From the IMG/VR virus record IMGVR_UViG_3300036791_000334, positions 1 through 40,238 of that record: a stretch of 40,238 nucleotides of DNA. The stretch is one strand, 5' to 3'. This document shows positions 1 through 40,238 of this stretch, piece after piece (position 1 is the stretch's first letter; every line of letters begins with the position of its first letter). The notes beneath the pieces are model-generated. The model did not search any database and had not been told where the DNA came from. It saw nothing but the letters and a program-made list of their open reading frames with translations. Both the position numbers and the translations under genes were made by a program. The DNA comes from a virus.

Positions 1-9
1 TTGGGATAG
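1..9. other. fold-back end sequence, probable assembly or amplification artefact
   Basis: Bases 1-12 (TTGGGATAGTCG) are the exact reverse complement of bases 35-46. At the other end of the window the bases before the shared repeat are different (GGGGCGGC...) and continue an open reading frame. The first nine bases therefore do not belong to the genome unit. They look like an inverted chimera primed through the 3-base overlap TCG. If so, the true circle runs from 10 to 40112. Confidence 0.8.
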
Positions 10-135
10 TCGTGCATCCGACGCTCGGCACGCTCGACTATCCCAACGCGCCCGACGAATGGCGCAACGTCGACACCGACGTCATCATCGCGCCGGTTTG
101 GGCGAACTCGAAGACGCTCGTCGGCTCTTCCAACG
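10..135 (+). repeat. terminal direct repeat, left copy (circular assembly overlap)
   Basis: These 126 bases are identical to 40113-40238. They lie inside one protein-coding gene whose frame is continuous only if the two ends are joined. This is the signature of a circular contig written with an overlap, from a circular or circularly permuted molecule. It is not good evidence for a biological terminal repeat, because the length is close to a typical assembler k-mer. Confidence 0.9.
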
Positions 136-446
136 CGCTATGGCCCGGCAACCTGCGCGACGTCGAGTGTGAAGAGCGATGGATTCAGCCGCTAAACCTG
201 CAGGCGGCATTTTTCCGCGCGCTCATGACCTTCTTTCAGACGCCGCCCGATCCTGACACCGATGCGCCGGTGCAATGGTGGCCGAATTACGCGACGACGC
301 TCGGTTACCTCGTCGCGCTCACCGACATCGCGATCGGCGACTCGGGCAAGGGCGGCGGCGTCGTGCTGACTCCGACGCTCCCGCTGCGGGGATGGGTCGA
401 GGGCAAGGTCGTGATTACGATGCAAATCCTCGGGCGCGCGAGCTGA
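12..446 (+). CDS. tail-associated protein, C-terminal part of gene crossing the circle join
   Basis: This is the 3' part of a gene that begins at 39998. Joined across the repeat it encodes 183 aa, and the GTG at 12 is an internal valine codon. I do not recognise a domain. The C-terminal part has alternating aromatic and beta-type segments and ends in a short beta strand (VVITMQILG). The gene sits between the large tail protein (37439-39994) and the hub-like protein (451), five bases before the latter. By position it is a tail tip or distal tail component, and the function is inferred from context only. Confidence 0.6.
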   Translation: MHPTLGTLDYPNAPDEWRNVDTDVIIAPVWANSKTLVGSSNALWPGNLRDVECEERWIQPLNLQAAFFRALMTFFQTPPDPDTDAPVQWWPNYATTLGYLVALTDIAIGDSGKGGGVVLTPTLPLRGWVEGKVVITMQILGRAS

Positions 447-450
447 GCGA

Positions 451-1908
451 ATGGATAACCGATTCACTCAACTCGGCAAGGACACGCAGCGCACGGTCGC
501 CGTCATCCTGCATCCGACCGCCGGCTTCGATGAGATCATCGCCGGCACGAGCGCCGACGGCGTCGACCTCTCAGATCTCGCCGCGCAAGTGAAGCACACC
601 TCGAAAGACTGCGACGTCACCTTTCGTTATCACACCGCGTTGAATGGCGCTTCGCAGCCGCGGCCCGGGCAACTGCTCGAGTTGCAGCTCAACGGCACGG
701 CGATTTTCGCCGGCATCATCGACACGATCTCAAGCTACAACCTCGCGAGCGGCGATCACTCGCTCGCGATCAAGGCTTACGCCCGGGATAACACTCCGGC
801 GTGGAAAGACGTCAAGCGCGTGACCAACATCTACTCGACCGGCACGCCGCTCAACGCGATCGCGAATGACGTCGCCGCCGCGGTCGGCCTCACGCCGATC
901 GAGATCGAGCTGCCGCTCGTGCCGGTCTACACCGTGCACTCGAACGTGCAGCTCGCCAATATGTCGGCGAGCGAGATGCTCGTCTCGCTCTTCCAAGCTC
1001 CCGGTTATGACCCGTTCGTCTCGTCGATCGGCATCCTCAAGGCGATCTCGCGCTCGCTCTCGCGCCCGGCCGACATCGCGCTCGATGAGGATCGGATCGT
1101 CGCGATCAAAGGCTCGAAGCAAAAACCGCCGGTAACGTGCGTGCGTATCCAATGGCTCGACCCGTTGCTGAAGAAGGTGACGCAGCAGGATCAACCGCTC
1201 GCAAATGCCACGATCACCGCCGGCTTCTTCCAACTGAAACAGACGCAAGAGGTCTGGTTCAGTAATGACCGCACGCAACGTGCGGAAAATACCTACATGT
1301 TGGTTAAGCAAAGCGCGAATTCCGGGCTCTTGCATGTGTGCTCGGAGAGCTACACACCGACGACACCGGAAGGAGGCGTGATCGAACTCGACACCGCATT
1401 CTGGGCGCCGGCGCTCGCGACCGCGGGACTCGGCGGCATCATCGCCTCGAGCTTTCTCGGCGATGAGGTCGTCTCGCTCGGCGGCGGTCTCACCATCCCG
1501 ACCGGGCGCATCGTCGAGGGCGCGGCCGAGGTCGCGGTGCTCCTCGTCATGATGTCGATCGGCACCGGCGTCTATGAGATCCGCGGCAATCCGTTCGACT
1601 ACGTGCACGCGCGCAATACCACCGAGGCCGATGCCTTCGGCGTGCCGGCGTGGCTCCTCAAAAACGACGACATCGAAAACGACTTCGTTATGAATGAGAC
1701 CATGGCGCAGGCCTTCGCCGCGCGCGAGCTGATCTACCGATCACGCGCCGCGACGACCTACGCCGCGACGATCGTCGACGATCCGCGCATCGAGCCGGGC
1801 GACATCCTCGGGCTCTACGATGGCACGCGGCTCTATGTGCTCGACTACACGCGCAACCTCTCATCGGGCGCAGCCAATACGCTCGAGGTCACAGGCTTTC
1901 AGGCATGA
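451..1908 (+). CDS. baseplate/tail hub-like protein
   Basis: 485 aa, ATG start just after the preceding stop and an ATGA overlap with the next gene. The N-terminal ~110 residues look like the beta-rich domain of tail hub proteins, with a VTFRYHT strand followed by the phrase PRPGQLLELQLNGTAIFAGI that is typical of gp27/gpD-like hubs. Residues about 305-375 are a long Gly/Ala/Val-rich hydrophobic stretch, unusual for a soluble hub and possibly membrane-interacting. The C-terminus returns to beta structure (IEPGDILGLYDGTRLYVLDY). Its place after tape measure and tail-tip genes and before fibre genes fits a central hub, the base on which fibres assemble. The family assignment is by pattern, not by search. 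Confidence 0.55.
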   Translation: MDNRFTQLGKDTQRTVAVILHPTAGFDEIIAGTSADGVDLSDLAAQVKHTSKDCDVTFRYHTALNGASQPRPGQLLELQLNGTAIFAGIIDTISSYNLASGDHSLAIKAYARDNTPAWKDVKRVTNIYSTGTPLNAIANDVAAAVGLTPIEIELPLVPVYTVHSNVQLANMSASEMLVSLFQAPGYDPFVSSIGILKAISRSLSRPADIALDEDRIVAIKGSKQKPPVTCVRIQWLDPLLKKVTQQDQPLANATITAGFFQLKQTQEVWFSNDRTQRAENTYMLVKQSANSGLLHVCSESYTPTTPEGGVIELDTAFWAPALATAGLGGIIASSFLGDEVVSLGGGLTIPTGRIVEGAAEVAVLLVMMSIGTGVYEIRGNPFDYVHARNTTEADAFGVPAWLLKNDDIENDFVMNETMAQAFAARELIYRSRAATTYAATIVDDPRIEPGDILGLYDGTRLYVLDYTRNLSSGAANTLEVTGFQA

Positions 1909-2567
1909 GCGTACTCACCTACCTCACCGAGACGCAGATCACCGACGCCGCGGCGGAGATCACCGGCAAGACGCTCACGCGCCCCGATCTGCTGGCGACC
2001 GACGGCTCGGTGCTGCAGTACGTCGTCGACGTCGACATCGGCGCGCAACCGGTCAACGCCACGCCGAGCACGGTGAAGACGGTGACGACCGACCCGGTCA
2101 CAGGCAACGTGACGACGACCCTCACGACGACGCAAGTTATATCGGGGACGACCGTCACGACCGTCACGACGACGATCACGAATCCGCCGGCGGCGCCGAT
2201 CGTGAATACCACGGTCACGAAAGACGCGACGACCTCGGGCGGCCAAGGCTCGACGATCCTGCGCAACGTGCCGATCGCCCGCAACAATCGCGACCTCGTC
2301 TTCTCCGATGCCGGCTCGGCGGTGACGCTGCGCCGCTCACAGAACGGGCGTTATGAGGTGATCGGGCTCTCGAATGAGCTGCCCGGCACCTACACGCAAT
2401 TTACCGTCGACCTCACCGACTTCACCTTCGGGCCGGTGAAAGATCTGACCGTCGTCTCGCGCGCGCTCACCTTCGGCGAGCTGGCAACCTTCGGCAGTTT
2501 CGGCTCGATTCCACTCGGCGCGATCGGGATCTTCACCGGTGGCGTATTGCAGGAGATCCGCTCATGA
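1905..2567 (+). CDS. Thr/Val-rich tail protein of unknown function
   Basis: 220 aa, start overlapping the previous stop (ATGA) and stop overlapping the next start. Residues about 50-108 are a low-complexity beta-strand-like run dominated by Thr and Val (for example TTVTTVTTTI), suggestive of a fibrous or stacked-strand shaft. The C-terminal ~75 residues are a more ordinary mixed sequence ending in a Gly/Phe-rich piece. Tight overlap with hub and fibre genes points to a structural tail protein such as a fibre adaptor. I do not recognise a family. Confidence 0.5.
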   Translation: MSVLTYLTETQITDAAAEITGKTLTRPDLLATDGSVLQYVVDVDIGAQPVNATPSTVKTVTTDPVTGNVTTTLTTTQVISGTTVTTVTTTITNPPAAPIVNTTVTKDATTSGGQGSTILRNVPIARNNRDLVFSDAGSAVTLRRSQNGRYEVIGLSNELPGTYTQFTVDLTDFTFGPVKDLTVVSRALTFGELATFGSFGSIPLGAIGIFTGGVLQEIRS

Positions 2568-4261
2568 GTCTCTCTCTCCAACGCTTCGCCGCCGGCGATA
2601 CCAACTACATCGCGAAGCTCGATAGCAATTGCGACGCGATCGAGGCCGCGGTCGATGCGCTCGCGACGGCGCTCGGCACGACCTCGACGAGCTACGGACC
2701 TTTTTTGCAAGGCCTCCTCGGCTCGGCGCAATGCTTCCTCGGCTCCTCGAGCTATCAAACCGGGACCTCGGGCACGATCCTCAACGTCTCGGGCGGCTAT
2801 GTTTGGCGGCCCGATCTCGGGAGCGTGCTCTCGAAGGCCTCGACGACCGGCCTCGACTTCACCGGGCAATCGGCGGCGACCTATTACGTCGTCATCGGAG
2901 CGGACGGCACGCCGACCCGCTCCGCCACCTCGACCAATGCGCTTTGGTCTGTCGTCTGGACTGGCAGCGCCTTCGGCACGATCACCGCGCTCTGCCCGTA
3001 CGCACTCGGCGGCGATCTCGCCGATTCGACGAGCCTCACCTCGGTCTCGATCGTCGCCGGCGCCGTCTCGCTCGCGAAGATGGCAAACCTCGCGGCGCAT
3101 TCGATCATCGGTAACAACACCGGGAGCCCGGCGACGCCGATCGCACTCACCGCGAGCCAAGTGAAGGCGCTGCTCGCGATTGCCGATTCCGACATCACCT
3201 ACGCGAGCGAGTCGGCGAACATCGTGCACGCCGGGCCGTCTTCCGGCGGAGCGGCGACGCCGACATGGCGCGCGCTCGTCGTCGCCGACCTCGGCTTCGC
3301 CGGCAGCGCGAACGGCGTCGCGACGCTCGACTCCGGCGGCAAGGTGCCGACCGCGCAGCTCCCGAGCGCGGTCACCGGTGCGTTGCACTACCTCGGCACG
3401 TGGAACGCGAACACCAACTCGCCGGCGCTCGCCTCGGGGGTCGGCTCGACCGGCGGCTACTACAAGGTGAGCGTTGCCGGCACGACCTCGATCGACTCGA
3501 TCGCGAGTTGGAATATCGGCGACTCGATCGTCTTCGACGGCACGACTTGGGACAAGATCGACGGCATCGCAAACGAGGTCGTGACGGTCGCCGGCCTCGT
3601 CGGCGCGATCACGGCGTCAGCGCTGAAGACGGCGCTCGCGATCTCCTCGAGCGATGTGTCGGGGCTCGCGGCGGTCGCGACCTCGGGAAGCGCGACCGAC
3701 CTCACGACCGGCTCGCTCGCGCTCGCGCGGATTCACACGATCGCCGACGCCTCGATCCTCGGCAACAATTCGGGCGGCGTGCACATTCCGATCGAGCTGA
3801 CGGCGGCGCAAGTGAAGACGCTACTCGCGATCGCCTCCGGGGATGTCTCGGGGCTCGCGGCCTCGGCGACGACCGACACGACCAACGCCTCGAACATATC
3901 GAGCGGCACGCTCAACCGCGCCCGCCTCTCGACGCTGCGCTTCGACATCGGCGTATGTTTCGCCGGCGTGCCGACGGCGTCGCAGACGATCACCTACTGC
4001 GCGGCGCGCGCGATCACGATCGACCATACGGCGCCCGGCAGCGCGAAGGCGGGCACCGCCTCGACCGGCTCGGTCTCGGTGACCATCAATAAAAACGGCG
4101 CGAGCCAAGGCACGGTCGCCTTCGCCGCGAGTGCGACCGGCGCCTTCTCGATCGGCTCGGACATCACACTCGCCGCCGGCGATCTCCTCACCTTCGTCGC
4201 GCCGGGCTCGCCCGATGCGACGCTCGCCGACATCGGCATCACTCTCGCGGGGCTCGCATGA
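2564..4261 (+). CDS. tail fibre protein with phage-fibre repeat modules
   Basis: 565 aa, ATGA-coupled at both ends. A short helical N-terminus (about residues 1-45) resembles an attachment domain. Two copies of a module typical of phage fibres are visible: HSIIGNNTG...LTASQVKALLAI near residue 178 and ASILGNNSG...LTAAQVKTLLAI near residue 397. SDVSGLAA-type segments lie between them. The last ~100 residues are Thr/Ser/Gly-rich beta sequence, probably the receptor-binding tip. The repeat phrase QVKTLLAI is common in phage fibres and makes the general role secure. The receptor is unknown. Confidence 0.75.
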   Translation: MSLSLQRFAAGDTNYIAKLDSNCDAIEAAVDALATALGTTSTSYGPFLQGLLGSAQCFLGSSSYQTGTSGTILNVSGGYVWRPDLGSVLSKASTTGLDFTGQSAATYYVVIGADGTPTRSATSTNALWSVVWTGSAFGTITALCPYALGGDLADSTSLTSVSIVAGAVSLAKMANLAAHSIIGNNTGSPATPIALTASQVKALLAIADSDITYASESANIVHAGPSSGGAATPTWRALVVADLGFAGSANGVATLDSGGKVPTAQLPSAVTGALHYLGTWNANTNSPALASGVGSTGGYYKVSVAGTTSIDSIASWNIGDSIVFDGTTWDKIDGIANEVVTVAGLVGAITASALKTALAISSSDVSGLAAVATSGSATDLTTGSLALARIHTIADASILGNNSGGVHIPIELTAAQVKTLLAIASGDVSGLAASATTDTTNASNISSGTLNRARLSTLRFDIGVCFAGVPTASQTITYCAARAITIDHTAPGSAKAGTASTGSVSVTINKNGASQGTVAFAASATGAFSIGSDITLAAGDLLTFVAPGSPDATLADIGITLAGLA

Positions 4262-6045
4262 CGCAATACTATTGCCGCTCGCGCCCGACGGTCACATGGG
4301 CGACCGGGCACGCCTACAGTCTCGGCGACAAGGTCATCGCCACAAGCAGCACGACGAAGCAAGGCTATTGTTTCGAGTGCACGACCGCCGGCACCTCGCA
4401 CGCGAGCACTGAGCCGACATGGAACACGACCCTCGGCGGCACGGTCGTCGATAACACCGTCACGTGGACAACTCGAGGCGGCGCGCAGAAGTGGCAGGCG
4501 AGCCTCGCCTATGTCGCCGGCGAGCGCGTGACGCGCGTCAATGTCTCGACCGGCACCTACAACGGCGGATCGGCCGGCGGCGTCTGGGAATGCACCGTCG
4601 GCGGAACTTCCAACTCGACCGAGCCGGCATGGCCGTCGAGCCCGACCGACAATTCGACGACGCAGACCGATAACACCGTCACGTGGAAGTTTCACAAGTG
4701 CACGAGTTGGGACAATTGCGGCCCGAATCTCGGCGCGATCCTGCAGGGCGCGGGCTCCGGCATCGCGGGCGGCGACACGGTCTACGTCTCGAAGACGCAC
4801 GCGGAAAATAACACCGCGAACACCTCGACGATCGTGCTCACGGCGCCCGGGAATGAGACGACCGGCGGCGCGGTCAAGGTGCTCTGCATTGATGATACCG
4901 GCATGCCGACCTCGGGCTTCACGCTCGCGACCGGGGCCGTCATCAAGTGCACCGGCACGACCTCCGATGTCACGGTCGCCGGCTTCGGCTACTACTACGG
5001 CATCACCTTCGAGTCGGATTCGCGCACCGTCTTCGTCGTCGGCGCGGGCACGCTCGCCGGCGTGATCCTCGAGAATTGCCTGCTATGGCTCAATCACGCC
5101 AACTCGGGCGCCGATGTCGTGATCGGCACGAGCGCCACGTCATCCTCCGACGTACTGCTGATAAATACACAAGTGAAATTCGGCGCCGCCGGGCACGCGG
5201 TCGCGCTCTACGGCGGGCGCGTGAAGTGGCGCGACACCGCGCCGGCGGTCGCACTCGGCACCTCGCCGACGAATCTCTTCTCGAACGGCACCCACCTCAC
5301 GGGCGCCGCCTCTTTCGAGGGGGAAAACCTCGACTTCTCGAACCTCACCGGCGGCGGCTCGACCGGCATCCTCGGGAGCCTCAACCTCCTCGGCGTCGGG
5401 CACCGGATGATCTTCCGCGATTGCAAGATGCCGACCTCGTTCCAGTACGCCGACGGCGCGGGCGCGATCGACCGCGTCGGAGCTGCGATCGCCGACTTCG
5501 TCAACTGCGACTCGGGCAATACCAACTACCGCGTACACCGCGAGCATCCTTTCGGCACGCTCGACGAGGAGTTGACGCTCATCAAGGCCTCGGGCGCGAC
5601 CGATGGCACGACGCCGATCTCGTGGAAGTTGGTTTCGCGCGCGACCGCGCAATCTAACGGCGGCTGGCCGTTCGCGCTCGCCTCCTTCCCGATCGTGTTT
5701 TGGAATGACAATTCGGGCGGCTCGAAGACGGCGACCGTCGAGATCCTCGTCGACTCGGCGAGCAATTGGAATAACGATGACATATGGCTCGAGCTAGGCT
5801 ACCCGGCCGGCAGCTCCGACACGCTCGGCGGCAAGGCGACGAGCAACAAGGCGAGCATCGTCGCGAGCAACGCCGCGCTAACCAGCTCGGGCGCCTCATG
5901 GACAACAACCGGCATGACGCACCCCAACGCACAGAAGCTCTCGGTGAGCTTCACGCCGGGCAAAAAGGGATGGATTCGCGGCACGGTGCACCTCGCGAAA
6001 GCGAACGTCACCGCCTACGTCGACCCCGTGCTGAAGGTGAGTTGA
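4258..6045 (+). CDS. tail spike-like protein with two N-terminal carbohydrate-binding-like modules
   Basis: 595 aa, ATGA-coupled to the fibre gene. Residues about 14-72 and 79-145 are two copies of a small module with the pattern Y..G(D/E)(K/R)V, then ECT..GTS..TEP(T/A)W and TDNTVTW, resembling short carbohydrate-binding (CBM5/12-like) tail modules. The following ~300 residues (VYVSKTHAENNTANTSTIVL onward) have the short repeated strands and Asn/Gly turns of a right-handed parallel beta-helix. The C-terminal ~130 residues form a separate beta-rich domain. It probably recognises a surface glycan. No catalytic residues can be assigned by eye. Confidence 0.65.
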   Translation: MTQYYCRSRPTVTWATGHAYSLGDKVIATSSTTKQGYCFECTTAGTSHASTEPTWNTTLGGTVVDNTVTWTTRGGAQKWQASLAYVAGERVTRVNVSTGTYNGGSAGGVWECTVGGTSNSTEPAWPSSPTDNSTTQTDNTVTWKFHKCTSWDNCGPNLGAILQGAGSGIAGGDTVYVSKTHAENNTANTSTIVLTAPGNETTGGAVKVLCIDDTGMPTSGFTLATGAVIKCTGTTSDVTVAGFGYYYGITFESDSRTVFVVGAGTLAGVILENCLLWLNHANSGADVVIGTSATSSSDVLLINTQVKFGAAGHAVALYGGRVKWRDTAPAVALGTSPTNLFSNGTHLTGAASFEGENLDFSNLTGGGSTGILGSLNLLGVGHRMIFRDCKMPTSFQYADGAGAIDRVGAAIADFVNCDSGNTNYRVHREHPFGTLDEELTLIKASGATDGTTPISWKLVSRATAQSNGGWPFALASFPIVFWNDNSGGSKTATVEILVDSASNWNNDDIWLELGYPAGSSDTLGGKATSNKASIVASNAALTSSGASWTTTGMTHPNAQKLSVSFTPGKKGWIRGTVHLAKANVTAYVDPVLKVS

Positions 6046-6046
6046 G

Positions 6047-6226
6047 GTGGCGACGCAAACCGAGTACACGGTGCCGGCCGCGATGAGCGGCGCCGCGGTG
6101 AATAATACGCAGACGACGCCGCACTCGTGGATGACGCCCGAGGGTTTCTACATCGTCGAGGGCACCTCGGCCGGCGCTGGCGGCACGGCGGCGACATACT
6201 CCAACGTCATGATGGGCGGAAGTTGA
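6047..6226 (+). CDS. small protein of the spike region, 59 aa
   Basis: Starts with GTG one base after the spike stop codon and encodes 59 aa beginning MATQTEYTVPAAMSG. It is Thr/Ala/Gly-rich and ends with YSNVMMGGS. There is a GAGG just upstream, overlapping the spike stop. The codon composition matches its neighbours. No family recognised. Position suggests a fibre or spike accessory protein. Confidence 0.5.
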   Translation: MATQTEYTVPAAMSGAAVNNTQTTPHSWMTPEGFYIVEGTSAGAGGTAATYSNVMMGGS

Positions 6227-6259
6227 CACCGTTTTGAAGGGAAACGGGGGGCAGGAATA

Positions 6260-6526
6260 ATGACACCACCGGCACACAGCGAGGCCGTCGAAGGACTCCT
6301 CGAGTCGAAGCGCGTGCTCGACATGCTCTTCGATCGGTTCGTCAGAGAGTACGAAGCGGCGGCGGCGCATCCGAAGCTGCATCGCTTCGACCTCCTTCGC
6401 TATCTCGACAAGGCGCGCACCGAGATCGAACTCGCCGAGCACTGGCTCGAGAAGCTCCGCGGCACCATGGCGCAGGCGACGCAGGCCGCGGCCGGTGAAG
6501 TTGCAGATCAGCCGCGAAGCTCTTGA
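6260..6526 (+). CDS. small helical protein, unknown function
   Basis: 88 aa, ATG preceded by a purine-rich GGGGGGCAGGA ribosome site. The sequence is almost entirely amphipathic helix (for example LLESKRVLDMLFDRFVREYE) with no cysteines or membrane segment. It overlaps the next gene by 32 bases in another frame. It lies between the tail genes and the endolysin. No family recognised. Confidence 0.55.
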   Translation: MTPPAHSEAVEGLLESKRVLDMLFDRFVREYEAAAAHPKLHRFDLLRYLDKARTEIELAEHWLEKLRGTMAQATQAAAGEVADQPRSS

Positions 6527-6704
6527 GCTGGCGGTCGCGGCGCTCAAAACCGTCGCGACCTCGACGCACAATTTCGCGGCCGAAGAGTGCATCTTCCGGC
6601 CCGGGCGGGCGCTGCAGCTACGGCAGACGGCCGAGCGCATCGAGGCGGCGGCCCGTGAGATCCGTGACGCGCTCCGCCGGCTCGATCAGGATCGCGACGA
6701 GTAG
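6495..6704 (+). CDS. small helical protein, unknown function
   Basis: 69 aa from GTG 6495 inside the end of the previous gene, beginning MKLQISREALELAVAAL. It is helical and charged, with a heptad-like pattern in the second half (LRQTAERIEAAAREIRDALR), and could pair with the preceding helical protein. The GCCGGTGAAG context gives no strong ribosome site, so translational coupling is likely. No family recognised. Confidence 0.5.
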   Translation: MKLQISREALELAVAALKTVATSTHNFAAEECIFRPGRALQLRQTAERIEAAAREIRDALRRLDQDRDE

Positions 6705-6775
6705 CACAGCGCGCGCACCGGGAAGCGCGACCGCGGTCACGCCGGGAGCTTGAGCGCGGGCGCAAGGTGCGCGCC

Positions 6776-7297
6776 ATGACGCCCGAGGATCTCCGCAGAA
6801 TCATGCCGGCGAGTGTCGGCCTCGTCGCCTCCTTCGCCGAGCCGCTCACCGCGGCGATGACTGAATGGGGAATTGCGACCGGGCGGCGGCGAGCGGCCTT
6901 TCTCGCTCAGTGCGCGCACGAATCCGGCGAGCTGCGCTACCTGCGCGAGATCGCCTCGGGCGTCACCTACGAAGGCCGCACCGACCTCGGGAACATCGTC
7001 GCCGGCGATGGCGCGCGCTTCAAAGGCGGCGGGCTCCTACAGATCACCGGCCGCGCCAACTACCGCGAGGCGGGCACCGCGCTCGGGCTCGACCTCGAGA
7101 ATCAGCCGACACTCATCGAGACGCCGATCGGCGCCTCGCGCTCGGCGGCTTGGTTCTGGCAACGGCACGGGCTCAACGCGCTCGCCGACGCCGATCGCTT
7201 CGGTGAGATCACGAAGGTCATCAACGGCGGTTATTCCGGCCTCGACGCGCGCCTTCGCTACTGGCTCGCCGCGCGCGCGGTCGAGCGGCTGTACTGA
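6776..7297 (+). CDS. endolysin, glycoside hydrolase family 19 (chitinase-like) domain
   Basis: 173 aa from ATG 6776; an in-frame GTG at 6767 is an alternative. The whole protein is a GH19 lysozyme/chitinase-like domain. LAQCAHESGELRYL carries the first candidate catalytic Glu (about residue 49), TYEGR the second (about 66), then the family signature RFKGGGLLQITGRANY, where most relatives have Arg at the second Gly. GH19 endolysins cut the glycan strands of peptidoglycan. There is no signal peptide, so release depends on the adjacent holin gene, which starts at the very next base after this stop. Confidence 0.9.
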   Translation: MTPEDLRRIMPASVGLVASFAEPLTAAMTEWGIATGRRRAAFLAQCAHESGELRYLREIASGVTYEGRTDLGNIVAGDGARFKGGGLLQITGRANYREAGTALGLDLENQPTLIETPIGASRSAAWFWQRHGLNALADADRFGEITKVINGGYSGLDARLRYWLAARAVERLY

Positions 7298-7867
7298 ATG
7301 GCGAACGCACTCACCTCGGTCGCGAAGGCGATCGGCTCGATCGCGCCGACGCTCGCTTCGATGCTCGGCGGCCCGCTCGCCGGCACCGCGGTCGCAGCTC
7401 TCGAGAAGGCGCTCGGGCTCGCGCCCGGTGCCGGCCCGGAGGCGATCACCGCCGCGGTGCAGACGATGAGCCCGGAGACGATCGCCGCGGTGCGCGCGGC
7501 CGATCAGCATCACGAAGAGGTGATCGGGCAGCAGAAGATCGACCTCGCCAAGCTCAACGCCGACTCGGCCGCGGCCTTCGCGAAGGTCGACGCCGACGAT
7601 CGCGACTCCGCCCGCCGGCGCGAGACCGCGGTGCGCGACTACACTCCGCGCATCATCGCCGGCGTCGTCGTGGCGCTCACCTTCGGGCTCGAGGGGGCGC
7701 TCATTCTCGGCTGGCACAAACCGAGCGGCATTCCCGGGGAAGTGCTCGGCCGCATCCTCGGCACGCTCGACTCGGCCTTGATACTCGTGCTCGGCTACTA
7801 CTTCGGCAGCTCCGCCGGCGCCCGGGCGTCGGGCGAGGCGCTCGCCGAGATCGCTAAGCAACCGTGA
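7298..7867 (+). CDS. holin, 3TM (GTA-type) family
   Basis: 189 aa, ATG immediately after the endolysin stop. The N-terminal ~40 residues are an Ala/Gly/Leu hydrophobic helix. A charged helix follows (residues 60-115), then two membrane segments at about 118-138 and 150-170, ending YYFGSSAGARASGE. The order RDYTPRI, membrane segment, membrane segment, FGSSAG matches the holin family first named from gene transfer agents. It should sit in the inner membrane and permit endolysin access. The direct gene junction supports the assignment. Confidence 0.8.
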   Translation: MANALTSVAKAIGSIAPTLASMLGGPLAGTAVAALEKALGLAPGAGPEAITAAVQTMSPETIAAVRAADQHHEEVIGQQKIDLAKLNADSAAAFAKVDADDRDSARRRETAVRDYTPRIIAGVVVALTFGLEGALILGWHKPSGIPGEVLGRILGTLDSALILVLGYYFGSSAGARASGEALAEIAKQP

Positions 7868-7932
7868 CCGACCTCCCGGCATGGATTCTGCGCGAGTGGC
7901 TCCGCGCGGCGGTGAAGGCGCCGCCGCCGTGA
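7864..7932 (+). CDS. possible 22-aa leader/coupling peptide
   Basis: GTG 7864 overlaps the holin stop (GTGA) and the frame ends at a TGA that overlaps the next GTG start (GTGA again). The peptide has an amphipathic centre (LPAWILREWLRAAVKA). It may simply carry ribosomes from the holin to the next gene, or be a small membrane-active peptide. Evidence is limited to the double GTGA overlap. Confidence 0.25.
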   Translation: MTDLPAWILREWLRAAVKAPPP

Positions 7933-8300
7933 AGTGCCTGACGCAGACATGCCTCGACCCGGGCAACTGCCTGCAAACCGTGATCGCGTGCATCACCGGC
8001 GCCGAGATCGCGGAAGTGCCGACGCAGCTCGAGGACGTCGGCGCCTACCTCTCGGTGCTCGATGACTTCTTCGCGCCGCGCCGGCTGCGCCTCGAGATCG
8101 CCGGCCCGGGCGAGAGCCTCGAGGACTACCGGCTCGCCTACCTCGAGCACGTCATGGTCGGGCGCATGCGCTCGACCTTCGCCGGCTCGTGCGAGGAGCA
8201 CTGTGTCGTCGGCCGCCGCGGCCGGCAGGTATGGGACCCGTACCCGACCCGGCCCGGGCTCACGCGCATCGACTGGCTCGGGCTCCTCGTGATCCGATGA
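7929..8300 (+). CDS. C39/papain-like cysteine protein of the lysis region
   Basis: 123 aa from GTG 7929; a longer start at ATG 7881 would add 16 poorly conserved-looking residues. The layout recalls a family of small phage proteins with a peptidase C39-like pattern. An N-terminal DPGNCLQTVIACITG carries the putative nucleophile Cys14. Near the C-terminus are EHCVVGRRG (His91) and WDPYPTRPGL (Asp103), a possible Cys-His-Asp triad. Relatives usually read NC.QA..AS.L and HDPHPS..GL. Function is unproven, and a role in processing or lysis is only suggested by position. It overlaps the next gene by ATGA. Confidence 0.55.
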   Translation: MKCLTQTCLDPGNCLQTVIACITGAEIAEVPTQLEDVGAYLSVLDDFFAPRRLRLEIAGPGESLEDYRLAYLEHVMVGRMRSTFAGSCEEHCVVGRRGRQVWDPYPTRPGLTRIDWLGLLVIR

Positions 8301-8668
8301 GCGTCGAGAATCCCGACCCGGGGGAGAGCCAAGTGCTCCGGATTCATTTCGGCGCCTACTGGCGCGCGTGGCGCTGGCTGCGGAACCAGTTCACACCGAC
8401 GAGCCTCGCCGCGGTCGGCACGATCCTCGCCGCCGCCGGCGGCTACGTCGTGCACCTCCGGCAAGAGGTCGCGGTCGTGCGCGAGCGCGTCGTCGTGCTC
8501 GAGACGCGCGTCGTGCCGGTGCTCACCTCCTCGACCGAGGTCGCGGTGCTGAATCAGCGCGTCGACGATCACGAGGCGCGCCTCGGCAGAATAGAGTCGG
8601 ACTGGATCGACGCCCGTGACGCTGCCGGTCGGCCGCCCGTGGCACGGCACAAACTGCCGGGCCGGTAG
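8297..8668 (+). CDS. single-pass membrane coiled-coil protein, possible i-spanin
   Basis: 123 aa from ATG 8297, ATGA-coupled to the preceding gene. One membrane segment (about residues 35-52, LAAVGTILAAAGGYVV) follows a positively charged N-terminus (WRAWRWLRN). Then comes a helical heptad-like region (LRQEVAVVRERVVVLETRV, then LNQRVDDHEARLGRIE). That topology and the place at the end of the lysis cassette fit an inner-membrane spanin (Rz-like) that links to the outer membrane. No overlapping lipobox-bearing Rz1 partner was found, so the assignment is tentative. Confidence 0.5.
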   Translation: MSVENPDPGESQVLRIHFGAYWRAWRWLRNQFTPTSLAAVGTILAAAGGYVVHLRQEVAVVRERVVVLETRVVPVLTSSTEVAVLNQRVDDHEARLGRIESDWIDARDAAGRPPVARHKLPGR

Positions 8669-8721
8669 TGGCGGGGGGCGGCGGCGCCGCTCCTAGAGCC
8701 TCCTATTGCGTCGTGAGCGAT

Positions 8722-8748
8722 CCGGCCGGAGGAGCACCTCGCGGCCGG
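8722..8748. terminator. hairpin between convergent genes
   Basis: CCGGCCG at 8722-8728 pairs with CGGCCGG at 8742-8748 in the 97-base gap between the convergent ends of the lysis block and the zinc-ribbon gene. No T tract follows on either strand, so intrinsic termination is doubtful. Nothing else is visible in the gap. Confidence 0.3.
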
Positions 8749-8765
8749 TAGGGAGGCGATCGGCG

Positions 8766-8987
8766 CTACAGCTCGCCGACGTTGAGCGGCTCGAGCTTCC
8801 CGGGATAGGCGGCGAGCGTGCGCCACATGGCGCGACAGTCGAGACAAACCACCTCGCTATAGCGGCTCGGCGTATAGCGCCGCCCGTTGAAGGCGGAATG
8901 ATTGCAGCGCCATGCGGTGACGCGCCACCGACGCGCCTCGAGCGGCTTGCCGGCCTCGGGGCACCGGCAGATCGCGCCGCCGCTCAT
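8766..8987 (-). CDS. zinc-ribbon-like phage protein
   Basis: 73 aa on the minus strand. Cysteines occur as CRC (7, 9), RCNHSAFNG (28) and CLDC (48, 51), suggesting one bound zinc. The phrase CNHSAFNGRRYTPSRYSEV followed by CL.C...W recalls small phage proteins of unknown function. The start overlaps the end of the upstream HTH gene, so the two are probably cotranscribed. It may bind nucleic acid or protein. Confidence 0.55.
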   Translation of the reverse strand: MSGGAICRCPEAGKPLEARRWRVTAWRCNHSAFNGRRYTPSRYSEVVCLDCRAMWRTLAAYPGKLEPLNVGEL

Positions 8988-9358
8988 GCGACGCGCCGGG
9001 CGACCGCGACGCGCGTCACGGTGCCGGCCCGACCTTTGTGACGCCGCTCACGCTGACCGACGAGCGCCTCGACTGCCAGCTCGACGACCCGCGGGATCAC
9101 CTTCTCGCCGGCGAGGTAGTAGCGGAACATGCGCGCCGAGAGCCCGAGGTGCCGCGCCGCCGCGGCGGGCGTGAGGTCGGCGATCGCGAGCATCGTCCGC
9201 AGGCCGTCGGAGGTAAGCGCCGAGCCGCGCAGCCAACGGTGCACCGCGGAGCCTTGCACGCCGTACTCCCGGGCCGCGGCCTCGACCCCGTGCTCCCGGG
9301 CGTGCGCGATGAGCGCCGCAAGCTCCCGCGGAGTAAAGACTTTTTGCCGTTTCGTCAT
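8984..9358 (-). CDS. tandem helix-turn-helix regulator
   Basis: 124 aa with two HTH-like segments. Residues 11-45 (ELAALIAHAREHGVEAAARE, then GVQGSAVHRWLRG) resemble a transposase/resolvase-type HTH. Residues 63-95 (LTPAAAARHLGLSARMFRYY, then LAGEKVIPR) resemble an XRE-type HTH. A basic tail follows. The ribosome site is GAGGGGAAT. An intrinsic terminator lies just upstream, so its message may be limited by read-through from the DUF932 gene or come from its own promoter. It is a candidate to bind the operators at 10573-10588 and 10878-10893, which is an inference. Confidence 0.6.
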   Translation of the reverse strand: MTKRQKVFTPRELAALIAHAREHGVEAAAREYGVQGSAVHRWLRGSALTSDGLRTMLAIADLTPAAAARHLGLSARMFRYYLAGEKVIPRVVELAVEALVGQRERRHKGRAGTVTRVAVARRVA

Positions 9359-9372
9359 GGGATTCCCCTCTC

Positions 9373-9404
9373 AAAAAAGAGCGGGGCGCATCGGCCGCCC
9401 CGCT
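9373..9404 (-). terminator. intrinsic terminator after the DUF932 gene (minus strand)
   Basis: On the minus strand AGCGGGGCG (9404-9396 side) pairs with CGCCCCGCT over nine base pairs with a 7-base loop, followed by six T residues (plus-strand A at 9373-9378). This is a strong Rho-independent terminator for leftward transcription. It lies directly upstream of the ribosome site of the HTH gene. Confidence 0.8.
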
Positions 9405-9405
9405 G

Positions 9406-9421
9406 TGTTTCACGTGGAACG
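9406..9421. promoter_or_regulatory. parS-like ParB-binding site
   Basis: TGTTTCACGTGGAACG matches the chromosomal parS consensus (TGTTNCACGTGAAACA or its complement) at 15 of 16 positions; only the final base differs. It lies between the stop codon of the DUF932 gene and its terminator, outside any coding sequence. Other CACGTG words in the window match poorly and are in codons. No parA or parB gene is visible, so a bound protein would have to be the host ParB. Confidence 0.6.
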
Positions 9422-9422
9422 C

Positions 9423-10508
9423 TTAGGCCGCCTCGGCGAGCACCTTCCAGTCATTCGCCGGCAGCTCGATCACCGCGCCGCCGAGCTTCTCGAACTCGGT
9501 CGCGCGATCGTAGTCGGCGACGTCCGCCGCGAGCCGCGTGACTGCCCATTGCAGGCCGTATTGCGTCATTTCACCGGAGTCGACGAGGTGCCGCAGGAGC
9601 CCGCCGGTCTCGTCCTTCGTGAGCCCGTTCTTCTTGCCGAAGACCTCGACGACGTCCGCGGGTGCCTTCGTGATCTTCTTGCCGCGAGCCTCGATCATGC
9701 GATCGGTCACCTTGGCGAAGATCTTGCCGTCGGTCATCGCCGTTACCTGATCGCGGACCAAGCTCCAAAAGGCCGCATCGTCGAGCCGCCGAGTCGAGTC
9801 GCTGACGAACTCCTCGACCGACTCCTCGACCGTGACGCGCTTCCCGAGGTGCACCTTCACGAGCCCGTCGGTGCGGAAGGTCGCAAGGTTCGTGCACTGC
9901 TCCTCGAAGATCCCGGGGAGGAGCTGCACCGAGCCGGCGCCGACATCGGAGCCGCGAATGGTGAGCGCCCCGATCACCTTGCGCACGAAGAAGTTATGCC
10001 CGACGCCCATCTTCAGGCCTTCGGGAATCTCCAACTCGCGATCGAGCCAAGGGCAGAGCGCCTTGATATACATCTGAGTCTCGGACAAGTTGCACGAGGT
10101 GATCTGCGCGCCGGCCTTCTTCAGCACCGGCAGCACCGCGTCGGCGAGATCGTAGTTATCGAGCGGCCGGTAGCCGTTGGACACGACCGCGCGCACCGCG
10201 CCCGGGATGGTGCGCACCATGTGCTGACCGGGCTCTCGCTGAAAGAGAGCGTCGACGGTCGCCTTCAAGAGATCGGGATGCTTGCCGGCGAGCCGATCGA
10301 AGAACGGGACCGGAATCCCGACTTTGTCGGCGAGCTGGCGGCGGGCGTGAGTCGTCAGCTCGAAGGGCTTCGGCTGCCCGGCGATGACGATGCTCTTCGC
10401 ATCGGGCGTCATCGCGAGCTTGCGCGTGTCGGCGACGAAGTCTTTCGCCGTGCGCTTTACCTCGGTGAGTTGGGTCGCGAGATCTACAAGAGTTAAACCG
10501 GTTTTCAT
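9423..10508 (-). CDS. DUF932-family phage protein
   Basis: 361 aa, ATG 10508 with ribosome site ACTGAGGGGAATAT. The pattern fits the DUF932 family of phage and plasmid proteins. It has a short N-terminal helical part, FELTTHARRQLADKVGIPVP, then VRAVVSNGYRPLDNYDLADA in the core, and a C-terminal helical region. The biochemical function is unknown. Such genes are often strongly transcribed early genes in phages and plasmids. It is the first gene of the leftward block, transcribed from the divergent control region, and is followed by the parS-like site and a terminator. Confidence 0.7.
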   Translation of the reverse strand: MKTGLTLVDLATQLTEVKRTAKDFVADTRKLAMTPDAKSIVIAGQPKPFELTTHARRQLADKVGIPVPFFDRLAGKHPDLLKATVDALFQREPGQHMVRTIPGAVRAVVSNGYRPLDNYDLADAVLPVLKKAGAQITSCNLSETQMYIKALCPWLDRELEIPEGLKMGVGHNFFVRKVIGALTIRGSDVGAGSVQLLPGIFEEQCTNLATFRTDGLVKVHLGKRVTVEESVEEFVSDSTRRLDDAAFWSLVRDQVTAMTDGKIFAKVTDRMIEARGKKITKAPADVVEVFGKKNGLTKDETGGLLRHLVDSGEMTQYGLQWAVTRLAADVADYDRATEFEKLGGAVIELPANDWKVLAEAA

Positions 10509-10568
10509 ATATTCCCCTCAGTACACCGGGAAAGCGCCCGGCCGCACCGGCGGTATGCCGGCACTCAT

Positions 10569-10598
10569 AGTATGCAATGGTTGCACAGTAGGCCGCAA
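10569..10598 (-). promoter_or_regulatory. candidate leftward promoter for the DUF932 gene
   Basis: On the minus strand a TTGCGG -35 word (10598-10593) and a CATACT -10 word (10574-10569) are separated by 18 bases. The operator copy at 10573-10588 covers the spacer. The predicted start would give a leader of about 50 bases ending in GAGGGGAAT before ATG 10508. The match to sigma-70 consensus is moderate. Confidence 0.4.
10573..10588 (+). promoter_or_regulatory. operator copy 1 (TGCAA-N3-TTGCA)
   Basis: TGCAATGGTTGCACAG is the exact reverse complement of 10878-10893. Each copy contains the near-palindrome TGCAA-N3-TTGCA. This copy overlaps the leftward promoter. The arrangement suggests one dimeric repressor controlling both directions. 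Confidence 0.5.
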
Positions 10599-10671
10599 CG
10601 GCTAAATCGCTGTGCGGTGCGTCAGACTTTCGGGCCGAAACCTTAAAAGGCGCGAGCGTTTAACAATGTAG

Positions 10672-10691
10672 CCGAAAAGGCGCCTTTTCGG
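10672..10691. repeat. 20-bp perfect palindrome
   Basis: CCGAAAAGGCGCCTTTTCGG reads the same on both strands with no loop. It lies centrally in the control region and shares the AAAAGGCG core with the two CCTTAAAAGGCG repeats on either side. It is likely a protein-binding site rather than an RNA terminator, since no T tract follows. Confidence 0.6.
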
Positions 10692-10781
10692 ATCGCGTAT
10701 AACGCAATAGGAAGGCCAAGGCGCGGCGCGCCGACCCTACCCGCTACCTCGCTATCCCCCCGGTTTTTGTTGCGATGCGTC

Positions 10782-10794
10782 AATCAATGACTTG
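10782..10794 (+). promoter_or_regulatory. consensus IHF-binding site
   Basis: AATCAATGACTTG matches the IHF consensus WATCAANNNNTTR at every specified position. It lies between the central palindrome and the rightward promoter, where a sharp bend could bring the two distant operator copies together. In a GC-rich genome such a match is uncommon in non-coding sequence. Confidence 0.45.
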
Positions 10795-10877
10795 CGCGCG
10801 AAAGCTCATGTATGCGGCGCGTCATGTAAGGATTTCCGACAGCCGCCTTAAAAGGCGTGAGGATCGCCTCTTATGTG

Positions 10878-10893
10878 CTGTGCAACCATTGCA
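10878..10893 (-). promoter_or_regulatory. operator copy 2 (TGTGCAA-N3-TTGCACA)
   Basis: CTGTGCAACCATTGCA is the inverted copy of 10573-10588. Here the dyad is longer, TGTGCAA-CCA-TTGCACA at 10879-10895, with seven-base arms. It overlaps the -35 word of the rightward promoter, as expected for a repressor site. Confidence 0.5.
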
Positions 10894-10917
10894 CACCGCG
10901 GCGCCGGCGCTCATACT
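10889..10917 (+). promoter_or_regulatory. candidate rightward early promoter
   Basis: TTGCAC (10889-10894) and CATACT (10912-10917) are separated by 17 bases. The -10 word is part of CATACTATG, which is mirrored as CATAGTATG at 10566-10574 near the leftward promoter. Transcription would start near 10924 and give a short leader ending in the GAGGG ribosome site for ATG 10957. Confidence 0.45.
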
Positions 10918-10956
10918 ATGGGCGTCGAGAAAATCTACCAACTGAGGGCAACTCCG

Positions 10957-11229
10957 ATGACCAACGCCAGCACCGCAAACCCGAGCGCACCGGGCGTCAT
11001 GACGCAGAAGAATCCCAACGGCCGCAAGCATCATTTCATGTGCGGCGGCCCGACGCTGCATCAGGCTCGCTACTACATCGCATGGGAGCGCGCGACGCCC
11101 GGCTTTACCTTTTGGTGGCACGGCGACGGGCGCGTCGTGCAGCTCACGCGCCCCGACGACTACCGGCCCGGATGCGTGCCGCCGACCGACCCGGCGATCC
11201 TCGCCGCCCGCGTCGCCGCGCTCGGCTGA
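10957..11229 (+). CDS. early-region protein, unknown function
   Basis: 90 aa from ATG 10957, preceded by ACTGAGGGCAACTCCG, the leader style shared with the other early genes; an upstream in-frame ATG at 10873 lies inside the operator and is unlikely. The sequence has an aromatic central part (YYIAWERATPGFTFWWHGDG). No family recognised. It is the first gene of the rightward early block and is followed by an RNA hairpin repeated after the next gene. Confidence 0.55.
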   Translation: MTNASTANPSAPGVMTQKNPNGRKHHFMCGGPTLHQARYYIAWERATPGFTFWWHGDGRVVQLTRPDDYRPGCVPPTDPAILAARVAALG

Positions 11230-11235
11230 GCCGAT

Positions 11236-11272
11236 CGCCAAGCGCAGGGCAGGGATGCCCGGGCGCTTCGCG
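11236..11272 (+). repeat. intergenic hairpin repeat, copy 1
   Basis: These 37 bases recur at 11806-11842 with one difference, which falls in the loop. The core folds as AAGCGC paired with GCGCTT (11240-11268) around an inner GGGC/GCCC stem. There is no T tract. Each copy follows a stop codon and precedes a GAGGGGA ribosome site. Probably an RNA element (processing, stability or attenuation) spread by duplication. Confidence 0.6.
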
Positions 11273-11304
11273 ATCTGCTCACCAACAACACCGAGGGGAT
11301 TCCA

Positions 11305-11799
11305 ATGACCAACACGAAGAAGCGCCTGCCTTTCAAGGTCGAGCACTCGCCGGCGAGCGAGGCGATCACGCACGTCGAGCTTTGGTACGACCGCAAATCT
11401 CGCAATTGGATCGCGCAGGCGAAGAACGCCGACGACTTCCAACAAGGCAACGCCGAGGTCTGGTACACGAAGGAGCAAACGCTCGAGTGCGCGCGCCTCA
11501 TGTGGCCCGGCGTCAAGATCGTGCACACCGACCCGACCGGCGAGCGCGTGCTGCATACCTACGCCGCCGCCGCGACGGCTCGCGTCGGTGCTGACGCCTA
11601 CGATCGCGAGACCGGCAAGCGTTGGTGCGTGACCGCGGTCGCGCCCGGCTTCGTGACGCTCACGAGCTACGCGAGCGGCGCGCAGTGCACGGTCGCGCCC
11701 GCTGACTTCGGCCGCGACTTCAACGGCAGCGCCGTCGAGGCCGACGAGCCAAGCGACGAGGTGCCGGAGTGGAAGCGCGAACGCGCGCAGTGCGGCTGA
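11305..11799 (+). CDS. early-region protein, unknown function
   Basis: 164 aa from ATG 11305 with ribosome site CCGAGGGGATTCCA. N-terminal half: HVELWYDRKSRNWIAQAKNA and QTLECARLMWPG, a compact alpha/beta-looking segment. The second half (TGKRWCVTAVAPGFVTLTSY) looks like a small beta barrel, followed by an acidic tail. No family recognised. It is flanked on both sides by copies of the same hairpin repeat, so this gene and the repeat may have moved together. Confidence 0.55.
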   Translation: MTNTKKRLPFKVEHSPASEAITHVELWYDRKSRNWIAQAKNADDFQQGNAEVWYTKEQTLECARLMWPGVKIVHTDPTGERVLHTYAAAATARVGADAYDRETGKRWCVTAVAPGFVTLTSYASGAQCTVAPADFGRDFNGSAVEADEPSDEVPEWKRERAQCG

Positions 11800-11805
11800 G
11801 CTTTC

Positions 11806-11842
11806 CGCCAAGCGCAGGGCAGGGACGCCCGGGCGCTTCGCG
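11806..11842 (+). repeat. intergenic hairpin repeat, copy 2
   Basis: Second copy of the 37-base element at 11236-11272, with C instead of T at the single variable loop position. The paired stems (11810-11838) are unchanged. The leader ACTGAGGGGAATCCG and ATG 11873 follow. Confidence 0.6.
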
Positions 11843-11872
11843 GTGCGCTTCGCACCTACTGAGGGGAATCCG

Positions 11873-12469
11873 ATGACCATCTTCCAGACCATCATGACCG
11901 CGGTGCGTGACGCCCGCGCCGGCTGTCAGGCCGACGCCGAGCGGCAGCGCCGCGACTTTCGCTTTCAGCAATGGCGGCAGACCGAGCTAGTCGGCGCCAA
12001 CTCCGACGGGCGCGTCCGCGAGCCGATCTTCTTCGACTCGACGCACCGGCTCACGAAGGCGAACCTCCGCGACGGGATGCGCTACCTCGCCGAGCACGGC
12101 GCGAACTCCTTCTCGCTGCAGGGCGGGATCGACGGCGGCGATCGCATGAGCACCTTCGCCGACGGCGACTACTCGCCTTATATCGCGGAATGGGAGGTCG
12201 ACCTCGACCCGTTCGTCGACGACCTCGGGATCTCGATCCTCGCGCGCTGCGCGTATCGCGACTGCCGCGCGCCGATCCCGGCCTCGGGCTGCATCGGCGT
12301 CTCGACCTCGCGGCTCGACTCCCGCACGCGCATCTGCTCGCGCTGCGGCACGCGCGAGGCGCTCTCGGGCGAGGCGCTCTTCGCCGAGCCGCGCTTCGCC
12401 TCACTGCCGGCCGAGGCGACGCAGCTCACCGACGAGATCCGGGCGAGCTTCCCGAAGGCGGCGCCGTGA
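11873..12469 (+). CDS. early-region protein with zinc-binding cysteines
   Basis: 198 aa from ATG 11873 (leader ACTGAGGGGAATCCG). The central part is a soluble alpha/beta sequence (RLTKANLRDGMRYLAEHGAN). The C-terminal third has CAYRDC (126, 131) and CSRCG (155, 158), a probable zinc ribbon or knuckle. No named family recognised. It is coupled by GTGA overlap to the next gene. Confidence 0.55.
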   Translation: MTIFQTIMTAVRDARAGCQADAERQRRDFRFQQWRQTELVGANSDGRVREPIFFDSTHRLTKANLRDGMRYLAEHGANSFSLQGGIDGGDRMSTFADGDYSPYIAEWEVDLDPFVDDLGISILARCAYRDCRAPIPASGCIGVSTSRLDSRTRICSRCGTREALSGEALFAEPRFASLPAEATQLTDEIRASFPKAAP

Positions 12470-12774
12470 CCCGCGCCGACTCCCGGGCCGTGCTCGCCGC
12501 CTACGCGATCGACGTCGCGGCTGCCGCGCCGGTGCGCTTCGGTAAGCACGGGCACACGTGCTACATCCCGCGCGCGCTCGTGAAGGCGATCCGCGCGGAG
12601 CTTGACCGGGCCGGCATCGACTGGCGGGCGATGGTGAAGGCGCGCATCGCGGCCGACCTCGAGGCTCGGGCGGAGCGCGCGGCGCGCAGCACGCGGGCGC
12701 AGACGCAGGCCGAGGTCGACGCGCACGCCGAGGCGGAGATCGACGCACGGATCGCCGAGGCGGCCGACGGGTGA
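12466..12774 (+). CDS. early-region basic helical protein, unknown function
   Basis: 102 aa from GTG 12466, overlapping the previous stop (GTGA). The N-terminal half contains FGKHGHTCYIPRALVKAIRA. The C-terminal half is a continuous charged Ala/Glu/Arg-rich helix, likely a coiled coil. No family recognised. It is the last gene before a strong terminator. Confidence 0.5.
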   Translation: MTRADSRAVLAAYAIDVAAAAPVRFGKHGHTCYIPRALVKAIRAELDRAGIDWRAMVKARIAADLEARAERAARSTRAQTQAEVDAHAEAEIDARIAEAADG

Positions 12775-12795
12775 GAGCGTTCGCGCCGAGTCTTA

Positions 12796-12822
12796 AGGCC
12801 GCCTTCGGGCGGCCTCTTTTTT
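12796..12822 (+). terminator. intrinsic terminator
   Basis: AGGCCGCC and GGCGGCCT form an 8-bp stem closed by a TTCG tetraloop (12796-12815), followed by CTTTTTT. A textbook Rho-independent terminator for the early rightward genes. Confidence 0.9.
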
Positions 12823-12954
12823 GGTGCGCGTGAAAAACGCGAAAAGCTGTCAAGCGATTTATTTCGCGCCCGACGCGTCAGACAGTTAGGAGTTAGGTCG
12901 AGCCCGTTTCGCGGAGTCGGCGAAGAGGCGCGTGAGATAATGGTGCCAGCTCGA

Positions 12955-12998
12955 GCACTCGCTCGAGTGCGGACGCCGGGAGCTACCAACTCCCGGCG
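12955..12998 (+). ncRNA. structured 5' leader with two hairpins
   Basis: Two adjacent dyads precede the gene at 13038: GCACTC/GAGTGC at 12955-12970 and CGCCGGGAG/CTCCCGGCG at 12974-12998 (nine base pairs, 7-base loop). No T tract follows. They lie 39 bases before the start codon, upstream of the ACTGAGGAGATTCC leader. A GATAAT word at 12936-12941 could be a promoter -10. This may be a translation-controlling or stabilising leader; a protein-binding operator is the alternative. Confidence 0.35.
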
Positions 12999-13037
12999 CC
13001 GCTCGCTCTCTAACAAACTACTGAGGAGATTCCAAAC

Positions 13038-13289
13038 GTGAGCAAGTCTACTCGCAAGCGGATGTCGGCGGAAGAACGGGCGCGCGAGGAGCGCCTCTCG
13101 AAGAAGCTCGGGCTCGCCGAGGCGGCGGTCAAGCGCTCGAGATCGCGGCTCGTGCGCTCCTTCGGAGCGTGGCAACGGGCGGAGCTGCAGCTCGCCCGCA
13201 CGATCAAGGCGATCGAGCGGCCTCCGGTGCCGGTCGACACCTCGGGCGGCACGCCGTTCGATGACGTCGAGAAGCTCCGCACGGCGTGA
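13038..13289 (+). CDS. small basic helical protein, unknown function
   Basis: 83 aa from GTG 13038 with ribosome site ACTGAGGAGATT. It is Lys/Arg-rich and helical in the first 60 residues (RMSAEERAREERLSKKLGLA), with a short acidic C-terminus. It stands alone between two intrinsic terminators with its own probable promoter and a structured leader, so it is independently controlled. A small nucleic-acid-binding or host-takeover protein is possible; no family recognised. Confidence 0.55.
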   Translation: MSKSTRKRMSAEERAREERLSKKLGLAEAAVKRSRSRLVRSFGAWQRAELQLARTIKAIERPPVPVDTSGGTPFDDVEKLRTA

Positions 13290-13307
13290 CGGGATAGTCC
13301 GCGGAGC

Positions 13308-13342
13308 AAGGCCGCCTCGGCAACGGGGCGGCCTTTTTCTTT
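13308..13342 (+). terminator. intrinsic terminator
   Basis: AAGGCCGCC (13308-13316) pairs with GGCGGCCTT (13327-13335) around a 10-base loop, followed by TTTCTTT. Terminates the single-gene unit at 13038. Confidence 0.85.
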
Positions 13343-13353
13343 CCGGTGAAGGG

Positions 13354-13383
13354 CGGCAGACTTTGGCACGCTCCGGTCTGCCG
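13354..13383. terminator. hairpin at convergent gene ends
   Basis: CGGCAGAC (13354-13361) pairs with GTCTGCCG (13376-13383) around a 14-base loop. It lies downstream of the leftward block ending at 13403. No T run follows on the minus strand, so it may aid termination or protect the RNA 3' end. Confidence 0.35.
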
Positions 13384-13402
13384 GCGGAGTGAATCGTGCG
13401 CC

Positions 13403-13585
13403 TTAGCTTCTCCGATCCGGGCGAGCTGACAGTAGCGAGGCGACCCGTGCCTTCGCGATCGCGGCCTCGACGATCTCTGAGGGGGCAGATCGAGCGTCGA
13501 GGTCGCGGGGCGACTCCTTGAAGCGCCGAAACGGGCGCGTGACGACGAACATCACGAGCCCGAGCGCGAGGCCTTCGGCGATCAT
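13403..13585 (-). CDS. small membrane protein, 60 aa
   Basis: 60 aa from ATG 13585, overlapping the upstream gene by ATGA. One N-terminal membrane segment (IAEGLALGLVMFVVTRPF) is followed by a basic RRFK stretch and a soluble tail. It is the last gene of the leftward recombination block. Function unknown. Confidence 0.55.
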   Translation of the reverse strand: MIAEGLALGLVMFVVTRPFRRFKESPRDLDARSAPSEIVEAAIAKARVASLLSARPDRRS

Positions 13586-14019
13586 GCGAAGAGATCCGGC
13601 CCGGGCTCGGGCGTCGGGCGACGCCGCGGCCGAGGTGGCGGCGGCGGCTGGCGATGGAAGGCCGCGCGCAGCGCGTCGACGCCGGCGACCATCGAGCGCG
13701 CGAGCTTTTCCTGCAGCTCGCAATGCTGCTCAAGCTCTTCGACCGTGCGCGCGATGTAGTAGCCGCCGGCGCTCGAGCGCGTGCTCACGACCGGCACGCC
13801 GAGCGCGCGCTGCAGGAGAAAGACGGCCTTGCGCAAGTGCCGCAGATTCGCATCGCTCGGCGGCTTGTCGAGCTTGCGCAGCAGCACGAGCGCCGGGAGC
13901 GCCGTGCTCTCGCCGCGGCCGAGGTGCGCGGCGATCGCCATGAATGACGCCGGGCACGAGTGCGGCTCCTCGGTGAGCGGATCGGTCCACTCGTGCAACG
14001 GCTCGCGCTCGGCGCTCAT
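13582..14019 (-). CDS. winged-helix-like protein, unknown function
   Basis: 145 aa from ATG 14019, which overlaps the previous stop (ATGA). Residues about 30-85 (ALVLLRKLDKPPSDANLRHL, then LLQRALGVPVVSTRSSAGGY) read like a winged helix with a final GGYYI strand. A helical segment and a Pro/Arg-rich tail follow. It could be a DNA-binding regulator or a recombination accessory protein. The family is not certain. Confidence 0.45.
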   Translation of the reverse strand: MSAEREPLHEWTDPLTEEPHSCPASFMAIAAHLGRGESTALPALVLLRKLDKPPSDANLRHLRKAVFLLQRALGVPVVSTRSSAGGYYIARTVEELEQHCELQEKLARSMVAGVDALRAAFHRQPPPPPRPRRRPTPEPGPDLFA

Positions 14020-14693
14020 CGCTGGCTCACCGGCCCGGCGGCGATCGCCGGCTCGGACCATACCCGCACGCCGGCGATCCGCGCGTCGCCTTTGAGCGCT
14101 TGCACGACGCGGCGGATCTTCGACTCATCGGGCACGAGATACTCGCGCGGGAGCTTCGCCTCATCCTCGACGACGAACTTCCACACCTCGCGCGTCTGCA
14201 CGCCGGCGACCTTCGGCGGCTGCCGCTGAATCACCGGAGCGACGACGGCGTCGGCTTGCGCCCCGAGCGCGGCGGCCTTCTCTACCTTGCCCGAGGTCTC
14301 GGCGACGAGCGCGCGCTCGCGCAAGCGCTCTTGCGTGCGCCGGGCGGCCTCATCCGCGCGACGCTGATCTTCGCGGCGCTGCGCGGCGAGCTGCTCGGCG
14401 TAGACGACCATCGAGCGCTTGATGCCGATCTCGGCGGCCTCGAGCTTCGTGACGAACGGGCGAAAAAACGCCATTGCCGCGGCCTTCGCCTCGTCGATCG
14501 GGCGCGTGATCGCCTTGCGCACCGCATCGACGCGCGACTGCGCGGCCTTGATCTGCTTCAGCTCCTCACCGGCCGCCTCATACTCGGGCGCGGTCGCGAT
14601 GCGCGGGTAGTTGGTCGCGCGCGCGAGGAGTTGATCGCTCTCGGTGGCGAGCGCCCGGACCTCGGGGCGCTCAGCGATTTCGGCGTTTATCAT
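14016..14693 (-). CDS. coiled-coil protein of the recombination cassette
   Basis: 225 aa from ATG 14693, chosen because GGAGATTCAAAA precedes it; an in-frame ATG at 14711 is possible. The first ~150 residues are helical and charged (EYEAAGEELKQIKAAQSRVD, RKAITRPIDEAKAAAMAFFR). The C-terminal ~60 are a conserved-looking segment (TREVWKFVVEDEAKLPREYL). Proteins of this type are often encoded beside RecT/Bet and exonuclease genes in phages, but their function is unknown. The start lies inside the end of the nuclease gene, implying coupled translation. Confidence 0.55.
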   Translation of the reverse strand: MINAEIAERPEVRALATESDQLLARATNYPRIATAPEYEAAGEELKQIKAAQSRVDAVRKAITRPIDEAKAAAMAFFRPFVTKLEAAEIGIKRSMVVYAEQLAAQRREDQRRADEAARRTQERLRERALVAETSGKVEKAAALGAQADAVVAPVIQRQPPKVAGVQTREVWKFVVEDEAKLPREYLVPDESKIRRVVQALKGDARIAGVRVWSEPAIAAGPVSQR

Positions 14694-15297
14694 TTTTGAA
14701 TCTCCAGACATTCAGCGCTGAGAGGTAAATGTGCCAGTCGGTTGCGCACCGGAGCGGCTCGAGCTTGTAGCCGTTGGCGAGCGCGGGATTCAGCAGTAGG
14801 CAATAGCGGCGGCGGATCTTGATCCCGCGCGCCTCGCACGCCTCCTTGTACGCGGCGGTCTGCGGCCCGACCGAGCGCGGCACGGTGACGCCGCTCTTCA
14901 CGTCGAAGAGATCGACCGCGGGCGGCTGCAGCATCCCGAGCAGATCGAGCGTGCCGGCATAGCCGACGAGCCGGTGCGCGACGCGCAGCTCGCTCGCGAC
15001 GACCCGCACGCCCGACTCGCGCAGGAAACGGTCGGCGCCGAGCATGCACTCCTCGAGCCAAGGGTCGAGGCTCGAGCGATCGAGGCGCCCGCGCACGAGG
15101 AGCGCAAAGGCCTCATGCACGAGCTGACCCTCGGCGCGCCGGCGCTCAATCGTTTCCCATGGCACGCGCTCGAACTCGTCGAGCTGATCGTCGAGGACCC
15201 GCGTCACGCCGGGCACCTCGACACCTTCGAGCTTGTAGCGGTGCTCGATCGGCTCGAAGTGCAGCTCGGGGAGCTGCGCGGCTAGCGACGCAGCCAA
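14671..15297 (-). CDS. PD-(D/E)XK exonuclease of the recombination cassette
   Basis: 208 aa, start 16 bases inside the end of the bet-like gene. Core motifs occur in the right order for a RecB/Cas4-like nuclease: G.LVHEAF (about 58-64), SELRVAH (Glu103), YAGTLDLLG (Asp118), DLFDVKSG (Asp132, Lys134) and QTAAY (146-150). It should resect double-stranded ends to give single strands for the partner annealing protein, as lambda Exo does for Bet. A start so close to its partner supports this pairing. Confidence 0.75.
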   Translation of the reverse strand: MAASLAAQLPELHFEPIEHRYKLEGVEVPGVTRVLDDQLDEFERVPWETIERRRAEGQLVHEAFALLVRGRLDRSSLDPWLEECMLGADRFLRESGVRVVASELRVAHRLVGYAGTLDLLGMLQPPAVDLFDVKSGVTVPRSVGPQTAAYKEACEARGIKIRRRYCLLLNPALANGYKLEPLRCATDWHIYLSALNVWRFKNDKRRNR

Positions 15298-16118
15298 GCG
15301 AGCGCATCCGCGACTTTGTCGAAGGGCAAGGCCTCAAGCGCGGGAATGCCGAAGTGCTTAAGAAGCTCCTCGAGCACGCGATCGCCGCGCGGATCTGACT
15401 CGGTGTTGCCGGCCTCCTTCACCGCATCGAGCACCATCGTCAACTGATCGGTCGTCGCGCGCACCGGCTCGGCGTCGACCGACTGCGGGCGCCGGCGCTC
15501 GGGCTGCGCCGCGAATTGCGCCTCGATGATGCGCTCGGCTTCGTCCGGATCGTGCACGCCGGCGAAACCGAAGGCGAGCCGCGCACACTGAATAAAGGCC
15601 TTGTGCCGGAGCATGCGCCGCGGGTGCGAGGTCCATGCCGGAGTGTCGCGCTTGCACTCGTCGAAGTATTCGCGCACCGAGACCGGCTTGTCGCGATCGC
15701 GCCGCGTGATCGTACAGGCGATCCAACTCGGGATCACATCGTCATCGACGTCAGGGTACTCGAAGGAGAAGCTCGCGAGCTGCGGATGCTCGTTAACGAT
15801 CCGATCCCAACCGTCGATCGAGATCACCGGCACGATCCCGCCCGCCTTGTCGGGGAAGGCGAAAATCTCCCTAGTCCATGGGTTTAGGTTGTATTCCTTC
15901 GCGACGACGAGAAGCGACATCATCTGTTCGTTGGTCACCTCGATCGGCGAGCCGTCCTTTCGAGTCTGGCGGAAGGCGGTCGCCTTGAGCGTCACCAACA
16001 TCTTGTCGGGATCGACGCCGAATTTCTGCGCCATGTGAGTGACTAGCGACTGACGGCTCTCGGGCGATGAGGTGCCCGCCGTGTTCTTCGATTGCTGCGA
16101 CTTTTGCTGTGTGCTCAT
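15282..16118 (-). CDS. bet: Bet/RecT-family single-strand annealing protein
   Basis: 278 aa, ATG 16118 with ribosome site GAGGGGAAACG. The RecT/Bet domain is clear: EQMMSLLVVAKEYNLNPWTR, EIFAFPDKAGGIVPVISIDG, then TPAWTSHPRRMLRHKAFIQC and ARLAFGFAGVHDPDEAERI. A variable linker and a small C-terminal helical domain follow (LLKHFGIPALEALPFDKVAD). It anneals complementary single strands during phage recombination. It forms a leftward operon with the exonuclease and the coiled-coil protein. The N-terminal ~25 residues are Gln/Ser-rich and disordered. Confidence 0.9.
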   Translation of the reverse strand: MSTQQKSQQSKNTAGTSSPESRQSLVTHMAQKFGVDPDKMLVTLKATAFRQTRKDGSPIEVTNEQMMSLLVVAKEYNLNPWTREIFAFPDKAGGIVPVISIDGWDRIVNEHPQLASFSFEYPDVDDDVIPSWIACTITRRDRDKPVSVREYFDECKRDTPAWTSHPRRMLRHKAFIQCARLAFGFAGVHDPDEAERIIEAQFAAQPERRRPQSVDAEPVRATTDQLTMVLDAVKEAGNTESDPRGDRVLEELLKHFGIPALEALPFDKVADALAWLRR

Positions 16119-16317
16119 CGTTTCCCCTCATGATGTCTAGGATCGAGTTAGAAAGCGTTTCAAACACCTCGGCGGCGGCCTCGATCACCGCGAGATCGCG
16201 GGCGCTCGGCACGCGCCACGGTATTGACTGAAGTTTGACCGCGAGCGCGCGGAGCTGCAGCGCGCGCAGACGCAGGACCCGCGCCGTCGGCGGCGCCTTC
16301 CGCTCCGGCGTGCTCAT
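15871..16317 (-). CDS. small helical protein with an open frame running into bet
   Basis: Starts at ATG 16317, overlapping the previous stop (ATGA). The first 66 residues before the bet start look genuine and helical (MSTPERKAPPTARVLRLRAL, then LAVIEAAAEVFETLSNSI). The frame then stays open for 248 bases inside bet, where the translation (EIRRRSRQDVGD...) looks like an out-of-frame shadow. In the bet frame TAG and TGA codons stand just before the bet start. A small indel may therefore have removed the original stop, or the overlap is real. Function unknown. Confidence 0.4.
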   Translation of the reverse strand: MSTPERKAPPTARVLRLRALQLRALAVKLQSIPWRVPSARDLAVIEAAAEVFETLSNSILDIMRGNDEHTAKVAAIEEHGGHLIAREPSVASHSHGAEIRRRSRQDVGDAQGDRLPPDSKGRLADRGDQRTDDVASRRREGIQPKPMD

Positions 16318-16517
16318 CGTGAGCGGAGCGCGTCGAATTCGGGCGAGTTGGTGACGACAGCGCGCGCGGCGGGCGCCGGCAACGCGCCGGGCCGGTAGCG
16401 GCGCCGGAGCCGTCGGTTGCGGCGCGGCCATGCGGGGGGATCGGCGGCGAGTGCGATCGCGAGACAACCGAAGGCCGCGAGCGCGGCGAGCAACGCGAGT
16501 GCAGTGTGCCAGCTCAT
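16314..16517 (-). CDS. small membrane protein, 67 aa
   Basis: 67 aa, ribosome site AGGGGAATGTC before ATG 16517. One N-terminal membrane helix (TALALLAALAAFGCLAIALA) is followed by a Pro/Arg-rich basic tail. The start overlaps the upstream stop. Function unknown; it could also be a secreted or anchored peptide. Confidence 0.5.
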   Translation of the reverse strand: MSWHTALALLAALAAFGCLAIALAADPPAWPRRNRRLRRRYRPGALPAPAARAVVTNSPEFDALRSR

Positions 16518-16864
16518 GACATTCCCCTATGCCGCCGGATCGAGGCGGCGCGTGCGATGACGTTCGCGAGCGCGGCCGGATCGTCAGGGTCGGAGGTAGC
16601 CGGCTCGATCTCGACACAGTACGCGGTAAGCGGCCGGTTAGGCTTGCCGTCGGGGCGCACGCCGTTCGAGCTGCGCCAAAACCTGATCGCCTCGCTCGCG
16701 TCGGCGAACTCGCGCGCCTCGCTCGCCGGCCCGGTCGTGAGCACATTGCCGTCGAGCCGCCCGGCTTGATTCATCCGGCCCGGGCGGAACTCGGTCACAT
16801 ATTTCAGATCGTGCGGCGTCGGTAGCCCGAGCGCATCGCAGCAAATCCGGAGGCGCACGCGCAT
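16514..16864 (-). CDS. small phage protein, unknown function
   Basis: 116 aa. The middle reads FADASEAIRFWRSSNGVRPD followed by NRPLTAYCVEIEPA, a pattern seen in small phage proteins of unknown role. The C-terminal ~30 residues are helical. It lies between two small membrane-protein genes in the leftward block. Confidence 0.5.
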   Translation of the reverse strand: MRVRLRICCDALGLPTPHDLKYVTEFRPGRMNQAGRLDGNVLTTGPASEAREFADASEAIRFWRSSNGVRPDGKPNRPLTAYCVEIEPATSDPDDPAALANVIARAASIRRHRGMS

Positions 16865-16868
16865 CGAA

Positions 16869-17057
16869 TCAATGCGGAATTGAGCCGACCGCGGCGATCA
16901 GCGGATGCAACATCGAGCCGAGTGAGCTAGACGCGAAGAGCGCGACGAGTGCGATCACGAGGCCGATAAACACGGCGAAACGCACGCGGGCACGCGCGGC
17001 GTCGACAACACTGTCGCGCTTCCAATTGTCGCCTTTTATGGTCGCGTGTCGGTTCAT
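16869..17057 (-). CDS. small membrane protein, 62 aa
   Basis: 62 aa with a basic N-terminus (KGDNWKRD) and one long hydrophobic segment (FAVFIGLVIALVALFASSSL). It is the first gene of the leftward recombination block, divergent from the HTH gene at 17163. By place it could be an early membrane-acting protein such as a superinfection factor, but nothing in the sequence proves this. Confidence 0.5.
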   Translation of the reverse strand: MNRHATIKGDNWKRDSVVDAARARVRFAVFIGLVIALVALFASSSLGSMLHPLIAAVGSIPH

Positions 17058-17099
17058 GGCAGAGCCGAATATAGCTCAGCCTCTACAGGCGCGGCAATC

Positions 17100-17128
17100 T
17101 CAAGCGCGGCGCAGCACGCCGCGCTTGA
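17100..17128. promoter_or_regulatory. 12-bp-arm inverted repeat between divergent genes
   Basis: TCAAGCGCGGCG (17100-17111) and CGCCGCGCTTGA (17117-17128) are perfect reverse complements with a 5-base centre. It lies midway in the 105-base gap between the divergent genes starting at 17057 and 17163. No T tract follows on either strand, so an operator is more likely than a terminator. The HTH protein encoded at 17163 is the obvious candidate ligand. Confidence 0.5.
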
Positions 17129-17162
17129 TTCCGCCGCCCGCGCTTCAGTACGATCCGGCGCC

Positions 17163-17513
17163 ATGGCTAAGCTGATTCGCCCGAAGATGCCGGCCGGCAC
17201 CTACCTCGCCCGCCGACCCTCGACCTACGAATTTGTGCTCGTGGAGCTTGAGGCTCGCCGGCCGGAATGGCCGAAGGTGGCGCGGCAGCTCCGCATGAGC
17301 CGGCACACGCTCGACAAGATCGGGCGGCAGATCTCCCGGCAGCCAAGCGTGCGCACGATCGAGCGCCTCGCCCGGCTCTTCGATGACGAGAATCGCGTGA
17401 GCGCCCGCAAGCGTCGCGACCGCGCCGCCCGCAAGCGTCGGCTCGCGAAGGCCGCGACCGGGGAACGCCCGCGACCCGTCTCGCTCCCGATCGCCGCCTC
17501 GATGATCGCCTGA
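17163..17513 (+). CDS. helix-turn-helix regulator
   Basis: 116 aa from ATG 17163. Residues about 33-72 form an HTH of the lambda-repressor/YdaS style (WPKVARQLRMSRHTLDKIGR, then PSVRTIERLARLF). A strongly basic linker follows (SARKRRDRAARKRRLAKAAT). It is divergent from the leftward block, next to a perfect inverted repeat, and directly upstream of the replication genes, the position of Cro/CI-type regulators. There is no cleavage or peptidase domain, so it is not a LexA-like repressor. Confidence 0.65.
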   Translation: MAKLIRPKMPAGTYLARRPSTYEFVLVELEARRPEWPKVARQLRMSRHTLDKIGRQISRQPSVRTIERLARLFDDENRVSARKRRDRAARKRRLAKAATGERPRPVSLPIAASMIA

Positions 17514-17542
17514 CGGTGGCGGCGCTTCCCGATACCAGCTAG

Positions 17543-17568
17543 CGCGCGGCCCGGTCACGGGGCGCGCG
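17543..17568 (+). other. hairpin after the regulator gene
   Basis: CCCG (17550-17553) and CGGG (17558-17561) close a 4-base loop, extended by CGCGC/GCGCG (17543-17547 and 17564-17568). It lies in the 123-base gap before the replication initiator. No T tract; it could partly attenuate transcription. Otherwise the gap shows only the GGGGG ribosome site before ATG 17637. Confidence 0.3.
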
Positions 17569-17636
17569 AGCCGACACTCGCGCTCGGTCTCACACAAAAA
17601 GGCCTCGACTCGAACGTCGAAGAACGGGGGCACACA

Positions 17637-18605
17637 ATGGCGCGAATTCGCACGATCAAACCCGATTTTTGGTCCGATGACACTGTCGGCGAGCTGTCCT
17701 TCGCGGCGCGACTGCTTTTCATCGGATGCTGGAACTTCGCCGACGATCACGGCAACCTCGAGCGCTCGGCGAAGCAACTGAAGGCGCAAGTTTTCCCGCA
17801 CGACGTGATCGACTGCGAGCCGGTCGTGCGCCAACTCATCGACGCCGGCCTCCTCTTCGAGTACGAAGGCACGCCCGAGGGCAAGAGCCCGAGAAAGTAT
17901 CTGCATATCAAAGGCTTCGCCGATCACCAAAAGGTCGAGCGCCGCGGCGCGCCGCGCTTCCCGCTACCCGAGGCCTCACCGACGGCTCACCGAATCCTCA
18001 CCGACACCTCACCGAGTGCTCACCGACTCCTCGAGGTCTCTTCTCTGGAAGGGAAGGGAAGGGAAGGGAAGGTAACGGAAGGGAAGAGCGCTACGCGCTC
18101 TCCGGAGCGCGCGCGCGCGTGCGAGGCCGAGGATGCTGAGCGGCTCGAGGCGTGGCACAAGCTGCACGGCGAGGCGCCCGACACTCCTCCGCTCGAGGTC
18201 GAGGTCGAGGTCGAGATCGGCGAGCGCGAGGCGTGGAGCGTGCTCGAGCGGGTAAAGGCCGCCTACCCGGCCGGCGTCTACCTTGCGGCCGACTGGATTC
18301 TCGCCGAGCGTCATCTGCGCAACCGTCTCGCCGAGGGCATCCCGCCCGATGAGCTGATCGCCGGCTGCGCGCGCTACGCCGCGCAATGCGTCGCGCGCGA
18401 GTGCGGCACGCGCTTCGTGCGCTCGCCGAAGGATTTCTTCGCGAGCCCGGCCGATCGCTGGCGCGAGCCGTACCCGCTCCCGACCGAAGGCGCTAGGCGC
18501 GGGAAGAAAACCTTCGACGACTACCGGCGCGAGCGCGAGGAGCGCGAAGTGCGCGAGGCCGAGCCGGGCGGCGAGCAGCTCAGCGCGGAGCCGTTGCCGT
18601 TTTGA
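17637..18605 (+). CDS. replication initiator (lambda O-like / replisome organiser) with internal origin
   Basis: 322 aa. Residues 1-105 are the winged-helix domain seen at the N-terminus of phage replisome organisers: MARIRTIKPDFWSDDTVGEL, ARLLFIGCWNFADDHGN, KQLKAQVFPHD, YLHIKGFADHQKVERR. A low-complexity linker (113-150) is encoded by an 11-bp repeat array and a purine tract. The C-terminal ~120 residues are helical (AYPAGVYLAADWILAERHLR) and should contact the helicase loader encoded next. As in lambda O, the origin appears to be inside the gene. Confidence 0.8.
   Translation: MARIRTIKPDFWSDDTVGELSFAARLLFIGCWNFADDHGNLERSAKQLKAQVFPHDVIDCEPVVRQLIDAGLLFEYEGTPEGKSPRKYLHIKGFADHQKVERRGAPRFPLPEASPTAHRILTDTSPSAHRLLEVSSLEGKGREGKVTEGKSATRSPERARACEAEDAERLEAWHKLHGEAPDTPPLEVEVEVEIGEREAWSVLERVKAAYPAGVYLAADWILAERHLRNRLAEGIPPDELIAGCARYAAQCVARECGTRFVRSPKDFFASPADRWREPYPLPTEGARRGKKTFDDYRREREEREVREAEPGGEQLSAEPLPF
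17975..18029 (+). repeat. five tandem 11-bp iterons (CTCACCGANNN), probable replication origin
   Basis: CTCACCGA recurs five times at exact 11-base intervals starting at 17975, 17986, 17997, 18008 and 18019; only the last three bases vary. A degenerate sixth copy (CTACCCGA) stands at 17964. Eleven is not a multiple of three, so the repeat is not explained by protein repetition and points to DNA function. One-turn spacing puts every copy on the same face of the helix. It lies in the linker-coding part of the initiator gene, as the iterons do in lambda O. Confidence 0.75.
18047..18085 (+). other. purine tract with four GGGAA repeats (G-quadruplex-capable)
   Basis: GGG runs at 18051, 18056, 18061 and 18066 are separated by AA, which fits an intramolecular G-quadruplex. 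The all-purine strand continues to 18085 with few breaks. It begins 18 bases after the iteron array, the place where an origin usually carries its easily melted element. The encoded protein (EGKGREGKVTEGK) is a plain charged linker. Confidence 0.55.
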
Positions 18606-19147
18606 GCAACACGAAGAAAACTCTCGCCCGGTTTTGGTCGGCGATGGGCGAGCGCTTCGGCAAGCGCTGGCTCGAGGAGTACGGGCCGGAGCCGACGCGC
18701 GCTTGGCGCGATACGCTCGATCGCTACACACCGACGGTGATCGCCGACGCGCTCGGGGCGCTCAAGGATCGGCCCGAGCGCGTGCGCGCGCATCCGCCGA
18801 CGCTCGACGAATTCGCCGCGATCCTCGTGTCGTGCGATCGCAAGGCAACGCCGGCCGCGGTCGACTACTCGCGCGGCTACTGGCGCTCGATCGTCGTGCG
18901 CAACCTCGAGCGCGATCTGTGTTACGAACGCAAGCTCGTCAAAGTCGAGGATCTCGAGGCCTACATCGCACGCCGCGAAAAACCTTTCGGCTCGCTGCGC
19001 CAACTGCTCGACGAGCTGTGCGACATGGAGCGCAAAAACTCCGGGCAGCGAACGCTCGGGATGTACCAACTCGCGGGCGAGCGCTGCCGCTCGACCGTGC
19101 TCGTCGCAATCGAAACCAACGCAGGGGAATCACATGCTCACGCTTAA
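18602..19147 (+). CDS. helicase loader, replication protein P-like
   Basis: 181 aa starting at TTG 18602, overlapping the stop of the initiator gene; ATG 18644 would shorten it. The sequence LARFWSAMGERFGKRWLEEY followed by W...L and HPPTLDEFAAIL resembles lambda P-type loaders that bring host DnaB to the origin. The rest is helical, with KNSGQRTLGMYQLAGERCRS near the end. The O-P order, tight junction and origin inside the first gene all support this. Confidence 0.65.
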   Translation: MSNTKKTLARFWSAMGERFGKRWLEEYGPEPTRAWRDTLDRYTPTVIADALGALKDRPERVRAHPPTLDEFAAILVSCDRKATPAAVDYSRGYWRSIVVRNLERDLCYERKLVKVEDLEAYIARREKPFGSLRQLLDELCDMERKNSGQRTLGMYQLAGERCRSTVLVAIETNAGESHAHA

Positions 19148-19736
19148 GCGCCGCACGTGCCGAATCGGGACCTCGATCAATACTCGCGCCGAGCATCACG
19201 GCGACGACGAGGTCACCGCGCTCGACATCCCGCTCGCCTCGATCATGCTCGACGCCGAAGAGTTGAATTCGTTGCTGTGCGATCCGCACGCGCACACTCG
19301 GCTCTATGACACGACGAAGGCCGGCATGCCGGCCGAGCCCGGGCTGCCGAAGCTGAAAGACTTCAAGCTCGCCGAGAAGATCGAGGGCGCCGAGGTCGAG
19401 ATCGCACTCGCCGGCGATGAGGTGCTGAAGCTAACAAGCTGCAACCTCAAATCGGTCACGCTCTCGTGCGAGTTGGGCGGGCTGACCTCGATGTCGGTGC
19501 TCGTGCAGTGCGTGCCGAAGCTCGACTCGAAGATCTCGCGCCTACTCGAGCGGCTCGACCGCGAGGCGCACGTCACGATCCGCTGCGATGGTTACGGCGA
19601 TCAAGCGAAATTGCCACTCGGTGAGCCGAAGGCGCCCGAGGCCGAGGCCGAGGAGCCGATGAGCCGCACCGGGCGGCGCATCGCTGCGACGGCGGCGCGC
19701 GCGCGCAACGGTAAGCACACCGAGGCGAGCGAGTGA
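19134..19736 (+). CDS. conserved-looking phage protein, unknown function
   Basis: 200 aa, ATG 19134 with ribosome site CAGGGGAATCAC inside the end of the previous gene. Beta-rich centre (EGAEVEIALAGDEVLKLTSC, then NLKSVTLSCELGGLTSMSVL) and a charged C-terminal tail with Ala/Arg repeats. It follows the replication genes directly, so a DNA-replication accessory role is possible. I do not recognise a named family. Confidence 0.55.
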   Translation: MLTLKRRTCRIGTSINTRAEHHGDDEVTALDIPLASIMLDAEELNSLLCDPHAHTRLYDTTKAGMPAEPGLPKLKDFKLAEKIEGAEVEIALAGDEVLKLTSCNLKSVTLSCELGGLTSMSVLVQCVPKLDSKISRLLERLDREAHVTIRCDGYGDQAKLPLGEPKAPEAEAEEPMSRTGRRIAATAARARNGKHTEASE

Positions 19737-19843
19737 TCGAGGTGCTCGCGATTCTCGCGCAGCTCGCGGCACTCGCTCACGTGCCGATCGTGCTCGCTTA
19801 CTACCTGCCTAAACCCGAGGAGACGCACTCATGCTCACCGTGA
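19733..19843 (+). CDS. small membrane peptide, 36 aa
   Basis: Starts at GTG overlapping the previous stop (GTGA) and overlaps the next ATG by 13 bases. One hydrophobic helix (VLAILAQLAALAHVPIVLAY) with a short polar tail. Function unknown. Confidence 0.4.
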   Translation: MIEVLAILAQLAALAHVPIVLAYYLPKPEETHSCSP

Positions 19844-19989
19844 TCGGACTGCTCGCGATCGCCGCGCTCATCCTGACGATTCTCTCGATCACGACGCCGC
19901 CGCGCGCGCCGCTATGGATTGCGGTCCTACTGCTCGCGATCGCCGAGGTGATTCGATGGGCGGCGTCGGTGCTGCCGCTCGGGAAGTGA
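19831..19989 (+). CDS. small two-helix membrane protein, 52 aa
   Basis: ATG 19831 preceded by CGAGGAGACGCACTC, a good ribosome site. Two hydrophobic segments (VIGLLAIAALILTILSI and PLWIAVLLLAIAEVIRW) joined by TTPPRA. It could be a small holin-like or membrane-acting protein, but it is far from the lysis cassette. Function unknown. Confidence 0.5.
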   Translation: MLTVIGLLAIAALILTILSITTPPRAPLWIAVLLLAIAEVIRWAASVLPLGK

Positions 19990-19990
19990 C

Positions 19991-20134
19991 ATGGCCGGCA
20001 ACCGACGCTCGAATGCCTCGAAGCACGTCGGCGCGACTGACGTCGCTCAGCCATGGTTCAAAGCGAACGTCGAGCGCAATCGCAAGCGCAACCGGCTCGC
20101 TAGGGACTCCAGACGCAAAAACCGGAAACGGTAA
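19991..20134 (+). CDS. small very basic protein, 47 aa
   Basis: ATG 19991 one base after the previous stop. C-terminal half is almost only Arg, Lys and Asn (VERNRKRNRLARDSRRKNRK), suggesting nucleic-acid binding. The N-terminus is Ser/Asn-rich. No family recognised. Confidence 0.45.
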   Translation: MAGNRRSNASKHVGATDVAQPWFKANVERNRKRNRLARDSRRKNRKR

Positions 20135-20146
20135 AGGGGGGATGCG

Positions 20147-20347
20147 GTGAACATTAGCGCGGCCGGCTTTGTTAGTTCGATGACGTGCGACAGCGATGCC
20201 GGGAGCTACCGGCTCGGGATCGTGCTGACTGAGCCGGCTCGTTTTTGCGGCGGCGTCTGGCAGATACAGCTCACCTCGGTCGAGGCGAACGGCTACCGCG
20301 TCGGCGATCCGATCACGATCTCGATCGCGCCGGCGCCGCATAAGTGA
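20147..20347 (+). CDS. small protein, unknown function
   Basis: 66 aa from GTG 20147, preceded by AAAGGGGGGATGC. Predicted beta structure with two Cys residues. It overlaps the next gene by ATGA-type coupling (GTGA at 20344). Function unknown. Confidence 0.45.
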   Translation: MNISAAGFVSSMTCDSDAGSYRLGIVLTEPARFCGGVWQIQLTSVEANGYRVGDPITISIAPAPHK

Positions 20348-20748
20348 GCGCCGACCTCACGCTCGAGGCTCAAGATCCGCGCCGCAGCGAGACGGCCGAG
20401 GACGTCTTCGCGCGCCAGTGCCGCGAGCTGCGCTTGCCGCCGGTCGATCGTCAAGTGCTCTTCGCGAAAGAGATCGGCCGACTCTGGCGCTTCGACTTCG
20501 CCTTCCGCGACTACTGGCTCGCGGTCGAGATCGAAGGCCTCGCGGTGCAACGCCTCGCCGGCGTGCTCGTCGTGCGCGGCCGGCATGCGAGCGTGACCGG
20601 CATCCGCGAGGATATGCAGAAATACAACACCGCGGCGCTGCTCGGCTGGACGGTGCTCAGATTCGAGCAAAACATGGTGCGGCCGAAAGAGGCGATCGAG
20701 ACGACGATGCGCGTGCTCGCGGCGCGTGGTTGGAAGTGCGAACCATGA
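20344..20748 (+). CDS. PD-(D/E)XK/Vsr-like nuclease
   Basis: 134 aa from GTG 20344. ETAEDVFARQCRELRLP opens the domain. WRFDFAFRDYWLAVEIEG carries Asp51 and Glu62-x-Glu64, then GRHASV with His81 and a conserved-looking YNTAALLGWTVLRFEQN. This order fits the Vsr/DUF559-like branch of the restriction-endonuclease fold. In phages such enzymes act as Holliday-junction or structure-specific nucleases. It lies after the replication genes and before the late genes, which suits resolution of branched replication products before packaging. Confidence 0.65.
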   Translation: MSADLTLEAQDPRRSETAEDVFARQCRELRLPPVDRQVLFAKEIGRLWRFDFAFRDYWLAVEIEGLAVQRLAGVLVVRGRHASVTGIREDMQKYNTAALLGWTVLRFEQNMVRPKEAIETTMRVLAARGWKCEP

Positions 20749-20987
20749 AACGCGGCTATAAAACCGAGCCGTTCTTCGTCGACGAGGCCCGGCGCATCGC
20801 GGTGCAATTCATCGTCACCGGCAATCAGCTCAGCGACGACGAGCTGCAGGCAATCGCCGAGGCGGTCGGGCGGCTGCACGGCGCTCTGCTCATGATTCAC
20901 GGCAAGGTGACGCCGGTGCCGTTCGATGCAACATCGAAGGCGGCGCCGAAAAAGCCTAACTTGCGGCTCGTGAAGTGTGACGTCTAG
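20745..20987 (+). CDS. small protein, unknown function
   Basis: 80 aa from ATG 20745, coupled to the nuclease gene by ATGA. N-terminal alpha/beta segment (FFVDEARRIAVQFIVTGNQL, SDDELQAIAEAVGRLHGALL) and a Lys/Pro-rich tail. Function unknown. The 62 bases after it hold no obvious site beyond the GAAGGG upstream of the next gene. Confidence 0.5.
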   Translation: MKRGYKTEPFFVDEARRIAVQFIVTGNQLSDDELQAIAEAVGRLHGALLMIHGKVTPVPFDATSKAAPKKPNLRLVKCDV

Positions 20988-21049
20988 CAAAAAGCAAAGG
21001 CGCGGAACTGGCTGAAGTCTGTGCGGAGTGCTACAGAAGGGCGCACGCG

Positions 21050-21307
21050 ATGCAAGTCTCGAAGTTTCGTAGTTGGATTTTGATCTACGGGATCGACAAC
21101 CTCACGGTCGCGATCCGCTCGGTCAATCCGCGCGCCGCCGTCTCGCGGCGCAGTGTCGAGCGTTGGATCGTCGGCACGCATGAGCCGCGCGGCGAGCGGA
21201 TGCGCGCGATCGTGCGCGTCGCCGGCGGGGAAGTCTCCGCGAATGACGTGCTCGAGCATTTTGAGCTGACACGCGCCGCCGCCGCGGCGAAAGGCCGATT
21301 CCGATGA
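21050..21307 (+). CDS. small HTH DNA-binding protein
   Basis: 85 aa from ATG 21050. Residues about 8-55 look like a Cro-type domain, with WILIYGIDNLTVAIRSVN followed by RAAVSRRSVERWIVGTHEPR as recognition part. It precedes the late morphogenesis genes, so it may regulate the switch to late expression. That role is inferred from position. Confidence 0.5.
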   Translation: MQVSKFRSWILIYGIDNLTVAIRSVNPRAAVSRRSVERWIVGTHEPRGERMRAIVRVAGGEVSANDVLEHFELTRAAAAAKGRFR

Positions 21308-21693
21308 CGCAGTTAAGCAACCTCGGCGCCGAGATAGATCTGCTGATTCAGCAAGGCGCCGACCTCGCGCTCGATCTCGCTTTCAGCGACACAACCGTCG
21401 ATCCGCCGACGCCGAAGAACATCGGCGGCTGCATTTTGCGCGCGCAAGTTCGCAAGAGCGCCGCCTCGCCGATCGTGCTCGCGACCTTCGCGACCGAGAT
21501 CACCGACGGGCCGAATGGTCTCGCCTCGATCTCGCTCGCGAGCACCGACACCGCGGAACTCACCGCCGGCGACGATCAAAGCGACCCGCTCGGGACCTAC
21601 TACTACTCGCTCGAATTTGTCGAGGTGGGGGGGTCGACAAGCGTGCCGGTTTTCGGCTCGCTTCAAGTCGTCGGCTCGGTAACGCGACCATGA
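21304..21693 (+). CDS. BppU-like beta-sandwich phage protein
   Basis: 129 aa, ATGA-coupled to the HTH gene. It reads as a small beta sandwich: IDLLIQQGADLALDLAFSD, NIGGCILRAQVRKSAASPIV and LGTYYYSLEFVEVGG. This resembles the N-terminal domain of BppU-type baseplate or head-decoration proteins and the first half of the protein at 25541. A structural role is likely; the exact site is unknown. Confidence 0.45.
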   Translation: MTQLSNLGAEIDLLIQQGADLALDLAFSDTTVDPPTPKNIGGCILRAQVRKSAASPIVLATFATEITDGPNGLASISLASTDTAELTAGDDQSDPLGTYYYSLEFVEVGGSTSVPVFGSLQVVGSVTRP

Positions 21694-21926
21694 CGCAGGC
21701 CGTCGACCTCGAGAGCTTCACCGAAGAGCAACGCGTCGCGGCGATCCGCGTCGCGGTCGTGGAGCTGCGCAAGACTGTCGGCGTCATCCTCGAGCGCGAT
21801 GAGTCGAAGATCGAGCGCTATATCGCGAAGGTCATTAACCCGGGCGGCGTGAGCGTGCTCGATCGCATCAACGGCCCGACGCCGCGCACCGTCACGATCA
21901 AATTCGCACCGACCGCGCTCAACTGA
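21690..21926 (+). CDS. small protein, unknown function
   Basis: 78 aa, ATGA-coupled to the previous gene. Mostly helical (FTEEQRVAAIRVAVVELRKT) with a short beta C-terminus. Lies among small late-region genes. Function unknown. Confidence 0.5.
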   Translation: MTQAVDLESFTEEQRVAAIRVAVVELRKTVGVILERDESKIERYIAKVINPGGVSVLDRINGPTPRTVTIKFAPTALN

Positions 21927-21928
21927 CC

Positions 21929-22036
21929 ATGGCAAGCAATACTTCCGCCGCCGTGACGATCGTGACACCTCCGGGGATCGCGATGACCGTCAAATCGCTC
22001 GGCTACGCGGTCGCCGTCACGGTGAGAAGTTCCTAA
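21929..22036 (+). CDS. possible 35-aa protein
   Basis: ATG 21929 two bases after the previous stop, ending one base before the next ATG. Small beta-type sequence (AVTIVTPPGIAMTVKSLGYA). No clear ribosome site; the frame fits exactly between neighbours, which is the main support. Confidence 0.35.
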   Translation: MASNTSAAVTIVTPPGIAMTVKSLGYAVAVTVRSS

Positions 22037-22037
22037 C

Positions 22038-22751
22038 ATGCTGCGCCTCGATGTTTCTTTCGACACCTCGATTCTCGATGCCGAGCGGCAGCGCTACGAA
22101 AAAAACCTCGCGTATTCTGTCGCGCAAGCGTTGAACGATACGGCGCTCGAAGCTCAAAAACGCATTCGCGCACACTTGCGCGAGGTTTTCGTCATTCGCA
22201 AACCTGACTTTATGGATCGCTCGATCAAGATGTTTGCCTTCGCGAACGTCAAGGCCGATCGACCTTACGCCGAGTTAGGTGTCGATCAGAAGTCTCGACT
22301 CTTGCTGTCGATGTTGGAAGTTGGCGGCACGCGCCCGGCATTCAAAGGCCGATCGACCGCCGTGCCGATCACCGGCGGCGCTGCACGCCCGGGCATTGCC
22401 GACTCGGTGCTCGCCGGCTATCAATTCAACGCGCTCAATTTCGTGCAACGTGGCACCGTGCCGCCGCAGACAACCGGCGGCGGCTTCAGTGGCAAGCGTC
22501 GCCGCGCCAAAGGCGCGAAGAGTTGGAAAGGCAATCAACGCACATTCATTCTCGACCATACAAGAAAGCTCCCGTACGGCGGAGTCTTCCAACGCACCGG
22601 GCCGAAGCGAGCCGACATTCGGCTCGTCTACGTCTTCCGCCGCAACGTGCAGCTCCGCGCCACGCTCGGCTTTATCGCACTCGCCGCGGCTTCGTTTAAT
22701 CAAACCTTCCGCGACGCGTTCGTGCGGCGCTTCTATCGACTGCGACGATGA
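22038..22751 (+). CDS. tail completion/minor tail protein Z-like
   Basis: 237 aa. The N-terminal helical part (NLAYSVAQALNDTALEAQKR, then HLREVFVIRKPDFMDRSI) resembles gpZ-type tail completion proteins. These start with an A.N.TA..AQ helix followed by a R..F.(I/V)R region. The middle is Gly/Arg-rich, and the end is helical and basic. It lies upstream of the terminase genes rather than with the tail genes, which is unusual. The assignment is tentative. Confidence 0.4.
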   Translation: MLRLDVSFDTSILDAERQRYEKNLAYSVAQALNDTALEAQKRIRAHLREVFVIRKPDFMDRSIKMFAFANVKADRPYAELGVDQKSRLLLSMLEVGGTRPAFKGRSTAVPITGGAARPGIADSVLAGYQFNALNFVQRGTVPPQTTGGGFSGKRRRAKGAKSWKGNQRTFILDHTRKLPYGGVFQRTGPKRADIRLVYVFRRNVQLRATLGFIALAAASFNQTFRDAFVRRFYRLRR

Positions 22752-22891
22752 AACAACCGACACGCATAAGACTCGACACAACAAAGCGCGGCGCATGGCA
22801 ACACGAGCGCCGCTCCGACTGGCTCGTCGCGTTGGTCTGGCTCGTGCTCGTCGTCAGTGCCGCCGTTGTCGGCTGGACGATGACCCGATGA
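22748..22891 (+). CDS. small membrane protein, 47 aa
   Basis: ATG 22748 overlapping the previous stop (ATGA). Basic N-terminus followed by one membrane segment (WLVALVWLVLVVSAAVVGW). Function unknown. Confidence 0.5.
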   Translation: MKQPTRIRLDTTKRGAWQHERRSDWLVALVWLVLVVSAAVVGWTMTR

Positions 22892-22941
22892 GGCTCTCGC
22901 TCGCCTCGGCCTCGAGTATCTCTTCGCACGTGCACGCGCTT

Positions 22942-22967
22942 GGGTCCTTCCCGGGGGGGCGGGACCC
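22942..22967. other. candidate cos/packaging site region
   Basis: GGGTCC (22942-22947) and GGACCC (22962-22967) flank a run of seven G residues in the short stretch before the small terminase gene. Phages with GpA-type terminases usually carry cos immediately upstream of terS, and the strong dyad fits a cutting or binding site. A 34-codon frame crosses it, but its translation is not protein-like. Confidence 0.35.
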
Positions 22968-23003
22968 GCGGGTGACGGCGAGCCCGGCTTAGGTCTAGCG
23001 CGC

Positions 23004-23576
23004 GTGACTCGTGCACGTTTGACCGCCGGCGGCCTCGTCTCGCTCGCGGAATTCGGCCGGCGGCACGGCGTGACGCGCGAGGCGGTGCGTGCGGCGGTCA
23101 AGCGCGGCCGGATTCAGCTCTCGAAGGGCGGCAAGATCGACCCGCGGACGGCTGACAAGGCGTGGCGCGCCGGGCATGACCCGGCCGGTCACGGCGGAAA
23201 GAGGGGCACCGGGCCGTCGAGGCGGGGCGGAGCGCGGTCTCGAGGGGGGCGCAAGGTGGGCGAAAGTGGGGCGGAAACGCCCGACAAAGCGCCCGAGAGC
23301 GGCCTCACCTTTCTCGCGATGCGCACGCGGCGCGAGGCGGCGGCGGCGGCGATGGCTGAGTTGCAGCTCCGCGAGCGGCAGAGCGAACTCGTCGCCGCGA
23401 AGCAAGTGCGCGAGCGCGTCTTCCGGGCGGCCCGGGCGGCTCGAGATCTCGTGCTCGGGATCACCGACCGGCTCGCGCCGCGGCTCGTCGGGCAAGACGA
23501 GGCGACGATCCGCCGGCTACTCGGCGAAGAGACGGCTCGAGTCTGCACTGTGATCTCACATGCTCCGGATCTATGA
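23004..23576 (+). CDS. terS: terminase small subunit (Nu1-like)
   Basis: 190 aa from GTG 23004. N-terminal HTH (LVSLAEFGRRHGVTREAVRA, then AVKRGRI) as in Nu1-type DNA-recognition subunits. A Gly/Arg-rich linker (60-95) follows, then helices for oligomer formation and large-subunit contact (LQLRERQSELVAAKQVRERV). It overlaps the large-subunit gene by 17 bases. It should bind cos and position the packaging motor. Confidence 0.8.
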   Translation: MTRARLTAGGLVSLAEFGRRHGVTREAVRAAVKRGRIQLSKGGKIDPRTADKAWRAGHDPAGHGGKRGTGPSRRGGARSRGGRKVGESGAETPDKAPESGLTFLAMRTRREAAAAAMAELQLRERQSELVAAKQVRERVFRAARAARDLVLGITDRLAPRLVGQDEATIRRLLGEETARVCTVISHAPDL

Positions 23577-25485
23577 CCTCGACGGCTATCGCGAGGGCTG
23601 GCAGCTCGATCGCACGTTGACCGTCGCCGAATGGGCCGACGCGAATGTCACGCTCTCGACGAAAGACTCGGCCGAGCCCGGCCCGTATCGCACGAGCCGC
23701 ACGCCGTACGCGCGCGAGATCATGGAGTGCCTTTCGACGCACTCGCCGATCGAGACGGTCGTGCTCATGGCCGGCGCGCAGCTCGGGAAGACGCGCATCG
23801 GGCTCAACTGGCTCGGCTACATCATCGACGTCGCGCCCGGGCCGACGCTCGTCGTCGAGCCGACCGTCGACCTCGCGAAGAAAGTCTCGAAGCAACGGAT
23901 CGCGACCATGATCGCGACGACGCCGGCGATCGCTTCCAAGGTCGCCGAGGCTCGAGCGCGCGACTCGAGCAATACGATGTTCGAGAAGGAATTCGACGGC
24001 GGAATGCTGCTCATGACCGGCGCCAACTCGGGCGCCGGGCTGCGCTCGATGCCGATCCGCTACTTGTTTCTCGATGAGATCGACGCCTACCCGCACGACG
24101 TCGACGACGAAGGCGATCCGATCGGGCTCGCCGAGGAGCGCACCGCGACCTTCGCGCGGCGCAAGATCCTGAAGACTTCGACGCCGACGATCCGCAACCT
24201 CTCGCGCATCGAGGCCGAGTACCTCCGGAGCGATCAACGGCACTATTTCGTGCCATGCTCTCACTGCAACGCGTTCGACTTTATCCGATGGGAGCGGCTC
24301 GCATGGTCTGACGAAGCGCCCGACGACGTACGGCTCCGCTGCGAAGTGTGCGGGCAGCTCACCGAGGAGCGGCACAAGGCCGAGCTACTCGAGCGCGGCG
24401 AGTGGCGCGCGACTGCGCTCGGCGACGGGCGCACCGCGGGCTTTCATATCTCGACGCTTTACGCGCCGGTCGGCTGGCGCTCATGGGCTGACTGCGCGCG
24501 GGAATTCCGCACCGCGAACGCGACGCTCGAGCAAGGCGATCCGACCAAACTGAAGAAGTTCGTTAACACCGTGCTCGGCGAGACATGGGAAGAGCGCGGG
24601 CAGAGCTTCGAGGCGACCGATCTGAAGAACCGGCTCGAGAGCTACCCGGCCGAGGTGCCCGCCGGCGTCGGGCTCCTCACCGCGAGCGTTGACGTGCAAG
24701 GCGATCGCCTCGAGGCCGCGGTCGTCGGATGGGGCGCCGGCGAAGAATCATGGCTCATCGCCTTGCATCAAATTCACGGCTCGCCGGAACTCGAGGCGAC
24801 ATGGTTCGACCTCGATGAGATCCTCGCCTCGACCTTCACGCACGAGAGCGGGCGCGTGCTCACCGCGCGCTGTGTCGCGATCGACTCCGGCGGCCTACAC
24901 ACCGAGCACGTCTACCGCTACGTGAAGGCGCGCGAGAATCGCCGGCTCGCAAACGGCGATCCGCAATGGCTGCGCGCGATCAAAGGCGTCGGCGGCCCGG
25001 GGCTCGAGATCGCCGGCCGCCCGTCGACCGGCAACCGCTACCAAGTGCACCTCTTCCCGATCGGCGTCGACGGCGCTAAGGATCTGATTTTTCAGCGCAT
25101 GCAACGCACCGCGCCCGGCCCGGGATTCATGCACCTCCCGGCATGGGTCGATGACGAGTACCTCGCGCAGCTCACCGCCGAGAAGGCGATCCGCAAATAC
25201 AAAAAAGGCGTCGGCACGGTGCGCGAGTACGTGAAGCTGCGCGAGCGAAACGAAGGCCTCGATCTTCAGGTTTACGCGCTCGCGGCGCTGCACATGCTCG
25301 GCCGGCGCACGATCGCGGAGCTGGCGAACCTCGCGCGCGAGGCCGCACTCCCGCCGCCCGAGCTGCCGGCGCCGGCCGCCGAAGGCCGCGCGGACGTGAA
25401 AGCGGAGCTACTTCGCGAGGCGCGGCAGGGCAAATCGGGCGCGAACTTCGTCACAAGATCGAAGGGATGGATCTCGCGTTGGTAG
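23560..25485 (+). CDS. terL: terminase large subunit, GpA family
   Basis: 641 aa, the usual size for lambda gpA relatives. ATPase: AGAQLGKTR (71-79) as the Walker A-like loop, YLFLDEIDAYP (168-178) with the Walker B acidic pair. A zinc-ribbon-like insert follows (C233xxC236, C261xxC264). Nuclease: SVDVQGDR (Asp378) and AIDSGGLHTEH (Asp442). It cuts concatemers at cos and pumps DNA into the prohead. A GpA-type enzyme implies cos-type packaging, which agrees with the circular assembly. Confidence 0.95.
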   Translation: MLRIYDLDGYREGWQLDRTLTVAEWADANVTLSTKDSAEPGPYRTSRTPYAREIMECLSTHSPIETVVLMAGAQLGKTRIGLNWLGYIIDVAPGPTLVVEPTVDLAKKVSKQRIATMIATTPAIASKVAEARARDSSNTMFEKEFDGGMLLMTGANSGAGLRSMPIRYLFLDEIDAYPHDVDDEGDPIGLAEERTATFARRKILKTSTPTIRNLSRIEAEYLRSDQRHYFVPCSHCNAFDFIRWERLAWSDEAPDDVRLRCEVCGQLTEERHKAELLERGEWRATALGDGRTAGFHISTLYAPVGWRSWADCAREFRTANATLEQGDPTKLKKFVNTVLGETWEERGQSFEATDLKNRLESYPAEVPAGVGLLTASVDVQGDRLEAAVVGWGAGEESWLIALHQIHGSPELEATWFDLDEILASTFTHESGRVLTARCVAIDSGGLHTEHVYRYVKARENRRLANGDPQWLRAIKGVGGPGLEIAGRPSTGNRYQVHLFPIGVDGAKDLIFQRMQRTAPGPGFMHLPAWVDDEYLAQLTAEKAIRKYKKGVGTVREYVKLRERNEGLDLQVYALAALHMLGRRTIAELANLAREAALPPPELPAPAAEGRADVKAELLREARQGKSGANFVTRSKGWISRW

Positions 25486-25488
25486 CGA

Positions 25489-25505
25489 GCGACGTGAAAC
25501 GTCGC
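25489..25505 (+). other. small hairpin after terL
   Basis: GCGACGT and ACGTCGC pair around a GAA loop three bases after the terL stop. No T tract. It may mark an RNA processing or partial attenuation point before the head genes. A TTGTATAT word (25524-25531) in the same gap could serve as a -10 element. Confidence 0.3.
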
Positions 25506-25540
25506 AACTAAAGCGCGGCGATTGTTGTATATGGGCGAGC

Positions 25541-26170
25541 GTGCCGACTGAGCCGCTCATCGCGAAACACTTCCCGCCGTTCATCACGGCCGGCGCGACC
25601 TTCAAGGTCGACCGGAGCTTCCCGAGCTACGGAAATACCGATTGGAGCTACGCGCTCACCTTCGCCGGGCTCTACAACCTAACCATCGCCGGCACCGCGG
25701 ACCCTGACGCGTCGGACCTCTTCCACGTTGTACTAGCGCCGTCAGACACGGCAAAACTCAATCCGAAGGGCGGCACGGCTCTCGCGCTCTCATTCGTCGA
25801 GGTGCTATCGGCTTTGCCCGATGGCGGCGAGGTATTTGTCGCAGGCCGCGGTCGGATCATGGTCGAGCCGGATCTGACGGCGCTAAACGACGGCGACGCG
25901 GTCTCACTCGCTCAGCGCACGCTCAACGCGATCCGCGCCGAGATCCTCGCGCGGCTCACGAGCCAAGCGTCGATCGAAAACTACTCGATCGGCGGGCGCT
26001 CGATCTCGAAGATCCCGCTCCGCGACCTCGTGAACCTGCGCGGGCAATACGAGCGCATCGTATGGCGCGAGGAGAATCCCGGGCGCTTCACCGTGCCCGT
26101 CGACGTCGTCTTCCCGTCTAACGAAGTGGCGCCGGCGCCGTTCGTGCGCGGCCGATGGGAGCCGACGTGA
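25541..26170 (+). CDS. head-tail joining protein: beta-sandwich plus gpW-like domain
   Basis: 209 aa from GTG 25541. The first ~110 residues form a beta-sandwich with the pattern PPFITAGATFKVDRSFPSYG, ending GRGRIMVEPDL. The second part (about 118-190: AIRAEILARLTSQASIENYS, GGRSISKIPLRDLVNLRGQY) has the helix, GR, helix layout of gpW-like connector proteins. Proteins with these two parts commonly lie between terL and the portal in phages, as here. The gpW link is inferred from order and pattern. Confidence 0.6.
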   Translation: MPTEPLIAKHFPPFITAGATFKVDRSFPSYGNTDWSYALTFAGLYNLTIAGTADPDASDLFHVVLAPSDTAKLNPKGGTALALSFVEVLSALPDGGEVFVAGRGRIMVEPDLTALNDGDAVSLAQRTLNAIRAEILARLTSQASIENYSIGGRSISKIPLRDLVNLRGQYERIVWREENPGRFTVPVDVVFPSNEVAPAPFVRGRWEPT

Positions 26171-27726
26171 ATCCGATCAAGCGCGTCGCCGCGGCGATCG
26201 CTCGGCGCCTCACGAAGTTCGCCGGCGGCTCGCGCTCGGTGTTCAAAGGCGCCGAGCTGTCGCGCCTTTGGTTCGACTGGGTCGCGACGCCAATCTCCGC
26301 CGATCAGGAGATCTACAACGACTTTTTGCGGCTGCGCTCGAGAGCGCGCGAGCTGCGCCGCAATCATCCGCTCGTGCGCCAGTACGCCGATCTCATCTCG
26401 ACGAACGTCATCGGCGACGAAGGCCTTCGGCTGCGCGCCCGCGTGCGCAACCGCGACGGCAAGCTCGCGAAGAACATCAACGCGCGCATCGAGGAGGCCT
26501 TCGCCGATTGGGCGTTGAATGTGACGACTGACGGCACGATGGGGCTCACCGACCTCTCGCACATGCTGATCGAGTCGCTCGCGGTCGATGGTGAGATCCT
26601 GATCCGCAAGATCCGCGGCTTCAAAGCCAACGCCTACCGGTTCGCGCTGCAGGCCGTCGATCCCGATCTGCTCGATCATCAATACTTCAGGGCACCGTCG
26701 GCGGGCGTGAATGAGATCCGCCTCGGCGTCGAGGTCGATGACTTCGGCACGCCCGTCGCTTATCACCTTTGGGATCGGCATCCGACCGACCTCTTCAACT
26801 CGCAAGCGCGGAAGCGCATCCGCGTCGACGCGCGCGACCTTCTGCACATTTACCGGCCCGACCGGCCGAATCAGTCGCGCGGCACGACGTGGCTCAACTC
26901 GGTCATGATGCCGGCGAAGATGCTCGACGGGTATGTCGAGGCCGAGGTCGTCGCCGCGCGCACGGGCGCTGCGAAGATGGGCTTCTTCGAGCAGAAGGCC
27001 GACGCCGACTACACTCCGCCGCGCGAAGGCGAGCGCCTCACGATGGAGGCCGTACCCGGGCAGTTCGAGAGCCTCCCGCCCGGGATGGAATTCAAACCGT
27101 GGTCGCCCGAGCATCCGGCGACCGCCTTCCCGAATTTCATACAGTCGATGCAGCGATGGATCGCGAGCGGCTTGCACGTCAGCTACAACGTGCTCGCGAA
27201 TGACCTTCAAGGCGTCAACTACTCGAGCTTGCGCTCCGCGCTTCTGACTGAGCGCGATCACTGGCGCAAACTTCAAAAATGGTGGGCGCGGCGCGTGCTC
27301 GCGCCGATCTATGCCGAGTGGCTCGGCTACGCGCAACTCGCCGGGAAGCTCACGCTAGACTCGCGCGACTGGTCGAGCTTTCTCGCGGTGAAGTTTCAAC
27401 CGCGCGGCTGGAGTTGGGTCGACCCGCTGAAAGACATCAACGCCTCGGTCGCGGCGATCGAGAACGGGCTCGACTCGCGCGAGCGCATCCTCGGCGAGCA
27501 AGGCGAAGACTTCGAGGAGATCGCCGAAGAGCTGGCCGAGGAGCAAGACCTCATCGGCGAGTTAGGTCTGCAGCTCACCGGCTTCGGAGTCGGCCCGGGC
27601 GCGACCGCCGGCGACAAACCGAAAGACGATCAGACCGGCAGCGATCAAACCGCGACCGACGGCGGCGGGCGAGCTGCCCGGCTGCGCCTCGTGCGCGGCC
27701 TCCTCACCTCACACCTTCAGGAGTAG
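26167..27726 (+). CDS. portal protein, lambda gpB-type
   Basis: 519 aa from GTG 26167, which overlaps the previous stop and has GGGAG at the proper distance; ATG 26155 is an alternative. Family features: DFLRLRSRARELRRNHPLVR, YADLISTNVIGDEGLRLRAR, FADWALNVTTDGTMGLTDLS, then DLLHIYRPDRPNQSRGTTWL and FIQSMQRWIASGLHVSYNVL. Twelve copies form the ring through which DNA enters. The acidic C-terminal tail (EEIAEELAEEQD) is typical. It is followed six bases later by the capsid gene. Confidence 0.93.
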   Translation: MNPIKRVAAAIARRLTKFAGGSRSVFKGAELSRLWFDWVATPISADQEIYNDFLRLRSRARELRRNHPLVRQYADLISTNVIGDEGLRLRARVRNRDGKLAKNINARIEEAFADWALNVTTDGTMGLTDLSHMLIESLAVDGEILIRKIRGFKANAYRFALQAVDPDLLDHQYFRAPSAGVNEIRLGVEVDDFGTPVAYHLWDRHPTDLFNSQARKRIRVDARDLLHIYRPDRPNQSRGTTWLNSVMMPAKMLDGYVEAEVVAARTGAAKMGFFEQKADADYTPPREGERLTMEAVPGQFESLPPGMEFKPWSPEHPATAFPNFIQSMQRWIASGLHVSYNVLANDLQGVNYSSLRSALLTERDHWRKLQKWWARRVLAPIYAEWLGYAQLAGKLTLDSRDWSSFLAVKFQPRGWSWVDPLKDINASVAAIENGLDSRERILGEQGEDFEEIAEELAEEQDLIGELGLQLTGFGVGPGATAGDKPKDDQTGSDQTATDGGGRAARLRLVRGLLTSHLQE

Positions 27727-27732
27727 ACGCTC

Positions 27733-29757
27733 ATGCCGAAGCGCAAGGCCGCCGACACACTGCCCGCCTCGGGATTCCGCACCGCGACGATCACGATCGT
27801 CAGACGCGCCAAGGCGCGCGCGACCGAGGTGAAACCCGGCGAGACCGAGCCCGATGACGACGGCGAAGGCGATGAGGAGTATGACGTTTCGCTCTCGAGC
27901 GAAGAGCCGGTCGGGCGTTGGTTTGGGAATGAGATCCTCGACCATAGCGGCGACTCGGTCGACCTCTCGCGCGCCGGCGACGGCCTTCCGCTGCTGAAAA
28001 ATCACGACTCATGGGGCGATCTGCCGATCGGGCGGATCAACGGCCTCAAGACTGACGGCGGCAAGCTGCGCGGCAAGATGAGCTTCGCGCCGACGACCGA
28101 GGGGCGCGACGCGAAAGCGCTCGTCGACTTCGGTCACCGCGAAATGTCGATCGGCTACTCGGTCGACCGTTATGAGGTGACCGAGGGCAAAGGCGACGCA
28201 CCGAGCACCTACCGCGCAACGCGTTGGACCCCGCTCGAGGGCTCGCTCGTTTCAGTTCCGGCCGATCATTCGATCGGCGTCGGTCGCAACGGCGGCCGAG
28301 CAAAAGATCCCGAGATCATCCGACCAACATCGGCCGCAGTTCCGGCCGCAAACGCAGGAGTTATTGACATGTCAGACAGTGCCGCCCCGAAAAACGGGCA
28401 AGGCCGCGACGAGGCGGCTGCCGAGATCTTGCTGCGCGCAGCTCGGCACGGAATACCGACCGAGAAGGCCGCGGAGTGGATTCGCGAAGGCCTCTCGATC
28501 GAACAGGCGAGCCAACGCATCCTTGACACCGTCTCGACGCCGCCGGTGAAGCAACCGGCCGCCGAGACGCTCGTGCTCACCGAGAAAGAGGCGCAGGAGT
28601 ACAGCTACGCGCGGGCGATCCTCGCCGCGGCTGACGACAAAAGCGGCGGCTCATTCGAGCGCGAGATACACGACGAACTCGCGCGCACGATGCCGATTCA
28701 GTTTAAGCCGCGCGGCGGCCTACTGATCCCGACCTCACTGCGCGGGCTGAAGCACGAAGGCGTGCGCAAGCCACTCGACTCGACGCAAATGCGCGCGGCC
28801 TTCGACATGCTCACGCGTGCCGGCGGCTCGGGCACGATCGACTCGGCGACCTCCAACGCGATCAAAGAGGTCGTCTTTACCGTCTACGGCGGCGAGCTGA
28901 TCGAATTCCTGCGCAATCAGGCGCGCGTCGTGCAGTGCGGTGCACGCGTGCTCACCGGCTTGTCGAGCCCGGTCGCCTTCCCGCGGCAGACGGCCGACGT
29001 GCCGGCGGTTTGGGTCGCGGAGAATCCCGGCTCCGATATGAGCAACGGGAACTTGACGACCGACCTCGTCACGCTGTCACCGAAGACGCTGCAGGCCTCG
29101 ACCGCCTACTCGAGACAGCTCCTCGTGCAGTCATCGGTCGACGTCGAGGCGATGGTGCGCGCGTCGATCGGTTACGCGCACGCGCTCGCTTGGGACCTCG
29201 CGGCGATTCACGGCTCGGGCGCCTCGAATCAGCCGACCGGGATCTATCTGACCTCCGGCGTCGGCGTCGAGGACTTCACGAGCACCCCGACAACCGGGCA
29301 TCAATTGCAGTACCCGTACCTTGTCGACATGGAGAACAAGGTCGCAACGGCGAACGCGCTGCGCGGCTCGCTCTGCTGGCTGACAAATCCGGGCGTCGCG
29401 AAGAGCGCGAAGACGAAGCTCGAATTCCCGGCGGTCTCGGGCTCGCGCAAGATCTGGGAGGGTTCCATGCTCGAGGGCGAGATGGACGGCTACCCGGCTT
29501 ACGCGACGAATCAGGTCTCGAAGCTCATGACCTCGCCCGGGCTGGCGGCCTCCGGCGGCAGCTACTACGGCCTCATCTTCGGCAATTGGGCCGACCTCCT
29601 CATTGGTCAATTCGGCGGTGCGATGGAGTTGGTTGTCGACCCGTACACGCTGAAGAAGCAGGGAATGATCGAGGTGACCTCCTTCCAAATGAGCGACATC
29701 GAAGTGCGTCACGCCGCGAGCTTCGCGGTCGCGAAGGCACTAGACGCAACGGTCTAA
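27733..29757 (+). CDS. fused prohead protease and HK97-fold major capsid protein
   Basis: 674 aa. Residues 55-185 are a U35/S78-type prohead protease: LPLLKNHDSWG with His91, HREMSIGYSV with Ser139, and SLVSVPADH. About 190-285 is a helical linker suited to a scaffold or delta domain (EKAAEWIREGLSIEQASQRI). About 285-674 is an HK97-fold capsid protein (RQTADVPAVWVAENPGSDMS, LSPKTLQASTAYSRQLLVQS, DLAAIHGSGASNQPTGIY). Met213 is preceded by GCAGGAG and could start a separate 462-aa product. The protease would free the capsid subunit during maturation. Confidence 0.9.
   Translation: MPKRKAADTLPASGFRTATITIVRRAKARATEVKPGETEPDDDGEGDEEYDVSLSSEEPVGRWFGNEILDHSGDSVDLSRAGDGLPLLKNHDSWGDLPIGRINGLKTDGGKLRGKMSFAPTTEGRDAKALVDFGHREMSIGYSVDRYEVTEGKGDAPSTYRATRWTPLEGSLVSVPADHSIGVGRNGGRAKDPEIIRPTSAAVPAANAGVIDMSDSAAPKNGQGRDEAAAEILLRAARHGIPTEKAAEWIREGLSIEQASQRILDTVSTPPVKQPAAETLVLTEKEAQEYSYARAILAAADDKSGGSFEREIHDELARTMPIQFKPRGGLLIPTSLRGLKHEGVRKPLDSTQMRAAFDMLTRAGGSGTIDSATSNAIKEVVFTVYGGELIEFLRNQARVVQCGARVLTGLSSPVAFPRQTADVPAVWVAENPGSDMSNGNLTTDLVTLSPKTLQASTAYSRQLLVQSSVDVEAMVRASIGYAHALAWDLAAIHGSGASNQPTGIYLTSGVGVEDFTSTPTTGHQLQYPYLVDMENKVATANALRGSLCWLTNPGVAKSAKTKLEFPAVSGSRKIWEGSMLEGEMDGYPAYATNQVSKLMTSPGLAASGGSYYGLIFGNWADLLIGQFGGAMELVVDPYTLKKQGMIEVTSFQMSDIEVRHAASFAVAKALDATV
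28354..28371 (+). promoter_or_regulatory. internal ribosome site and in-frame start within the capsid fusion gene
   Basis: GCAGGAG at 28354-28360 precedes ATG 28369 by eight bases, in frame with the fusion protein (Met213). This is among the best ribosome sites in the window and falls exactly between the protease domain and the scaffold/capsid part. It would give capsid protein without protease, solving the stoichiometry problem of a fused gene. Confidence 0.55.
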
Positions 29758-29800
29758 CCATCGGGGGGCATTCAACACCGCACGCGGTGTAGAGCGCGAC

Positions 29801-29829
29801 GGCGGCGGCCCGGCTCTCGGGCCGCCGCC
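29801..29829 (+). other. 12-bp GC hairpin after the capsid gene
   Basis: GGCGGCGGCCCG and CGGGCCGCCGCC pair perfectly around a 5-base loop. No T tract follows, so full termination is unlikely. Placed directly after the gene for the most abundant protein, it probably stabilises the upstream message or attenuates transcription. The GGAGGGGAAA ribosome site follows for ATG 29851. Confidence 0.5.
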
Positions 29830-29850
29830 CGAGCGGAAGCGGAGGGGAAA

Positions 29851-30150
29851 ATGGTCGACACAGAAGGTTATGTGACGATGGAAGACGGGCAGATCAAGAC
29901 GATCCCGCCGAATATGGTGCGCGTCGAGATCCTCTCGAGTTTCATCGGACACGATCGCCGAGTGCTCGAGCCCGGCGAGCGCGTCACGCTCCCGCGAGCG
30001 CTCGCGCTCTCGCAATGCCTGATCGGCACGGCGCGCGAGCTGACGCCCGCGGAGCTGGCCGAGGAGGCGCCGAAGCCAACGCCGCCGGAGACCGTCGAGA
30101 CTCGAGATCCAACTCTCACCACTCGCGAGCCGCGAGTGCGCAAGCGCTAA
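29851..30150 (+). CDS. small head-associated protein, unknown function
   Basis: 99 aa, strong ribosome site GGAGGGGAAA. The first ~70 residues are compact (MVRVEILSSFIGHDRRVLEP, then GERVTLPRALALSQCL). The tail is Pro/Thr/Glu-rich and ends RKR. Genes in this slot often encode head completion proteins; nothing more specific can be seen. Confidence 0.5.
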   Translation: MVDTEGYVTMEDGQIKTIPPNMVRVEILSSFIGHDRRVLEPGERVTLPRALALSQCLIGTARELTPAELAEEAPKPTPPETVETRDPTLTTREPRVRKR

Positions 30151-30163
30151 GGAGCTTTTTCCC

Positions 30164-30733
30164 ATGACGACAACTGTCAGCCAAGGTTCACAGAAGGCCG
30201 TCGCCGTATCGGCGGGGCTCATTCTCAGCGTGACCGCCGGCGCCGGCGGCGCGTGTGCGTGCGAAGAAGGCGTCGGGCGCTCGCCGCGCATCAACGTCGC
30301 CGCCGGCCTCACGCGCACCTTCGGGCCGTTTCCATGGGATCGCGTGCTCAACGTCTACGCGATCGGCGACGACGCGACCTTCGTGCTCAGCACCGGCGCG
30401 CAATCCGGCGAGCGCGCGACCTATGACTTCCCGGCCGCGAGTGAGAACAACGTCGACCCGGGCGGCGGCTGGCCGACGAACTTCGACCGCCTCGTGCTGA
30501 CTGCGGTCGGCTCGGCGGGCGCGTCCGCGATGACCGGCCTCAAGGCGGGCACCGACGGGCAGCGCGTCATCGTCACGAATAACGACGCCTCGAGCACGAT
30601 CACGCTCACGAATCAGAGCAGTTCGAGCACCGCGGCGAATCGTTTCCTCGCGCACGCGGACGTCGCGCTCACGACCGGCTCGTCGGTGCTCATCGAGTAC
30701 GACGGCACGCTCGGCTTCTGGGTCGTGCGGTAA
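30164..30733 (+). CDS. head or decoration protein, unknown family
   Basis: 189 aa with ribosome site AAGGAGC. Begins with a hydrophobic Ala/Gly/Val-rich segment (KAVAVSAGLILSVTAGAGGA), then a CAC motif. A beta-rich body follows (RVLNVYAIGDDATFVLS), and the C-terminal ~80 residues are Thr/Ser-rich strands resembling fibre or decoration domains (QRVIVTNNDASSTITLTNQS). It ends one codon before the next start. Probably a virion surface protein. Confidence 0.5.
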   Translation: MTTTVSQGSQKAVAVSAGLILSVTAGAGGACACEEGVGRSPRINVAAGLTRTFGPFPWDRVLNVYAIGDDATFVLSTGAQSGERATYDFPAASENNVDPGGGWPTNFDRLVLTAVGSAGASAMTGLKAGTDGQRVIVTNNDASSTITLTNQSSSSTAANRFLAHADVALTTGSSVLIEYDGTLGFWVVR

Positions 30734-31093
30734 ATGCCGACGCCTCTCGGTGAATTCGGCGGCGCACTCTCGACCGCATTCGCGGCTGATCTCAGCTCGA
30801 TTGCGGTCGACTCGGGCGTGCTGTGCCAGATCGGCACGGTGCAGTTCTACGCCGTGCCGGAATACATCGGGAAAGACGTCGCGCTCGCGATCGGGATCGC
30901 CGGCATGAGGGGCACGATCATCAAGTTGCACGCGACGACCTCGCAACTCCCGCCGCCGCCGCTCCGGGCGCAGACGCCGATCACCGTCGGCATCACGCCG
31001 GCGGTGCCCGCGGGCGTTGCGATGTTGGTCAAGGAAGCGTTTCTCGAGGCCGACGGCACGCTCACCGTGATCTTCTGTGAGCTGGCGCCGTGA
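30734..31093 (+). CDS. head-tail connector-region protein, unknown function
   Basis: 119 aa, ATG immediately after the previous stop, GTGA overlap with the next gene. Beta-type C-terminal half (AGVAMLVKEAFLEADGTLTV) and Pro-rich centre. By order (after capsid, before tail terminator) it could be a head completion or stopper protein. Family not recognised. Confidence 0.45.
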   Translation: MPTPLGEFGGALSTAFAADLSSIAVDSGVLCQIGTVQFYAVPEYIGKDVALAIGIAGMRGTIIKLHATTSQLPPPPLRAQTPITVGITPAVPAGVAMLVKEAFLEADGTLTVIFCELAP

Positions 31094-31521
31094 GCACGGT
31101 GCGCGAACAGGTCATGACCGCGGCGATCGCGCGCCTCAACGCCTCGCCGCCGTCGGGCATTCCCGCCTTCACGCGCACGCGCTTCGAGCCGTACGGCGCC
31201 GAGGAGTTGCCGGCCGCGACGGTCAAATGGCTCCGCGAGGAGATCGAGTACGAAAAAGGCGGCAAGTGGGGGCCGTATCGCCGCCGCGTGGCGACGATGC
31301 GCCTCTCGCTCTACTGCCTCGGCGATGAGAGCGTGCTCGATCCGATGATTGTTTGGGCGACCTCACAGCTCGACGGGCAATTCTCGCCGCTGATCGAAGA
31401 CTGCATCGAAGCGCTCTATGAGTTTCAGTACGCACTCGAGGATGAGCGCTACGTCGGCCTCGCGCTCGATTTCCGCATTCACTATCACACCATTGTCGGC
31501 GATCAGACTCGCGCGCAATGA
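31090..31521 (+). CDS. tail terminator, gpU-like
   Basis: 143 aa from GTG 31090. Pattern of tail terminators: an N-terminal helix (VREQVMTAAIARLNA), LPAATVKWLREEIEYE, a strand with RRRVATMRLSLYCLGDESVL, then DCIEALYEFQYALEDERYVG and a final F.I.Y.T strand (LALDFRIHYHTIVGD). Such proteins cap the tail tube and join it to the head. The order before the tube gene agrees. Confidence 0.6.
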   Translation: MSTVREQVMTAAIARLNASPPSGIPAFTRTRFEPYGAEELPAATVKWLREEIEYEKGGKWGPYRRRVATMRLSLYCLGDESVLDPMIVWATSQLDGQFSPLIEDCIEALYEFQYALEDERYVGLALDFRIHYHTIVGDQTRAQ

Positions 31522-31540
31522 CACCTAAGGAGCAACGCTC

Positions 31541-32335
31541 ATGCCTTCGATTATCGTGACCCCGAGCCTCTCGCCGAGCGGCGCTAATGAAATGATCGGC
31601 CGCGGCGTCGTCATGGTCGACCCGCTCGATCCGGTGACGTTGCTGCGCTCGATGAGCCTCCGACATGTTGGCAACGTCGAGAAGCTCGAGATCGACGACA
31701 AGGTCGAAGTAAAAGAGAAGTATGAGTCGATGGACCCTAACGGGCTTCTGTACGCGCGCGCGGTCACGCGTCAGACCGTGACGCTCAAACTAACAGGCGA
31801 TGAGATCACCGCCGACAACGTCGCCGCCGCCTTTAACGGCGTGCTGTCGACGATCACCGGCGCCGGCGGCTCACCGGCCGGCGAGACGATCATGAGCGCC
31901 GCCGGCCTCGTGCCCGGGCGCTACTACCAGCTCGCCAATAAGAACGTCGACCCCGCGACGGTGGCGATCGGCGGCCTCGTGCTCGGCACCGACTTCGTCG
32001 TGACCGATGCGCTCAACGGCGTGATCTACTTCCCGCCGACGGGCGCGGGCGTCGCCGGCACGGTCTACACCGCGAGCTATACATACGCAGCCTTCACGAT
32101 GCCGAAGGTGAATCTCGCCGCGGTGCCGAGCCTCGACTGCTATTGCGCTTTCTACGGTGCGCCGGTGAAGGGTCGCGTTTTCTTTCACGAATACTGGCAC
32201 GTGCAATTCACGCCGACCGGCAAGCTCGAGTGGATCTCGGACAATTTCGCGAGCTTCGAGCTTGAGGGGCTCGTGCTCGCGGACACCGTGAACCATCCGA
32301 CCGAGCCGATCGGCCGCATCGTACAGGTCGCGTGA
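31541..32335 (+). CDS. major tail (tube) protein
   Basis: 264 aa, ribosome site AAGGAGCAACGC. The N-terminal part has the beta-layout of tube proteins (MSLRHVGNVEKLEIDDKVEV, then RQTVTLKLTGDEITADNVAA). A middle insert (RYYQLANKNVDPATVAIGGL to YTASYTYAAF) looks like an extra beta domain projecting from the tube. The end returns to tube sequence (WHVQFTPTGKLEWISDNFAS). The position after the terminator and before the chaperones supports this. Confidence 0.75.
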   Translation: MPSIIVTPSLSPSGANEMIGRGVVMVDPLDPVTLLRSMSLRHVGNVEKLEIDDKVEVKEKYESMDPNGLLYARAVTRQTVTLKLTGDEITADNVAAAFNGVLSTITGAGGSPAGETIMSAAGLVPGRYYQLANKNVDPATVAIGGLVLGTDFVVTDALNGVIYFPPTGAGVAGTVYTASYTYAAFTMPKVNLAAVPSLDCYCAFYGAPVKGRVFFHEYWHVQFTPTGKLEWISDNFASFELEGLVLADTVNHPTEPIGRIVQVA

Positions 32336-32375
32336 CCGGCCGCCTCAACTCTCAACCTCGCAGGAGTATCCGCAA

Positions 32376-32771
32376 ATGGCAGGCTTTACACACAAGGTCG
32401 GCGTTAACTTCTCGACCGACGCCGGCACGATCACCTCGACGGTCGACACCTACGCGGTCGACTCGGAAGTGAACATCGACGAGACGGTCGCGATCTCGCA
32501 GACCGACAAGGAATATGACCTCGCGTGCAAGCATACGCAGATCAAGACGCTGTGCATTTACAGCGATCAGGATCTAACGCTCAAGTTCAACTCGACAAGC
32601 TCGCCCGCGCCGCTGATCGCACTCGTCGCGAAGAAGCAAATCGTTTGGACGGTCGATCACCTCGAGGCGAATCCGATCACGGCCGACTTGACGAAGGTCT
32701 ATGTGACCAACGCGTCGGGCACGAAGACGGCAAACCTCAAGATCCGCATCGGCCTCGACGTCGGCGTTTAA
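32376..32771 (+). CDS. tail-tube-associated protein, unknown function
   Basis: 131 aa, ribosome site GCAGGAGTATCCGCAA. All-beta sequence (STDAGTITSTVDTYAVDSEV, LCIYSDQDLTLKFNSTSSPA). It sits between the tube protein and a terminator, and may be a second tube or tail decoration protein. No family recognised. Confidence 0.5.
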   Translation: MAGFTHKVGVNFSTDAGTITSTVDTYAVDSEVNIDETVAISQTDKEYDLACKHTQIKTLCIYSDQDLTLKFNSTSSPAPLIALVAKKQIVWTVDHLEANPITADLTKVYVTNASGTKTANLKIRIGLDVGV

Positions 32772-32804
32772 CGCGCGCGACGCAGACATCAACCGGGAAA
32801 ACGG

Positions 32805-32857
32805 GGCAGCGCTGATAGAAACACTGGGGCCGGTGTCTCGGGCGCTGCCTTTGTTTT
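32805..32857 (+). terminator. intrinsic terminator after the tube genes
   Basis: GGCAGCGC (32805-32812) pairs with GCGCTGCC (32842-32849); an inner ACAC/GTGT helix lies in the loop. TTTGTTTT follows directly. It should reduce transcription between the abundant tube proteins and the low-copy chaperone and tape-measure genes. Confidence 0.75.
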
Positions 32858-32924
32858 CCCCTCAGGCGCGCACGGGGCATCGGCCTTAGTTATTTGGTAT
32901 TGCACACATCACGAGGGGAAACTC

Positions 32925-33470
32925 ATGCTGCTGGAATTCGAGGGCGCCGGAAAATTCCGGCTCATTACCAACGTATCGACCATCGAGCGCGACATTGCGC
33001 TATCGAACCTCCTCCGATCCTCCGGCGCGCAGGCCGCGATGTTGGAAGCGCTCACGGCCTCGGAAGAACCTGATGCTCGAGTGTTCAACGCGGTCGCGGC
33101 GTCGGGGCGGCTGTTCGATCTCTTGGGCGCCGCTCTTATGCCACTCGAGGACGCTCAGGCGCCGCCGCGCCTTTGGTGGCAAAAGCTCCTAAGGATCTAT
33201 CCGCCGGCGAGCGTCGGGCACGGCGGCGACCCGCTCAAGTGGACACCGGAGATAGCCGCCAACACCGCGGAGCGGCTGAAGCACGTCACGACACCGCAGG
33301 CAAAGCAACTGCTGACGCTCGCGGTCGTCGAGTTGGTTAAGGCTTTTTTTCTAGCCGGGCTGCACTCATTAGTGACTTCGCGGAACTCTTTGAGGGCGAT
33401 CGCCGAAAGAGTCGAGGCGCGGCCCGCTGGCGCGAACGGGGCGAGTATGAACTCGGAGACTGGTCACTAA
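32925..33470 (+). CDS. tail assembly chaperone G-like, with -1 frameshift to a GT-like product
   Basis: 181 aa, strong ribosome site GAGGGGAAACTC. Mostly helical (NLLRSSGAQAAMLEALTASE, TPQAKQLLTLAVVELVKAFF). It has the size and position of lambda gpG, just before the short T-like gene and the tape measure. At codons 140-142 the message reads GCT TTT TTT, a T7 slippery site. A shift by -1 there gives a 263-aa fusion with the next gene. Such chaperones coat the tape measure during tail assembly and are not in the virion. Confidence 0.75.
   Translation: MLLEFEGAGKFRLITNVSTIERDIALSNLLRSSGAQAAMLEALTASEEPDARVFNAVAASGRLFDLLGAALMPLEDAQAPPRLWWQKLLRIYPPASVGHGGDPLKWTPEIAANTAERLKHVTTPQAKQLLTLAVVELVKAFFLAGLHSLVTSRNSLRAIAERVEARPAGANGASMNSETGH
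33344..33350 (+). other. programmed -1 frameshift slippery site
   Basis: TTTTTTT in the phase T TTT TTT, the classical X XXY YYZ form. After a -1 shift the frame is open from 33350 through the start of the next gene to its stop at 33715, giving 121 extra residues with no stop codon. A hairpin (ACTCTTT 33385-33391 with AAAGAGT 33406-33412, enclosing GGCGATCGCC) lies 34 bases downstream and might stimulate shifting, though the spacing is long. Confidence 0.75.
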
Positions 33471-33715
33471 TGGTTCACGAGATCGCCGGCTACGATCCCG
33501 ACCGCATTCGCGCGGTGCTCAAGTGGCCGTTGCGCGAGGCGCTCTTGTGCTACGTCAACCAACTCAAGCGCGAGGCGCTCAGCGCGTGGCGGCACGCGGA
33601 GCTGTGCTACGCCGCAATCGCGCCGCACTCGGAGAAACCCGGCAAACCGCCGCCGCCGCCGAAGATCCTGCGCGGCGGCGATCACGGCGAGACTGAGGTG
33701 AGCCGCAATGGCTGA
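33470..33715 (+). CDS. tail assembly chaperone T-like segment
   Basis: 81 aa if translated from ATG 33470, which overlaps the stop of the G-like gene (TAATG). The frame extends upstream without stop to the slippery site, adding residues such as ALISDFAELFEGDRRKSRGA. The main product is therefore probably the GT-like fusion (32925-33715 with a -1 shift at 33344-33350). The C-terminus is Pro-rich (KPGKPPPPPKILRGG). It overlaps the tape-measure start by 8 bases. Confidence 0.65.
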   Translation: MVHEIAGYDPDRIRAVLKWPLREALLCYVNQLKREALSAWRHAELCYAAIAPHSEKPGKPPPPPKILRGGDHGETEVSRNG

Positions 33716-36290
33716 CGTTAACGAGACTCGCGTCCGATTTACCGCCGAGGGGATGGCGGAGGTCGTCGAGGCTTTCCGCAAGGTCGCGGCGGAGGGCAAG
33801 CGCTCGGCCGATGACACGCGCAACGCCTACAAGGCGCTTACGCAACAATTTCAAGACCTCGGTAAATTCCTGATCGGCGGGCTCGGGATCGTCGCGGTCG
33901 CCGAGCATCTTCGCGGGCTCTTCCGCAGCTCGATCGACACGGCGGAGGGGCTCAACCGGCTATCGAAGCAGACCGGGCTCTCGACCGATGCGATACAGGC
34001 CTTCCAACGGGCGGCACGCGAGACCGGGCTCAGCTCGGACGATGCGAACAAGGCGCTCGAGCGCTTCACGACCGCGACCGGCCGCGCCGAGGTCGGCACC
34101 GGCAAGTCTGCGACCGCGCTCTCGCAACTCGGCATCAAGATCTCGGACCTCGCGAAGCTCTCGCCCGATCAACGCTTGCTGCTGATCGCGACCGCGCTCT
34201 CGAAGATCACCGAAGAGAGCCGCCGCTCGGCGATCGAGGTCGCGATCTTCTCGAAAGGCGGCGCGCAGCTCGACGGTGCGCTGCGCGCGCTCGCGAAGGA
34301 GGGCTTCGCGCCGTTTATCGACAAGCTCAAGGAGTTGGGCGTCTTTCTCGACTCGGCCGCGATCGCCTCACTCGTGGCGCTCAAGGACAAGATGCGCGAC
34401 CTCGAGGACGTGCAGAAGGGGCTCGCGTCGCAGTTCCTTGTCGGCCTCGCGCCCGCGCTCGGTGAGATCGAGAAGCAATTCGCGAGCGCCGGCACCGGCG
34501 CCGACAACATGCGCAAGGCCGGCGAGCTGATCGGCACGACCTTTAAGACGGTGATCTTCGTGCTCGAGGTGGCGGGGCGCATCGTCGAGGCCGTCTTCAA
34601 TATCATCACCGGCAATATCGCGAGCTTTGCGAAACAACTCGATGACCTCGCGCACCTTCGCGTGCGCCAGTTCGCGAAAGACTTCGTCGACGGCCTCAAG
34701 GTCATCCCGACCGAGGCGAAGAAAACCTTCGACGACATTGTCAAGGGCGGCGCCGATCTCTTCGCGAATGTTGGCGACCCGATCAAGCTCGCCGAGGACA
34801 AGGGCGGCGGCAAAGCGACGCCGCCGCCGCCGGATCTGAAGCTCGGCAAAGCGCGCGAAGATTTTCTGAAGGCGATGCTCGACAAGGAGCTGAAGCTCTT
34901 CGAGGCGGCGAACCGGCTCGAACTCGAGGAGGCGCGTGCGCAGTATGAGGCGGGCGAGATCTCGACCCGGCAATACTACGAACGGCGCGCGGCGCTCATC
35001 AAAGCGGCGACCGACAAGGAGATCGAGACGCTCAAAAAGCGCTTCGAGGTCGAGCAGCAACGCCCGGTCGATCTGAATGACGCCGCCGGCGCGATCGAGA
35101 AACAGACGCGGCTGTATCAAATCCAAGCGCAGATCGAGGAGGCCGCGGCGAAGGGGCGGCTCGAGGCGGCGCAAAACCTGCGCGAAGAGGAGCGCGCGCT
35201 CGAGGAGGCGCACCAACGGCAGGAAGGCCTACAAATCAAGCTGCTCGAGTTGGAAGGAAAGAAAACCGAGGCGGCGCGGCTGCGATTGCAGCTCGAGGTC
35301 GAGCGCGCGGAACTCGAGGCGCGGCAGCAGGGCGCGACGCCCGCGCAGGCCGCCGCGATCGGCGCCGCGGCGCAACGCTCCGGGCAAGCGGAGATCGACT
35401 ACAAGGCCGCGGCCGAGCGCGCGAAGGCCGACCTCTCGATCCTCGAGTCGCAAAAGAAAGCGATTCAAAACGAGGTCAACGCCGGCACGAAGTTTCAGCT
35501 CACCGCCGATCAGCAAATACTCGCGCTCGAACGCGCGCGCCTTCCGGTGCTCGAGGCCGAGGCCGCCGCGATGCTCAAGGCCGCACGCGAGTCGGGCGAC
35601 GAACAGCAGCTCGCGACCGCGATCGCCTTTAACGAAAAGGTGAAGGAGATCAAAACCTCGACCGACACCGCGGCGCTCGCCATGAAAGAAATGCGCGCCG
35701 GCGTCGAAAACGCGATCGGGCAGGGCATCAATACCTTTTTGCAGTCAGCGATCAAGAACGTGCACAACCTCGGCGCGGCCTTCGACGCCGCGGCGAAGCA
35801 GATCTTTAACGACTTGATACAACTCGCGCTCAAGATCGAAGAGGAGAAGTTTCTCAAATGGATCTTCTCGGGCTTCGGCGGCGGTGAAGGCGGCGGCGCC
35901 GGCGGCGGCCTCGGGGCGCTCGCCGGCTTCTCGGGCGGCGGTGCGGTCGGAGCGGCGACCGGCGGCTACGTGCGCGGCCCGGGCTCCTCGACGAGCGACT
36001 CGATCCCGGCCTACCTCTCCGACAGAGAATTCGTCGTCGCGGCTCACGCGACCGAGCGCCCGGGCGTGCTGCCTTTCCTCGAGGCGATCAACCGCGGCGG
36101 CTCGCCGGTCATCGCGCCAAAGTTCGCCGCCGGCGGCATCGTCGGCTCGATCGGCTCCTCGCGCTTCCGCGGCGACATCCCGCGGCAGCAGGCTCCCGCG
36201 GTGCAGCTCAAAGTGCATCCCGAGGCCTTACACCTCACGCTGCGCGACTGGTTCGAGCGTGAGATCGCCGACATCGCGGCGAAGCGATGA
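33708..36290 (+). CDS. tape measure protein
   Basis: 860 aa, the longest protein in the window, directly after the chaperones. N-terminal part as in lambda-type tape measures (FRKVAAEGKRSADDTRNAYK, LNRLSKQTGLSTDAIQAFQR). It has hydrophobic segments near residues 260-320 (TTFKTVIFVLEVAGRIVEAV), then a long coiled-coil middle (about 380-640) rich in Glu, Arg and Ala. The Gly-rich end (GGGEGGGAGGGLGALAGFSG, then YVRGPGSSTSDSIPAYLSDR, EFVVAAHATERPGVLPFL) is the classic C-terminus. At about 0.15 nm per residue the tail would be near 130 nm. Confidence 0.95.
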   Translation: MADVNETRVRFTAEGMAEVVEAFRKVAAEGKRSADDTRNAYKALTQQFQDLGKFLIGGLGIVAVAEHLRGLFRSSIDTAEGLNRLSKQTGLSTDAIQAFQRAARETGLSSDDANKALERFTTATGRAEVGTGKSATALSQLGIKISDLAKLSPDQRLLLIATALSKITEESRRSAIEVAIFSKGGAQLDGALRALAKEGFAPFIDKLKELGVFLDSAAIASLVALKDKMRDLEDVQKGLASQFLVGLAPALGEIEKQFASAGTGADNMRKAGELIGTTFKTVIFVLEVAGRIVEAVFNIITGNIASFAKQLDDLAHLRVRQFAKDFVDGLKVIPTEAKKTFDDIVKGGADLFANVGDPIKLAEDKGGGKATPPPPDLKLGKAREDFLKAMLDKELKLFEAANRLELEEARAQYEAGEISTRQYYERRAALIKAATDKEIETLKKRFEVEQQRPVDLNDAAGAIEKQTRLYQIQAQIEEAAAKGRLEAAQNLREEERALEEAHQRQEGLQIKLLELEGKKTEAARLRLQLEVERAELEARQQGATPAQAAAIGAAAQRSGQAEIDYKAAAERAKADLSILESQKKAIQNEVNAGTKFQLTADQQILALERARLPVLEAEAAAMLKAARESGDEQQLATAIAFNEKVKEIKTSTDTAALAMKEMRAGVENAIGQGINTFLQSAIKNVHNLGAAFDAAAKQIFNDLIQLALKIEEEKFLKWIFSGFGGGEGGGAGGGLGALAGFSGGGAVGAATGGYVRGPGSSTSDSIPAYLSDREFVVAAHATERPGVLPFLEAINRGGSPVIAPKFAAGGIVGSIGSSRFRGDIPRQQAPAVQLKVHPEALHLTLRDWFEREIADIAAKR

Positions 36291-36505
36291 GCCTCGCGAT
36301 CGCCGGCGGCCCGATCTACGCCGACTCGACCGGCGTGCTCATCGTGCTCGCCGGGCCGCCGAATCGCGCCGTGACTTGGGCGCTCACCGGCTCCGGCACG
36401 CTCACGCCGCTCACCGACTACACCGACGCGCAGGGGCGCGCCGCGGCGAAGTTCGTGCCGAGCGCCGCGGGCGTGGCAAGTGTGAGCGCGACCTATGGCT
36501 CTTGA
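36287..36505 (+). CDS. stand-alone Ig-like domain protein
   Basis: 72 aa, ATGA-coupled to the tape measure and overlapping the next start by 11 bases. The whole protein is one bacterial Ig-like (Big_1) module: RAVTWALTGSGTLTPLTDYT, then DAQGRAAAKFVPSAAGVASV and SATYG. Ig modules on tails usually give weak glycan binding. The same kind of module appears in the two following proteins. Confidence 0.55.
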   Translation: MSLAIAGGPIYADSTGVLIVLAGPPNRAVTWALTGSGTLTPLTDYTDAQGRAAAKFVPSAAGVASVSATYGS

Positions 36506-37439
36506 GCTGCTCTTCGGGCCGGTAAACGTCGCGCGCAACGGCGTACAGGTCGGCACCTTCGGCGGCGGCCTCGCGGCGACCTACGTGCAAGGCCTCGGCC
36601 TTCTCGGCGTGCTGACGCCGACCGGCGGCTCGGCGGGCATGTATGCCGTGCAGCTCGACGGCTCGGCCTTCCCGCGCAGCTCCTACTCGGGCGCCTCCGC
36701 CGCACTCATTCCCGATCTGCGCCGGCAGCGCGGGCTCGTCGCCGAGATCGCGGTCGAGAAGTTCTACACCTTCAACGCGATCCCGGGGCAGCGCGACGAG
36801 GTGCAATGGCTCGGGCCGCCGTCGGTCGGCGTCTTCGGGCAAGCGCACGCCGTCGTGACCGATCGCTTCCTGCAATTCGATCTGCACGGTGCCAATTGGA
36901 GCAACCTCGACGACGCGCAGACATGGGCGCAGGAATACGCATGGAGCGGCTCGAGCCCGGGCGGCGTCGAGTCGATCTCGGTCGCCGGGCCGACCGAGCT
37001 GTGCGTCGCCTTCGGCACCGGCTCGACGCCGCAGATCAGGTTTTATGACTTCGTCGCGAAGAAGCAATCGAGGCCGACGCTCTTCGTGTCGGAGACGCAT
37101 CAAGGCGTCTGGTATGTGCCGAAGTGGGATCTCTTCGTCGAGCTGAAGAGCCGTCAGCTCAAGATACTCGCCAACGCCATACATCCCGCCTCGATCTCGA
37201 CGCCCGCCTTCTCGCCGTCACCGACCGCCGGGGAAGTGTCGACGGTGTCGGTCACGGTGCTCGGCGCGCAGAGCGAGCCGTGCGTCGGGGAGCTGATCGA
37301 CTGGACGATCACCGCGGGCGGCGGCTCGCTCTCGGCAACGCAATCGACGACCGACTCCTCGGGGCACGCGAGCGTGCTCTACATCGCACCGACGACGCTC
37401 GTCGGCTCAGTCACGATTCAGGCGCAATTGAGCTTTTGA
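36495..37439 (+). CDS. tail protein with propeller-like body and C-terminal Ig-like domain
   Basis: 314 aa from ATG 36495. The central part has repeated strand pairs such as FLQFDLHGANWSNLDDAQTW and IRFYDFVAKKQSRPTLFVSE, compatible with a beta-propeller or sandwich. Residues about 230-314 are a Big_1-like Ig module (VSVTVLGAQSEPCVGELIDW, then SATQSTTDSSGHASVLYIAP). It overlaps the next gene by one base (TGATG). Probably a tail-tip component; no named family. Confidence 0.5.
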   Translation: MALELLFGPVNVARNGVQVGTFGGGLAATYVQGLGLLGVLTPTGGSAGMYAVQLDGSAFPRSSYSGASAALIPDLRRQRGLVAEIAVEKFYTFNAIPGQRDEVQWLGPPSVGVFGQAHAVVTDRFLQFDLHGANWSNLDDAQTWAQEYAWSGSSPGGVESISVAGPTELCVAFGTGSTPQIRFYDFVAKKQSRPTLFVSETHQGVWYVPKWDLFVELKSRQLKILANAIHPASISTPAFSPSPTAGEVSTVSVTVLGAQSEPCVGELIDWTITAGGGSLSATQSTTDSSGHASVLYIAPTTLVGSVTIQAQLSF

Positions 37440-39994
37440 TGCTGGTTCAAACCTACACCTCGGCGCCGTTCGAGTACCGCCTCCCGGGCGATATCCCGGT
37501 CACCTTCTTCCCGCTCTCGAGTTATAACCCGTACCTGACGACGCCGCCGCGGATCTACGGCGAGGCGTGGGCGGCCGGCTACACGAGCGCGATCCTCATC
37601 AATCCGGAGAAGCTCGAGGCCGGCTATCAAACGATCTGGCTCGGGCTTCTGCAGGATCAAGTGCACTGGCCCGACACTGACTTCGAGTGGTATCGGTTCA
37701 ACGCCACGACCGGCGAATGGCTCGGGCGCATCGACGTCGTGCCCGACGACACCTTCATCGTCACGCTTTTCGCGCAGGCACGCGACGGCACCGTTTACCG
37801 CATGGGCACGACGACCGATAAGGTCTACCAATGCACGGTCGACCCGATCGCCGGCGTGACCTTCGATCTCTCGCTCGTCGCCTTCGACCTCGCCGCACTC
37901 ATCGGCTCGGCGGTCGAGATTCAGGCCTACAACATTGACACCGCGCTAAACCTCCTCATGGTCGGGCACTCCTTCGCGCCGTATCTGCGGATCTACAACC
38001 TAACAACCGGGGATCTTCTCAGCTCGATCGCGCTGCCGGGATGGGCCGTCTCGATCATGCCGGTCGACACGCGCTACGTTTACGTCATGACTAACTTCGG
38101 GATCGTCGCGCTGATCGACTTCACGACCGCGACGGTGCTGTCGACCTTCCAAGTGCAAGAGAGTTTCAACTCCTTCACCAACGTCATAATTTACGATCAG
38201 CTCTACAAGCGCTTTCTCGCTTGGTTCCACACTCCCGAAGACGGCACCGGTCAAAATACCTCGATCATCCGCGGCTTCTATCCGGTCGATCAGGCGACCG
38301 GGATCACGAAGGCGGTGCCGATCCGCGTGCCGCGCAAGTACCGCTCGACGCCGCTCCTCACGCGCGTCTTCGGCGACATCGGCGAGCCGATCGGCGGGGG
38401 GATCGTGCGGCTCACGAGCCTCGACACCTCGAAGGCGACGGTGACCTCCTTCCCGGCGATCACCGACACCGACGGCGAGGCGATCGGCACCATCGCCGGC
38501 GATGACTCGGGCAACGTCACGATCGTCGCCTCGGTCGACGTCGCGACCGGGATCGGCGGCACCGGCGAATCCGCGCCCGCTCCGCCGCCGCCGATCGCGA
38601 CGACCGAGCGCAATCCGGGCGACTGCCCGCGCCTCGGCGGCTATCTCGTCGGCACCGCCGGCAGCTCGCCGGATTATTCCGACCCGACGCTGCAGGGGGA
38701 GATCGCGAAGCTCGACGTCGCGGTGCTCGCCTTCCCGCCCGGCTACGCGGGCTCGGGCGGCGTCTCGACGCAGCAAGTGTGCGTCGCGCTCAAGGCGCTC
38801 AATCCGCGCCTCGTGCTCGTGAATTACTCGGACCCGTTTCAGTACCCGCCGAGCTACAACGCGAGCGCTTACGGCGAGGTCGCGACCATGCTCGCGAATC
38901 CGCAGGACTCGGCGGCCGACGCCGCGCACCGGCCTCAGTGGTATCTGTTCGATCACTCCTACACACCGAAGAACACCGCGGCCGGCTACATCGCTTCGCC
39001 CGCCGCATGGGGCACCGCGAACCTCGTCAATATGACGAGCTACAACTCGAGCAACCGCAACCTCGCCGGGCAGACGGCGAACCAATGGCGCGCGAGCTTC
39101 GACGCGCTCTACTCGACGCGGATCTCGCTCGCGCTCGATGGCATCTTCGCCGATCACTCGGTCTACACGCTCTCGAGCCTCCTCGGCACAGCTCCGACCG
39201 GAGACTTCGACTCACCGGGCTCGGCGGTCGGCACGATCCTCGGCGATTGGAATCGTGACGAAAACTCGCCCTACCCTCCGGCGACTCACTACGGGCACTC
39301 GCCGCCGTCGCCGGCGAATGCGGCTGACTTCGCCTCGAGCACTGATTCCGCGTGGCGCACGGGCGTCGCCGACTTCGCCGCGCAGCTCCGCGGCAACATG
39401 GGCGCGGGCAAGTTCGTCTTCGCGAATCTGCGCGATTGGAATCACGGCCTACTCGGGCCGTTCTTCAACATGGTCGAGGGCGGCGTGATCGAAGCCATGA
39501 TCGGGCAGGCCGACAGCCCGGAGACGACGAGCTTCGCGGCGATGATGCTGGCCTACCAAAACATCATGGTCGCGATCAAAACGCCGCAACTCGTGATCTT
39601 CGCGCACGACGGCGACCCGACCGACTATCAGGACATGCGCTACGGCCTTTGCGCGTGCCTCATGGGCGGCAGCATCTACGGCACGGCCTACTATTACCAC
39701 TCCGACAGCGCGAGCGCCGGCGGCTACTCCGCTGTCAACTGGTTCGACGAATTCGACTTCAACCTCGGCGCGCCGACGCAATCGGTCGTCGTGCCGTGGC
39801 AAAACGGCGTCTGGCGCCGGAACTTCCAACACGGCATTGCGCTCGTGAATCCGAAGGGCAACGGCACGCAAACCGTAACGCTCGAGCGCAGCTATACGAA
39901 GCTCACCGGCTCGCAAGATCCGACGACTAACGACGGCTCGACGGTGACCTCGGTCACGCTCGCCGACCGCGACGGCCTCATCCTCATCGGGTAA
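37439..39994 (+). CDS. large tail protein: propeller-like part, Ig-like module and possible glycosidase barrel
   Basis: 851 aa from ATG 37439 (TGATG coupling). The first ~290 residues resemble a beta-propeller (LRIYNLTTGDLLSSIALPGW, YVYVMTNFGIVALIDFTTAT). About 300-375 is an Ig-like module (DIGEPIGGGIVRLTSLDTSK). A Pro-rich linker (ESAPAPPPPIATTE) leads to ~450 residues that look like a TIM-barrel glycoside-hydrolase-like domain (GHL15-style): LDVAVLAFPPGYAG, LVLVNYSDPFQYPPSY, LALDGIFADHSV, FVFANLRDWNHG, FNMVEGGVIEAM. It is a candidate depolymerase on the tail tip. Confidence 0.6.
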   Translation: MLVQTYTSAPFEYRLPGDIPVTFFPLSSYNPYLTTPPRIYGEAWAAGYTSAILINPEKLEAGYQTIWLGLLQDQVHWPDTDFEWYRFNATTGEWLGRIDVVPDDTFIVTLFAQARDGTVYRMGTTTDKVYQCTVDPIAGVTFDLSLVAFDLAALIGSAVEIQAYNIDTALNLLMVGHSFAPYLRIYNLTTGDLLSSIALPGWAVSIMPVDTRYVYVMTNFGIVALIDFTTATVLSTFQVQESFNSFTNVIIYDQLYKRFLAWFHTPEDGTGQNTSIIRGFYPVDQATGITKAVPIRVPRKYRSTPLLTRVFGDIGEPIGGGIVRLTSLDTSKATVTSFPAITDTDGEAIGTIAGDDSGNVTIVASVDVATGIGGTGESAPAPPPPIATTERNPGDCPRLGGYLVGTAGSSPDYSDPTLQGEIAKLDVAVLAFPPGYAGSGGVSTQQVCVALKALNPRLVLVNYSDPFQYPPSYNASAYGEVATMLANPQDSAADAAHRPQWYLFDHSYTPKNTAAGYIASPAAWGTANLVNMTSYNSSNRNLAGQTANQWRASFDALYSTRISLALDGIFADHSVYTLSSLLGTAPTGDFDSPGSAVGTILGDWNRDENSPYPPATHYGHSPPSPANAADFASSTDSAWRTGVADFAAQLRGNMGAGKFVFANLRDWNHGLLGPFFNMVEGGVIEAMIGQADSPETTSFAAMMLAYQNIMVAIKTPQLVIFAHDGDPTDYQDMRYGLCACLMGGSIYGTAYYYHSDSASAGGYSAVNWFDEFDFNLGAPTQSVVVPWQNGVWRRNFQHGIALVNPKGNGTQTVTLERSYTKLTGSQDPTTNDGSTVTSVTLADRDGLILIG

Positions 39995-39997
39995 CAC

Positions 39998-40238
39998 ATG
40001 GCAACGCTCACAAGCTCCTCGACGGTCGCGATCGGCGCGGGCTCCGCGGTCGTCGACTCGGTCGCGTTTCCGATCCTGCCGGCGCTCGGCTCCTCGCTCG
40101 GCAAGGGGCGGCTCGTGCATCCGACGCTCGGCACGCTCGACTATCCCAACGCGCCCGACGAATGGCGCAACGTCGACACCGACGTCATCATCGCGCCGGT
40201 TTGGGCGAACTCGAAGACGCTCGTCGGCTCTTCCAACG
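39998..40238 (+). CDS. tail-associated protein, N-terminal part of gene crossing the circle join
   Basis: Starts at ATG 39998, three bases after the large tail gene, beginning MATLTSSSTVAIGAGSAVVD. It runs off the window end. The terminal repeat joins it in frame to 12-446, giving 183 aa. No family is recognised. By position it is a tail-tip structural component. Confidence 0.6.
   Translation, partial: MATLTSSSTVAIGAGSAVVDSVAFPILPALGSSLGKGRLVHPTLGTLDYPNAPDEWRNVDTDVIIAPVWANSKTLVGSSN
40113..40238 (+). repeat. terminal direct repeat, right copy (circular assembly overlap)
   Basis: Identical to 10-135 over 126 bases. The sequence before it (GGGGCGGC) continues an open frame, so this side is the authentic one and the 1-9 bases at the other end are the chimeric ones. 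Confidence 0.9.

Follow-up and report, generated by a model that had tools for sequence, protein, structure and literature searches.

The 40,238-nucleotide stretch of viral DNA analysed here in its entirety (hereafter the window) carries a single centromere-like parS site in a phage genome where no partition genes of its own could be found, an arrangement that is probably explained by capture of the ParB protein of the host. The element in question, TGTTTCACGTGGAACG at positions 9406–9421, is a real parS-type site: an imperfect 16-bp palindrome with a CACGTG core, whose last base breaks the symmetry. It lies exactly where the preliminary description had placed it, in the intergenic gap that separates a stop codon from a terminator-like hairpin. 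The 15 of 16 matching positions claimed there depend on the reference chosen. They hold against TGTTYCACGTGRAACA and also against TGTTTCACGTGGAACA, each of which is one base away, but against the bacterial chromosomal (ParABS) consensus TGTTTCACGTGAAACA, as given in a passage of PMC10197239, two mismatches leave 14 of 16. Markov models of order 1–3 predict about 0.0001–0.0003 sites per window within one mismatch of TGTTYCACGTGRAACA, which bears out the earlier view that such a match is unlikely to arise by chance in 40 kb. The same models predict 0.002–0.003 sites within two mismatches of TGTTTCACGTGAAACA, and shuffles of the window yield 0.05 expected matches within three. When the rest of the window was scanned for up to four mismatches, the best other places had three or four, leaving one near-perfect site only. 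The site resembles chromosomal parS in length, palindromic layout, core, and 14 of its 16 bases, but differs in residing on a phage, in being single, and in that no parB was found in the record; nor was placement at a chromosomal origin, a trait of chromosomal parS, found for this lone site on a phage record. It is probably functional.

The elements around the site are tightly packed. Read along the minus strand, the TAA stop codon of a 361-residue protein (9425–9423) is followed by one base, the site, one further base, the terminator-like stem-loop, and finally the start of a helix-turn-helix gene, whose start codon is 47 bases from the site (Table 1). The possibility that parS forms part of the terminator RNA was considered and rejected, as the predicted fold comprises the terminator stem and, at parS, a hairpin of only four pairs. 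The region 8500–11000 yielded no promoter of the sigma-70 consensus type. The gene that ends beside the site had been named DUF932, a name that found no support: no DUF932 profile matched its product, either in Pfam at E values up to 1 or in NCBIfam at values up to 0.1, the only Pfam match in that range was a single chance-level one to another family, and the protein matches phrog_1362 instead. Farther along, the two strands give conflicting gene calls between 10822 and 13733, where G+C content by codon position prefers the plus-strand frames 10873–11229, 11305–11799, and 11843–12469 over the long minus-strand frames 10822–11895 and 12561–13733.

Table 1. Coordinates of the parS-type site, its surroundings, and other features; positions are those of the window unless a locus is given
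Feature	Position	Strand	Basis or remark
parS-type site TGTTTCACGTGGAACG	9406..9421	.	1 mismatch to TGTTYCACGTGRAACA
Terminator-like stem-loop, 9 pairs and T run	9380..9404	-	RNA fold, sequence
Gene for 361-aa protein, stop codon adjoining the site	9423..10508	-	phrog_1362 (E 3.4e-35); predicted product without assigned function
Gene for 124-aa helix-turn-helix protein, beyond the terminator	8984..9358	-	HTH_23/HTH_31 matches just below or below curated cut-offs
Replication initiation protein	17637..18605	+	phrog_1408 (E 3.4e-29)
Terminase large subunit, GpA type	23560..25485	+	Query for related phages
parS in annotated terminal repeat, Ochrobactrum phage OspP_OH	L308 27-42		
parS in annotated terminal repeat, Pseudomonas phage phiPsa374	L310 389-404		

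The window represents a complete phage genome in one circular permutation, because its ends overlap (bases 10–135 are identical to the last 126 bases, 40113–40238) and because the gene order of a relative, G005, continues across the junction. Some nine additional bases ahead of the overlap resemble a fold-back, and the record is cut within a gene spanning 39998 to 446. With a G+C content of 66%, the genome also encodes portal, head, and tail proteins, a RecT-type annealing protein, exonucleases, and an endolysin. A six-frame profile search of the record (E ≤ 1) returned no ParB_N domain (PF02195), a profile that a very distant ParB could escape, and no ParA family appeared among the Pfam matches of the scanned proteins (overlapping sets of 10, 10, and 43). 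The earlier remark that no partition genes are visible thus stands, and the pair of ParA and ParB genes that makes up a phage parABS cassette was not found in the window. A search for PF00589, that family alone, likewise found no tyrosine integrase in the record; a plasmid-like prophage lifestyle is possible. The best terminase matches in genomes share at most 60% identity and are scattered across phyla, and therefore no host is named. Among GenBank phages, no DNA relatives of the region 8400–12000 were found.

An orphan parS on a phage is a known kind of element, with phi29 as the precedent. This phage carries four exact TGTTTCACGTGGAACA sites on 19 kb, and the parS at 17243–17258 (locus L312) directly follows the stop codon of gene 16 and precedes annotated terminators. 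The sites were reportedly analysed by Meijer et al. in EMBO J in 2005. According to a passage of a later paper, Spo0J of the host allows the phi29 chromosome to be trapped in spores (PMC9437464, with reference to Meijer et al.). A word search of PMC11476376, a review of phi29-like phages from 2024, found the words Spo0J, parS, spore, and ParB absent. The window shares with phi29 a chromosomal-type parS on phage DNA, in a form one base removed, and the order of stop codon, parS, and terminator; no ParB was found encoded in the window, as is characteristic of an orphan site of this kind. It differs in its one site against four exact ones, its high G+C content, its GpA-type terminase, and its unnamed host, where that of phi29 is a spore former. 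Other phages with centromeres compare less closely. Extrachromosomal prophages of mycobacteriophages are said to carry parABS and hence a centromere on phage DNA, as the window does, but reportedly with partition proteins of their own, none of which was found here. Phage P1 ParB is likewise a phage-borne partition protein, as mentioned in part of PMC12704722. Phage lambda bearing an inserted parS gathers CFP-ParB during infection, according to a passage of PMC13190303. There, too, parS lies on phage DNA, but as a laboratory label and not as a natural site. Work on phage P22 is said to belong with this use of parS as a label.

Sites of this type recur widely among sequenced phages. BLAST searches of GenBank phages matched TGTTTCACGTGAAACA in 286 records, TGTTTCACGTGGAACA in 147, TGTTCCACGTGGAACA in 58, and the window's own form, TGTTTCACGTGGAACG, in 19, the last not far above chance level; at an E value of 8 for a 16-mer, a few chance matches per search are expected. 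These counts are redundant and non-independent, include metagenomic records, and register perfect palindromes on both strands. The four control 16-mers were matched in 0, 36, 0, and 0 records; 29 of those 36 were Salmonella phages, and among the 30 matches listed, 24 fell in annotated RNA polymerase subunit genes. Some matched records, such as that of Acinetobacter phage MD-2021a, contain bacterial-looking genes. Phages of Pseudomonas, Arthrobacter, Bacillus, Listeria, and Stenotrophomonas as well as Microviridae are among the TGTTTCACGTGGAACA matches, and Microbacterium and Gordonia phages among those to TGTTTCACGTGAAACA. Hosts of the Escherichia, Salmonella, and Klebsiella type are not known to have chromosomal ParABS, and their phages were absent from 60 records sampled across the 147 with TGTTTCACGTGGAACA, as expected if such hosts offer no benefit from the site. 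However, a limit to ParABS hosts does not fit the TGTTCCACGTGGAACA matches, 10 of 58 of which come from Klebsiella phages; most of these have genomes of ~346–358 kb, and in some the site lies in a baseplate wedge gene. In Pseudomonas phage phiPsa374 (in the direct terminal repeat, DTR), Vibrio phage phi 3, and Ochrobactrum phage OspP_OH, parS resides in terminal repeats. Among the matches listed in searches of the open-licence literature, in which "parS" queries also caught other words, no survey of parS in phages was found.

In viral contigs, too, parS-type sites are over-represented relative to controls. At least 120 stretches of a contig set that may include host DNA contain the exact 16-mer of the window, and grouping the 80 matches listed by the DNA they share gives 52 clusters. 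By comparison, the reversed 16-mer was found in 2 stretches of one contig, the same arms around a CAGCTG core in 7 stretches (7 clusters), those around GACGTC in 6 stretches (4 clusters), and a 16-mer with rearranged halves in 29 stretches (11 clusters). More than one parS, counted up to one mismatch and reaching five sites, is present in 10 of the 80 listed loci (7 of 52 clusters), against none of 80 for two control motifs at the same mismatch limit; 44 control loci (312 kb) contained no parS. Close arrays of two to five sites are seen in contigs L090 (3386–3760), L042 (1169–1366), and L046 (362–414). A ParB_N domain over the cut-off was present in 3 of the 80 listed records, many of them short (1 of 50 plus 2 of 30), or in 6 at E 0.001. 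The sites lie in open frames of at least 120 codons in 33 of 52 clusters, more rarely than the 83% of random positions in the same loci. A terminator near the site was found in 2 of 52 clusters, compared with 3% of random positions; the succession of stop codon, parS, and terminator was therefore rejected as a general rule, despite its presence in both phi29 and the window. One set of contigs that share DNA (L023, L030, L034, L053, L055, L066, L069, L081, L084, and L088) has parS in a context that looks similar by eye, and most of these contigs are 4–7 kb, microvirus-like in size.

Among the closest relatives, the site is sporadic. Twelve related records were compared, two retrieved through the 361-residue protein (G001 and G002) and ten through the terminase (G003–G012); they are partly non-independent, as G001 equals G002 where compared. 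Only two contain a parS within one mismatch, against about 0.0036 expected over the 12 records (with G011 counted by its 14,939-base locus only). In G005 (41,178 bp), GGTTCCACGTGGAACA lies 19 bases past the terminase stop codon and ahead of the next matched gene; in G004 (22,108 bp), GGTTTCACGTGGAACA lies within a 567-codon frame. The other ten (G001–G003 and G006–G012), many of the compared records being fragments, have no parS within two mismatches. The preliminary description had made presence of the site in relatives a touchstone of its claim, and the outcome is divided: 10 of 12 lack a near-perfect site, and 2 have one at other positions. Conservation in synteny was in fact rejected, as no two positions correspond: the loci L002 and L003, which hold homologues of the gene for the 361-residue protein, have no parS behind its stop codon or elsewhere within up to three mismatches, and the sites of G004 and G005 lie elsewhere. 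A putative decayed copy behind the terminase gene of the window was discarded as well, its five mismatches being too weak to count. Around more distant terminases, each taken with no more than 10 kb of sequence on either side and many on contigs that are short fragments, a one-mismatch parS was found in none of 78 viral loci (753 kb; those among 80 retrieved that were new to the comparison) and in none of 80 genome loci (1.25 Mb); the CAGCTG control motif matched once in the 78 viral loci. Two relatives encode ParB_N-domain proteins upstream of the terminase, G005 at 4072–4308 (a 194-codon frame) and G006 at 7602–7844 (a 562-codon frame). As far as the compared sequences tell, the picture is of parS apparently gained and lost at shifting places.

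The reading that fits these observations best, and that we regard as probable, is that an orphan host-type parS loads the ParB of the host, whose segregation machinery then positions the phage genome or keeps it in the cell. Once bound to parS, ParB closes into a CTP clamp and spreads over the adjoining DNA, as described in part of PMC12704722. In the window, the chromosomal ParB of the host would load on the site in this fashion and slide onto adjacent phage DNA. The phage would contribute a DNA tag only, the host supplying ParB, ParA, and the ParB–SMC link, and this machinery might place the phage genome near the nucleoid or a pole, or pass a non-integrated circle on at division. Host ParB capture, already suggested in the preliminary description, is retained as the best explanation on account of a site without ParB_N, its recurrence in 2 of 12 relatives, and its enrichment in viral DNA; the accompanying proposal of a plasmid-like prophage is carried forward as a possibility. 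Host ParB capture has to contend with the presence of one site only, with its asymmetric last base, with the shifting position among relatives, with the location of the G004 site inside a long frame, and with the ParB_N-domain protein that G005 encodes. The individual steps differ in strength. That host ParB binds the site is quite likely, and that the benefit lies in retaining or positioning the genome of the phage is put forward tentatively. Among the conceivable benefits, retention or positioning ranks first and titration of ParB next, with local gene control less likely.

A decoy function would turn the logic of the site around: replicating phage copies would titrate host ParB, and perhaps SMC with it, thereby disturbing chromosome segregation in a takeover of the host, and partition of the phage would not be the point. 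The terminal-repeat sites of phiPsa374 and OspP_OH and those of microvirus records speak for this reading, since the gain from inheritance as a prophage is less obvious there, but one site per genome would presumably be a weak sink early in infection, and we consider it unlikely. Local gene control is more doubtful. ParB at the site could act as a roadblock, or spread to silence the helix-turn-helix gene and its neighbors, and the position between stop codon and hairpin, so close to the start of that gene and laid out alike in phi29, invites this idea. Against it stand the lack of a consensus promoter in the region searched, the rarity of terminators beside the sites in other clusters, and the different gene neighborhoods in which the sites of G004 and G005 are found.

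The two remaining alternatives dispense with ParB altogether. Mere chance, with no function attached, is as improbable as local gene control. It would account for a site that is not conserved in place among relatives, but not readily for a match expected at most 0.0003 times in the window, for two near-perfect sites in relatives where 0.004 are expected, or for the broad excess over controls in viral contigs. Proteins of several types read CACGTG palindromes, and the reader might thus be the phage helix-turn-helix protein encoded alongside, or a host regulator that recognizes such a core. This we hold to be slightly more improbable still: many clusters share the full 16-bp form, few have its arms around a CAGCTG or GACGTC core, and the combination of these arms with this core is the parS form.

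With host ParB capture as the preferred reading, its reach becomes the larger question. It is close to an even call, leaning slightly to the negative side, whether capture of host ParB through an orphan parS is a general phage strategy, spanning tailed phages and microviruses of many hosts, with sites quickly gained and lost; the window would then be a further example. If many phage genomes do recruit host ParB, phages would commonly target the machinery that segregates the chromosome. It is this generality, and not the kind of element, that is the interesting part. The case of phi29 is explained by spores. Hosts such as Pseudomonas, Stenotrophomonas, and Arthrobacter form no endospores, however, yet sites occur in their phages, and the benefit therefore cannot be spore entrapment alone; these phages call for another. 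If the reading is true, the position of a phage genome in the cell, its inheritance, or the takeover of its host would become addressable through deletion of a 16-bp site.

Follow-up and report, generated by a model that had tools for sequence, protein, structure and literature searches.

A probable phage replication origin within the gene of its own initiator: 11-bp iterons followed by a coding-strand GGA-repeat tract

Background

Does the gene of a phage replication initiator also contain the origin at which that initiator acts? The question is raised by a 40,238-nucleotide viral DNA (IMG/VR record IMGVR_UViG_3300036791_000334, hereafter the window), in which two kinds of tandem repeats lie one after the other within the codons of such a gene. 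Two precedents exist for this arrangement: the origin of phage lambda, located inside gene O, and the RepA_N plasmids such as pSK41 of Staphylococcus, in which a winged-helix N domain binds boxes central in the rep gene and the origin encodes the central linker of the protein, while the C domain is conserved only within a genus (PMC5703833). The repA gene is both required and sufficient for replication of the RepA mycobacteriophages (Miko, Rachaly, Jeeves); their origin is considered likely to lie within this gene or beside it, although repeated motifs were reported to be absent from the stretch examined (PMC7157519). As for the way in which origin DNA is opened, it is described as still unsettled (PMC5043065).

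The analysis presented here indicates that the repeats of the window are very probably a phage replication origin within the gene of its own initiator, on a plan like that of lambda and the RepA_N plasmids.

Methods

Relatives of the initiator were sought with N-domain seeds and alignments only, and the linker was never used to select members; the window protein alone, used as a query against viral contigs, gave no confirmed relative, and N-domain alignments were used instead. The survey comprised 80 loci from viral contigs, 80 loci from bacterial species genomes and 230 further loci from later viral scans, and provided 219 non-redundant members, divided into a discovery set (n = 105) and a holdout (n = 114). 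The TCNNNGA core was derived from the discovery set and then tested on the holdout.

Results

The initiator protein and its neighbours

The initiator protein matched three PHROG profiles, all named 'replication initiation protein': phrog_1408 (E 3e-29; 3.4e-29 over residues 1-161), phrog_2149 (E 7e-29) and phrog_16167 (E 7e-27), the first of which places it among the PHROG 1408-type phage replication initiators. Searches of Pfam (0 families at E 0.1) and NCBIfam gave no match, and a PDB sequence search gave nothing meaningful. In the AlphaFold2 model, residues 11-110 form one block (pLDDT 93-98), which has weak wHTH matches to the RepA N-domain (4pql/4pt7) and DnaD; Foldseek likewise returned weak winged-helix matches only, the best with an E of 0.08. 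Residues 121-155 are predicted to be a disordered linker (pLDDT about 36) between two folded domains. Phages of many bacterial phyla carry an N domain of this type, and for the members searched neither Pfam nor NCBIfam gave a match.

The next gene probably encodes a P-like helicase loader: its product aligned by BLASTP (E 3e-6, 28% over 61 aa) with an annotated 'replication protein P' located 3' of the initiator in relative L400; PHROG profiles gave no call for it, and its Pfam matches were all below threshold. In other relatives, a DnaB-like helicase or helicase gene directly follows the initiator. On the opposite strand (13582-16118), leftward genes for a RecT/Bet-like annealing protein and an exonuclease-like product form a recombination module opposite the replication module.

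Table 1. Features in and beside the initiator gene of the window
Feature	Position	Strand	Basis or remark
Replication initiator gene, 322 aa	17637..18605	+	PHROG profile matches
N-terminal winged-helix domain, codons 1-112	17637..17972	+	AlphaFold2 and weak wHTH matches
TCGGCGA, single unit at conserved first N-domain array position, nt 49 from ATG	17686..17692	+	Relic, no full array
TCATCGA, single unit in second conserved N-domain register, nt 199	17836..17842	+	Relic
TCTTCGA, single unit in alternative second register, nt 217	17854..17860	+	Relic
Iteron 1, CTCACCGA, core TCACCGA at 17976-17982	17975..17982	+	Sequence
Iteron 2, CTCACCGA	17986..17993	+	Sequence
Iteron 3, CTCACCGA	17997..18004	+	Sequence
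Iteron 4, CTCACCGA	18008..18015	+	Sequence
Iteron 5, CTCACCGA	18019..18026	+	Sequence
Degenerate sixth unit, CTCGAGGT	18030..18037	+	Sequence; within lag-11 segment 17968-18043
Array-tract junction, 26 nt GGTCTCTTCTCTGGAAGGGAAGGGAA, identical in relative L010 in another frame	18035..18060	+	Sequence comparison
GGA-repeat tract, (GGAAG)8 on coding strand, proposed opening element	18047..18086	+	Repeats; conserved in family
C-terminal helical domain, codons 156-309	18102..18563	+	AlphaFold2 secondary structure
Next gene, probable P-like helicase loader	18602..19147	+	BLASTP

The repeats of the window

The first-pass annotation of this DNA had described five repeats at an exact 11-base spacing, with a degenerate sixth, followed by four GGGAA repeats, and both descriptions were reproduced. 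The five perfect CTCACCGA units span 17975-18026, about 340 nt into the gene, in codons of the disordered linker between the N and C domains, and Tandem Repeats Finder reports a period of 11 with 5.4 copies at 17974-18032. The four perfect GGGAA units (18051-18070; 0 matches in 100 shuffles) belong to a longer tract, for which the same program gives GGAAG, period 5, 8.0 copies. The gene scores 31 at lag 11 and 27 at lag 5, whereas the maxima over 5000 of its synonymous-codon shuffles are 22 and 15, respectively, and both segments are the best of their period across the whole window. The gene carries in its linker codons an 11-bp TCNNNGA array of five units that exceeds the synonymous null. At the N-domain level, the arrays of the window are reduced to three single units (Table 1). 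The second-best 11-bp periodic stretch of the window (23236-23276) is made of G-rich AGGGGGGCGAA units unrelated to the iterons. GC skew of the window was uninformative on the start site.

Recurrence of the iterons among relatives

The bacterial species genomes with relatives, following the taxa named in their records, include several proteobacterial classes, actinobacteria, planctomycetes, bacteroidetes and others. In the discovery set, self-similarity at lag 11 significantly exceeded that of synonymous shuffles in 60 linkers (the region 3' of the N-domain codons) and 35 N domains; the linkers also showed lags 22 (40 members) and 33 (28 members), together with lags 5 and 10 that come from the tract, and self-similarity of the N-domain codons was limited to lags 11 (35) and 22 (18). 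Lags 9, 12 and 13 were at background, and the C regions of the 105 members had no significant lag at all.

The common core in this set is TCNNNGA, mostly TCRNYGA, a quasi-palindrome. Its pairs at 11 bp numbered 192 in linkers vs. 21.8 (sd 4.7) and 104 in N domains vs. 12.3 (sd 2.9) under synonymous nulls, with none in C regions and no excess at 10 or 12 bp. This roughly eight- to nine-fold excess was repeated in the holdout: 107 pairs vs. 13.3 (sd 3.5) in linkers, 87 vs. 12.5 (sd 3.0) in N domains, none in C regions, and counts at or near the null for the other spacings from 7 to 21 bp. Many relatives have further arrays in the DNA-binding-domain codons, no more than 230 nt from the start of the gene; these begin at nt 49 or 60 (0-based, counted from the ATG) and in either of two registers that lie between nt 177 and 228. 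The one-turn-spaced iterons first noticed inside this initiator gene thus recur, on this survey, across a whole family.

The pattern has variants. In about 35% of the members the whole gene is devoid of TCNNNGA pairs at 11 bp; some of these carry other motifs or a 10-bp spacing, and in some none is visible (L143, L156). In a clade of 26 members near the actinobacterial seeds, the region 5' of the tract, taken alone, has its periodicity at lags 10, 20 and 30, lag 11 being absent, vs. 11, 22 and 33 in the remaining members, and CTC-CTC pairs at 10 bp number 86 vs. 30.9; both periods are about one helical turn. Linkers with 10-bp iterons (ACTCNCCGAA-like) and a GGA tract are those of L170-L194, L006, L070, L106, L113 and L154, a clade of actinobacterial type, and mycobacteriophage Butters has CTCGCGAGACC-like units at 11 bp. 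Other observations concern three 11-bp units (ACGACGTGAAC etc.) joined into a 33-bp compound repeat in the Bacteroidales member L105 (2898-3013), GGTGAC repeats on both strands in place of the family core in the Cupriavidus member L169 (2780-3150), and two Magnetococcales proteins (the above-mentioned L143 and L156) of only 151 aa, devoid of array, tract and C domain, which may be regulators or origin-less relatives.

Selection at the DNA level

An 11-base period was expected to run out of step with the codons and to reflect selection on DNA rather than on protein, and both expectations held. The five core starts of the window fall in frames 0, 2, 1, 0 and 2, and across the family the linker units use all three frames (160/159/122). 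Among low-purine 16-mers common to the linkers of different members, 472 of 1518 (31%) are read in different frames, vs. 35 of 10001 (0.35%) for all 16-mers common to their N domains. The 26-nt junction shared with L010 illustrates this: it is translated as EVSSLEGKG in one and as GLFSGREG in the other. Together with the synonymous shuffles and the family survey, these frame shifts of shared DNA argue for a DNA-level function, encoded in a linker that, judging from its modelled disorder, would tolerate almost any peptide.

This evidence leaves little room for the possibility that the repeats are low-complexity coding sequence or the product of replication slippage, with no DNA function. Disordered linkers do tolerate repeats, but shuffles that preserve the protein abolish the signal, lineages far apart share the unit and its exact period, which are also found in codons of a well-folded domain, and the shared DNA occurs in different frames; we regard this explanation as barely credible.

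The GGA-repeat tract

Of the 219 members, 205 have a run of purines (median 40 nt) on the coding strand of their linker, and in 109 of the 120 that could be placed it lies 3' of the iterons, at a median distance of 12 nt. Its GGA repeats are mostly spaced by 5 bp (763 spacings), also by 6 bp (133), and GGANNGGA occurs 767 times in the family vs. 184 (sd 12) in synonymous shuffles. The strand is also conserved: at least four GGA within 32 nt are found on the coding strand in 185 members and on the other strand in 16, and the coding-strand GC skew of the tracts averages 0.9. At the tract, GC is 4% below the gene mean; in thermodynamic profiles it is on average the weakest 30 bp by a small margin, and these profiles revealed no AT-rich unwinding element beside the array.

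The tract had been read as G-quadruplex-capable, and a role as a coding-strand G-quadruplex finds some support: in the window, AA loops separate four G3 runs, the canonical three-tetrad motif (G3+N1-7)4 occurs in 45 of the 205 tracts (22%) vs. 12.7 expected after shuffling, and the two-tetrad (G2) motif in 174 vs. 110. The excess over base shuffles is, however, accounted for by the regular 5-bp spacing itself, 160 of the 205 tracts lack the three-tetrad motif, runs of at least four G are depleted relative to shuffles, and in some members the same place is filled by GGAAA, GGAGAA, GGATAC, GGATCAA or TTGGTTC units. What is conserved is GGA on the coding strand every 5-6 bp, and not the quadruplex motif, so that this role is improbable, and G-quadruplex formation would at most be open to some members, the window included.

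Another short tandem repeat replaces the purine tract at the same place in L215 and L295 (TTGGTTC) and in L390 (GTCGA), the repetition persisting where the sequence changes.

Iterons and protein domains

The C domains swap among members: DnaT in L005, Phg_2220_C in L109 and unclassified domains elsewhere, with 37 classes in 117 members. Iteron similarity is correlated with N-domain similarity (partial rank correlation 0.445; 0/300 permutations) and shows no association with C-domain similarity (0.010); likewise, the iteron distance is 2.0 for members with like N and unlike C domains vs. 4.8 for those with unlike N and like C domains. The core type (TCA or TCG) agrees between the N-domain and linker arrays of one genome (42, 2; 12, 36; Fisher p 8e-13, to which phylogeny contributes), as expected if one protein reads both. 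An initiator that carries its own origin predicts that N domain and array travel as one module, and the association could also come in part from shared ancestry and from physical linkage, since the array adjoins the N-domain codons.

Discussion

Likeness to lambda and to plasmid origins

The proposed lambda-ori-like layout inside the initiator gene was borne out: the iterons of lambda occupy nt 349-433 of gene O, and directly after the fourth the coding strand reads ACAAAAGACACTATTACAAAAGAAAAAAGAAAAGA, which belongs to the strongest run of purines in that gene. As proposed for the window, the origin lies in codons at the linker position, with dyad-symmetric iterons, then a coding-strand purine run and the gene of the P helicase loader next. 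The differences concern the units: the four iterons of lambda are 18 bp long, with starts 20-24 bp apart, and its run is A-rich, whereas the window and its family have 7-bp TCRNYGA cores every 11 bp and a GGA run of ordinary GC content; relatives, unlike lambda, have additional iterons within the codons of the DNA-binding domain. A search of lambda O for TCNNNGA pairs at 11 bp gave none, and Pfam indicated no homology of the window initiator to lambda O (0 families at E 0.1). The AT-rich region of lambda is itself described in a review as having nearly all purines on one strand (PMC5043065, citing Schnos 1988). The statement that a G-rich tract takes the place of the AT-rich element therefore has to be qualified: the strand asymmetry of purines is common to both, and it is AT-richness that has been lost.

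With the RepA_N plasmids, the window shares the three-part plan of N domain, central linker and C domain; the position and disorder of the linker would fit one encoded by an origin, and annotated relatives are named 'RepA-like replication initiator'. Unlike them, it has no RepA_N Pfam match and differs in hosts, iteron unit and tract, and the structural similarity of its N domain to 4pql (VIA Z 7.2, 89 aligned, rmsd 3.7) is weak and tied with unrelated winged helices. The Rep_3 iteron plasmids have iterons of about two helical turns and an AT-rich opening element; with a period of 11 bp and a family tract only 4% below gene GC, the window falls outside this class. The RepA mycobacteriophages resemble the family in their published description. 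The plan is a known one, and what differs here are the 11-bp TCRNYGA iterons and the GGA-repeat tract. The open-access literature, which leaves most subscription journals outside, held no description of an origin in PHROG 1408/2149/16167 genes or of this origin family, which is weak evidence of absence. As for a Klebsiella 'plasmid' (L402, NZ_CP129204.1), considered as possible proof of plasmid replication by the initiator gene, it was rejected on account of its integrase, excisionase and full lambda-like phage gene order, and is probably a circularised prophage genome.

A possible mechanism and its alternatives

In the mechanism proposed here, the winged-helix N domain would bind the quasi-palindromic TCRNYGA cores (TCACCGA in the window), the one-turn spacing would line the bound subunits up along one helix face, and the assembled array would strain the neighbouring DNA. 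The tract 3' of it, with all purines on the coding strand, would then open, aided by transcription of the initiator gene itself, and the initiator would hold the exposed strand while the P-like product of the next gene would load the replicative helicase, and replication would start at this site.

Initiators often bind sites near their own gene, and the repeats might instead be operators for autorepression or roadblock by the initiator, or for copy-number control, with replication starting elsewhere. The arrays within the first 230 nt of many relatives would suit such operators, but the linker array, so far into the gene, is distant from any start and is coupled at short distance to a conserved opening-like tract; moreover, the identical order in lambda is an origin, and RepA_N plasmids keep theirs in the rep gene (PMC5703833). 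We consider operators of this kind quite improbable. A variant of the tract-opening step that is compatible with an origin would make the tract an R-loop zone, where the purine-rich transcript stays hybridised and the coding strand is displaced for helicase loading, as in ColE1: transcription activates the lambda origin and a persistent hybrid opens that of ColE1 (PMC5043065). The coding-strand GC skew of the tracts points the same way, and in 175 of 205 members the 25-nt stretch of the gene that most favours a hybrid falls within the tract, although any coding-strand purine run scores thus and the tracts were selected on purine content, so that this test is not independent; a few members, such as L215, have pyrimidine-rich tracts. 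The R-loop is on the whole somewhat unlikely, strand capture by the initiator being the other possible mode of opening.

For the origin reading as extended to the family, we tentatively propose, as a possibility short of even chances, that in a large family of temperate phages across phyla the opening element is a strand-specific GGA tract of ordinary GC, recognised or opened through its purine asymmetry (by strand capture or a transcript hybrid) and not through AT-richness, and that the origin comprises as many as three 11-bp arrays, of which two lie in codons of the DNA-binding domain.

Significance

In lambda, AT-richness and purine strand asymmetry are confounded, whereas some 200 putative natural origins of this family retain the asymmetry but are not AT-rich. 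The grammar found here, TCRNYGA every 11 bp (or the 10-bp form in actinobacterial phages) and then coding-strand GGA repeats, makes a probable origin locatable by sequence; it could be used in many phages and prophages without annotated origin, as the layout recurs in about 200 related phages of very different bacteria. The family also offers small replicons for testing. Finally, iterons within the codons of the domain presumed to read them would mean that a protein sequence and the site it binds evolve together in shared bases, an unusual situation.
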